Origin: a bacterium
GTDB lineage: Bacteria > Patescibacteriota > Patescibacteriia > 2-12-FULL-60-25
Reading direction: 5' to 3'
NCBI GenBank assembly: GCA_024654265.1
Contig: JANLIO010000055.1
Span: forward strand, 1-40,943
DNA length: 40,943 nt
The notes under the pieces were generated by a model that was not told where the DNA came from, searched no databases, and worked only from the letters and a program-made list of their open reading frames with translations. The translations under genes and the position numbers were made by a program. Positions 1 to 40,943 of the stretch are shown here, piece after piece. Every line of letters begins with the position of its first letter. Within the stretch, counting starts at the first letter, position 1.

Positions 1-291
1 ATTCTCCCGGATGTCATTTTAGAAATGCGCAAACGTTGGATTCCGCATTCTTTGGTTTGTTGCAAGATCGGAGATGAAGATGGGTATCGATCTCGTTTAA
101 CTCGTCGGGGTTACTCGGGTTTTGAGCTTGAACGACAAGTTGAGGAAGCGAATATATTTTTGTATCCACCGCACATTGAAGGATGGATTCAAACGGAAGT
201 TCTCATGGGTTCAGACCGCGAAGATTACGCACGATTTGAAATGGGGGTTTCACAAGTCGCGGGACATCTTTTCCGTCCGTCTCTGCTCTGA
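1..291 (+). CDS. C-terminal part of a protein truncated by the window edge; weakly resembles a guanylate-kinase/P-loop nucleoside kinase C-terminus
   Basis: Frame 1 is open from base 1 to the TGA at 289-291 (ILPDVILEMRKRW...RLTRRGYSGFELERQVEEANIF...). The RLxxRG...ELERQ segment recalls the Gmk LID region, but this is weak. Confidence 0.4.
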   Translation: MLPDVILEMRKRWIPHSLVCCKIGDEDGYRSRLTRRGYSGFELERQVEEANIFLYPPHIEGWIQTEVLMGSDREDYARFEMGVSQVAGHLFRPSLL

Positions 292-303
292 TATTCTAAA
301 GAC

Positions 304-798
304 GTGGCAAATTCTGTCCGCGTTGTTCGCGCATCACGAAACTCAGACTCTTCGCGCACATGCTGTATCGAAGCTCGTGCTCGGATTTTTTCGTTTGGTG
401 GACTTCTCCTTCTTGTCCTTTCGTGTGTTGTCACAGGTATCTTCTATCTCTCTTTAACGCAACCGAATGTAACCGGTGTACAACAACTGATTGCTTTCGT
501 TCTTTTTGTTGGATCATGGGCTTATTTCGTAAATGGAATTACCGAACGAATTCATCTGACGGGGAAGGCCGTTGTTTTTTGTTCAGCGCTTGGGCGGACG
601 CGCGCCATTCCACTGACGGAGCTTGAGGATCTCGCGTTACGTCATCAGGGATTTAATTTAGATCGTGGATTTGAAATTGTAGAATTTCGAATACGTGGTC
701 GCGACATTGAGACGTTTGCGCTCGGACCGTGTTGGAGCCGTGCAAATTTGGACAACTTAATTCTTTCACTACAAAACGCATTGGATCAAACGACATAG
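304..798 (+). CDS. hypothetical membrane protein with two predicted TM segments
   Basis: 164 aa ORF, GTG start, hydrophobic stretches IFSFGGLLLLVLSCVVTGIFYLSL and LIAFVLFVGSWAYFV; immediately upstream of the LOG gene. Confidence 0.55.
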   Translation: MANSVRVVRASRNSDSSRTCCIEARARIFSFGGLLLLVLSCVVTGIFYLSLTQPNVTGVQQLIAFVLFVGSWAYFVNGITERIHLTGKAVVFCSALGRTRAIPLTELEDLALRHQGFNLDRGFEIVEFRIRGRDIETFALGPCWSRANLDNLILSLQNALDQTT

Positions 799-802
799 GA
801 AT

Positions 803-1585
803 ATGAAAAAGAAAATAAAAAAATTTTTGCTTGGAAATAAACAGCTTCCACCAAAATTGGTTGGGGAAACGTTACGGAGTGGAAAGCATTTTGAGCATTG
901 GTTGTGCAATCCCTCGGGAGAATGTGAACAGGAAGAAGAAGAGTCATTCACCGATGATCCGCAATGGCGAATATTGAGAATCATGGCAGAGTTTATCGAA
1001 GGTTTTGAATTCTTATCCAAACTAAAAAAGGAAGTCACTTTTTTTGGTAGTGCTCGTGCAAAGGGAGGAACGTTTGCATATGATGAGGCACGAAAGTTAG
1101 GAAAGATGTTGGGGAAGCGGGGATATACGGTTATTACCGGTGGAGGCCCCGGCGTAATGGAAGCTGGGAATCGTGGCGCAAAAGAAGGTGGGGGAGGATC
1201 CATTGGATTAGACATTGAGCTTCTAACGAAACAACGACGTAATAAGTATGTTGAAAGAGCAATCGGTTTTCATTACTTTTTTACACGGAAGGTGATGCTT
1301 TCAGCGAGTGCGCAGGCGTATATCTTTTTCCCAGGTGGGTTCGGTACGTTAGACGAAATGTTTGAAATGCTAACTTTGATTCAAACCGGCAAAATTACGC
1401 AGGATATCCCGCTCATCCTCGTTGGAAAAGAATATTGGGAACCGTTATTGAAATGGATTATGAAAGAAGTTGTTGGGACGCGTGGTTTTGTGGATAAAAA
1501 AGAATTTGAAATTATTCAGCTTGTATCTTCAGCAGAGGGGGCATTCGAGATTATTGAAAAAACAGTTGAGCGAAAATTTGGATAA
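803..1585 (+). CDS. LOG family (lysine decarboxylase-like / Rossmann nucleotide-binding) protein
   Basis: Motifs GGGPGVMEAGNRGAKEGG and PGGFGTLDEMFEMLT. Confidence 0.9.
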   Translation: MKKKIKKFLLGNKQLPPKLVGETLRSGKHFEHWLCNPSGECEQEEEESFTDDPQWRILRIMAEFIEGFEFLSKLKKEVTFFGSARAKGGTFAYDEARKLGKMLGKRGYTVITGGGPGVMEAGNRGAKEGGGGSIGLDIELLTKQRRNKYVERAIGFHYFFTRKVMLSASAQAYIFFPGGFGTLDEMFEMLTLIQTGKITQDIPLILVGKEYWEPLLKWIMKEVVGTRGFVDKKEFEIIQLVSSAEGAFEIIEKTVERKFG

Positions 1586-1596
1586 CCCGTCAGAAA

Positions 1597-1624
1597 CAAA
1601 AAAACGCCGAACGGCGTTTTTTTG
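1597..1624. terminator. bidirectional intrinsic terminator between convergent genes
   Basis: AAAAAAACGCCGAACGGCGTTTTTTT: 5-bp GC stem flanked by A- and T-tracts. Confidence 0.85.
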
Positions 1625-1643
1625 TTTCTTTTTTCGTTCTCTC

Positions 1644-1898
1644 TTATGCTTTTGCTTTGTTCTCTCGGGCTACACGTTTCGCGGCTCGCTTTTGTCGGAG
1701 TGTTGGGAGTTCTCCCGTTAACTCTTTTGTAAGCTTTTTCAGCGTTCGGAGTGTACGTGCAGCAACGCGAATCTTAACACCCTCCAAACGGATTGTTTGA
1801 AGATTGACGTTTTGGCGTCGTTTGGTCGCAACCTTGGAGTGGCTACGTGAATTTGCGGTATTTGCTCGTTTTCCTGTGAGGATATCAATTCGTGACAT
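1644..1898 (-). CDS. rpmB: 50S ribosomal protein L28
   Basis: MSRIDILTGKRANTANSRSHSKVATKRRQNVNLQTIRLEG... L28 pattern; start placed at the internal ATG (1896-1898) rather than the longer ORF start. Confidence 0.88.
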   Translation of the reverse strand: MSRIDILTGKRANTANSRSHSKVATKRRQNVNLQTIRLEGVKIRVAARTLRTLKKLTKELTGELPTLRQKRAAKRVARENKAKA

Positions 1899-1987
1899 AT
1901 TGGTTTGCGGAATAACTGAATGGCAGGAAGATACCGTATGAAAGCCTTTTTGGCAAGAGAGGAACTTATGATGTATGATTTCAGACA

Positions 1988-2629
1988 ATGCTTACCCTCC
2001 TCTTTCAAGAACCGCTTCTTTTTTTGGTGTGGATACTGGCGATTCTGATTGCCTTATCAACGCATGAATTTTCGCATGCTCTGGCAGGGACTCTCCTTGG
2101 CGATGAAACCGCAAAGCGCATGGGTCGCTTAACATTGAATCCGCTTGCCCATGTTGATCCCATCGGTTTAATCGCGCTTGTGACAGTCGGCTTTGGATGG
2201 GGGAAGCCTGTGCCGTTTAATCCGTACAATTTAAAAAATCAAAAGTGGGGTCCTGTATTGGTTGCGCTTGCTGGGCCTGGGATGAATCTCTCGATCGCGA
2301 TTGTCCTTGGACTTTTACTTCGAGTGATCGGTCCACTTCTCGGACCTACAAATCTTCTTTCTCAATTTTTATATTTAAGTGTTTTTTTGAATGTCGCTTT
2401 GTTATTCTTCAACCTGATCCCAGTCCCACCGCTTGATGGGTCGAAGTTATTGCTTGCCATGGTTTCTGGAAAACAACATGAACGTGTTCGCATCTTCTTG
2501 GAAACACGAGGGCCAATGATTTTACTTGGATTGATTGTCGCGGATTTGATTCTTGGTATAAATGTTTTTGGATGGCTATTTAACATCGTTTCCTCTGTCG
2601 CAACATGGATTGTGGGTTTTGGAATATAG
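1988..2629 (+). CDS. site-2-protease family (M50) membrane metalloprotease
   Basis: HEFSHAL (HExxH) and NLIPVPPLDGSKLL (NxxPxPxLDG) motifs plus multiple TM segments. Confidence 0.9.
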   Translation: MLTLLFQEPLLFLVWILAILIALSTHEFSHALAGTLLGDETAKRMGRLTLNPLAHVDPIGLIALVTVGFGWGKPVPFNPYNLKNQKWGPVLVALAGPGMNLSIAIVLGLLLRVIGPLLGPTNLLSQFLYLSVFLNVALLFFNLIPVPPLDGSKLLLAMVSGKQHERVRIFLETRGPMILLGLIVADLILGINVFGWLFNIVSSVATWIVGFGI

Positions 2630-2644
2630 AGATTCTACCCATTT

Positions 2645-4129
2645 ATGATCACAACAAAGAGGATTTGGTCAGCAAAGAAAAGTATATTTCTTATTTGGGG
2701 GAGCGTGCTTTCTGCAAGCGTTCTTGTTTCTTTGTTTACGTCAGCTCGCCTCCCTTCTGTTGCTGACTCTGCGCTTCGGCAACCTTTGACATTGCTCGTG
2801 AGCGTGCTTCTTATCACGTATACCCTAAAGATTACCCGTAAAATAGCGCCGAAAGATTCATGGCAACTCATTGTCCACGTGTTGCCTGCATCGCTCGTAT
2901 TCGGAATTATTCTTTCTGTGTTTGGAAAATGGAATGATGGGAGTGGTGTGCTCGCACTTCCGTTTCGTTCTGTCGTTTCTTTTTTGCTTTCCGGTGGAAT
3001 TTTACCGGTTGCTATCGGTCCGGAATCACTCCTTCGTTTTTCACTTCTTGGTCTTTCAATTCTTCTTGCTATAAAACAAAAACGTGGACAGTCGACTTTT
3101 TCTCAAAGATTTTTGATCGGAATTCTTGCATGGATTGCTTCTGCCGTAGTTCTTTTGGTGCCAAGTTGGATGATGCTTTCTTCATCACTTTTGCGAGGTT
3201 CCGTCGTAATCCATGCGCAAGATGCTGTGCGTAGTCTAGGCGTGATGCACACGGGATCGTACTGGTCGTCATTTCAGGCGGATCGTTTTTTTACAGGGAT
3301 CGGAAATGAAGTGACAAATGCATCCGGATTGTCGACGTCAGCATTTCTTTTGATTGTTGGACTCTTACTTTGTGCACTTCTTTCATGGCGAACAAGTCAA
3401 AAAGGAGTTGAAACAAAAGCAAATCAAATTTTGGTAAAAATGTCTTCAGCAGAGTCTCTTTTTCTACTCTCCGGAACACTCGCTGGTTTTTTGATTGGAA
3501 TACGTGGGTACCGTTTCTCATGGAATGGAGTGAATGCAATGGCATTTGTATTGATGCTTATTTGCAGTGTCGCGCTCGTATTGATTTGGCTGATCGGTAA
3601 AGAAACGGAGCATTATGACTCAGTCGTTTTAGTGGCATTACTAACAGGTGGCATTCTTGGATGGCCTGCGCTTGTTTTGGTTCTCGCGTTCCTCTTCTTC
3701 TCGTGGTTGATGTCGTTGAATGAATTTGAATGGAAACAGTCGATGTATGGACGCGCGGGTGTCATGGTGATTTTGACCTTATTTGCCGTTGCGTTGGGTG
3801 GTGTCGTGGGAGCAAGAAGCCCACTTTATCCTCATGAGCTTTCGGGATGGATTGGCGCTTGGGCGATCCTCGTTGCAGGCGCAACAATCCTTTGCCAATT
3901 TGACCACAACAAGCGAAAAAACTTACGGATCGTTTTCGGGATTTCCGTTCTTTCGACGATTGGATTTTTACCGTTACTCCCATATTACGCGCTTGGTGGG
4001 TTGGTCGCTCTTCTTTTGCTTATTGTTTACTTTGTCGTTCAACGAGATGGCTGTTGGGAGCGAGATATTGTCCGAGCTTTCCTTCTTTTTGTTTGGATTG
4101 CATCGATTTTAAGTTATTTGTCAACGTAG
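2645..4129 (+). CDS. polytopic membrane protein of unknown function (about 12 or more TM)
   Basis: 494 aa ORF, hydrophobic throughout; no recognised signature. Confidence 0.7.
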   Translation: MITTKRIWSAKKSIFLIWGSVLSASVLVSLFTSARLPSVADSALRQPLTLLVSVLLITYTLKITRKIAPKDSWQLIVHVLPASLVFGIILSVFGKWNDGSGVLALPFRSVVSFLLSGGILPVAIGPESLLRFSLLGLSILLAIKQKRGQSTFSQRFLIGILAWIASAVVLLVPSWMMLSSSLLRGSVVIHAQDAVRSLGVMHTGSYWSSFQADRFFTGIGNEVTNASGLSTSAFLLIVGLLLCALLSWRTSQKGVETKANQILVKMSSAESLFLLSGTLAGFLIGIRGYRFSWNGVNAMAFVLMLICSVALVLIWLIGKETEHYDSVVLVALLTGGILGWPALVLVLAFLFFSWLMSLNEFEWKQSMYGRAGVMVILTLFAVALGGVVGARSPLYPHELSGWIGAWAILVAGATILCQFDHNKRKNLRIVFGISVLSTIGFLPLLPYYALGGLVALLLLIVYFVVQRDGCWERDIVRAFLLFVWIASILSYLST

Positions 4130-4188
4130 CGAGGCTTGGGTGTCGCGAGACTATTGACAGTGGAAAAAATGCCGGCAAGCCTGAATAC

Positions 4189-4218
4189 TTGACGTTTTTA
4201 GGGTTCTACTGCTATATT
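4189..4218 (+). promoter_or_regulatory. sigma70-type extended -10 promoter upstream of rpsL
   Basis: TTGACG (4189-4194), 18-nt spacer, TGC-TATATT (-10 at 4213-4218); an additional TTGACA at 4154-4159. Confidence 0.6.
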
Positions 4219-4259
4219 TCCGCCACAAATTTCGATCTCAATTCTCTTCGAGAAAATTC

Positions 4260-4679
4260 ATGCCTACTGTAAATCAACTTGTCCGCAAAGGACGAAAACA
4301 GACGAAAACCAAGTCAAAGAGCCCGGCAATGCAGTTTACGACTGATACACTGCACCGTCGTCGGACAGAACTTCGACGTGGCGCTTCATTTAAGCGTGGT
4401 GTGTGCGTAAAAGTTACGACCATGACTCCGAAAAAGCCAAACTCTGCTCTTCGAAAGATTGCGCGTGTTCGACTTTCGAACGGGATGGAAGTAAACGCAT
4501 ATATCCCGGGTGAAGGACATAATCTTCAAGAGCACTCCATCGTTATGATTCGAGGTGGACGTGTGAAGGATCTTCCGGGTGTTCGATATCACGTTGTTCG
4601 TGGTGTCTATGACGCACAGGGAGTTGAGGGACGAAAACGAAGCCGATCACTCTACGGTGTGAAGAAACCAAAATCATAA
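4260..4679 (+). CDS. rpsL: 30S ribosomal protein S12
   Basis: [12 protein letters not shown]...[52 protein letters not shown]. Confidence 0.98.
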
Positions 4680-4682
4680 TCT

Positions 4683-5150
4683 ATGCGCGGAAAACAAGCC
4701 CCACGTCGCCCAGTTGCGCCAGACCCAAAGTACAATTCCCAAGTGTTGGGTAAATTTATGAATTACGTCATGGAACGAGGGAAGAAGTCCACGGCGCAAC
4801 GAATTGTGTATACCGCATTTGATGCTGTTGAAAAGAAAGCCGAGAAACCGGCAATGGAAGTATTTGAAAAAGCAATTGAAAACGTTTCGCCATCTATCGA
4901 GGTTCGTTCACGTCGTGTTGGTGGCGCAAACTACCAAATTCCAATGCAAGTTCGTGCGGATCGCCGTCAACAGCTCGCATTTCGTTGGATTTTAACAGCA
5001 GCCCGTTCACGAAAAGGTCGGCCAATGGCAGATAAGCTCGCTGATGAGATTTTGGCAGCAGCAGATAACCAGGGAGACGCGATCAAAAAACGTCAGGACG
5101 TTCAGCGTATGGCAGAAGCGAACCGCGCTTTTGCTCACTTTGCTCGGTAA
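4683..5150 (+). CDS. rpsG: 30S ribosomal protein S7
   Basis: Full-length S7 signature (MRGKQAPRRPVAPDPKYNS...GGANYQIPMQV). Confidence 0.98.
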   Translation: MRGKQAPRRPVAPDPKYNSQVLGKFMNYVMERGKKSTAQRIVYTAFDAVEKKAEKPAMEVFEKAIENVSPSIEVRSRRVGGANYQIPMQVRADRRQQLAFRWILTAARSRKGRPMADKLADEILAAADNQGDAIKKRQDVQRMAEANRAFAHFAR

Positions 5151-5164
5151 TATCTTGCTGATGG

Positions 5165-5215
5165 TAGAAGCTGAAATGTCGCGCGAAGGACATTTTTCTT
5201 CTAAAAAGATCCTTC
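5165..5215 (+). ncRNA. candidate switch-like structured leader between rpsG and fusA
   Basis: Two mutually exclusive stems by eye: A = 5165-5170/5198-5203 plus 5173-5180/5189-5196; B = 5185-5190/5210-5215 plus 5193-5197/5203-5207; followed by a U-rich tract. Confidence 0.4.
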
Positions 5216-5306
5216 TTTGACTTCGTGATTTCTTTTTTTCTCAATTCGTTATCATCCTTACATTTAGATTCATTCATTTTGAGTTTCTTTTCATTTACGT
5301 ATTGAT

Positions 5307-7391
5307 ATGCCACGAGAATATCCGTTAGAAAAAGTTCGTAACTTTGGGATTATTGCCCATATTGACGCTGGAAAAACGACCGTTTCCGAGCGTGTTTTGT
5401 TTTATACCGGACGAAAGCACAAGATTGGCGAAGTGCACGAAGGTGAAGCGACAATGGACTGGATGGAACAGGAGCAGGAACGTGGTATTACCATTACGTC
5501 GGCTGCAACAACGTGTTTTTGGAAGGATCATCGATTAAACTTGATTGATACTCCGGGTCACGTGGATTTTACGATTGAAGTTGAACGATCGTTGCGTGTG
5601 CTTGATGGTGCAGTCACGGTGTTTGATGGCGTTGCTGGTGTGGAGCCACAGTCAGAAACGGTATGGCATCAGGCTGATTCGTATAAAGTTCCACGTTTGT
5701 GTTTTATTAATAAACTTGATCGAACAGGCGCTGATTTTTGGAAGGATGTGGAATCGATTCGTTCGCGATTATCAAAACGCGCATTTCCAATTCAATTACC
5801 AATAGGAAAAGAATCTGATTTTATTGGAATTATTGATTTGATAACACAGCGTGCATATTACTATCGAGATGATCTCGGACAGGAAATTGAAGAAACGGAC
5901 ATTCCTGAAGACAGAAAAGAAGAAGTGAAAAAGGCACGCGCAGAGCTCATGGAAAAGGTGGCAGAGAGTGACGAGACGCTCATGGAAAAATACTTGGGCG
6001 GTGAAGAATTGACGGTTGATGAATTGAAAAAGGGGATTCGTGTCGCTGTTTTGGCAAGTGAATTGTATCCTGTTCTCTGTGGCTCTGCTTTGAAGAACAA
6101 GGGAGTTCAGTTCCTTCTTGACGCTGTGAATGCGTATCTTCCATCTCCAATTGACGTTCCGCCGATCAAAGGGCATTTGCCAGATGAGGAGGAAGCGCTT
6201 GAAGAGCGTATTGCCTCAGACGCAACACCATTTGCCGCATTGGCGTTTAAGGTTATGGCAGATCCGTTTATTGGAAAATTGGTATTTTTCCGAGTGTATT
6301 CCGGTATGCTGAGCGCAGGATCCTACGTTTTAAATACCGTAACAGGAAAACGAGAGCGAATTGGTCGCATCGTACGTATGCACTCAAATTCACGTGAAGA
6401 AGTCTCTGAGGTTTTTGCTGGTGATATCGCAGCCGCTGTTGGGTTGAAGGATTCTTTTACGGGCCACACACTTTGCGATCCGGATCATCCAATCGTTCTT
6501 GAAAGTATTAAAACACCAGAGCCTGTTATTTCCGTTGCCATTGAACCAAAGACAAAGGTAGACCAAGAGAGAATGGGAATTGCACTTCAGAAGTTAGCAG
6601 AAGAAGATCCGTCTTTCCGTGTTCGATCAGACGAAGAAACGTTACAGACGATCATTTCTGGAATGGGAGAGCTTCACCTTGAAATTATTGTTGATCGTAT
6701 GAAGCGGGAGTTTCAGGTTGACGCAAACGTTGGTCAGCCACAGGTGGCATATAAAGAAACGATTGCAAAAGAAGCTGAAGCGCAAGGTAAGTTTATTCGT
6801 CAGTCAGGTGGACGTGGTCAGTATGGCGATTGTTGGTTGCGCGTTACACCGCAGGAACGAGGTGGTGGATACGAGTTTGTTGATGGATTAAAGGGAGGCG
6901 TTATTCCTCGTGAGTACGTTCCGGCGATTGACAAGGGTGTGAAAGAGGCAATGACACGTGGTGTTTTAGCTGGATACCCTCTCGTAGACGTGAAAGTGAC
7001 AGTGTACGACGGCTCGTTTCACGATGTAGACTCATCCGAGGCTGCGTTTAAAATCGCTGCATCTATGGCATTTCAGGACGCATGTCGAATTGGTGGATTG
7101 CAACTTCTTGAACCGCTTATGAAAGTTGAGGTTGTGACACCGGAGGAAAACATGGGTGACGTTATTGGTGATTTAAATTCAAAGCGTGGTCAGATTCAGG
7201 AAATGAGTGATCGTGGTGAGATGAAAATCGTTCGTGCACTTGTGCCACTTGCCGAAATGTTTGGGTATTCCACATCACTTCGTTCGATGACGCAGGGTCG
7301 TGCATCATACTCCATGGAATTTGAGCACTACGCACCAGCGCCTCATAATGTGACGGAAAAAATTGTTGCTGGAAAAACAAAGACTCGATAA
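5307..7391 (+). CDS. fusA: elongation factor G
   Basis: GTPase motifs [20 protein letters not shown] and full-length EF-G sequence. Confidence 0.98.
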
Positions 7392-7404
7392 AAAAGGAAA
7401 TAGT

Positions 7405-7438
7405 GAAAAAATACGCTCGAGAAGAGCGTATTTTTTTA
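7405..7438 (+). terminator. intrinsic terminator after fusA
   Basis: AAAAAATACGCTCGAGAAGAGCGTATTTTTTT hairpin plus T-tract. Confidence 0.85.
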
Positions 7439-7545
7439 TGTAAAGTACAAAGAATAACGAGGTTCTCATCTAGATAATTTTCACAAGAGAGAAGAAAAGA
7501 GGTTTTCGCAAGCTTGCATATCTTTCTATTATTCATATCCAAAGT

Positions 7546-8049
7546 ATGAAGGATCTTGCCATGACCATTCCCGCAGTGTTAACTAGGGTGACTATGTCAT
7601 GGACACGTATATTAAACACAGCACGACGGAACGGAATTCCGTTGATTGTTACAGATTCAAATGGTGACGAGCCGATGGTTGTTTTGCCTCTTGAACAGTT
7701 TGAGGCAATGTCATCAATGGGGAGCGAAATGAATCAGCAGGAAAAGAAGGTTCAACCAGCAAAGAGTGGACTCCATCGTGTGGATTTACCGATTCAAAAT
7801 GATCGAAATTTGGATGAGCAGAGCGCTGTAACATCTGAGCGTATTCTTGAATCAAATTCTTCTCATCTCGATGGCGGACACGTTGCGTTTGAAGAGATTC
7901 CTTTCGGTAAAATTGATAATTCTTTCGGAGATCAAGATCAGATCCGTTCTGTTGATTTCTCGATAAATACTCAAGAAAATGCTGATTTAGATGCACCTTT
8001 GGAAGAACAGTTTTTTTTAGAACCGCTCGAAGATGAAGAAAATGGCTAA
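7546..8049 (+). CDS. hypothetical protein; N-terminal segment weakly resembles Phd/YefM antitoxin DNA-binding fold
   Basis: 167 aa ORF between fusA and tuf; ARRNGIPLIVTDSNGDEPMVVLPLEQFEAM resembles the Phd/YefM pattern; C-terminal two-thirds low complexity and acidic. Confidence 0.6.
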   Translation: MKDLAMTIPAVLTRVTMSWTRILNTARRNGIPLIVTDSNGDEPMVVLPLEQFEAMSSMGSEMNQQEKKVQPAKSGLHRVDLPIQNDRNLDEQSAVTSERILESNSSHLDGGHVAFEEIPFGKIDNSFGDQDQIRSVDFSINTQENADLDAPLEEQFFLEPLEDEENG

Positions 8050-8081
8050 ACAAAGCCAAAAGGGTGCACGGTTTGTGCCCC

Positions 8082-8110
8082 TTGCGCTGAATAAAGGCCT
8101 CTGCTATACT
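8082..8110 (+). promoter_or_regulatory. promoter upstream of tuf
   Basis: TTGCGC (8082-8087), 17-nt spacer, extended TGC-TATACT (8105-8110). Confidence 0.7.
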
Positions 8111-8149
8111 CCTACCACTTTTTAGAGTTAACTCACGTTACCATTCAAT

Positions 8150-9340
8150 ATGGCGGAAATGTTTGATCGTTCGAAGCCGCATGTAAATGTGGGAACCATT
8201 GGTCACGTCGACCACGGGAAGACCACACTCACCGCGGCAATCCTCGCAGTGCTCAGCGCACACGGGATGACAGCCCAGGCAAAAGGAATTGACGCGCTCG
8301 ATAAGGCTCCAGAGTCTCGATCGCGCGGTATTACTATTGCAACGGCTCACACTGAGTATGAGTCTGAAAAGCGCCACTACGCGCACGTCGACTGCCCAGG
8401 TCACGCAGACTACATTAAGAACATGATTACGGGTGCCGCTCAGATGGACGGCGCAATTTTGGTTGTTTCTGCGACAGATGGCCCGATGCCACAGACGCGT
8501 GAGCACATTCTTCTTGCAGGACAGGTCGGTGTTCCAAACATCGTTGTATTCATCAACAAGGTGGATATGGTCGATGACCCGGAATTGATCGATTTGGTTG
8601 AGCAGGAAATTCGTGATCTTTTGAATAAGTATGAATTCGATGGCGACAATGTCCCTGTTATTCGAGGTTCAGCGCTTAAAGCACTCGAAAATCCAGGTGA
8701 TGAAGCAGCGTCGAAGCCAGTTTTGGATCTCGTAAAGGCATTGGATGACTATATTCCACAGCCTGTTCGTGAAGTTGATAAGCCATTACTCATGCCTATT
8801 GAGGATGTCTTTTCCATTGAAGGTCGCGGAACAGTTGTGACAGGTCGTATTGAACGAGGTAAGGTAAAAATTAACGATGAAGTTGAAATTGTCGGTATTC
8901 GAGAAACACGTAAAGTTGTTATCACGGGTATTGAAATGTTTAACAAACAGCTTCAGGAAGGTCTTGCTGGAGATAACGCGGGTTTGCTTCTTCGTGGTTT
9001 GAAAAAGGAAGATGTTGAGCGCGGAATGGTGCTCGCAGCCCCTGGTTCAATCACACCTCATACGGAGGTTGAGGCTGAAATTTACGTGTTAACAAAGGAG
9101 GAAGGTGGACGCCACAAGCCGTTTGTGACAGGGTATAAACCACAGTTTTACATTCGTACAACAGATGTAACAGGAGAAGTAATACTTCCTGCAGATGTCG
9201 CACTTGTAAATCCGGGTGATACGATAACAGCAACCATCAAACTCATAACACCAGTAGGTATCGAAGATAAGATGCGCTTTGCTATCCGTGAGGGTGGCCG
9301 AACGGTCGGGGCAGGTGTTGTGACGAAGATTGTCAAATAA
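8150..9340 (+). CDS. tuf: elongation factor Tu
   Basis: [44 protein letters not shown]; 396 aa. Confidence 0.99.
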
Positions 9341-9357
9341 TTGAAGGAAGGAATCAC

Positions 9358-9714
9358 ATGACCGACGACATAAAAAAAGCAGGAAACACGGATGGAACAA
9401 GTGATGTTGAATCATCGCGAGTTCGCATTAAAATCCGAGCGTACGATCATAAGATTATCGATCAATCAACTCGAACGATCATCGATACGGCTGAACGTAC
9501 GGGTGTCAAAGTCGTTGGTCCGGTTCCACTCCCAACGGAGAAGAGGAAGTGGACTGTGAATCGCTCAACATTCGTTCATAAGGACGCACGCGAGCAATTC
9601 GAGATGCGGATCCACAAGCGACTGGTTGATATCTTGGATCCGAACGCAAAGACGATTGATGCGCTTACGTCGCTCAATCTCCCAGCTGGAGTGGATGTGG
9701 AAATAAAAATGTAA
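9358..9714 (+). CDS. rpsJ: 30S ribosomal protein S10 with short N-terminal extension
   Basis: [46 protein letters not shown]...[19 protein letters not shown]. Confidence 0.97.
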
Positions 9715-9752
9715 TTTGTACCTCGAACGAACCGATTTATAAGGAGTAAGTT

Positions 9753-9932
9753 GCCGCCCCGATGTGGAAACATCGAACATGATGTCGGGGCACATGAAGA
9801 ACGCGATTCTTCACCATGGCATAACCTCCCTCTAAACGCGGACGCTCGTTGTGAAGACAAGATCGCCTTTGATCGCGCAGAGGCCAGGCATCGTTTGATG
9901 ATTTTAGAATCGTCCTTCTATGCCTGGCCTTT
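9753..9932 (+). ncRNA. candidate structured RNA leader between rpsJ and rplC
   Basis: Hairpins by eye: 9756-9765/9782-9791; 9795-9801/9807-9813; 9881-9891/9920-9930 (perfect 11 bp) continuing into 9897-9903/9908-9914 with a TTAG loop. Unusually long gap for this cluster. Confidence 0.6.
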
Positions 9933-9963
9933 CGTGATTTCGGGGGTCAGATGAATCCAAGCT

Positions 9964-10563
9964 ATGAAATTTATTCTTGCCAAAAAGATTGAAATGTCAC
10001 AAATATTCCGTCCCGATGGGACGGTTGTTCCTGTGACGCTTCTTCAGGCGGGGCCATGTATTGTTACGCAAGTCAAGGATGATGAGCGCGATGGTTATAC
10101 GGCAGTTCAGCTTGGCTTTACAGAGACAAAGAAACTTGCAAAACCACAGGAAAATCACCTGAAAGGTTTACCGAAGCTTCAGATTCTACGTGAATTTCGC
10201 ATGACTGAAGTGAATGATATGAAGCGTGGTGATACGATCGATGCAACGAAATTCGTTGCAGGTGATCGCGTTCATGTTACGGGAACGTCAAAGGGAAAAG
10301 GTTTTCAGGGTACTGTAAAACGGCATGGTTTTCACGGGTCTCCAGCATCACACGGTCATAAGGACCAGTTGCGTATGCCTGGATCAATCGGTGCTGGTGG
10401 AGTTCAGCGCGTCTTCAAAGGAAAGAAGATGGCAGGACAAACCGGAAATGCTCGAGTTACAGTCAAGAATCTTGAAATTGTTGATGTAAAAGATGGTGTG
10501 ATCGCCTTGAAGGGAGCCGTTCCAGGGGCACGGAATACAATTCTAGAAATTCGATCCGCGTAA
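9964..10563 (+). CDS. rplC: 50S ribosomal protein L3
   Basis: L3 signature (GDRVHVTGTSKGKGFQGTVKRHGFHGSPASHGHKDQLRMPGSIG). Confidence 0.97.
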   Translation: MKFILAKKIEMSQIFRPDGTVVPVTLLQAGPCIVTQVKDDERDGYTAVQLGFTETKKLAKPQENHLKGLPKLQILREFRMTEVNDMKRGDTIDATKFVAGDRVHVTGTSKGKGFQGTVKRHGFHGSPASHGHKDQLRMPGSIGAGGVQRVFKGKKMAGQTGNARVTVKNLEIVDVKDGVIALKGAVPGARNTILEIRSA

Positions 10564-10573
10564 TTATCCAGAT

Positions 10574-11206
10574 ATGCCAAAGGTAAGCGTCTATAATCAA
10601 GAAGGAAAAGAAACAGGAACTCTTGAGTTGAGCTCACGTTGCTTTGGAGTGGAAGTGAAATCAGAACTTGTTCATGAGGTTATTGTTGCTCATCAGGCAA
10701 ATGCGAGAACGGCGCACGCAAACACGAAGACAAAAGGTGAAGTGCGCGGTGGTGGTAAAAAACCTTGGAAGCAAAAGGGAACAGGTCGTGCTCGTCACGG
10801 ATCTTCTCGATCACCTTTGTGGATTGGTGGAGGTATCACACATGGACCACGCGCTGAAAAGAATTTTTCGTTAAAAGTAAACCGTAAGGTGAAGCGAAAA
10901 GCTTTGTGTATGATCCTTTCTGATAAGGTTGTGAATCGTCGTATGATTGTTCTTGAAAAACCGAATTTTAAGGATACAAAGACAAAGGAAGCTGCGACAT
11001 TGTTTGCAAATCTTCCATTGTATCGCGAAACTCTCTTCGTGATTCCAGAGTCGAATCCAATGCTTCTTCGAATGGTGAAGAATATTCCGACTGTAAAGCT
11101 CGTAACTGTAAACACGTTGAATGTGTTTGACGCAATGCGTTATCCGACAATCCTTTTTGAAAAGGATGCTGTCGCTCGATTTGAAAAGACATATGGGACT
11201 GTTTGA
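10574..11206 (+). CDS. rplD: 50S ribosomal protein L4
   Basis: ARTAHANTKTKGEVRGGGKKPWKQKGTGRARHGSSRSPLWIGGG. Confidence 0.97.
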   Translation: MPKVSVYNQEGKETGTLELSSRCFGVEVKSELVHEVIVAHQANARTAHANTKTKGEVRGGGKKPWKQKGTGRARHGSSRSPLWIGGGITHGPRAEKNFSLKVNRKVKRKALCMILSDKVVNRRMIVLEKPNFKDTKTKEAATLFANLPLYRETLFVIPESNPMLLRMVKNIPTVKLVTVNTLNVFDAMRYPTILFEKDAVARFEKTYGTV

Positions 11207-11675
11207 CCGACTATTAAAGACTCGAGAGCAAAAAGCGCTGGATAAAGTAGCGATAGCTCAAGAGGAAAAAAAGGAACTTGAGAAAGGCGAGAAAAAGCCG
11301 GAGTCTTCAGTATCAAAAGCAAAGCCTGCGAAAAAGGAGAAAGCGGTTGGTACTGCAAAAAAGAAGTCAGACGTCGTGCGAACAGGTGGAGGTGATTCAT
11401 CTCGAATACTTGTTACCCCATGGGTAAGCGAAAAAGCAGCGCAACAGGCAGACGCAGGAACATATGTTTTTAAAGTTGCGATGTCAGCAAATAAGATTGA
11501 AATCCAAAAGGCTGTCGAATCACTTTGGGATGTAAAGGTTGATTCAGTTCGAACGATTCGTGGAAAAGGAAAGGTTTTTGGAGCACGAACACGTCATGGG
11601 AAGCGTGCAGATTGGAAGAAAGCACTTGTCACATTGAAAAAAGGTCAATTAATTGATCTTTACGAAGGAGTTTAA
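11193..11675 (+). CDS. rplW: 50S ribosomal protein L23 with Lys/Glu-rich N-terminal extension
   Basis: C-terminal L23 domain (RILVTPWVSEKAAQQADAGTYVFKVAMSANKIEIQKAVESLWDVKVDSVRTI...); start placed at ATG 11193, overlapping the rplD stop. Confidence 0.93.
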   Translation: MGLFDRLLKTREQKALDKVAIAQEEKKELEKGEKKPESSVSKAKPAKKEKAVGTAKKKSDVVRTGGGDSSRILVTPWVSEKAAQQADAGTYVFKVAMSANKIEIQKAVESLWDVKVDSVRTIRGKGKVFGARTRHGKRADWKKALVTLKKGQLIDLYEGV

Positions 11676-11678
11676 CGT

Positions 11679-12518
11679 ATGCCGATCAAAGTTTACCGTC
11701 CAGTCACAAAAGGACGCCGAAAATCTTCGGTGCAGGATTTTTCTGACATCACTCGAAAGAAACCCGAGAAAAGTCTTCGCGTGCCACGCAAACAAAATTC
11801 GGGTCGTTCAAAAGGAACGATCACGGTCCGTCACAAGGGTGGTGGAACCAAAAAATATACTCGAAAAATCGATTTTCTACGCGAGAAATATGATATTCCT
11901 GCGCGAATCGATTCAATCGAGTATGACCCGAATCGCGGCGCTCGAATATCTCTTCTTGTGTACAAAGATGGAGAGAAGCGATACATTATCGCACCAGACC
12001 ATTTAAAAGTTGGTGAAGAAGTTGTTTCTTCAAAAGAAACAGCTGAAATTTCTGTGGGAAATCGTCTTCCGCTGGAAAAGATTCCTATTGGTATGACGGT
12101 CCATAGTGTTGAGCTTCAGCCTGGTAAGGGCGGACAGCTTGGACGTGGAGCCGGCACGGGGATCCAACTCATGGCGGTTGAAGGTTCGTATGCAACGTTA
12201 AAACTCCCTTCTGGAGAAACACGGCTCGTTTCCTGTCGGTGTATGGCAACAATCGGGACAGTATCAAATCCAGATTGGCGTCTTGTCCGTTGGGGAAAAG
12301 CTGGGCGCATGCGTCATCGTGGTATTCGACCAACGGTTCGCGGAAAAGCGATGAACCCGGTTGATCACCCGCACGGTGGTGGTGAAGCAAAGAATCCAAT
12401 TGGATTGAAATATCCAAAAACACCTTGGGGTAAGCATGCGTTGGGTGTAAAAACTCGTCGCAAGAATATCGCCACAGACAAACTCATCATAAAACGTCGT
12501 AAGAATCGAAAGAAATAA
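11679..12518 (+). CDS. rplB: 50S ribosomal protein L2
   Basis: [26 protein letters not shown]...[26 protein letters not shown] upstream. Confidence 0.98.
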
Positions 12519-12521
12519 TGT

Positions 12522-12809
12522 ATGTCACGTAGCTTAAAGAAAGGCCCATTTACTGATCCAAAACTTTTGGAGAAAGTACGAAAACTCGGAGCAGGAGACA
12601 AGACTGTCATAAAGACATGGTCTCGTTCTTCGACGATTACGCCAGAAATGGTGGGTGTTGCCTTTGGTGTTCATAACGGTCGTTTGCACACAAAGGTGCA
12701 AGTCGTTGAGAACATGGTTGGGCATAAGCTCGGTGAATTCTCCCCGACACGCACATTCCGTCGTCATGGCGGTAAGATGCAGAAGTCGATTGAGCAAGTT
12801 AAGAAATAA
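12522..12809 (+). CDS. rpsS: 30S ribosomal protein S19
   Basis: [19 protein letters not shown]...[17 protein letters not shown]. Confidence 0.98.
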
Positions 12810-12811
12810 GT

Positions 12812-13276
12812 ATGGAAGTTCAAGCAACCCTCCGACGCCTCCGAATAGCACCACGAAAAGTTCGTCTCGTGGTTGATTTGGTTCGAGGTCTTCCTGTTGG
12901 CGAGGCTGAGGTTCGTCTCACGTTCCTTCGGAAGGAAGCGGCACGCCCAGTCTTAAAGTTATTGCAAAGCGCAATGGCAAATGCCAAACATAATTTCAAG
13001 CTTAATCCGGAAACGCTCATTATTCAGTCGATCGCGGCAGATGATGGACCAACGTATAAACGAAGCATGCCACAAGCATTTGGTCGTGCTGGTGCAATAC
13101 GAAAGCGCACATCGCACGTCACAATAACACTTGCGACAAAGGAAGTTGCAGCAGAGATTGCAAAGACGCCGAAAAAGAAATTAAAGAAAGTAGAGGCAAA
13201 GAAAAAAGCGAAAGTCAAAACAGATCCGACAAAAGAAAAGAAAGAAACAAAAAAGCAGGGAGTTCAGGACACATAA
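12812..13276 (+). CDS. rplV: 50S ribosomal protein L22 with Lys-rich C-terminal tail
   Basis: RRLRIAPRKVRLVVDLVRGLPVGEAEVRL...; tail KKKLKKVEAKKKAKVKTDPTKEKKETKKQ. Confidence 0.96.
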   Translation: MEVQATLRRLRIAPRKVRLVVDLVRGLPVGEAEVRLTFLRKEAARPVLKLLQSAMANAKHNFKLNPETLIIQSIAADDGPTYKRSMPQAFGRAGAIRKRTSHVTITLATKEVAAEIAKTPKKKLKKVEAKKKAKVKTDPTKEKKETKKQGVQDT

Positions 13277-13282
13277 CATTAT

Positions 13283-13999
13283 ATGGGACACAAAGTTCAT
13301 CCAAAATCATTTCGAATCACAACAACCGCAACATGGCCGTCGCGGTGGTTTGCACGTGATGGCGAATATCGACGACTCTTGCGAGAGGATCTTGAAATCC
13401 GAGGTTTTGTAAAAGAAAAACTCCGAGGATCTCAGGTAAGTGATATTCGTTTTGAACGTTCACGTGGTTCTTTAACGATTACTGTGGTGAGCGGAAAGCC
13501 GGGGTTTGTCATTGGACGTTCTGGTTCAGGGATAGAGGAATTAAAAAAGAAGATCGTACAAAAGTTCTTTCGAGGAACAAAGGTTCAATTTCAACTCAAC
13601 GTGGTTGAGCCGCCAAAGGCATCTCTTGAGTCAGCGATTATTGCGGAGCAGGTCGTATCAGATCTTGAACGTCGCATGCCATATCGCCGTGTACTCAAAT
13701 CCGCCATTCAACGTGCACAGAAAGCTGGCGCGCTTGGTGTGAAGATTGCCGTTGCCGGACGACTTGGTGGGGCTGAAATTGCCCGTGCTCAGTTTTTAAG
13801 CTGGGGGAAAATTCCTCTGACAAATTTGCGAGCCGACATTGATTATTCACGGGATACGGCACGAACGCCGGCCGGTGCAATCGGTGTAAAGGTTTGGATT
13901 TATCGAGGTGATGTATTTGAGAAAGATAAACATTCTCAATACCAACCAACAACGCCTACACGACGACCGCGACATGCGGCTGTGTCTCCACGTGCCTAA
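13283..13999 (+). CDS. rpsC: 30S ribosomal protein S3
   Basis: MGHKVHPKSFRI...GKPGFVIGRSGSGIEELKK (KH domain). Confidence 0.98.
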   Translation: MGHKVHPKSFRITTTATWPSRWFARDGEYRRLLREDLEIRGFVKEKLRGSQVSDIRFERSRGSLTITVVSGKPGFVIGRSGSGIEELKKKIVQKFFRGTKVQFQLNVVEPPKASLESAIIAEQVVSDLERRMPYRRVLKSAIQRAQKAGALGVKIAVAGRLGGAEIARAQFLSWGKIPLTNLRADIDYSRDTARTPAGAIGVKVWIYRGDVFEKDKHSQYQPTTPTRRPRHAAVSPRA

Positions 14000-14014
14000 A
14001 GCACGATTCCCCAT

Positions 14015-14434
14015 ATGTTGATTCCCAAAAAGGTAAAGCATCGAAAGTGGCATAAAGGCCGTGCTCGCAATATTCGCAAAGCAAGCGATAAGGTTGAGCT
14101 TGCTTTTGGTCGCTATGGATTAAAGGCAACAACAGGGTGCTGGCTCTCTTCGCGTCAGATTGAAGCAACGCGTCGTGTGTTAACTCGGTATACTCGCCGT
14201 GGTGGGAAAATTTGGATTCGAGTGTTTCCTGATAAACCAGTCACAAAAAAGGGGAGTGAAGTTCCCATGGGATCTGGAAAAGGAACAGTTGATCACTATG
14301 TTGTCGTTGTAAAGCCAGGGATGATCATGTTTGAAATGGACGGAATTCCAGCAGACAAGGCAAAAGAAGCGCTTGAATTGGGTCGCTTCAAGCTTCCATG
14401 TCGCTCCAAATATATTTCAAAAGAACAGGTATGA
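14015..14434 (+). CDS. rplP: 50S ribosomal protein L16
   Basis: MLIPKKVKHRKWHKGR...RGGKIWIRVFPDKPVTKKGSEVPMGSGKG. Confidence 0.98.
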   Translation: MLIPKKVKHRKWHKGRARNIRKASDKVELAFGRYGLKATTGCWLSSRQIEATRRVLTRYTRRGGKIWIRVFPDKPVTKKGSEVPMGSGKGTVDHYVVVVKPGMIMFEMDGIPADKAKEALELGRFKLPCRSKYISKEQV

Positions 14435-14637
14435 TGAATCCAAAAGAATTAAAGCAAAAAACAGATAACGAGTTAGAAAAACTCGCTCAGGATCTTCGTG
14501 CGGAATCTCGAGATTTGCGTTTTAAGATTGCCACACGGCAGAACGCAAAAGTTCGAAATCTTCGGCGCGTAAAAAAAGATCTTGCGCGCGTTCTTACAAC
14601 GCTTCAGGCGAAGCGCACGCATGAAACAAAGGTATGA
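14431..14637 (+). CDS. rpmC: 50S ribosomal protein L29
   Basis: MMNPKELKQKTDNELEKLAQDLRAESRDLRFKIATRQ...; start overlaps the rplP stop. Confidence 0.92.
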   Translation: MMNPKELKQKTDNELEKLAQDLRAESRDLRFKIATRQNAKVRNLRRVKKDLARVLTTLQAKRTHETKV

Positions 14638-14924
14638 CACAAGACGAAACATCCAAGGAAATCGCAAAGACACGAGTCACATCCCGTCGTCAGCTTGAAG
14701 GTGTCGTCGCTTCTACGGCGATGCAAAAGACGATTACGGTACGTGTTGATCGACGTGTTGCACATGCGAAATATGGAAAATATTTCACGGTGTCAAAGAA
14801 GTTTAAAGCTCATGATGAGCACGCAAAGGCGAGCGTCGGTGATACGGTTGTGATTGAAGAAACACGTCCATTGTCGAAAGACAAACACTGGCGTTTAACT
14901 CGGATTGTTCGCTCGGCGTCATAA
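14634..14924 (+). CDS. rpsQ: 30S ribosomal protein S17
   Basis: LEGVVASTAMQKTITVRVDRRVAHAKYGKYFTVSKKFKAHDEHAKASVGDTVVIEETRPLSKDKHWRL. Confidence 0.97.
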   Translation: MTQDETSKEIAKTRVTSRRQLEGVVASTAMQKTITVRVDRRVAHAKYGKYFTVSKKFKAHDEHAKASVGDTVVIEETRPLSKDKHWRLTRIVRSAS

Positions 14925-14933
14925 AAAAACGAT

Positions 14934-15305
14934 ATGGTACAACATCGATCAATGCTTCAAGTGGCGGATAACAGTGGTGCGAAAAAGCTCCAGGTTATTC
15001 GAGTTCTCGGAGGATATAAAAAGCGCACCGCGCGTTTGGGTGATGTTGTCACATGTACTGTGAAAGAAGCTGCGCCACGAGCAGGAATTAAGAAGTCGGA
15101 TATTGTTCACGCTGTTCTTGTCCGTGCTCGAAAAGAAACACGACGCAATGACGGAACGTATATTCGATTTGATGAAAATGCAGCCGTGATTATTGATCGA
15201 AAGAACAAAGAGCCAAAGGGGACACGTGTCTTCGGTCCCGTGGCCCGCGAACTTCGTTCAAATGGTTTTTCTAAAATCGTTTCACTTGCACCAGAGGTAC
15301 TCTAA
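14934..15305 (+). CDS. rplN: 50S ribosomal protein L14
   Basis: [27 protein letters not shown]...[13 protein letters not shown]. Confidence 0.98.
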
Positions 15306-15310
15306 ATTCT

Positions 15311-15649
15311 ATGACAAAGATTCGAATGAAAAGCGGCGATGTTGTAAAGGTCATTGCTGGAAAAGAGAAAGGGAAAACTGGAAAAGTAATCCAGGTGTTT
15401 CCGCGTTTGAATCGTGTTGTCGTTGAAGGTGTGAGTCTCTCTAAACGTCATCTTCGATCAAGACGGACGGGTGAAAAGGGGCAGATTGTAGAATTCTCAA
15501 TGCCGATTCATGTGTCAAACGTTCTTCCTGTTACAAGCGAAGGGAAGACAGTGCGCCATCGGAAGATTGTGCGAGAAGATGAGCCAAAAGAAGCAGGAAA
15601 GGTTGCAAAGGCTACAAAGAAGTCGGAGGTAAAAACTGAAACGAAGTAA
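15311..15649 (+). CDS. rplX: 50S ribosomal protein L24
   Basis: MTKIRMKSGDVVKVIAGKEKGKTGKVIQVFPRLNRVVVEGV; Lys-rich C-terminal tail. Confidence 0.96.
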   Translation: MTKIRMKSGDVVKVIAGKEKGKTGKVIQVFPRLNRVVVEGVSLSKRHLRSRRTGEKGQIVEFSMPIHVSNVLPVTSEGKTVRHRKIVREDEPKEAGKVAKATKKSEVKTETK

Positions 15650-15651
15650 AT

Positions 15652-16191
15652 ATGAAACTGAAAGAGCGTTATCAAAAGGAAATTGCGCCAGCTCTCCAAA
15701 CAGAGCTTGGTTTGGTGAACGCAATTTCGGTTCCACGACCGAAGGCTATTACGATTTCCGTTGGGTTGTCTCAGAAGCATAAAGATTCACGGATTGCAGA
15801 AATCGTTGAAAAGACGCTAACACGCATCTCTGGACAAAAGCCCGTGACAACAAAAGCCAAAAAATCAATCGCTGGATTTAAAATCCGCGAAGGTATGATT
15901 GTCGGAATGCGCGTAACGCTTCGAGGGAAGCGCATGTGGGATTTTTTGGAGAAACTTCTTGTCATCACGTTTCCGCGAATTCGCGACTTCCGTGGCATAT
16001 CTCCAAAGCTTATAGATGCGGGTGGTAACATTTCGGTCGGATTTTCTGAGTTTCTTCCGTTCCCAGAGATTAGCCCGGACGAGGTCGAACGGGTTCACGG
16101 TCTTCAGGTAACGGTTACAACAACAGCGAAGGATCGAAAAGCGGGGCTTGCACTTTGTAAGGCACTCGGTTTTCCATTTCGTGATAAATAA
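15652..16191 (+). CDS. rplE: 50S ribosomal protein L5
   Basis: MKLKERYQKEIAPALQ...KPVTTKAKKSIAGFKIREGMIVGMRVTLRGKRMWDFLEKLL. Confidence 0.98.
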   Translation: MKLKERYQKEIAPALQTELGLVNAISVPRPKAITISVGLSQKHKDSRIAEIVEKTLTRISGQKPVTTKAKKSIAGFKIREGMIVGMRVTLRGKRMWDFLEKLLVITFPRIRDFRGISPKLIDAGGNISVGFSEFLPFPEISPDEVERVHGLQVTVTTTAKDRKAGLALCKALGFPFRDK

Positions 16192-16197
16192 TTGATT

Positions 16198-16383
16198 ATG
16201 GCAACGAAAGCTCAAGTTAATAAATCGCTCAGAAAGCCAAAATTCGGAACACGAATTGTTCATCGATGTTGGCGTTGCGGGCGCAGACACGGTTTTATGC
16301 GGGATTTTAATTTGTGCCGTATCTGTTTCCGTGAACTCGCAAATACAGGGGAGCTCCCAGGTATTACAAAATCAAGCTGGTAA
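16198..16383 (+). CDS. rpsN: 30S ribosomal protein S14, zinc-binding type Z
   Basis: 61 aa with CWRC...CRIC motif; start at ATG 16198 rather than the upstream TTG. Confidence 0.96.
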
Positions 16384-16388
16384 TTGTT

Positions 16389-16781
16389 ATGCATACTGAC
16401 CCCATAGCAGACTTTATAACACGAATCCGAAATGCGCAGATGGCGCAGAAAGCGATTGTGAAATCTCCGTCCTCACGGATGAAATTTACGATTGCCAAAA
16501 TTTTGGAGCGTGAAGGATTTGTCGGAGCCGTTTCCGAGGAATCAGATGGACCAAAGAAGACAATAACCGTGCATTTAAAATATGAGGATAAAAAGCCGGT
16601 AATTTCTTCAGTAAAACGTATCTCGAAACCCGGACGACGTGTGTATCGCGGAGCAGGGTATCTTCCTCGTGTCCTTTCGGGCATGGGAATTGCCATTGTT
16701 TCGACATCACAGGGTGTGATGACAAATAAGGACGCACGAAGACGGAAGCTCGGAGGAGAGATTCTCTGTGAAATATACTAA
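16389..16781 (+). CDS. rpsH: 30S ribosomal protein S8
   Basis: MHTDPIADFITRIRNAQ...GIAIVSTSQGVMTNKDARRRKLGGEILCEIY. Confidence 0.98.
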   Translation: MHTDPIADFITRIRNAQMAQKAIVKSPSSRMKFTIAKILEREGFVGAVSEESDGPKKTITVHLKYEDKKPVISSVKRISKPGRRVYRGAGYLPRVLSGMGIAIVSTSQGVMTNKDARRRKLGGEILCEIY

Positions 16782-16789
16782 ACTCTATT

Positions 16790-17338
16790 ATGTCACGTAT
16801 TGGAAAACAGCCTATCCCGATCTTAGACACCGTAACCGTTACGGTGGAAAATTCGGATGTCCACGTTAAGGGTCCCAAGGGGGAGCTTACGGTTTCGATT
16901 CATCCAAAAATTTCCGTACGTATGGAGAACGATCCAAAACAAATTTTTGTTGAAGTCGGTAATCCGGACGATCGGAAAGAACGTGCATTATGGGGTTTGA
17001 TGCGCCAACTTATTGCAAACGCAGTACTTGGAGTTACAACTTTTTTTGAACGATCACTAGAATTTGTAGGCGTTGGATACAAAGTTTCAACCACTGGGAG
17101 TGAAGTGCATATGGAGGTTGGTTTTTCACATCCAGTCGATTTTGTTCTCCCAAAGGGTGTTGAAGCAAAGGTTGAGAAAAATATTTTGACGTTGTTTGGT
17201 GCTGATAAGCAGGCTGTTGGTGAAGCAGCTGCGCAAATTCGACGAATACGTCCACCAGAGCCATATAAGGGGAAAGGCATTAAATATACGGATGAAGTTA
17301 TCCGTCGAAAGGCCGGTAAAGCGGCAACAAAGTCTTGA
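16790..17338 (+). CDS. rplF: 50S ribosomal protein L6
   Basis: MSRIGKQPIPI...VKGPKGELTV...IRRIRPPEPYKGKGIKYTDEVIRRKAGKA. Confidence 0.98.
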   Translation: MSRIGKQPIPILDTVTVTVENSDVHVKGPKGELTVSIHPKISVRMENDPKQIFVEVGNPDDRKERALWGLMRQLIANAVLGVTTFFERSLEFVGVGYKVSTTGSEVHMEVGFSHPVDFVLPKGVEAKVEKNILTLFGADKQAVGEAAAQIRRIRPPEPYKGKGIKYTDEVIRRKAGKAATKS

Positions 17339-17350
17339 TAACGCAACGAT

Positions 17351-17713
17351 ATGAAAACGAACGCTAAAGAAATGAAACGCCAGATGCGCATTCGAAGAAC
17401 ACGCGCAAAAATAACGGGTACAGCAGAGCGCCCTCGGCTTACGGTACGCCGTTCTTTGAAGCATATTTATGCTCAGATTATCGATGACACAAAGGGTGCC
17501 ACGATCGTAGCCGTATCAGACGCAAATCTTTCTGAAGCAGAGATGAAAGAAAAAACAAGAACAGAAGTTGCATTTATTGTTGGAAAAAAGATTGCGGAAG
17601 TTGGAAAGGAAAAAGGAGTGGAATCTGTGGTATTTGATCGTCGCGATCGACGATATCACGGTCGTATTAAAGCATTGGCCGACGGAGCACGCGAAGGCGG
17701 GTTAACATTTTAA
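17351..17713 (+). CDS. rplR: 50S ribosomal protein L18
   Basis: RIRRTRAKITGTAERPRLTVRRSLKHIYAQIIDDTKGATIVAVS...FDRRDRRYHGRIKALADGAREGGLTF. Confidence 0.97.
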   Translation: MKTNAKEMKRQMRIRRTRAKITGTAERPRLTVRRSLKHIYAQIIDDTKGATIVAVSDANLSEAEMKEKTRTEVAFIVGKKIAEVGKEKGVESVVFDRRDRRYHGRIKALADGAREGGLTF

Positions 17714-17719
17714 TTTTGT

Positions 17720-18499
17720 ATGGAAGAGAATAAAGACACGAAGGTTGAAGAGATCGCGGGCGTAGGAGCCGAGGTCGCAAAAACAGCGGATGCTCCAGCA
17801 TCGACTGCATCTTCTTCAGATACTTCCAAAAAACCTGCATCTGTACCAGCATCAAGCCATCGTGGTCCTGCGCGTGGCGGTCGTGGTCCGGGTGGCCCAG
17901 GAGGTCGAGGCCCAGGAGGTTCCGGCGGTCGTGGTGGTTCCGGAGGAGGCCGTGGTCCCGGTGGCGGTCGTGGCGGTGGACCTCGCCCACGTCGTGACGA
18001 ATTTGAAGTAAAATCAGAATACGACGAAAAGAACCTCGAAGTTGCTCGTGTTACACGTGTGACAAAGGGTGGAAAACGAATGCGTTTCCGTGCTTTGACT
18101 GTTATCGGAAATCGAAAGGGCCGAGTTGGCTTTGGTACGGGAAAAGGCGTTGACTTTCCGGGTTCAACCTCAAAAGCAGCGGCACAGGCTCGAAAGTCTC
18201 TTATTACTGTACCGATGCGAAATGGAACGATTCCTCACTCGATTCGTGCAAAATATGCAGCAGCAGAGATTCTTTTGAATCCAGCTCCTCGTGGGACAGG
18301 AATTAAGGCCGGTGGCCCAGTTCGAGTCGTTTTGGAACTTGCTGGCGTCGGAAACGTTACGGCAAAGATTTTAGGTTCGAAAAATAAGATTAATAACGTG
18401 AGAGCTGTCTTTAAGGCGCTTTCCTTATTGAAATTACCTTTAGAAGAACGAAACGTAAATACGGAAGACAAGGCACCAAAGATAGAGAAAGAAAGCTAG
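17720..18499 (+). CDS. rpsE: 30S ribosomal protein S5 with Gly/Arg-rich (RGG-like) N-terminal extension
   Basis: S5 core (VARVTRVTKGGKRMRFRALTVIGNRKGRVGFGTGKG) preceded by about 95 aa including RGPARGGRGPGGPGGRGPGGSGGRGGSGGGRGPGGGRGGGPRPRR. Confidence 0.96.
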   Translation: MEENKDTKVEEIAGVGAEVAKTADAPASTASSSDTSKKPASVPASSHRGPARGGRGPGGPGGRGPGGSGGRGGSGGGRGPGGGRGGGPRPRRDEFEVKSEYDEKNLEVARVTRVTKGGKRMRFRALTVIGNRKGRVGFGTGKGVDFPGSTSKAAAQARKSLITVPMRNGTIPHSIRAKYAAAEILLNPAPRGTGIKAGGPVRVVLELAGVGNVTAKILGSKNKINNVRAVFKALSLLKLPLEERNVNTEDKAPKIEKES

Positions 18500-18523
18500 G
18501 ACGTTTGAACGTACCCGAAATAT

Positions 18524-19009
18524 ATGACACTCTCACTTCACACAATCGCGCCATCGAAAGGTGCAAAAAAGACAAAAAAACGCATTGGTCGTGGCTATGG
18601 TTCCGGTAAGGGAACAACAGCAGGACGCGGAACCAAGGGACAGCGCGCACGAACCGGTGGACGCAATGGTTTGAAATTAAAGGGTTTGAAACAGATGATC
18701 CTTGGTTTCCCAAAGTCTCGCGGTTTTGCAAGTACAAAGGCGCAGGTCTTTGATATTCGAGCTGAGCGTGTCATGAAAGTGTTTAATGACAATGCGACTG
18801 TAACGGTTGCCGAGTTGAAGAAAAAGGGTCTTTTGCCTAAACAGGCCGTTTACGTCAAACTGATCGGTGGAGGTGAAGAGGCAGTAAAGCCATTGAAAAT
18901 TGTTGGTATTCGTGCAACACAGTCAGTGAAGACTGCGATTGAAAAGGCGGGGGGTACATTCATCGAAGCTCAGGAGGTTGTTGTAACTAAAAAGTCGAAA
19001 AAGGAATAG
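18524..19009 (+). CDS. rplO: 50S ribosomal protein L15
   Basis: MTLSLHTIAPSKGAKKTKKRIGRGYGSGKGTTAGRGTKGQRARTGG. Confidence 0.97.
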   Translation: MTLSLHTIAPSKGAKKTKKRIGRGYGSGKGTTAGRGTKGQRARTGGRNGLKLKGLKQMILGFPKSRGFASTKAQVFDIRAERVMKVFNDNATVTVAELKKKGLLPKQAVYVKLIGGGEEAVKPLKIVGIRATQSVKTAIEKAGGTFIEAQEVVVTKKSKKE

Positions 19010-19068
19010 GGATCGTGTCCTTACCTCGTCTTTAATCATGTTGGTTTTTGACATTTGAACCGAAAATT

Positions 19069-20346
19069 ATGTTAGAAAAATTTCTAAATATTTGGAAGAT
19101 TAAAGATCTGCGACACGCGTTCCTCTTTGTGTTTGGTGTGATGGTTTTATTCCGAGTCGCAGCGCATATCCCGCTTCCGGGAATTGATCTTGTGGCTCTT
19201 CGAAGTTTTTTTGAAGCAAATCAAGTATTAGGACTTTTGAATATTTTTTCAGGTGGAACGATTAATCGTTTCTCTGTTGTCGCACTTGGTGTTGCTCCGT
19301 TTATTACATCATCAATTATTTTTCAGCTCCTTGGCATGATTGTGCCAAGCATTGAAGCAATCCAAAAGGATGGAGAAGCTGGCCAAAAAAAGATAAACCA
19401 ATGGACGCGTCTTGCAACGGTTCCTCTCGCAATGTTGCAATCATTCGCACTTTTGTCGTTGTTACGTCAGTCACAATTTCAAATTATTTCAAGGAACGAT
19501 GCTTTCTTTGTCATTACATTAATCATGACTGTTACAGCAGGGACAGTATTCCTGATGTGGCTTGGAGAACTTATCTCTGAAAAGAAAATTGGAAATGGTA
19601 TTTCACTCATGATTTTTGCCGGAATTTTAGCTGGCTTACCGCAACAGGTCTCACAGCTCATTGTTTCATTTGATTCATCGCAAATATTTACGTGGGTGAT
19701 CTATGCTTTGATCGCTCTTATTACGATTGTTGGTGTTGTGTATGTCACAGAAGCACAGCGTAATATTCCCGTGCAATACGCGCGTCAAACACGTGGAACA
19801 GGAGTATTGTCCGGTGGCGTTGCTTCGCATTTGCCACTTCGTGTAAACATGGCTGGCGTGATCCCAATCATTTTCGCAATTTCAATTCTTATTTTCCCAT
19901 CGGTAATCGCACAGTTTTTCTTGACGGCGCGGACACAGTGGGTTGCTGACGCGGCGCGATGGGTCATTGCTATTCTTCAGAATCAGGCTGTATACGGTAT
20001 TTCGTATTTTCTTCTTGTTTTTGCATTTACTTTCTTCTACACCGCAATTATTTTTCAGCCAGATCAAATTGCAGAGAATTTACAGAAGCAAGGAGGTTTT
20101 ATCCCAGGTATTCGTCCGGGAAAACCAACATCTGAGTATCTTCAAGCTGTAATCTCGCGAATCAATCTTTTTGGGGCATCATTCCTTGGTCTTATTGCTG
20201 TCCTCCCAATTTTAGCGCAAGGATCTGGTGGAAATCAGCTTCTCGCTGTTGGCGGAACATCGTTACTTATCGTTGTCTCCGTTGTTATTGAATCGGTAAA
20301 ACAGGTCGAATCGCAAATCACAATGCGACAGTACGACGCGTATTAG
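19069..20346 (+). CDS. secY: protein translocase subunit SecY
   Basis: HIPLPGIDLVAL...GVAPFITSSIIFQLL...QGGFIPGIRPGKPTSEYL; start at ATG 19069. Confidence 0.98.
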   Translation: MLEKFLNIWKIKDLRHAFLFVFGVMVLFRVAAHIPLPGIDLVALRSFFEANQVLGLLNIFSGGTINRFSVVALGVAPFITSSIIFQLLGMIVPSIEAIQKDGEAGQKKINQWTRLATVPLAMLQSFALLSLLRQSQFQIISRNDAFFVITLIMTVTAGTVFLMWLGELISEKKIGNGISLMIFAGILAGLPQQVSQLIVSFDSSQIFTWVIYALIALITIVGVVYVTEAQRNIPVQYARQTRGTGVLSGGVASHLPLRVNMAGVIPIIFAISILIFPSVIAQFFLTARTQWVADAARWVIAILQNQAVYGISYFLLVFAFTFFYTAIIFQPDQIAENLQKQGGFIPGIRPGKPTSEYLQAVISRINLFGASFLGLIAVLPILAQGSGGNQLLAVGGTSLLIVVSVVIESVKQVESQITMRQYDAY

Positions 20347-20418
20347 AACGGCTGTTCGATTCAAGGATTCAATTGCTCATTGCTATAAACTCGGTTAAAT
20401 ACCGAGAAAGGGGGTCTT

Positions 20419-20457
20419 ATGGGTTGCTCATTAAACAAAGAAAGGTGGTTTAGATGA
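20419..20457 (+). CDS. possible 12-aa leader peptide MGCSLNKERWFR, overlapping the start of the next ORF
   Basis: SD-like GAGAAAGGGGG 5 nt upstream; stop overlaps downstream ATG (ATGA at 20454-20457). Confidence 0.35.
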   Translation: MGCSLNKERWFR

Positions 20458-21179
20458 ATCTTCCGAGTTTTGAAGATGTTGAACGTGAGGTTCGAAAAAC
20501 CTTTCCGCTGTCTGCCTTAGGCAGATTGAAAGAAGAGATTACGATCCAAAAGATGCGATTCGTATCTCGCGTTTTCATCTCGTTGGTGATCGTAAATCTT
20601 CTTTGCGCATTTCTTGTGTCGGCCCTAGGTTTGGTTCGTCTTTGCTCAGGTCGGCTCGTCGCAGTTGCGTGTGTTTGGTTTGCTCTTAGCTTCTTCATGT
20701 GGGTATATAGCCGTTCTGTTATACGACGAGAATACGAACGGCATGTTCTCGAAAAGATTGGAATCTATTTGGTGAATGAGCTTGACGCATATCTTCGTCA
20801 CTCGGATTCAGTCCTGTTGGCGGATCAGATGTATCGTGAGCGTCTTCAGTCCTATTACGGAAGAACGTTGGGACGGGTTGAGAACATGATTCGCTTTATC
20901 CTCGAGGTCAAGATATCGGCACGTTCAAATGCTGAGGCTCGTAAATATCTCAATCGGGCCTATGATGACGCTGTCGGTTTTGCTCAGGAGTTTGAATGGA
21001 GAAGGCGGGGTGATCAAAGGCGCTTTCTTCTCGAGAAGATGGCTCGAGTCGTCGAACAGCGTCGCTTCGAATCGACTTCACTTGAAACGGGATCTGTGGC
21101 TGATGTAGAAGACGGCCTTGATACAGATGAACGCGTTGAAAGTCTTAATGATCTATCACAAGGTCGTACCTTGCATTGA
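20454..21179 (+). CDS. hypothetical membrane protein with two N-terminal TM segments and cytosolic C-terminus
   Basis: 241 aa ORF; hydrophobic VFISLVIVNLLCAFLVSALGLVRL and LVAVACVWFALSFFMWVY; SD AAAGGTGG. Confidence 0.65.
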   Translation: MNLPSFEDVEREVRKTFPLSALGRLKEEITIQKMRFVSRVFISLVIVNLLCAFLVSALGLVRLCSGRLVAVACVWFALSFFMWVYSRSVIRREYERHVLEKIGIYLVNELDAYLRHSDSVLLADQMYRERLQSYYGRTLGRVENMIRFILEVKISARSNAEARKYLNRAYDDAVGFAQEFEWRRRGDQRRFLLEKMARVVEQRRFESTSLETGSVADVEDGLDTDERVESLNDLSQGRTLH

Positions 21180-21181
21180 AT

Positions 21182-21210
21182 CCGCTCACAGCTCATGAGC
21201 GGGTTTTTTT
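21182..21210 (+). terminator. intrinsic terminator
   Basis: CCGCTCA-loop-TGAGCGG followed by TTTTTTT. Confidence 0.85.
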
Positions 21211-21271
21211 ATATTGATACGATCGTTTATAAGAACTACACGACCGAGGACGCATGCGATATACTGGCTCT

Positions 21272-21475
21272 ATGAAAAATCATAATCATAATTTGGTTCA
21301 GCAATTGTCTGAGCTGTTGGATAGTGAATGGCGTTTTAAGCAATACAAAAAAGATGCAAAAGTATGCAAGGGGTGTACAACGCTATGGGCAAAGTTTGAA
21401 AAGTCAGTGAAACCGATGATTGAAGACGTTCGTAAAGAGATTGAATCTCATTCGAAAGGTGGAACGTTTAAGTAG
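21272..21475 (+). CDS. small conserved-looking protein with CxxC
   Basis: 67 aa; MKNHNHNLVQQLSELLDSEWRFKQYKKDAKVCKGCTTLWAKFE; just upstream of the next ORF. Confidence 0.55.
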   Translation: MKNHNHNLVQQLSELLDSEWRFKQYKKDAKVCKGCTTLWAKFEKSVKPMIEDVRKEIESHSKGGTFK

Positions 21476-21480
21476 TGTTT

Positions 21481-22311
21481 ATGAGAGATCCAAAACATCT
21501 TCACGCGGCACGCTGGCTCGTACCAACACTTTTTGTTGTGGCGGGATTTTTTACGATTCTTTTGGTTCGAAACTCAGCCTCGTCGCTCGTTGAATATGCC
21601 GTTCCAATTCCTGCGTGGGCGTATCTCCTTTTCTTCCTTATCGCAGTTATTGTTTTAACTTTTTTAAGAAAACGAACAAGAACTCGAGTTCTTTGGGAGG
21701 CTCTTTTTACAACCGCGATTTTTTTGGGGATATGGTATGTTTTTCTTCTTTTACGGCTTCCATTCGGTGTATCTCTTCTCATTGCGTCGTTTATTACTGT
21801 CCTTCATATTTTTATTCACGTTGCTCTTTTTCATGATGTGTTCTTTTTACTCGGGAGTATTGGAGCGGCTGTTATCTTCGCGGGCTGGCTTCCGGCGGAA
21901 GTTTTACTTGTCATCTTGGTCGGCTTTACCGTCTATGATATGGTGGCTGGGCCACCGGGTGGACCGGTTCAGCACCTTGCATCTCTTCTTGCGTCACTCG
22001 GTTTTATTCCTGGGTTTGCCTTTCCTGAAAAGGGAAGTGATATTTTTCAGGATTTGGATGCCATTGGTTCCGGGAATTGGGTCTTGCTGGGTACGGGTGA
22101 TGTTGTTCTTCCTCTTGCGTTGGTCGCCAGTGCATCGGGATGGAACATTGCTTCCGGGGTGGTTGTTACGCTGGGTATGTTGCTCGGCGCTCTCTTTTTG
22201 ATTGCCAGACGAGATCTTCATCCGCGTGCAGCTTTACCTGGTTTGTCTGCTGGAGCTGCGGTTCCATTTCTAATTCTGTTGTTTGTTCATGCCTTTTTGG
22301 GTGTTGTGTAG
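21481..22311 (+). CDS. presenilin/SPP-like (A22, GxGD-type) intramembrane aspartyl protease candidate
   Basis: Polytopic; FTVYDMVAG (YD motif) and WVLLGTGDVVLPLALVASAS (GxGD motif) followed by LPGLSAGAAVPF, near the PAL-motif position of archaeal presenilin homologues. Confidence 0.72.
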   Translation: MRDPKHLHAARWLVPTLFVVAGFFTILLVRNSASSLVEYAVPIPAWAYLLFFLIAVIVLTFLRKRTRTRVLWEALFTTAIFLGIWYVFLLLRLPFGVSLLIASFITVLHIFIHVALFHDVFFLLGSIGAAVIFAGWLPAEVLLVILVGFTVYDMVAGPPGGPVQHLASLLASLGFIPGFAFPEKGSDIFQDLDAIGSGNWVLLGTGDVVLPLALVASASGWNIASGVVVTLGMLLGALFLIARRDLHPRAALPGLSAGAAVPFLILLFVHAFLGVV

Positions 22312-22324
22312 GCATGAAAAAAGA

Positions 22325-22987
22325 ATGACTCGTGTGTCGAAACGATTACGCATCACACTCTTCGGTCCTCAAGGATCAGGAAAAGGAACGCAAGGAGAAC
22401 TCCTTGCGGATCGTTTTGATATTCCCATTATCGGAGTTGGTGAACTTTTGAAAGCGGAAATTACAGCACGAACTTCGTTGGGGAAAGTTGTTCGAACATA
22501 TGTTGATTCTGGCACACTTGTTCCTGATGACTTAGCAAATGCAATCCTGCAAAAACGATTAAAAAAACTTGAAGGGGAGCGTGGATTTGTTATGGATGGG
22601 TATCCTAGAAATGTTGATCAAGCTGTATGGCTCGATAAGACGGCGCGAATCAATTTGGCAATTCATATTAAAATTTCGGATAATGAATCGGTAGACCGGC
22701 TTTCAGGTCGACTTCAATGTACAGAGTGTAAACAAACGTATCATGTAAAGCATTCACCACCGATTCGTAAAGGATTATGCGCGATCTGTGGAGGAAAACT
22801 TGTGAAACGTTCAGATGATACGAGTCTCGTTATCCGCAAACGTCTTGAAACATACCATTTCATGACAGAACCGCTTGTAAGCTATTATCGACAACGCGGA
22901 GTCCTTTTGAATATAAATGGAGAACAACCTATTCCGTACGTGTTTGAGGAGATTATCAAAAAGATTGCAAAACTTGGGTTTAAGTAG
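22325..22987 (+). CDS. adk: adenylate kinase with Zn-type LID
   Basis: FGPQGSGKGTQ, DGYPRNVDQA, LID with CTEC...CAIC; start inferred at ATG 22325. Confidence 0.92.
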   Translation: MTRVSKRLRITLFGPQGSGKGTQGELLADRFDIPIIGVGELLKAEITARTSLGKVVRTYVDSGTLVPDDLANAILQKRLKKLEGERGFVMDGYPRNVDQAVWLDKTARINLAIHIKISDNESVDRLSGRLQCTECKQTYHVKHSPPIRKGLCAICGGKLVKRSDDTSLVIRKRLETYHFMTEPLVSYYRQRGVLLNINGEQPIPYVFEEIIKKIAKLGFK

Positions 22988-23014
22988 TTGTATGTGGAGG
23001 AATGGATCAAATAT

Positions 23015-23794
23015 ATGTCTAGAATTAAAACATCAGATGAAATTGAATCGTTGAAACGTGGGGGCGTCATTCTTTCGCGTGCACTCCGAAAAGCGCGTGA
23101 GGCTTGTGTTGTAGGTGCGACAACCGAAGAGCTTGATCGAATCGCACGTGAGGAGATTGAAACGTCTGGTGGGAGGCCTTCATTTTTGGGATATCGGATT
23201 TCAAAACATGATCCGGCTTTTTCTTCAACACTTTGCATCTCAATAAACGATGAGGTTGTTCATGGCCCGGCGCTTCCATCGCGTGTGATCCAGAGCGGAG
23301 ATGTTGTTGGGTTGGATATTGGCATGTGGTATGAAGATTTAGCAACAGATATGGCAACGACGGTAATTGTAGGCTCTGTCTCTCCTGAGATTCAGAAACT
23401 CGTCGATGTAACACGCACGTCATTGGAAAATGCCCTTCATGTTGTGAGGGCGGGAGTGCCGGTTGGAGAAATCGGTGTTGCGGTTGAAGATACGGTAAAG
23501 CCACACGGCTTCGGGATTATTCGAGAGCTCGTTGGTCATGGTGTTGGTCACGCTGTTCATGAAGATCCACAAGTTCCGAATTATCGAAATGCAAAAGCAA
23601 TGAAAGTGATGTTAGAGAAAGATATGGTCATTGCCATTGAACCGATGATTACATTGCGTGGAGCTGAAATTGAAACAAAAGATGATCATTGGACGATCGT
23701 AACGCGTGATGGTTCGTGTTCGGCTCATTTTGAGGTCACGATTGCGATTACTGAGGACGGATATGACTTGATTACTCCTTGGCCTGATGTATGA
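23015..23794 (+). CDS. map: methionine aminopeptidase type I
   Basis: SINDEVVHG, GDVVGLDIG, GHGVGHAVHEDPQVPNY, AIEPM. Confidence 0.96.
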   Translation: MSRIKTSDEIESLKRGGVILSRALRKAREACVVGATTEELDRIAREEIETSGGRPSFLGYRISKHDPAFSSTLCISINDEVVHGPALPSRVIQSGDVVGLDIGMWYEDLATDMATTVIVGSVSPEIQKLVDVTRTSLENALHVVRAGVPVGEIGVAVEDTVKPHGFGIIRELVGHGVGHAVHEDPQVPNYRNAKAMKVMLEKDMVIAIEPMITLRGAEIETKDDHWTIVTRDGSCSAHFEVTIAITEDGYDLITPWPDV

Positions 23795-24192
23795 GATTAC
23801 TTGGCTTAGACTACGGAGATAGACGGATTGGTATTGCTCTTGGCGATACGGATTCCAAGATCGCGACTCCTTGGCAAATTGTTGAGGGCGTTGATTTTGA
23901 TGTGCAAGTAAAAGAGATCCAAGAGATCATGATCCGCGAAAAAGCGGATGCTGTTGTAGTAGGTATTCCTTATTCAATGAGTGGTGAAGAAGGGGCGCAA
24001 GCTGAAAAAACACGACAATTTATAGATGTGCTTCGCTCGAAAGGAATTGTGATCCATGAGGCGGATGAAAGACTTTCTTCGAAATTGGCAGATACGTTGG
24101 TTCGAGACGTAAAGAGGCCTGGACCACGGGATGATCTTGCGGCGGCTTCGATTTTGCAAATGTGGCTTGAACGATATGGCGTATCGTCGTGA
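23791..24192 (+). CDS. ruvX: Holliday junction resolvase-like YqgF/RuvX
   Basis: MRLLGLDYGDRRIGIALGD...DERLSS; 4-nt overlap with map. Confidence 0.93.
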   Translation: MRLLGLDYGDRRIGIALGDTDSKIATPWQIVEGVDFDVQVKEIQEIMIREKADAVVVGIPYSMSGEEGAQAEKTRQFIDVLRSKGIVIHEADERLSSKLADTLVRDVKRPGPRDDLAAASILQMWLERYGVSS

Positions 24193-24826
24193 TCGAGCGA
24201 TCGTTCTCCGAAAGGAGACGGTTCGTGATTATGATCGCCGATATACACTGTATGGGCGCGATCATGGACTTTGTGTCGCACTTGCGCGCGGGTCGGCGCG
24301 CCCAAAATCTCGGCAAGCGGGTCATCTTGAACCGTTTTCAGAAGTAGACGTCATGATCGCAAGCGGAAAGTATACGGATCATCTCGCGGTGGCAAAGCAG
24401 ACATCTATTTTTCGTTTACAGGGGTTTCAGCCATCTTTGTTCATCGGTCGATTCTGTGATCTTGTGTGTCGTTTGGTGCGTCCCGGTGTCGTGGATGAGC
24501 GCCTTTTTGATCTCTTAATGGAGGTTCGGTCTGTTTCGCAGTCTTTTCCTCAAGAATGTACATCTGCTCGTCTGCGTTTTTTATTCGCCGGCGCCTCATT
24601 TAAACTGTTGGATATTTTGGGTTATGCTCCTTTATTGAGAGGGTCTGAGTCAGAGATGCGCGTTCTACATCTCTTGCGCAACGCGCCTCTTCATGATGCA
24701 CTTCGTTTAACAACAGAGCGAGATCTTCTTGATCGGGTTGCTGAATATATCGAGTACGAATTGTATTCAACATATTTGGATCAGGACTTTCAAGGCGCAG
24801 CTCTCTTTGCTTCCTATCTTACATAA
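24176..24826 (+). CDS. recO: DNA repair protein RecO
   Basis: MAYRRDRAIVLRKETVRDYDRRYTLYGRDHGLCVALARGSARPKS...GHLEPFSEVDVMI; start at ATG 24176. Confidence 0.88.
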   Translation: MAYRRDRAIVLRKETVRDYDRRYTLYGRDHGLCVALARGSARPKSRQAGHLEPFSEVDVMIASGKYTDHLAVAKQTSIFRLQGFQPSLFIGRFCDLVCRLVRPGVVDERLFDLLMEVRSVSQSFPQECTSARLRFLFAGASFKLLDILGYAPLLRGSESEMRVLHLLRNAPLHDALRLTTERDLLDRVAEYIEYELYSTYLDQDFQGAALFASYLT

Positions 24827-24829
24827 CAT

Positions 24830-26122
24830 ATGACTGTACGAATTTCAGAATTTCAAAATCATGTTGGCGAATCTGTGACAATACGCGGATGGGTGTATAA
24901 CCTCCGCTCTTCCGGGAGTATCGCGTTTTTTCAACTTCGTGATGGATTTGGTTTTACGCAAGCCGTCTTTTCAAAGAATGATGTTTCCGAAGACATGTGG
25001 AATCAGATCCAATCGGTGACAATTGAATCGTCTGTTTCTGTGACCGGAGTTGTAACGCCACATCCAAAAAAAGAAAACGTTTTTGAGTTGCAGGCAACCG
25101 CGGTTGAGATTTTTCAAATCGCGCAAGAATTCCCAATCGGAAAAAAAGAACATGGCCCGGATTTTTTGCTCGATAATCGTCACGTGTGGATACGCTCACA
25201 AACGCAGTGGGCTGTGTTGCGCGTTCGCTCGGAAATCATGACAGCCATTTTTGATTGGATGCGAGAGAATGGATACACCCGGCTGGACACGCCGATCCTC
25301 ACAGCAAATGCGTGTGAGGGAACGACGGATCTTTTTGAACTTCCGTATTTTGAAGAAAAAAAGGCGTATTTAGCCCAAACAGGTCAACTTTATCTTGAAG
25401 CTGCAATTGCATCACTTGGTCGATGTTATGATTTTGGACCTGTGTTCCGTGCAGAGAAATCAAAGACGCGTCGTCATCTTACCGAGTTTTGGATGATGGA
25501 CGCTGAGGCCGCATTTATGACGCATTCGGAGAATATGGACGCGCAAGAAGATATGGTTTGTTTTATCGTTCGTCGAGTGTTGGAGCGATGTCGACAGGAG
25601 TTTGAGATAGTAGAACGAGATGTTTCGAAATTAGAAGCCATTCAAAAACCGTTTCCGCGGTTGACGCATGCGGACGCGGTTTCACGTCTTCAGAAAATGG
25701 GAAGCGACATTCAAGAACGTGATGATCTTGGCGCAGACGATGAAACAAAATTGACCAATGAATTTGAGAGGCCGATTTTTATTGAAAAATATCCGGCAGA
25801 AGTCAAAGCCTTTTATATGAAGCGAGATCCGAATGACGAAACACGATGCTTGAATGCAGATCTTCTTGCGCCTGAAGGGTATGGTGAGATTATCGGCGGA
25901 TCGGAACGCGAGTCTGATCTTGATATGATTACGAAGCGAATCATTGAACACCATTTGTCTCCAGATGTGTTTTCTTGGTATCTCGATCTTCGTCGATACG
26001 GTTCTGTACCGCATTCCGGATTTGGACTAGGACTTGAGCGCATTGTAACGTGGATCTGTGGAAGACATCATGTTCGCGAGTCCATTCCGTTCCCACGACT
26101 TTTGAATAGACTTGAGCCGTAA
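24830..26122 (+). CDS. asnS: asparaginyl-tRNA synthetase
   Basis: IRGWVYNLRSSGSIAFFQLRDG...FGPVFRAEKSKTRRHLTEFWMMDAE...GFGLGLERIV. Confidence 0.95.
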   Translation: MTVRISEFQNHVGESVTIRGWVYNLRSSGSIAFFQLRDGFGFTQAVFSKNDVSEDMWNQIQSVTIESSVSVTGVVTPHPKKENVFELQATAVEIFQIAQEFPIGKKEHGPDFLLDNRHVWIRSQTQWAVLRVRSEIMTAIFDWMRENGYTRLDTPILTANACEGTTDLFELPYFEEKKAYLAQTGQLYLEAAIASLGRCYDFGPVFRAEKSKTRRHLTEFWMMDAEAAFMTHSENMDAQEDMVCFIVRRVLERCRQEFEIVERDVSKLEAIQKPFPRLTHADAVSRLQKMGSDIQERDDLGADDETKLTNEFERPIFIEKYPAEVKAFYMKRDPNDETRCLNADLLAPEGYGEIIGGSERESDLDMITKRIIEHHLSPDVFSWYLDLRRYGSVPHSGFGLGLERIVTWICGRHHVRESIPFPRLLNRLEP

Positions 26123-26136
26123 GATATTGTCATTTT

Positions 26137-27156
26137 ATGCAATCAAATCGAATCGCATTTTCATTCATTCTCATTGCTATCGCGTGTATTGTCGGTGGAT
26201 TTTTTCTCGTAAGTCGACCGAACTCAAAACAGAATGAGAGCTTGGTTGTGCAAATGGAAAATCCAGGACGGCACGGAGATGTTCTTGTTATGGTGAATGA
26301 TGAGCATTCCGTATCTGTCTGGAAGGAGGATGGAACAGAGATTGATGCGCCTGAAGGATTCGTTCGTCTTGAAGCGATCGATACAATCGTTCCCGGTGTT
26401 CATTTCTTTTCCGGAGTTCCCGTGGGTGTTCATTCGAACAAGCGAATCGATAATCTGTATCGAGTTTTGTCTCCAGATCAAAAGCGAGAATTGCGCCCAG
26501 GTTCTGCGCGCGAGGATGGGGCGATGGTTGTAGAAATTGGAATGGGAGATGCGACGGAGGAACATGTTATCCGTTTTCAGGATGGGAAAACCGTGCAGGA
26601 CGGGGAGCCTGTTGGATGGTGGGATTCACAAACGTTTGGTGTTGTTGGCCGTTTGAACGGTGAGCGACATATTCTCGCGGTTGCTCTTTCCGGAAGCGTA
26701 CACGATGTCGCTGTTCTTCCAGACATCGCTGAACAGATCGTGATTCAAAATGGTGCGTTATGGTACGTTACGTTGACTCCGGGGCCTGGGTTAGAGTCGC
26801 CACCAGAACCACCCTCAACGCTTCATTCTGTTGCTCTCGGCGGTGAAGACACCGTTGTATATACGTTTAAAAATGACGCGATACGCCGTTTTATCATTGG
26901 CTCGACCGGTGATATCGCAATTCAAGGAGAGTCTGGAACAACGGAATATTTAAAGGGAATCGATGTGCCAGCTTCTTCGATTGAAAAGGGGATGCCTTTG
27001 TTGTTTGTCCGAGAAGGGGAACTGCTCCTTCGACGTGATAATTCTCTTTTCTTGCGAGATGTGGAAAGTAAGAAAGAGATCTCGCTTGGGACGTATACGG
27101 GGTTTGATCCCATTGTATCTGTGCTTCCTGCAGAGGATATCGACGAAAATCAATAA
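26137..27156 (+). CDS. hypothetical exported/membrane-anchored protein
   Basis: 339 aa; N-terminal signal anchor IAFSFILIAIACIVGGFFLVS, then extracytoplasmic domain. Confidence 0.65.
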   Translation: MQSNRIAFSFILIAIACIVGGFFLVSRPNSKQNESLVVQMENPGRHGDVLVMVNDEHSVSVWKEDGTEIDAPEGFVRLEAIDTIVPGVHFFSGVPVGVHSNKRIDNLYRVLSPDQKRELRPGSAREDGAMVVEIGMGDATEEHVIRFQDGKTVQDGEPVGWWDSQTFGVVGRLNGERHILAVALSGSVHDVAVLPDIAEQIVIQNGALWYVTLTPGPGLESPPEPPSTLHSVALGGEDTVVYTFKNDAIRRFIIGSTGDIAIQGESGTTEYLKGIDVPASSIEKGMPLLFVREGELLLRRDNSLFLRDVESKKEISLGTYTGFDPIVSVLPAEDIDENQ

Positions 27157-27176
27157 AACGCGTAGCATATAGTTCT

Positions 27177-27857
27177 ATGGATCTACCAACAAGAGGGCTC
27201 AAAATGTGGGCGACATGGGGTGCTGTCGTTCTTCTTTTATTATTGATTTTACCGATTGTCGCAACGTATTATTTTGTAAAAGAGGTTGATCGGTATCAGC
27301 TGTGTCAAAGCGACGTCGCGCAAAATGAAGATTGTGAGCCTGGTCCGCTGTGGTCATTTATTCGTGAATTGGAAGATAGTTCGAGTGGCGATGTATCAGG
27401 AGCAATCGATCCGACGGGGTCTGATGCAGAGATGGCGAATCAAGCGTTGAATTTATTTGCAAAAGATGAAGGAAAGCCATGTGGATCTGATTTTGGATAC
27501 TGCGGTTCAGGCTTGATCTGTGTAACGGATACCGAGGAGGTGGAGATTGGTATTTGTCGCAAAACAACCGAATCGTCACCGTTGATTCTTTCTTTGAAAT
27601 TGGAAGGGATGGCTCTTGATCAAGGTGTTTATGTTGGTACAGCAGGGGAGGATGTTCGTATTGCGGTTCAGGCGGTGAACGGTGATCGTGCTGAGATGAT
27701 CATCGGTGGTCAAACACTTTCCTTAAGCCGAGGGGATGGCGGGCAATTTACAGGCGTATATACATTGCCAAAAAATCTTCAGGGTCATGCTCTTCTTTTT
27801 GTGGAAAAGGGTCTTGAAACAGCGTCTGTCTCTGTGCCGGTTGTTAGCGTGGAATAG
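27177..27857 (+). CDS. hypothetical single-TM protein with extracytoplasmic Cys-rich motif
   Basis: 226 aa; TM WGAVVLLLLLILPIVATYYFV; GKPCGSDFGYCGSGLICVTDTEEVEIGICRK. Confidence 0.7.
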   Translation: MDLPTRGLKMWATWGAVVLLLLLILPIVATYYFVKEVDRYQLCQSDVAQNEDCEPGPLWSFIRELEDSSSGDVSGAIDPTGSDAEMANQALNLFAKDEGKPCGSDFGYCGSGLICVTDTEEVEIGICRKTTESSPLILSLKLEGMALDQGVYVGTAGEDVRIAVQAVNGDRAEMIIGGQTLSLSRGDGGQFTGVYTLPKNLQGHALLFVEKGLETASVSVPVVSVE

Positions 27858-27943
27858 ATACGTAGATATAAAATACTGATTGTTGTCGGTTGCGTTTTAA
27901 AAGTGCTGGCAGATACACAGATAATGAACAAAGAAGAAAAAAT

Positions 27944-29356
27944 ATGAAACGAATCATGCATACGGAAAGTGTCGATAAGGTCGGCGAAGAGGTTTTGATC
28001 CAAGGTTGGGTTCATCGTCGGCGAAATATGGGAAAGATCGCTTTTTTGGATATGCGTGATCGTACGGGATTGGTACAGGTCGTTCTTGTCCCAAGCGAAT
28101 TATCACCACGCGCGCAAAATATTTTTGATGCAATCCGACCGGAGTGGTGTCTTTCGATTACTGGAATTGTTCAGAAGCGAGGTGAAAAGCAGGTGAATTC
28201 AGAAATGCGTACAGGAACGATAGAAATTCTTGCAAAGGATATAGAAGTTTTAAATGCATCAAAAACAGTGCCGTTTGAATTGGACGATACGTCTGGGATC
28301 AGCGAAGAGATTCGAATGCAATATCGATATCTTGATCTTCGTTCACCGCGCATGCAAAAAAATATTCGCTTGCGTGATGATGTCGTTACATTTATGCGGG
28401 ACTTCCTTCATAAGGAACATTTTGTAGAAATTGAAACGCCATTTCTTGTGAAAGGAACACCCGAAGGTGCGCGTGAATATATCGTGCCTTCCCGTCTTCA
28501 GCCCGGTGAGTTTTATGTGTTACCGCAATCGCCACAACAGTTTAAGCAGTTATTGATGGTTGCCGGATTTGAGCGATATTTTCAAATTGCGCGATGTTTT
28601 CGTGATGAGGATGCGCGTGGAGATCGACAGCCTGAATTTACACAGCTTGATCTTGAGATGTCATTTGTGACACAGGAAGATGTGCTAAATATCAACGAGC
28701 GTTTGATGATTGAAATGGTACACGCCGTTGTTCCGGAAAAGCGGATTTCATCAATACCTTTTCCACGGGTAACGTATGCGGAAGCAATGGCGAAATATGG
28801 AACAGATAAACCTGATCTTCGCGAAAATCCGGATGACCCAAATGAATTGGCATTTGTGTGGGTTGTCGACTTTCCATTGTTTGAAGATGATGGGAACGGA
28901 GGACTTGCACCGGCACACCATCCTTTCTGCATGCCTCATCCAGACGATATCTCGTTATTGGATTCAGACCCAAAGAAGGTTCGTGGCCAAACATACGACC
29001 TTGTTCTCAACGGATATGAACTTTCATCCGGATCAATTCGAATTCATAAACGTGATTTGCAAAATAAAATTTTTACTCTCCTTGGTTTGGATGCAGAGCA
29101 TATTCAGAAAAAGTTTGGGCATCTTTTGAGAGCGTTCGAATTTGGGGCACCTCCGCATGGAGGCATGGCGCCGGGAATTGATCGATTGGTGATGATCCTT
29201 GCAGATGAGCCAACGATACGAGAAGTTATCGCATTTCCAAAAACCGGTGACGCACGTGATCTTATGATGGGCGCTCCATCTCCGCTTGATCCACAGCGCT
29301 TAGATGACGTGCATATCCAAATAAAAAAACCCCTCGGAAAATCCGAAGGGCGCTAG
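27944..29356 (+). CDS. aspS: aspartyl-tRNA synthetase, bacterial type lacking the GAD insertion domain
   Basis: HRRRNMGKIAFLDMRD, FRDEDARGDRQPEFTQLD, YGTDKPDLRENPDDPNELAFVWVVDFPLFE, GIDRLVMIL; start at ATG 27944. Confidence 0.95.
   Translation: MKRIMHTESVDKVGEEVLIQGWVHRRRNMGKIAFLDMRDRTGLVQVVLVPSELSPRAQNIFDAIRPEWCLSITGIVQKRGEKQVNSEMRTGTIEILAKDIEVLNASKTVPFELDDTSGISEEIRMQYRYLDLRSPRMQKNIRLRDDVVTFMRDFLHKEHFVEIETPFLVKGTPEGAREYIVPSRLQPGEFYVLPQSPQQFKQLLMVAGFERYFQIARCFRDEDARGDRQPEFTQLDLEMSFVTQEDVLNINERLMIEMVHAVVPEKRISSIPFPRVTYAEAMAKYGTDKPDLRENPDDPNELAFVWVVDFPLFEDDGNGGLAPAHHPFCMPHPDDISLLDSDPKKVRGQTYDLVLNGYELSSGSIRIHKRDLQNKIFTLLGLDAEHIQKKFGHLLRAFEFGAPPHGGMAPGIDRLVMILADEPTIREVIAFPKTGDARDLMMGAPSPLDPQRLDDVHIQIKKPLGKSEGR
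29323..29350 (-). terminator. intrinsic terminator for the minus-strand gene, embedded in the aspS 3' coding end
   Basis: Minus strand: CCCTTCGG-ATTTT-CCGAGGGG followed by TTTTTTT. Confidence 0.7.
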
Positions 29357-29727
29357 AGGAGTGGGAGACTTTCGTATTGACCGTAAAGACGGTCAAGGAA
29401 ATCGATTGTTTGTTTGTCAGTGATAAGACCTCCTAGAATGAGTCGGATGCTATCAATTTCGTGCAGTTCAGCATGTTGTATTTTGAACCATGCGAGACGA
29501 GGGTTTGTGATTGATGGTTCTTGTTGTTCCGGAAAAAGGCCGAAGATCAGGTATTTCTCTCCATTTTCTTTAAAAATTGTGTAGAGGATAACACCACCTC
29601 TGTCGAGACCCGATAGAAGTATTGTACGGACGAAACACGGAGCATACTTTACGAGCCACATGCGAAGATCTGGGTGTGAACGAAGATCCTCGTATACTTC
29701 CTGAAAGATGATTGTTACGTGAAACAC
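29353..29727 (-). CDS. hypothetical protein
   Basis: Probable GTG start at 29727 preceded by AAAGGAGG SD; 124 aa; stop overlaps the aspS stop. Confidence 0.6.
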   Translation of the reverse strand: MFHVTIIFQEVYEDLRSHPDLRMWLVKYAPCFVRTILLSGLDRGGVILYTIFKENGEKYLIFGLFPEQQEPSITNPRLAWFKIQHAELHEIDSIRLILGGLITDKQTIDFLDRLYGQYESLPLL

Positions 29728-29797
29728 GAGGCCTCCTTTCATAGGTTTCTTAGCATTCTCTAGCGTTTTTGTCAATATTCACGTATCCTTTTTGATC

Positions 29798-30538
29798 ATG
29801 GCGGTTGCAATTCGTGTCGAGCATTTTGACGGTCCATTGGATCTCTTGCTTCAGTTGGTTGAAGCGGATGAATTGGATATCACGCGAATTTCCCTTGCAC
29901 GTGTTGCTGAGCAATTTGTGAGCCATGTTCACGAGAATCCGCAGATTCCTCCGCAGGAATTGGCAGATTATCTGTTGATTGCGGCAAAGCTCGTTTACAT
30001 GAAGTCAAAGCTTCTGATCCCATCACTGTATGATGAGGATCTTGAAGAGGGACCGGATTTGGAAAGTCAGCTTCGCGAATATCGTCGATTTGTGAAGGCG
30101 GCAAAAGTATTTGAACTTCTTTGGATGAACGATCGCATGATGGTGTCACGACCCGAGCCGATGCGGATCCGTCGAGAGGGTTTTCAGCTACCAAATGGCT
30201 TAAACGCGAACGTTCTTTTTGAAACAATGCGACGTATTATCGCGAGACTCATTCCAAATGAAGAAGCGCCGAAGGCAAGAATCAAACGGATTGTCACGAT
30301 CCAACAAAAAATTAAAGATCTTCTTTCGCGTATTCGGGCACATACAAAAGTGACATTTCGTGAGTTTTGCGAAGGCCTCTCAGATCGAGGGGAAGCGGTT
30401 GTTTCATTTTTAGCTTTGCTGGAATTAGAGAAACAGCAACACATCGTTGCAACGCAAGAAATGACATTTGCAGATATTCGTCTTGGCGCACACCCAGACG
30501 CACCGGCAGATGTATCGGCAACCGATTCTTATATATAA
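29798..30538 (+). CDS. scpA: segregation and condensation protein A
   Basis: VEHFDGPLDLLLQLVEADELDITRISLARVAEQFV...LADYLLIAAKLVYMKSKLLIP. Confidence 0.95.
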   Translation: MAVAIRVEHFDGPLDLLLQLVEADELDITRISLARVAEQFVSHVHENPQIPPQELADYLLIAAKLVYMKSKLLIPSLYDEDLEEGPDLESQLREYRRFVKAAKVFELLWMNDRMMVSRPEPMRIRREGFQLPNGLNANVLFETMRRIIARLIPNEEAPKARIKRIVTIQQKIKDLLSRIRAHTKVTFREFCEGLSDRGEAVVSFLALLELEKQQHIVATQEMTFADIRLGAHPDAPADVSATDSYI

Positions 30539-30543
30539 ACGAT

Positions 30544-31128
30544 ATGACGATTGACGCACAGATTGAAGCAGTCCTTTTCGCAACGGCCAAACCGCTTTCT
30601 TTTTCCTATGTAGCTCGACTACTTGAGGTGTCGGTGAAAGAGGTTGAGGATGGTGTTTTGGTTCTGCGAGAACGATTGGAATCGTCAGGAAGTGGTTTGA
30701 CACTGCAAGAACATGAAGGAGATATTCTTTTTGTGACGCGTCCAGAGTGCGCCGAAGTTGTTGTAAAAGTGATTAAAGAGGCTTCTGCCGGTGAACTCAC
30801 TCGACCATCTCTTGAAACGCTGACGATTCTTGCGTATCGAGGACCTCTCACGCGACCGGAAATCGAACAAATTCGGGGAGTTCAATCGTCGCTTATCCTG
30901 CGAAATCTTATGATTCGTGGACTTGTGGAGGAAAAGGGGATGGGTGATCTTGGGCAGGATCTCTACGGTTTGACAATGGAGTGCTTAAAAGCGCTTGGGA
31001 TTGAATCTGTTCAGAACCTCCCACAGTATGAAGAATTGCGTGGACATGCTTCAATTCAAGATGTTCTTGCTGATCTTGAAGAAAATCTAGAATCAAAGGA
31101 GGAAAAAGGTGCAGAAACCACTCTTTGA
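30544..31128 (+). CDS. scpB: segregation and condensation protein B
   Basis: [21 protein letters not shown]...[29 protein letters not shown]-type core ([45 protein letters not shown]); start ATG 30544. Confidence 0.94.
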   Translation: [194 protein letters not shown]

Positions 31129-31151
31129 GCCGATTTGCAGACGAATTCTGT

Positions 31152-32081
31152 ATGTTTGATGCCATTATCCGATTATTAACTATTGTGAGCATCGCAACCG
31201 CTCAAGCCACGGTTATCACGATTCCTTTTCAAGTGGACGCTGTTTCGGTTCCATTGAATGAGCAGGTTATTCTTGCACCGCACCGTGTGGATGAAGCACG
31301 TATCGGTGTTGAAACATCCAGCGACCATGTTTTTGCAGCAGACGTTTCAACGGGTGCGGTTCTTATTTCAAAAGGAGCTCATGACGTTGTTCCAATCGCG
31401 AGCCTCACGAAACTTGTTACGGCAATGGTTGTTTTGGATCAGGGCCGTGACACACTTGATCAAACCGTCCATTTTTTGGATGCTGATATTCGGGATGATT
31501 CGCACCGCACGTTTCGGGTTGGCGAAGAAGTAACACGAAGACAAGCGCTTCAAGCTTTATTAATCGGGTCTGTCAATTCTGCGGGTGATGCGCTCGCACG
31601 AGATACGTTAGGTCGTGAGCAATTTGTTGAGGCGATGAATGCAAAGACGCGATCCATGCATCTCGCTTCTCCAACGTTTGTAGATCCAACCGGTATTTCA
31701 AAATCCAATCAGGCAAGCGCGGCGGATGTCGCCGCTATTTTGACAACAGCGCTTTCATATCCGGAAATTCGTGAAATTACGGAAAAATCTCGTATTGTTA
31801 TTGTTGGGAAAAGTGGTGAAGAATATCGAATTAATTCAACGAACCTTTTGTTGGCTTCATATCTCAATGAAGATCCGTATCATATTGTCGGTGCAAAAAC
31901 AGGCTCTTTGCCTGACGCAGGATATTCGATGGCGCAAGTGACACGTAATCCGCAGGGTCATGAGATTGTGGTTGTTGCGCTTGCCGGTCCCGATCACTTT
32001 AGTCGTTATGCGGATATTAAGCTTGTGACAGGATGGATATTTGATACATTTACCTGGAATGATGAAGACGGTGGGAATTGA
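31152..32081 (+). CDS. D-alanyl-D-alanine carboxypeptidase-like serine peptidase (S11)
   Basis: SLTK (SxxK), SVNSAGD (SxN), KTGS motifs; N-terminal signal peptide; start uncertain. Confidence 0.9.
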   Translation: MFDAIIRLLTIVSIATAQATVITIPFQVDAVSVPLNEQVILAPHRVDEARIGVETSSDHVFAADVSTGAVLISKGAHDVVPIASLTKLVTAMVVLDQGRDTLDQTVHFLDADIRDDSHRTFRVGEEVTRRQALQALLIGSVNSAGDALARDTLGREQFVEAMNAKTRSMHLASPTFVDPTGISKSNQASAADVAAILTTALSYPEIREITEKSRIVIVGKSGEEYRINSTNLLLASYLNEDPYHIVGAKTGSLPDAGYSMAQVTRNPQGHEIVVVALAGPDHFSRYADIKLVTGWIFDTFTWNDEDGGN

Positions 32082-33153
32082 TCTTCGCTGTCTCCCAGCG
32101 GATGGAACCGAAGGCGCAGGCGTGGCGCATGCCGTGCGTTTTTTAATTTCTGAGTTGGTCAAATGTGATGTTTCATGGATCTGGCAGGTTTTTCTTCCAA
32201 ATGGCGCAAAGATGCCTGTTGAGTTTTTTTCTGAAAATATCAAATTTGTGTATCTCCCAAATGCGACCGGTTCTTCACTTCGAAAAGCGCTTCATCAAAA
32301 TCCGTGTGACATTCTTTTTGTGCCAAGTGGTGCATGTGCGCCAGGCATTCCTATCCCACAAATTCCATGGGTTCATGACCTCGCGATTTTTGATCATCCT
32401 GAGTGGTTTTCTGAATCATTTTTTCATCGTCAAATTTCAACGCGCCTCTTTGCGTCTGGATTAAAAAAAGCGCCGATTATTTTTGCTGTAAGTCAATCAA
32501 CAAAAACAGATGTTGTTCGTCATCTTTCTATTCGTCCAGATCAGATTATCGTAACGAAAGAAGGGGGAGATCCGATCTTGGAAAAAATGGATCATCAGTC
32601 AGATGCAACAGACGTTCAATCCTCTCCGTACTGTCTTGCGATCGGGACAATCGAGCCAAGAAAGAATTTTCAAATGCTTGTCGAGATATGGAGTGATATC
32701 TTTACGAAGACGGGGCGACATCTTGTTATCGTTGGGAAAAAGGGATGGGGAGATATTGAAATAGCGAGCAAGGATTTTGTTCGTACGATTGAGAATGCAA
32801 GCGATGAAGAAAAGCGAACGGTTGTATCACACGCGGATATTGTACTTGTCCCTTCGTGGTTTGAGGGTTTTGGGCTGGTCGCTCTTGAGGGGATGCAAGC
32901 AGGATCAGCTGTTATTACTTCGGATCGGGGAGCACTTCCTGAAGTCATTGGATTACACGGACTAGCGATTCCTCCGGATCGATCAGACCTTTGGAAAGAG
33001 AAGATTATCCGCCTATTAATGGATGATGATATTCGACAAAATCTCGCAAAGCAGGGGAAGGAGAGATCAAAAGAATTTTCTTGGAAAAAGACTGCGGAAG
33101 TTATCTGCGGGGCTATTGGTTCAGTTGTTTCTGATATTCTTGTGCGTGAATGA
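32059..33153 (+). CDS. GT4-family glycosyltransferase
   Basis: LAIGTIEPRKNFQMLVE...ADIVLVPSWFEGFGLVALEGMQAGSAVITSDRGALPEVIG; start at 32059 or 32062. Confidence 0.9.
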   Translation: MMKTVGIDLRCLPADGTEGAGVAHAVRFLISELVKCDVSWIWQVFLPNGAKMPVEFFSENIKFVYLPNATGSSLRKALHQNPCDILFVPSGACAPGIPIPQIPWVHDLAIFDHPEWFSESFFHRQISTRLFASGLKKAPIIFAVSQSTKTDVVRHLSIRPDQIIVTKEGGDPILEKMDHQSDATDVQSSPYCLAIGTIEPRKNFQMLVEIWSDIFTKTGRHLVIVGKKGWGDIEIASKDFVRTIENASDEEKRTVVSHADIVLVPSWFEGFGLVALEGMQAGSAVITSDRGALPEVIGLHGLAIPPDRSDLWKEKIIRLLMDDDIRQNLAKQGKERSKEFSWKKTAEVICGAIGSVVSDILVRE

Positions 33154-34957
33154 TAAATCTCACAAGCCGGATTTCATCATAGCTATAGTCTTCGCCAAGT
33201 TTGGCGCGAACGGGGGTGAGCATTGTTGTGCCTGCTTTTTCAAAAGCATTTTTGATACATTCAAATCTTTCTTCCGGAGAAAAAAGAACATGACTCGCAT
33301 CCGGAAGTTTCTTGAGGGTCATTGCCTGTTCAAGATGTTGAAGAATAGTTCCTTCGCTTAAACCGCGAACAGAGGCGATTTGTTTTGGCGTTCTTTTTTC
33401 TGCGAACAATTGGATTGATACATGCATTGTTTTTGACAGAGCGCGCGCTGTTTTCTGTTTTGCTTCGCGACGTATTGGTGAAGGGATTTCACGTTCAGCA
33501 ATGCCTTTCTCCCGTGTGTATTTTTTTATTTCTGAAAGAAATACTTCTGAATAGAGCGCGAGTTTTTCTGCTCCAACGCCTGAAAGATTGGAAAAGGATT
33601 CTCGTTTTTGTGGGAAATAACGTGCCATGTCTTGGAGCGTTTTATCCCCAAATACAATGTATGGAGGAACACCGCGCTCATCGGCGAGTTGACGTCGGAT
33701 ACTGCGGAGACGTTCAAAGAGTTCATCATCAAAATCCTGAATCGCGATTTTTGCCTTTGCAAGTTGTTTTTGTTCTGGAAGACAGAAATCACATCCACCG
33801 CACGGTGTTGCCTCTCGAGATTCTCCAAAATAGTTGAGGAGATATGTCCGACGGCAGGATGTGAGCGTGCAATATTGAGTGATGTCATTCAATTGTTTTC
33901 GAGCTCTTTGGCGTTCATTTGGATCTTCCATCTCACGGATGAAAAATTCATGTTTAAATCGGTCGCCTTGCGAAAAAAAGAGGAGGCATTCACTTGGCAG
34001 TCCATCGCGCCCGGCACGACCGGTTTCTTGGTAGTAGCCTTCAACGGATTTTGGCATATCACGATGAACGACGAGGCGTACGTCGGGTTTATCAATTCCC
34101 ATGCCAAACGCGATTGTAGCGGTAATAACAGGCGTTACATCGCGTATAAACTGTTCCTGGACGCGTGATCGTTGTATGGAAGAAAGGCCCGCGTGGTAGG
34201 CCGCGGCTTTAATCCCATTCGCGTGAAGATCAGCGGCGGTTTTTTCTGTCCCTTTTCGAGAAAAACAATAGATGATTGCGGATTCGTTTGGTCGTGCTTT
34301 TAGCTCTTGCACAAGTCGTTCCAGCGCCTTTTTTTTGGGAATGACGCGATAGGTGAGGTTACTTCGATTAAAGCTTGATCGAAATATCTTGCCATTACGT
34401 AGGCTGAGCTGGGAAACAATGTCGTTTCGAACACGCTCGTTCGCTGTTGCGGTTAATGCGAGCATTGGAACACCTGGAAAAAGAGTACGAAGATCGCGCA
34501 GTGTTCGATAGTCCGGACGAAAATCATGACCCCATTCTGAAATACAGTGAGCTTCATCAATCGCAAAAAGGCTTACAGTAATCTCTTTTAAAAATTGGCG
34601 AACTCCTGGCATCGCGAGTCGTTCTGGTGCGAGATAGAGAAGTTTTATTTTTCCATCACGTACATCTCGTTCCACAGAAACCATCTCTTGGGCTGTGAGA
34701 CTGCTGTTTAAAAATGCGGCAGAAATTCCGTTTGCTGTCAGTGCATCCACCTGATCTTTCATAAGTGCGATAAGGGGAGACACGACAACTGTGGTGCCTG
34801 GAAGTTTTAATGCCGGTAATTGATAACAGAGCGATTTACCTCCTCCTGTTGGCATAAGGACAAGCGCGTCTGATCCTGACATAACGTGTTGAATAATTTC
34901 CGCTTGCTTTGGGCGGAACGTGTCATAGCCAAAATGTTTTTTGAGAAGATGGATCAT
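33113..34957 (-). CDS. recQ: ATP-dependent DNA helicase RecQ
   Basis: TGGGKSLCYQLPAL, DEAHCISEWGHDFRPDY, RQC Zn cysteines (YCTLTSCRRTYLLNYFGE...CGGCDFC), HRDC domain. Confidence 0.95.
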   Translation of the reverse strand: MIHLLKKHFGYDTFRPKQAEIIQHVMSGSDALVLMPTGGGKSLCYQLPALKLPGTTVVVSPLIALMKDQVDALTANGISAAFLNSSLTAQEMVSVERDVRDGKIKLLYLAPERLAMPGVRQFLKEITVSLFAIDEAHCISEWGHDFRPDYRTLRDLRTLFPGVPMLALTATANERVRNDIVSQLSLRNGKIFRSSFNRSNLTYRVIPKKKALERLVQELKARPNESAIIYCFSRKGTEKTAADLHANGIKAAAYHAGLSSIQRSRVQEQFIRDVTPVITATIAFGMGIDKPDVRLVVHRDMPKSVEGYYQETGRAGRDGLPSECLLFFSQGDRFKHEFFIREMEDPNERQRARKQLNDITQYCTLTSCRRTYLLNYFGESREATPCGGCDFCLPEQKQLAKAKIAIQDFDDELFERLRSIRRQLADERGVPPYIVFGDKTLQDMARYFPQKRESFSNLSGVGAEKLALYSEVFLSEIKKYTREKGIAEREIPSPIRREAKQKTARALSKTMHVSIQLFAEKRTPKQIASVRGLSEGTILQHLEQAMTLKKLPDASHVLFSPEERFECIKNAFEKAGTTMLTPVRAKLGEDYSYDEIRLVRFIIHAQEYQKQLNQ

Positions 34958-35026
34958 ATCAGGTGTCTTACTATACACCGCTGCCACAGATCAGTGAGAT
35001 ACGTCAAATCGTAGCTGTGGATAGAT

Positions 35027-35051
35027 AAAAGAAAACACCCCTTTCGGGGCG
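35027..35051 (-). terminator. intrinsic terminator downstream of tRNA-fMet
   Basis: Minus strand CGCCCC-GAAA-GGGGTG followed by TTTTCTTTT. Confidence 0.75.
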
Positions 35052-35059
35052 TTTAAATT

Positions 35060-35135
35060 TGGTTGCGGGAGCGGGACTCGAACCCGCGACCTCCAGGTTA
35101 TGGGCCTGGCGAGCTGCCAACTGCTCCATCCCGCG
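35060..35135 (-). tRNA. tRNA-fMet (CAT), initiator type, CCA encoded
   Basis: Minus: CGCGGGATGGAGCAGTTGGCAGCTCGCCAGGCCCATAACCTGGAGGTCGCGGGTTCGAGTCCCGCTCCCGCAACCA; C1xA72 mismatch and A11-U24 are bacterial initiator hallmarks. Confidence 0.95.
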
Positions 35136-35138
35136 TTG
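35124..35138 (-). repeat. 15-bp direct repeat, copy in the intact tRNA-fMet 5' end
   Basis: CTCCATCCCGCGTTG, identical to 35428-35442; flanked in both copies by GAGCTGC. Confidence 0.85.
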
Positions 35139-35193
35139 GTTTGATGATGCTTTTTAGAAAAGCTCTTCCTTGACCTGACTTCAGGAATTTTTC

Positions 35194-35373
35194 TCACTTT
35201 AATGCTTCTGTTTTTGTAGCAAACTCTTCACGATGGACAAGATACCAAGGTCCTTTGTTTTTTGTCCAGCGACTCAATCCTTCGTTGTGGCAATACAATC
35301 GTTTTTCAATATCTGATGTACTTCCCTTGTATAACTGACCCTTAGGATTTTGAATGACGTAAACGAAATACAT
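35194..35373 (-). pseudogene. GIY-YIG endonuclease domain protein interrupted by in-frame TGA
   Basis: MYFVYVIQNPKGQLYKGSTSDIEKRLYCHNEGLSRWTKNKGPWYLVHREEFATKTEALK-TGA; frame continues EKFLKSGQGRAFLKSIIKPT, which resembles the usual C-terminus of the family. Confidence 0.8.
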
Positions 35374-35412
35374 ACCCGGTTTTCGACATTTCACCATGTA
35401 GAGGTGAGCTGC

Positions 35413-35427
35413 TCCGCCTGAGGCGGA
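35413..35427. repeat. 15-nt palindrome inserted in the D-loop position of a tRNA-fMet 5' fragment
   Basis: TCCGCC-TGA-GGCGGA. Confidence 0.8.
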
Positions 35428-35442
35428 CTCCATCCCGCGTTG
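35428..35442 (-). repeat. 15-bp direct repeat, partial tRNA-fMet 5' copy
   Basis: CTCCATCCCGCGTTG, identical to 35124-35138; GAGCTGC at 35406-35412 matches 35111-35117. Confidence 0.85.
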
Positions 35443-35453
35443 TTTGTTTTGGC

Positions 35454-35482
35454 ACTATAGTCAACATCATGTATCTTGTCAA
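35454..35482 (-). promoter_or_regulatory. near-consensus sigma70 promoter reading toward the partial tRNA / GIY-YIG / tRNA-fMet
   Basis: Minus: TTGACA-N17-TATAGT. Confidence 0.8.
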
Positions 35483-35504
35483 GAATACTATTCTTTGTTA
35501 TCCT
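35476..35504 (+). promoter_or_regulatory. promoter for tRNA-Leu / tRNA-Met
   Basis: TTGTCA-N17-TATCCT; -35 overlaps the -35 of the divergent promoter. Confidence 0.65.
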
Positions 35505-35528
35505 TTCGCTGGTTTTCGAATCAGTATA

Positions 35529-35616
35529 TGGGCGAGTGGCGGAACTGGTAGACGCACAGGACTCAAAATCCTGCAGTCGCAAGACTATGAGAGTTCGATT
35601 CTCTCCTCGCCCACCA
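35529..35616 (+). tRNA. tRNA-Leu (CAA), CCA encoded
   Basis: GGGCGAG...CTCGCCCACCA with long variable arm; anticodon loop CTCAAAA. Confidence 0.94.
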
Positions 35617-35662
35617 ACGTGTTACTGTTGATTGATATCTGCGGATTCACATGAACAAATAC

Positions 35663-35739
35663 GCCGGGGTAGCTCAGTTGGTTAGAGCGTGGGACTCATA
35701 AGCCCGAGGTCGCCGGTTCAATTCCGGCCCCCGGTACCA
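35663..35739 (+). tRNA. tRNA with CAT anticodon, probably elongator Met (Ile2 not excluded), CCA encoded
   Basis: GCCGGGGTAGCTCAGTTGGTTAGAGCGTGGGACTCATAAGCCCGAGGTCGCCGGTTCAATTCCGGCCCCCGGTACCA. Confidence 0.92.
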
Positions 35740-35785
35740 TCGCGTTGAACGCGACACTGGTATCAAAAACTGCGATTCAAAAAAA

Positions 35786-35815
35786 GGCGCGAAGCTCAAT
35801 TTCGCGTCTTTTTTG
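35786..35815 (+). terminator. intrinsic terminator after the tRNAs
   Basis: GGCGCGAA-GCTCAAT-TTCGCGTC followed by TTTTTT. Confidence 0.8.
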
Positions 35816-35820
35816 TACCC

Positions 35821-35850
35821 TTGCCACGAGATGTACACATCGCGTAAGAT
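35821..35850 (+). promoter_or_regulatory. promoter of parAB with inverted repeat in the spacer
   Basis: TTGCCA-N18-TAAGAT; spacer contains GATGT-AC-ACATC. Confidence 0.55.
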
Positions 35851-35859
35851 AGGTGAGTT

Positions 35860-36639
35860 ATGGGGCGCATTATCTCAGTCGTAAATCAAAAAGGAGGCGT
35901 GGGGAAAACAACCACGGCGATTAATCTTGGCGCATCCTTGGCTGAGCAAGGAAAATTTGTCCTTATTGTTGATTTAGATCCGCAAGCAAATGCAACCTCA
36001 GGTATTGGTATCGATCACGCGGGCTTGGAATGTGGATTGTATGAAGCTGTGTTGGGGAAGGTCGGTATTCGCGACATTATCCAACCGACGGCGCATGAAA
36101 CATTACGCGTAGCGCCTGCGACAAAACATCTCGCTGGTTTAAATGTTGAGCTTGTTGGAATGGAACGACGAGAGTTTAAATTATATGATGCTTTGCTCGA
36201 AGTGCGGAACGATTACGATTATATTTTGATTGATTGTCCGCCAACACTGGGCATGATTACGTTGAATGGGATCGTTGCGGCAGACGAGGTTTTGATCCCC
36301 GTGCAAACGGAATACTATGCTCTCGAGGGATTGGGCCAGCTTCTAGAAACCGTGAGTCTTGTCAAAAAACACATCCGTCCGGAAATCGAGATACTTGGCG
36401 CTGTGTTAACCATGTATGACAGTCGGAATAAATTGTCGGACGATGTCATGCAGGAACTGTATAAATTTTTTCCAAAAAATATTTTCCGAGCTGTTATCCC
36501 TCGAAATGTACGTCTTGCAGAAGCGCCATCGTTTGGTCGTTCTATTGTGAGTTTTGATGCTTCATCCAAAGGGGCGCGTGCATACGAGCGGTTGGCGCGT
36601 GAGATTGTTGATACGGAAATTCGACACATGGCTTTATGA
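35860..36639 (+). CDS. parA: chromosome partitioning ATPase ParA/Soj
   Basis: VVNQKGGVGKTTTAINLGASLAEQGK, DLDPQANATSG, IDCPPTLGMITLNG. Confidence 0.96.
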   Translation: MGRIISVVNQKGGVGKTTTAINLGASLAEQGKFVLIVDLDPQANATSGIGIDHAGLECGLYEAVLGKVGIRDIIQPTAHETLRVAPATKHLAGLNVELVGMERREFKLYDALLEVRNDYDYILIDCPPTLGMITLNGIVAADEVLIPVQTEYYALEGLGQLLETVSLVKKHIRPEIEILGAVLTMYDSRNKLSDDVMQELYKFFPKNIFRAVIPRNVRLAEAPSFGRSIVSFDASSKGARAYERLAREIVDTEIRHMAL

Positions 36640-37544
36640 TACGACGACAATCAGGCTTGGGACGCGGACTTGGGGCACTCATTCCAACGAATGACGTGGA
36701 GGATGCGTATGATGCAATAGAAACAACAAGCGGAACGGTTGCAAAGGAGAATCGACAAGAAGATCCATCAAATACTGGTGGAATTCACGAACTCTCTGTA
36801 AGTCTTGTTGATCCAAATCCGCACCAGCCACGAGCGCGTTTTGATCATGGTGAATTGGAAGATCTTGTTTCATCGATTAAGGAACATGGCGTGCTTCAGC
36901 CGATTGTTGTGACTTCAAAACCGGATGGACGTTATGAACTTATTATGGGAGAGCGTCGTTTGCGCGCATCTAAAATTGCCGGAAAGGAAAAGATTCCAGC
37001 TGTTGTGCGCGTGGCAGACGAACGTCAAAAGATGGAACTTGCCATTATTGAAAACGTTCAACGATCAGATTTAAACCCTATTGAAGAAGCGCGCGCGTAT
37101 CTTCGTCTTCAAGAAGAATTTGGACTAACACAAGATGATTTGGGGAAGCGTGTGGGGAAAAGTCGTCCACAAGTTGCAAATACGATTCGACTTCTTCAGC
37201 TTCCAGATGCAATTCAGCAGGCGTTGATTGAGCGAAAAATTTCCGCATCCAATGCGCGAACACTTCTTTCATTACCATCGAACGAAGAGCGCATGAAGTT
37301 GTTTGAGCAAATGCTTGTTGGGAATTTTACGGTTCGACAAACAGAATCGCGTGTTCTTTCACCTCGTCGACGAAAGTCAGCGTTTCATGATCCAAATATC
37401 GAAGCATTGGAAGCAGATCTTCGAAATGCGCTCGGTGCAAAGGTGGTGGTAAAAAAAGACGCCCGCGGTGAGGGCGAAATTCGGATTCGATTTTTTAACG
37501 ACGAAGATCTCGCGGAGCTTCAGCGAAAATTGAAAAAAGAGTAG
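36636..37544 (+). CDS. parB: chromosome partitioning protein ParB/Spo0J
   Basis: GLGRGLGALIP, NPHQPRARFDHGELEDLVSSIKEHGVLQPIVV, GERRLRASKIAG, IENVQRSDLNPIEEARAY. Confidence 0.96.
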   Translation: MIRRQSGLGRGLGALIPTNDVEDAYDAIETTSGTVAKENRQEDPSNTGGIHELSVSLVDPNPHQPRARFDHGELEDLVSSIKEHGVLQPIVVTSKPDGRYELIMGERRLRASKIAGKEKIPAVVRVADERQKMELAIIENVQRSDLNPIEEARAYLRLQEEFGLTQDDLGKRVGKSRPQVANTIRLLQLPDAIQQALIERKISASNARTLLSLPSNEERMKLFEQMLVGNFTVRQTESRVLSPRRRKSAFHDPNIEALEADLRNALGAKVVVKKDARGEGEIRIRFFNDEDLAELQRKLKKE

Positions 37545-37553
37545 GGTCGTGTG

Positions 37554-39056
37554 CTATTTTTTTATTCCGGGGAGAGCACCCTTGATCCACGAAGCAATTC
37601 CGGCACGAGCATACTGCCGGATTTTGCTTTTTGCATGACGTGTTTTTACAAACTTCAACCAATCTGGATTTGGGCCTTTTCGATTTTTGTCTGTCACGAT
37701 CTCCACCATGTCACCAGATTTGAGCGTACGATCCAATGACGCGATTTCATCATTTACTTTTGACGCTGTGCAACGGTTCCCAATATCCGTGTGAATGGCA
37801 TACGCAAAATCAACAGGCGTGGAATCCTCCGGAAGATCAAGAACGTCGCCTTGTGGTGTGAATACGAAAATACGGTCGCGAAAAATATCAATCTTCAGTT
37901 CTTCCAACGAGTGGAGATACGACTTTTTATCTTGAAACTCTTTTTGAATATCAGCGAGTTGGGACACCCAGTCGATTCGTTCCTCAATTTTTTCTTTTGA
38001 GATTTTTCCATTTTCTGCATACGCCCAGTGCGCGGCAATACCGTATTCCGCCTCTTCATGCATGTCGTAGGTGCGGATTTGGAGTTCAACGATTTCACCA
38101 TCATCGCAAAAAACTGTTGTGTGGAGCGAACGATATCCGTTCGGTTTTGGTTGGGCGATGTAATCCTTGATTCGTCCCTTGAGTGGTGTCCAGCGTCCGT
38201 GAATAACGCCGAGTGCGGCATAGCAATCTGCGAGCGTGGGAACAACAACCCGAACGGCCATCAGATCGTAGATGCGCGCAATATTCCGATCGTGACGAAG
38301 CAATTTACGATAGGTGGAGTACAGATGTTTTGCACGACCATGAACTTTAAAATTTGTGAGGCTTGCGTCTGTAAGATCGTTTCGAGTGATATCCATGATC
38401 TTTTCAAGGTATCCATGCTTCTGTCGTTCTGAACGTTCAACAAGGTTTTGCGTCCACTCAAATTCTTTTGGAAGAACGTATTTAAATGATGCATCTTCAA
38501 GTCGACCGCGCATTTCACCCATACCAAGCCGGTTTGCGATTGGCGCGAAGATTTCAAGACTCTCGAGCGCAACGCGATATTGTTTTTTTGGAGGAATGGC
38601 GTCGAGTGTTTCAAGGTTGTGAAGTCGGTCAGCAAATTTGATAACAACAACACGCACGTCTTCGGCCATAGCAAGAAACATCTTTCGAAGATTCTCGATG
38701 TACCGTTCCATCCCGCGGTATTTGATTTTTCCTAATTTCGTGATGCCTTCAACAAGATGTCCAATCTCAAAACCAAACTCTTTTTCAATGTCCTTAATTG
38801 TTCGTGTCGTATCTTCTGGTACATCATGAAGGATGCCGGCTGCGATAATAGGGACGGGGAGATGCATTTCCGCAAGCGTCATGGCGGTTGCGAGTGGGTG
38901 GATAATATACGGTTCGCCCGTTGCGCGTTTTTGCGCTTTGTGTGCTTCTTTCGCAAATTCGTAGGCTTTTTCAATGACGCTAAAATCAGCCTCTGGATCG
39001 TTTTCTTTGATGAGATTTATGAGTGCTTTGTAAGTTGTTTCCGGTTGTGCATTCAT
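37554..39056 (-). CDS. RelA/SpoT-type (p)ppGpp synthetase/hydrolase ending after the TGS domain
   Basis: HD hydrolase (GILHDVPEDT, FADRLHNLETL), synthetase (YDLMAVRV, GRIKDYIAQPKPNGYRSLHTTV, ELQIRT), TGS domain; 500 aa. Confidence 0.94.
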   Translation of the reverse strand: MNAQPETTYKALINLIKENDPEADFSVIEKAYEFAKEAHKAQKRATGEPYIIHPLATAMTLAEMHLPVPIIAAGILHDVPEDTTRTIKDIEKEFGFEIGHLVEGITKLGKIKYRGMERYIENLRKMFLAMAEDVRVVVIKFADRLHNLETLDAIPPKKQYRVALESLEIFAPIANRLGMGEMRGRLEDASFKYVLPKEFEWTQNLVERSERQKHGYLEKIMDITRNDLTDASLTNFKVHGRAKHLYSTYRKLLRHDRNIARIYDLMAVRVVVPTLADCYAALGVIHGRWTPLKGRIKDYIAQPKPNGYRSLHTTVFCDDGEIVELQIRTYDMHEEAEYGIAAHWAYAENGKISKEKIEERIDWVSQLADIQKEFQDKKSYLHSLEELKIDIFRDRIFVFTPQGDVLDLPEDSTPVDFAYAIHTDIGNRCTASKVNDEIASLDRTLKSGDMVEIVTDKNRKGPNPDWLKFVKTRHAKSKIRQYARAGIASWIKGALPGIKK

Positions 39057-39131
39057 ACCTAGTATCCTACCCGTTCGCAGTGTTTGTGTGAACAGTGTTC
39101 ATGACGGCTTATTATTAAATAAATCCGTCAC

Positions 39132-39140
39132 TTATCCACA
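39132..39140 (+). promoter_or_regulatory. single perfect DnaA-box sequence
   Basis: TTATCCACA. Confidence 0.3.
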
Positions 39141-39145
39141 CCGTA

Positions 39146-39211
39146 TGGCACCCTGGTGCCAGACCCCACAGTGCCAGACCCCGTGGGGTCTGGCACTGTG
39201 GGGTCTGGCAC
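39146..39211. repeat. REP/BIME-like composite palindrome
   Basis: TGGCACC-CT-GGTGCCA (39146-39161) fused to a 27-bp perfect inverted repeat 39156-39182/39185-39211 with loop GT. Confidence 0.9.
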
Positions 39212-39265
39212 GGAAGGAGGGCGTCGACAGAAAGTGGGTTTTTCAGTATTGTTAAGAGGATTTTT

Positions 39266-40943
39266 ATGCCAGAACGTATTCCGAAAACAATCTATACTGA
39301 GCCGGTAAAACCGCCTCTTGAATCTGTGAAACCATTGTTAGAAGTTTCGGTTGATGCGGAATCGATAGAGCAAAAGGAGCGGGAGCGTGTGATTGAAGCC
39401 GTGATACAAGAGGCAGGTATTCGCGTACGTATGTCCGTGCATAAAGGGTGGATTGGAAGGGAATCGAAGGGATCAGGATTTCAGGATTTAGAAACAAAAC
39501 CAGAGGGTAGTCATTATTATTCTACTCCATCCATTGGTCATGTCGCGCAAGCAGTTGATCCTCAGATGAAGTGGGACAGCGACTTAGGGGAGCTTGCTGA
39601 GTCGTCCGGTATTCATGAATTTCTTCGCGTTGGGTATGGCTCTGATCAGAATGGTGTTGCAATGTATGGAAAGAATGATGCGATGGTGCGTTTTGATTAT
39701 TTTGTCGCAGATAAAAAATGGAGAGATTATTCAGGGCGCGCGGGCCAGCTTCTCTCTTCGGATATGGTGCTTCCAGAGTCCGTTGCGAAAGAGTTGTTAC
39801 TACAATTAGAGAAGGATCCAACGGTTTATCGTGAGATCATAGGACGTTTCATGAAGGAAAAGCTTCTTACAGAAGAACCTGACGCATGGGATAAATCTCA
39901 TGGCGTTGGCGATCCTTTGCGACCACGGTATGAAACATGGGATCCGGACGGAGTGGGGAAGGGAATGAAGATTATGGAAGATCCGGAAGTATTAGCGTGG
40001 AGCGTTGAAGAAGTTGTTGAGAACTCTCCGGATGCGGGCGAGCAATTTGCGAAGGATTTGGCAAAGGAGCAAGGCGCTGGGTTGGATGAGGTTCGCCAAA
40101 TTGAGGTGAGCGCGCAACAAGATGTGGGGGATGATCTTGTGGCGCGAAAAGCGATCAAAGAAAGTACTGATATTTCGGAGCGAGCGATTGCAGAAGCAAC
40201 GCGACATGCGCGGGAAGATGCGAAGCGACGCGTTGAGCAGAAAGTGCGTATGGATCAATCTTTTTTTGAATCATACGTTCCGCAGTCACCTCCACTTTTG
40301 GAGATTTTGAAAAATACAACGGATGTAGGAAATGATAATGATCGTAGGGAATTGAAAAGAACGATTGCAGAAAATGAAGAACAGATAAAAGAAATGGAGA
40401 GGCTGGCTGATGAAGGTGCGTATTTTGATGAACAAAAGGAGTGTGAGCGTACCGTGCTTATGCGAGAGCAAGCATTGAATAAACATCTGCTCAAAAAGGA
40501 TATGGTTGCGCGAGAGAATGAAAACCTGATCCATCGACTTGAGGAAATAAATTCTGAATTGCAGGAAAAGAAAGAAGCTTTGGAGGCATTGCAGGTAAAA
40601 GATGTACTAGATCCTTCGGATGATGAAAAGATCGCAACATTAATCAAAGATCGTGAATGGCTTGCAAAGAAGCGTGCGTACGCTGTACGAGGGATCGAAG
40701 CTGGGAATGATGAGCTGTTTGTGATCGGGCTTGCGCTTGCGAGCATGGACCGACTTCTTACAAAATCGAAAGATGAGTTAAATGAGATTCGTGAGTGGAA
40801 TCGTGAGCAGGAGAGCATGGGGGAGATTGTATCAAAACCTGATAAAGGTAGAGAAACGGGGAAAAAGGAAGAGCGAGAGACTAAAAATAATGAAGATCAG
40901 AAAGCGAAAATAGTACGTGAAGACAAGACGTCGGTCGTCAGAA
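39266..40943 (+). CDS. large hypothetical protein, coiled-coil rich C-terminal half, truncated by the window edge
   Basis: Hand translation from ATG 39266 (MPERIPKTIYTEPVKPPLESVKPLLEVS...) is open to the last base (559 codons); SD GAGGA; missing from the ORF track because no stop lies in the window. Confidence 0.8.
   Translation, partial: MPERIPKTIYTEPVKPPLESVKPLLEVSVDAESIEQKERERVIEAVIQEAGIRVRMSVHKGWIGRESKGSGFQDLETKPEGSHYYSTPSIGHVAQAVDPQMKWDSDLGELAESSGIHEFLRVGYGSDQNGVAMYGKNDAMVRFDYFVADKKWRDYSGRAGQLLSSDMVLPESVAKELLLQLEKDPTVYREIIGRFMKEKLLTEEPDAWDKSHGVGDPLRPRYETWDPDGVGKGMKIMEDPEVLAWSVEEVVENSPDAGEQFAKDLAKEQGAGLDEVRQIEVSAQQDVGDDLVARKAIKESTDISERAIAEATRHAREDAKRRVEQKVRMDQSFFESYVPQSPPLLEILKNTTDVGNDNDRRELKRTIAENEEQIKEMERLADEGAYFDEQKECERTVLMREQALNKHLLKKDMVARENENLIHRLEEINSELQEKKEALEALQVKDVLDPSDDEKIATLIKDREWLAKKRAYAVRGIEAGNDELFVIGLALASMDRLLTKSKDELNEIREWNREQESMGEIVSKPDKGRETGKKEERETKNNEDQKAKIVREDKTSVVR

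Follow-up and report, generated by a model that had tools for sequence, protein, structure and literature searches.

What occupies the one long gap in an otherwise compact ribosomal-protein gene cluster, and what might it do there? In the window, by which we mean the whole 40,943-nt stretch of bacterial DNA that was analysed, rpsJ (S10, identified by sequence, 9358-9714) and the rplC ORF (L3, 9964-10563) are separated by 249 nt (9715-9963); these genes and all parts of the element described below lie on the + strand. The ORF and gap tables confirm the report of the initial annotation that this gap interrupts tightly packed ribosomal genes. It is the sole sizeable gap within the 22 genes from tuf to secY, the others measuring at most 38 nt each. 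The gene order is fusA, tuf, rpsJ, the gap, rplC, rplD, rplW, rplB, rpsS, rplV, rpsC, rplP, rpmC, rpsQ, rplN, rplX, rplE, rpsN, rpsH, rplF, rplR, rpsE, rplO and secY. The source genome, that of an uncultured bacterium, is 0.87 Mb in size and 96.5% complete, and the best named matches of the L3 in the window are from Patescibacteria, at 51-53% identity. Together with the small genome and the intervening sequences in its 23S rRNA, these matches make membership of Patescibacteria probable. We also observed a 167-aa ORF between fusA and tuf (7546-8049) whose N-terminus resembles a Phd/YefM-type antitoxin domain, which is unexpected within a translation-factor operon, and an S5 (rpsE, 17720-18499) with a long N-terminal extension very rich in Arg-Gly-Gly repeats.

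The gap contains the entire element. Its region folds at -89.3 kcal/mol, compared with -68.2 ± 4.5 kcal/mol for shuffled sequences (z = -4.7), and none of 200 dinucleotide shuffles folded as well; chance is discounted as an explanation, since the structure is preserved in relatives and covaries there. The arms of helix P1, GGAG (9743-9746) and CUCC (9826-9829), enclose an internal loop with the strands UAAGUU (9747-9752) and AUAAC (9821-9825), followed by the two arms of P2 (9753-9755 and 9818-9820). Inside P2 are hairpin a (9756-9791), with a 10-bp stem 9756-9765/9782-9791, and hairpin P3 (9795-9813), with the stem 9795-9801/9807-9813 and the apical loop CGCGA (9802-9806). Both stems had been proposed in the initial annotation and are present; the region that it marked is real, and only its start must be moved, from 9753 to P1 at 9743. 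Further downstream we found hairpin P4 (GCCUUU/AGAGGC, loop GAUCGCGC; 9865-9884) and hairpin T (9881-9932), which has the stem AGGCCAGGCAU/AUGCCUGGCCU, an upper stem and a weak U-tract at 9930-9932. The perfect pairing annotated earlier at 9881-9891/9920-9930 lies in T and is continued by imperfect pairing up to 9903/9908. The P1 internal loop, P4 and the contact between the P3 and P4 loops were absent from that annotation. An ORF at 9751-9954 was rejected as a gene, because the inserts of relatives are indel-rich and the RNA covaries.

The same element was found in 35 of 35 same-family genomes examined, in rpsJ-rplC gaps of 152-629 nt. R1, a covariance model built on the 5' half of the element, matched 40 of 41 family genomes at one site each; the single genome without a match has a completeness of 82%, and rplC was not matched in it either. 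All 35 positioned sites, of 40 in total, lie between rpsJ and rplC; R1 had no match at rRNA loci. In alignment A1, which holds 34 family copies, the blocks GGAG, AAG, A-AA and CUCC are invariant, P1 being GGAG/CUCC. The internal loop of the family reads (U/A)AAGUU on its 5' strand, where AAG and the second U of the UU are invariant and the first is conserved in at least 90%, and AUAAC on its 3' strand, where positions 1, 3 and 4 are invariant and positions 2 and 5 are conserved in at least 90%. The enclosed helices change on both sides, at three of three pairs in P2 (96% paired) and at seven pairs in hairpin a (75% paired), and P3 also covaries. Pair counts over the family alignment gave 107 cells with both-side changes, compared with 45 ± 6 after shuffling, and the covariation score was 0.283 against 0.122 shuffled and at most 0.121 in slid controls. 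As P1 is invariant within the family it shows no covariation there, and its covariation comes from class members. Two hairpins usually stand inside P2, and eight copies, including L008, L014, L023 and L031, have a single one. These results support the view of the initial annotation that a structured, non-coding and probably autoregulatory element lies between rpsJ and rplC, since it is kept in same-family genomes with covariation.

Beyond the family, the class set comprised 78 further rpsJ-rplC gaps from 68 other families. Many of these gaps contain the arrangement P1-(A)AAG(A/C/U)-P2-(A)AAC-P1', with helices that vary freely (UGUAGAG/CUCUAUA, GCGGAU/AUCCGC and CAAGGAG/CUCCUUG are examples), and in L219, L228, L229 and L232 the order is circularly permuted to P-AAC-P-AAGU-P. 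With a word list drawn up post hoc, an AAG.../...AAC loop, direct or permuted, occurs in 25 of the 78 gaps on the sense strand and in one on the antisense strand. Because selecting loops purely by words failed in AT-rich gaps, we adopted a joint descriptor, controlled by shuffles and by the antisense strand; it detected 24 gaps against 0.6 in shuffles, again with words listed after the data had been seen. R1, although built from the family only, recovered class member L238 directly behind rpsJ (E = 3e-4). The element always stands ahead of ribosomal-protein genes. Family f21 (two genomes), with a gap of 5-10 nt, has lost it, so there it is dispensable. Other leaders were also seen in this location: a second type, AGGUUC-(UGGGGAUGA...AUCCCCA)-GAUAACGAUUUGC, in L185, L191, L200, L204, L215, L216, L224 and L231, in which the same internal loop probably recurs in variant form, and a third type, GAAUGAUCC...GGAUAUCG, in L118, L199, L209 and L218.

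The 3' half of the element bears on how it might act. The hairpin at 9881-9930 had been annotated as unlike a plain terminator, and here the comparison with relatives speaks against the annotation: it is the homologue of hairpins (GGCCAGAAG...CUUCUGGC-UUUU) that lead into tracts of at least UUUU. In the window copy alone the tract is poor, UUUCG (UUUCGUGAUUU), and T may thus terminate poorly in this organism. By a lenient rule, which also fires in many shuffles, a terminator is present in 32 of 35 family gaps (shuffled mean 16, maximum 19) and in 63 of 76 longer class gaps (shuffled mean about 20, maximum 25). A GC-rich hairpin followed by a U-tract, the signature by which intrinsic terminators are predicted, is therefore found across family and class, the window copy having only UUUCGUGAUUU.

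The base of T overlaps the 3' arm of P4 (9879-9884) at 9881-9884, so that the two hairpins compete. In minimum-energy folds of P4 together with T, the P4 3' arm goes to T in nearly all family members; with the overlap, this marks P4 as a natural candidate for an antiterminator. Relatives have alternative P4 stems (UUCCGU/ACGGAA, CUUCG/CGAAG and others), and P3 retains a GCGA-like apical loop across the family. In the window, the P4-loop nucleotides AUCGCG (9872-9877) are complementary to CGCGAU (9802-9807) at the P3 loop. Between 4 and 9 contiguous Watson-Crick pairs are possible in 25 of 25 two-hairpin copies, and the loops change jointly, as in AGCGAA/UUCGCU, GUGCGA/UCGCAC, GGAUCGAUC/GAUCGAUCC and AACGAA/UUCGUU. 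The summed run of loop pairs was 141, compared with a mean of 115 and a maximum of 132 for shuffled partners, and none of 2000 partner shuffles reached it in this test, which ignores kinship. From these comparisons we establish a predicted architecture of a 5' sensor domain, a P3-P4 kissing loop and an intrinsic-type T that shares nucleotides with P4. The kiss with P3 may be what couples P4 to the sensor; we infer this coupling and the direction in which it works. Another route to antitermination, in which the CCCAAGGAG flank would pair with CUUCUGG, is impossible in the window or in L011 and was discarded.

Promoter-like sites scoring 10/12 or better were detected in none of the 35 family gaps, and in the family the element starts as little as 15 nt after rpsJ, which together argue that it is read from upstream. 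In the class set, promoter-like sites occur in nine gaps, against 1.6 expected and a maximum of 7 in 100 shuffles. Near-consensus sigma-70 promoters of the TTGACA-17-TA..AT type stand between rpsJ and the leader in L186, L190, L194, L222 and L234, and several begin 3-12 nt past the rpsJ stop codon; the one in L186, TTGACA-17-TAGAAT, is directly behind rpsJ. Where a promoter has this position, in some other families, the element would be a true 5' leader.

Our results suggest that the element is probably an attenuator, placed before the S10-spc cluster, through which a ribosomal protein, whichever that may be, controls transcription by feedback. RNA polymerase arriving from tuf and rpsJ would transcribe the element. 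As long as the sensor is free, the P3-P4 kiss would stabilise P4, which would occupy the base of T, and with T blocked transcription would proceed into rplC and the approximately 20 ribosomal genes downstream. When a ribosomal protein encoded in the cluster is in excess, it would bind the internal loop and break the kiss; T would then form and halt transcription before rplC, while EF-G, EF-Tu and S10 would still be made. The direction of this switch and the identity of its ligand are the conjectural parts of the model.

Could T simply be a constitutive terminator that ends a str-type transcript (fusA-tuf-rpsJ), with S10-spc served by its own promoter and the 5' structure incidental? The terminators are real, and the promoter-like sequences of nine class gaps exceed expectation. 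However, the majority of those promoters precede the terminator, which transcripts of rplC must therefore still pass, and comparable promoters are absent from the family gaps. In 34 gaps of the class, no more than 30 nt separate the start of the T-tract from rplC; a promoter could not fit behind it, so the terminator must be read through. As this explanation also leaves the kissing loop and the invariant internal loop unaccounted for, we consider it very improbable. A role in translation or mRNA processing, in which T sequesters the rplC start and termination is secondary, is suggested by members in which T lies 0-20 nt from that start (L008, L014 and L029 among them) and by the scarcity of clear Shine-Dalgarno sequences in these rplC genes. 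This reading is improbable as well, because a U-tract follows the hairpin in almost all members and T is tens of nucleotides from the start in most of the family (median 62 nt). A junction with a kissing loop is also a general riboswitch-like architecture, and the element might in principle respond to a small molecule or another global signal, such as nucleotide or Mg level, that sets growth-rate control. What is conserved, however, is a short helix interrupted by an internal loop, as is typical of protein sites; the three-way junction is dispensable in the single-hairpin copies named above, and the loop is also found circularly permuted. A riboswitch is for these reasons extremely improbable.

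If the element is an attenuator operated by a ribosomal protein, S8 is our leading candidate for that protein, a tentative one, and L4, encoded by rplD (10574-11206, + strand, identified by sequence), comes second and is rather unlikely. Homologues of the S8 gene, rpsH (16389-16781, + strand), were detected in 152 of the 154 class genomes. In the window rpsH belongs to the putatively controlled cluster, 6.4 kb downstream, and in single-contig class genomes, compared by eye, it follows rplC on the same strand at a distance of about 6-7 kb. The family loop, AAGU/AUAAC, is reminiscent of the site in 16S helix 21 that S8 binds, which in these genomes has the form AAGU/AUAC or AAAC, and a looser resemblance, with AAG and (A/U)AAC strands in a helix in either order, was found. 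The strict helix 21 consensus (N-A/C-G-U opposite A-U/A-A-C-U/G, including the 596-644 pair), whether direct or permuted, was absent from both strands of all 113 gaps, and leader loop type shows no visible correlation with helix 21 sequence across genomes. An AAC-opposite-AAGU loop also sits in the 23S domain-I consensus, the organism's own copy having diverged, and such a similar loop makes the resemblance to the S8 site unspecific. On these three grounds the likeness makes S8 a lead and not a result. Mimicry by the leader of the organism's own 23S rRNA was considered too and dropped, as leader words gave just weak partial matches. The same architecture with L4 or L3, the proteins named in the initial annotation, as ligand is a doubtful alternative. 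Theirs are the first two genes behind the switch, and such a prior ligand is the usual heuristic; L4 controls the E. coli S10 operon through Rho-independent termination in its leader (PMC10931766), and an L4 leader has been predicted ahead of rplC in Archaeoglobi (PMC7247131). Against it, we found no resemblance to an L4 site, the family sensor loop being closer to the S8 site, and even Pseudomonas does not conserve the E. coli L4 leader, which is located before rpsJ (PMC10931766).

The element does not appear to be a known RNA. Rfam 15 gave nothing at gathering score in the gap, and at relaxed thresholds nothing convincing in the gap or in 19 relatives, the best sub-threshold matches being chance. 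In the literature and catalogues searched there is no description of this rpsJ-rplC switch, and ribosomal-protein regulation in Patescibacteria was not found in that literature. The E. coli S10 leader is likewise a structured RNA with a Rho-independent terminator in an S10 operon under ribosomal-protein feedback, which here is predicted; no sequence or structure common to it and the element was found (no Rfam match), and it stands in the 5' UTR before rpsJ, whereas the element follows rpsJ, so that S10 and EF-Tu would escape control. The E. coli spc operator for S8, at the rplE start, and 16S helix 21 resemble the leaders in being a small-loop helix with AAG(U) opposite (A/U)A(A)C. Compared with 16S, the strands of the spc mRNA site come in permuted order, the triple A+80-(A+81-U+11) standing against A595-(A596-U644) (PMC4176348), and both orders also occur among the class leaders. 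Unlike the S8 site, the leaders have extra loop nucleotides and no 596-644 pair, and the E. coli operator represses translation, whereas the leader here comes with a terminator. The closest counterpart in location is the L4 r-leader predicted before rplC, rplD, rplW and rplB in Archaeoglobi, rated borderline by its authors (Eckert and Weinberg 2020; PMC7247131); it is archaeal, and we compared it by location, not by consensus. That survey lists no bacterial r-leader between rpsJ and rplC of S10-spc and does not mention Patescibacteria (PMC7247131). With a conserved structure supported by covariation and a consistent location ahead of ribosomal-protein genes, the element is like the other r-leaders predicted there (Eckert and Weinberg 2020). 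By this comparison it is a predicted r-leader-type attenuator that is new for this lineage, not a new kind of regulator.

If the attenuator is correct, a bacterial radiation that ranks among the largest and least accessible would gain a regulatory RNA that can be tested, placed so as to uncouple EF-G, EF-Tu and S10 from the remaining ribosomal proteins. The natural circular permutations of its recognition loop would also allow a clean test of how RNA shape is recognised by a protein. A possible but more speculative reading is that, throughout a large class resembling Patescibacteria, S8 operates the attenuator, with its kissing-loop antiterminator and both strand orders, and so controls all of the S10-spc cluster; this would then be the first r-leader described for the lineage, and S8 would act by a mechanism unlike that in E. 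coli.

The rRNA genes showed features of their own. In the 16S rRNA of genome G123 (L243), helix 21 has GCAU/AGAU-G at its S8 site in place of AAGU/AAAC-U, so that A-U apparently replaces the conserved G597-C643 pair. The 23S rRNA gene in L136, from the organism's own genome (C89; 1501-5495), contains several intervening sequences, including a group I intron at 4803-5094 (Rfam match) and another insert that apparently encodes a GIY-YIG-like protein.

Follow-up and report, generated by a model that had tools for sequence, protein, structure and literature searches.

A tRNA gene in the 40,943-nucleotide stretch of DNA analysed here (hereafter the window) raises the question of whether an initiator tRNA with C33, in place of the U33 general to tRNAs, is a working gene of a bacterial genome, and how such a base could be tolerated. 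The gene occupies 35060 to 35135 on the minus strand (CGCGGGAUGGAGCAGUUGGCAGCUCGCCAGGCCCAUAACCUGGAGGUCGCGGGUUCGAGUCCCGCUCCCGCAACCA), with its CCA end encoded, and was called as tRNA-Met (CAU) by ARAGORN and matched by Rfam model RF00005 (60.2 bits, E 1e-10). Standard tRNA numbering coincides with linear numbering in this tRNA. C1 (35135), a formylase determinant, was mismatched with A72 (35064) in the sequence and in the Rfam alignment, including its NC line, and A11 (35125), an initiator determinant of the D stem, was paired with U24 (35112) in the ARAGORN fold. Together with the CAU anticodon and the G30-C40 and G31-C39 pairs, these bases identify the gene as an initiator (tRNA-fMet), in agreement with the sequence-only reading, which had drawn this identity from C1xA72 and A11-U24. 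All stems were intact save for the C1xA72 mismatch that defines initiators.

The anticodon loop consisted of C32 C33 C34 A35 U36 A37 A38, with C33 at 35103 (plus-strand coordinate). Of the three consecutive G-C pairs expected at 29-31:39-41, 30-40 and 31-39 were present, whereas 29-41 was A-U (A29 at 35107, U41 at 35095). These base calls, which had also been made in the earlier reading, were confirmed from the sequence, the ARAGORN fold and the Rfam alignment. An altered fold of the anticodon arm was ruled out, as arms with C33 and with U33 gave the same predicted hairpin with the same energy.

In the genome to which the window belongs (872,652 bases in 94 contigs, 96.5% complete), a single initiator gene was detected by a 31-base pattern (up to three mismatches), by the Rfam tRNA search and by an initiator pattern, searches whose scope is genes unsplit by introns. 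The second, U33-bearing initiator that the sequence-only reading had allowed for was not found in this assembly by these searches. All 40 other distinct tRNAs typed by ARAGORN carried U33, so that the change to C33 is confined to the initiator. They included the elongator tRNA-Met (CAU; 35663..35739, plus strand), located about 0.5 kb from the initiator, and a tRNA-Leu (CAA; 35530..35616, plus strand) between the two Met tRNAs. In addition, a gene for tRNA-Ile with a UAU anticodon was present, and tRNA-Ile (CAU) was absent from the typed tRNAs.

The partners expected of a bacterial initiator were retained. The formylase gene (Fmt) was identified in the genome (G000:C16:5718-6656; TIGR00460, E 2.5e-87) and scored above the cut-off in 73 of 78 relatives, which makes formylation of this tRNA very probable; the idea that C33 reflects a loss of formylation was accordingly rejected. 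The C-terminus of ribosomal protein uS9 ended in SKR in the window genome and in KR, mostly as SKR, in each of the 30 genomes examined, whether with C33 or with U33. For 16S rRNA, no match was recovered in the window genome; among relatives, G1338 and A1339 were kept in every row read, in C33 and U33 genomes alike. Thus, no compensating change was seen in the uS9 tail (window genome included) or at 16S G1338/A1339 (relatives only). Two further features of 16S rRNA were observed: U1340 follows G1338 and A1339 in most members of the family, and in most members of the class and in G099 (L196-L211) GUACUCACCGCCC replaces GUACACACCGCCC, which is by count A1396U.

The class of the window genome, which we take to be ABY1 of Patescibacteria, includes members that correspond in coordinates to records named 'Candidatus Uhrbacteria' (G069 and G477) and 'Candidatus Magasanikbacteria' (G342 and G454). 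The sequence-only reading had asked whether C33 and A29-U41 are fixed in the clade. C33 proved to be nearly so in the family, being present, within an identical loop, in 36 of the 39 separately assembled genomes with a detected initiator (window genome included), and this argues against an assembly error at 35103; the 29-41 pair, as described below, varies within the phylum. The three U33 exceptions in the family (G018, G027, and G032) belonged to one genus. In a survey of 381 genomes across the phylum, 39 had an exact C33 pattern and 172 a U33 pattern, and the remainder had neither; both patterns require AGCTC in the D arm, which leaves diverged initiators untyped (about 170 of the 381 genomes). 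C33 was found in most of the class and in scattered other patescibacterial families, including f156 (G324, identical in coordinates to the 'Candidatus Dojkabacteria' record G488) and f55, in which one genus (g273) carried C33 and its listed sister genera U33. A 16S tree of 15 genomes placed at least three changes between C and U at position 33 on well-supported branches. When position 33 was left free, neither A33 nor G33 occurred among the AGCTC-type initiators listed.

Outside Patescibacteria, the matches listed from GTDB species genomes included C33 initiators in Weissella, Leuconostoc, Convivina, and Fructilactobacillus, as well as in metagenome-assembled genomes labelled, as deposited, Phycisphaerales, Elusimicrobia, Omnitrophota, Erysipelotrichaceae, Christensenella, and others. 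In 42 of 48 C33 genomes searched whole, no U33 initiator was found by the pattern used. By that pattern, the C33-only genomes included five of Weissella, Leuconostoc inhae, and Convivina, and others with the deposited labels Phycisphaerales (Planctomycetota), Elusimicrobia, Omnitrophota, Dehalococcoidia, and Erysipelotrichaceae. The remaining six of the 48 combined both types: Ensifer sp. Root278, for example, had one C33 initiator beside four with U33, and Fructilactobacillus lindneri had one of each. In the Weissella family, C33 was detected in 51 of 251 genomes. Many viral contigs also carried initiator-like tRNAs with C33, about half of them with A-U at 29-41 (L269-L387). A search of the open literature, which leaves out most subscription journals and preprints, found no description of a C33 initiator in bacteria. 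The earlier description of C33 as very unusual in bacteria was therefore too strong: the base is near-fixed in this family, common in the class, recurrent in other patescibacterial families, and, in many genomes assigned by their labels to other phyla, the only kind of initiator detected, among them those of cultured Weissella and Leuconostoc. By this distribution, C33 is a recurrent natural variant, neither an error nor a freak.

The 29-41 pair was tallied in the 187 patescibacterial initiators with printed sequences (39 with C33 and 148 with U33). It was G-C in 10 of 39 C33 and 39 of 148 U33 initiators (26% each; Fisher p = 1) and not G-C in the other 138 (74% of either class), and a coupling of A29-U41 to C33 was rejected on these equal frequencies. 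By contrast with this variation, 30-40 was G-C in 187 of 187 and 31-39 in 185 of 187. A review describes the three G-C pairs as conserved in all initiators, with 29:41 and 30:40 contacting G1338 and A1339 (PMC4611024). To judge from the sequences tallied here, the 29-41 pair evidently varies freely in Patescibacteria, independently of C33, and the three G-C pairs fail as a defining feature of initiators in this phylum. For most of the members typed in this large phylum, what is left of the textbook rule is two G-C pairs, 30-40 and 31-39.

Compared with tRNA-fMet of the E. coli type, the window initiator shares C1xA72, A11-U24, G2-C71, C3-G70, G30-C40, G31-C39, the CAU anticodon, A37 A38, and the presence of a formylase gene, and differs in having C33 and A29-U41 where the E. 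coli type has U33 and G29-C41. Initiators of Mycoplasma and other bacteria with altered three G-C pairs have reportedly been linked by the Varshney laboratory to changes in the ribosome or in factors. The window initiator resembles these in that its anticodon stem departs from the three G-C pairs, but only at 29-41, and the uS9 tail of its genome is unchanged and its relatives keep G1338/A1339. Eukaryotic initiators are unformylated and use eIF2, and in this respect the metazoan initiator differs from that of the window, where C33 occurs on a bacterial, formylatable tRNA. What the two have in common is C33 in the initiator with U33 kept in the elongators, metazoan cytoplasmic initiators being known to have C33 (PMC9023262). 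As a trait, C33 in metazoan and bacterial initiators is convergent and not homologous. This convergence supports the view that C33 is compatible with initiation.

We consider it likely, with good confidence, that 35060-35135 is the functional, sole, and formylatable initiator of an ABY1-group Patescibacteria genome, and that its C33 is a recurrent natural variant tolerated by a role restricted to the P site. In the mechanism that we propose, U33 would stabilize the U-turn needed by elongator tRNAs for decoding in the A site. The initiator would instead enter the P site directly, where it would be held by the G-C pairs 30-40 and 31-39, by G1338/A1339, and by the uS9 tail. Because it would be placed straight in the P site, any pyrimidine at position 33 should be enough for it, and the constraint U33 would relax to Y33 in initiators only. 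C33 could then drift, or be selected, to fixation repeatedly. A C33 initiator would also be expected to misread internal AUG codons less well, and C33 may be favored for this reason. That C33 is near-fixed in the family yet absent from most others is unexpected under simple neutrality. Editing or modification of position 33 in the mature RNA is possible in principle.

Five initiator genes among the relatives were interrupted exactly between positions 33 and 34 (G373:C61, G176:C24, G215:C29, G226:C8, and G260:C26; L228-L232), their halves being 189 to 640 bases apart; G373 belongs to the same class as the window genome. All five had U33 at the exon end and a terminal intron G, and each contained a guide, GGCU or GGCC, that can pair with G30 G31 C32 U33 via a U-G wobble. 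Four of the introns scored above the gathering threshold of RF00028, and that of G373 matched the model in part, below this threshold (34.8 bits against 50, E 6.9e-6). The G226 intron encoded a PDDEXK_5 protein (E 6e-45) that matched 2OST over 141 amino acids (E 1e-51), and 2OST is I-Ssp6803I, the homing endonuclease of Synechocystis. No relative of the G226 endonuclease was found on viral contigs or plasmids. We take the group I intron of Synechocystis tRNA-fMet, with its I-Ssp6803I-type endonuclease, to be the known counterpart of these elements, and a 2025 preprint by Nakagawa et al. is said to describe group I introns in patescibacterial tRNAs. Relatives of the window genome thus share with Synechocystis such introns in the initiator, at 33/34; the window initiator differs from the Synechocystis type in being intronless and in having C33, a base expected to break the wobble pair at the splice site.

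A search of 80 genomes with a 5'-half pattern revealed few further intron-bearing initiators, and no split initiator was found in the neighborhoods of elongator Met tRNAs in seven genomes. Introns were not the cause of every missing initiator match, since G155 merely has a diverged D arm (G155:C16, with GAGA/UCUC in place of GAGC/GCUC in the D stem). Other departures were also observed: in G151:C18 (L233), a group I intron lies within a tRNA whose ends resemble those of an initiator, and seems to follow U36 and not U33; the initiator of G260:C26 seemingly has U11-A24; and initiators of G072, G060, G097, G098, G118, and others have G at T-loop position 55 (GGTGCRA for GGTTCRA), which makes pseudouridine 55 impossible.

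These introns suggest another reading of C33, at least in Patescibacteria, as an intron-proof allele that escapes I-Ssp6803I-type mobile group I introns homing into 33/34. U33 would form the 5' splice-site wobble in the intron-bearing relatives, which makes C33 a candidate escape allele: a change from U33 to C33 would replace the U-G wobble with C-G and alter the homing site, and should hinder splicing. The logic is suggestive, and the shared U33, matching guide and terminal G of the five introns, the RF00028 scores of four and the 2OST homologue in G226 are in accordance with it. Nevertheless, about 82% of the typed intronless initiators also carry U33, and against this background five of five is too few to reach significance. 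Moreover, most typed U33 genomes are intronless as well, and C33 also occurs in Lactobacillaceae, outside the groups searched for such introns. We regard this reading as unlikely, although if it were true, decoding would not be the sole influence on base 33 of the initiator, a selfish element having a part in it as well.

Escape from a nuclease that cuts the anticodon loop of initiator tRNA, for example a VapC-type toxin, is considerably less probable still. Initiator-cleaving VapC toxins have reportedly been described by Winther and Gerdes in 2011, and C33 initiator-like tRNAs on many viral contigs would fit such an escape, but for one comparable arm on viral contigs C33 was counted 19 times against at least 119 for U33. 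The least credible reading, to which we assign almost no weight, is that C33 reflects a sequencing or assembly error or a decayed gene copy. The window genome is indeed a single draft in 94 contigs; against this, the same base was found in dozens of separately assembled genomes, cultured strains included, and the window gene has an encoded CCA, stems disturbed only by C1xA72, and no other initiator beside it in the assembly.

A putative mobile element of another kind was identified next to the initiator gene. Directly upstream, an ORF of 79 amino acids (35194-35433, minus strand) encoded a GIY-YIG protein (PF01541, E 2.4e-12), flanked by two 18-nucleotide direct repeats of the tRNA 5' end (35124-35141 and 35428-35445) that were 94% alike and 304 bases apart. 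The far copy (35428-35445) runs on into the TCCGCCTCAGGCGGA hairpin. In the 19 relatives in which the initiator neighborhood was read, the tRNA 5' end was not duplicated there and no such ORF was found. This arrangement suggests that 35124-35445 (minus strand) is a mobile cassette that inserted at the tRNA.

Returning to the preferred reading, in which C33 is tolerated by an initiator acting only in the P site, the repeated appearance of C33, restricted to initiators both in animals and in bacteria that formylate theirs, is a natural experiment on the role of U33. C33 initiators should not be discarded as pseudogenes by annotators. The prediction that follows is that tRNAs acting only in the P site would require no more than a pyrimidine at position 33.
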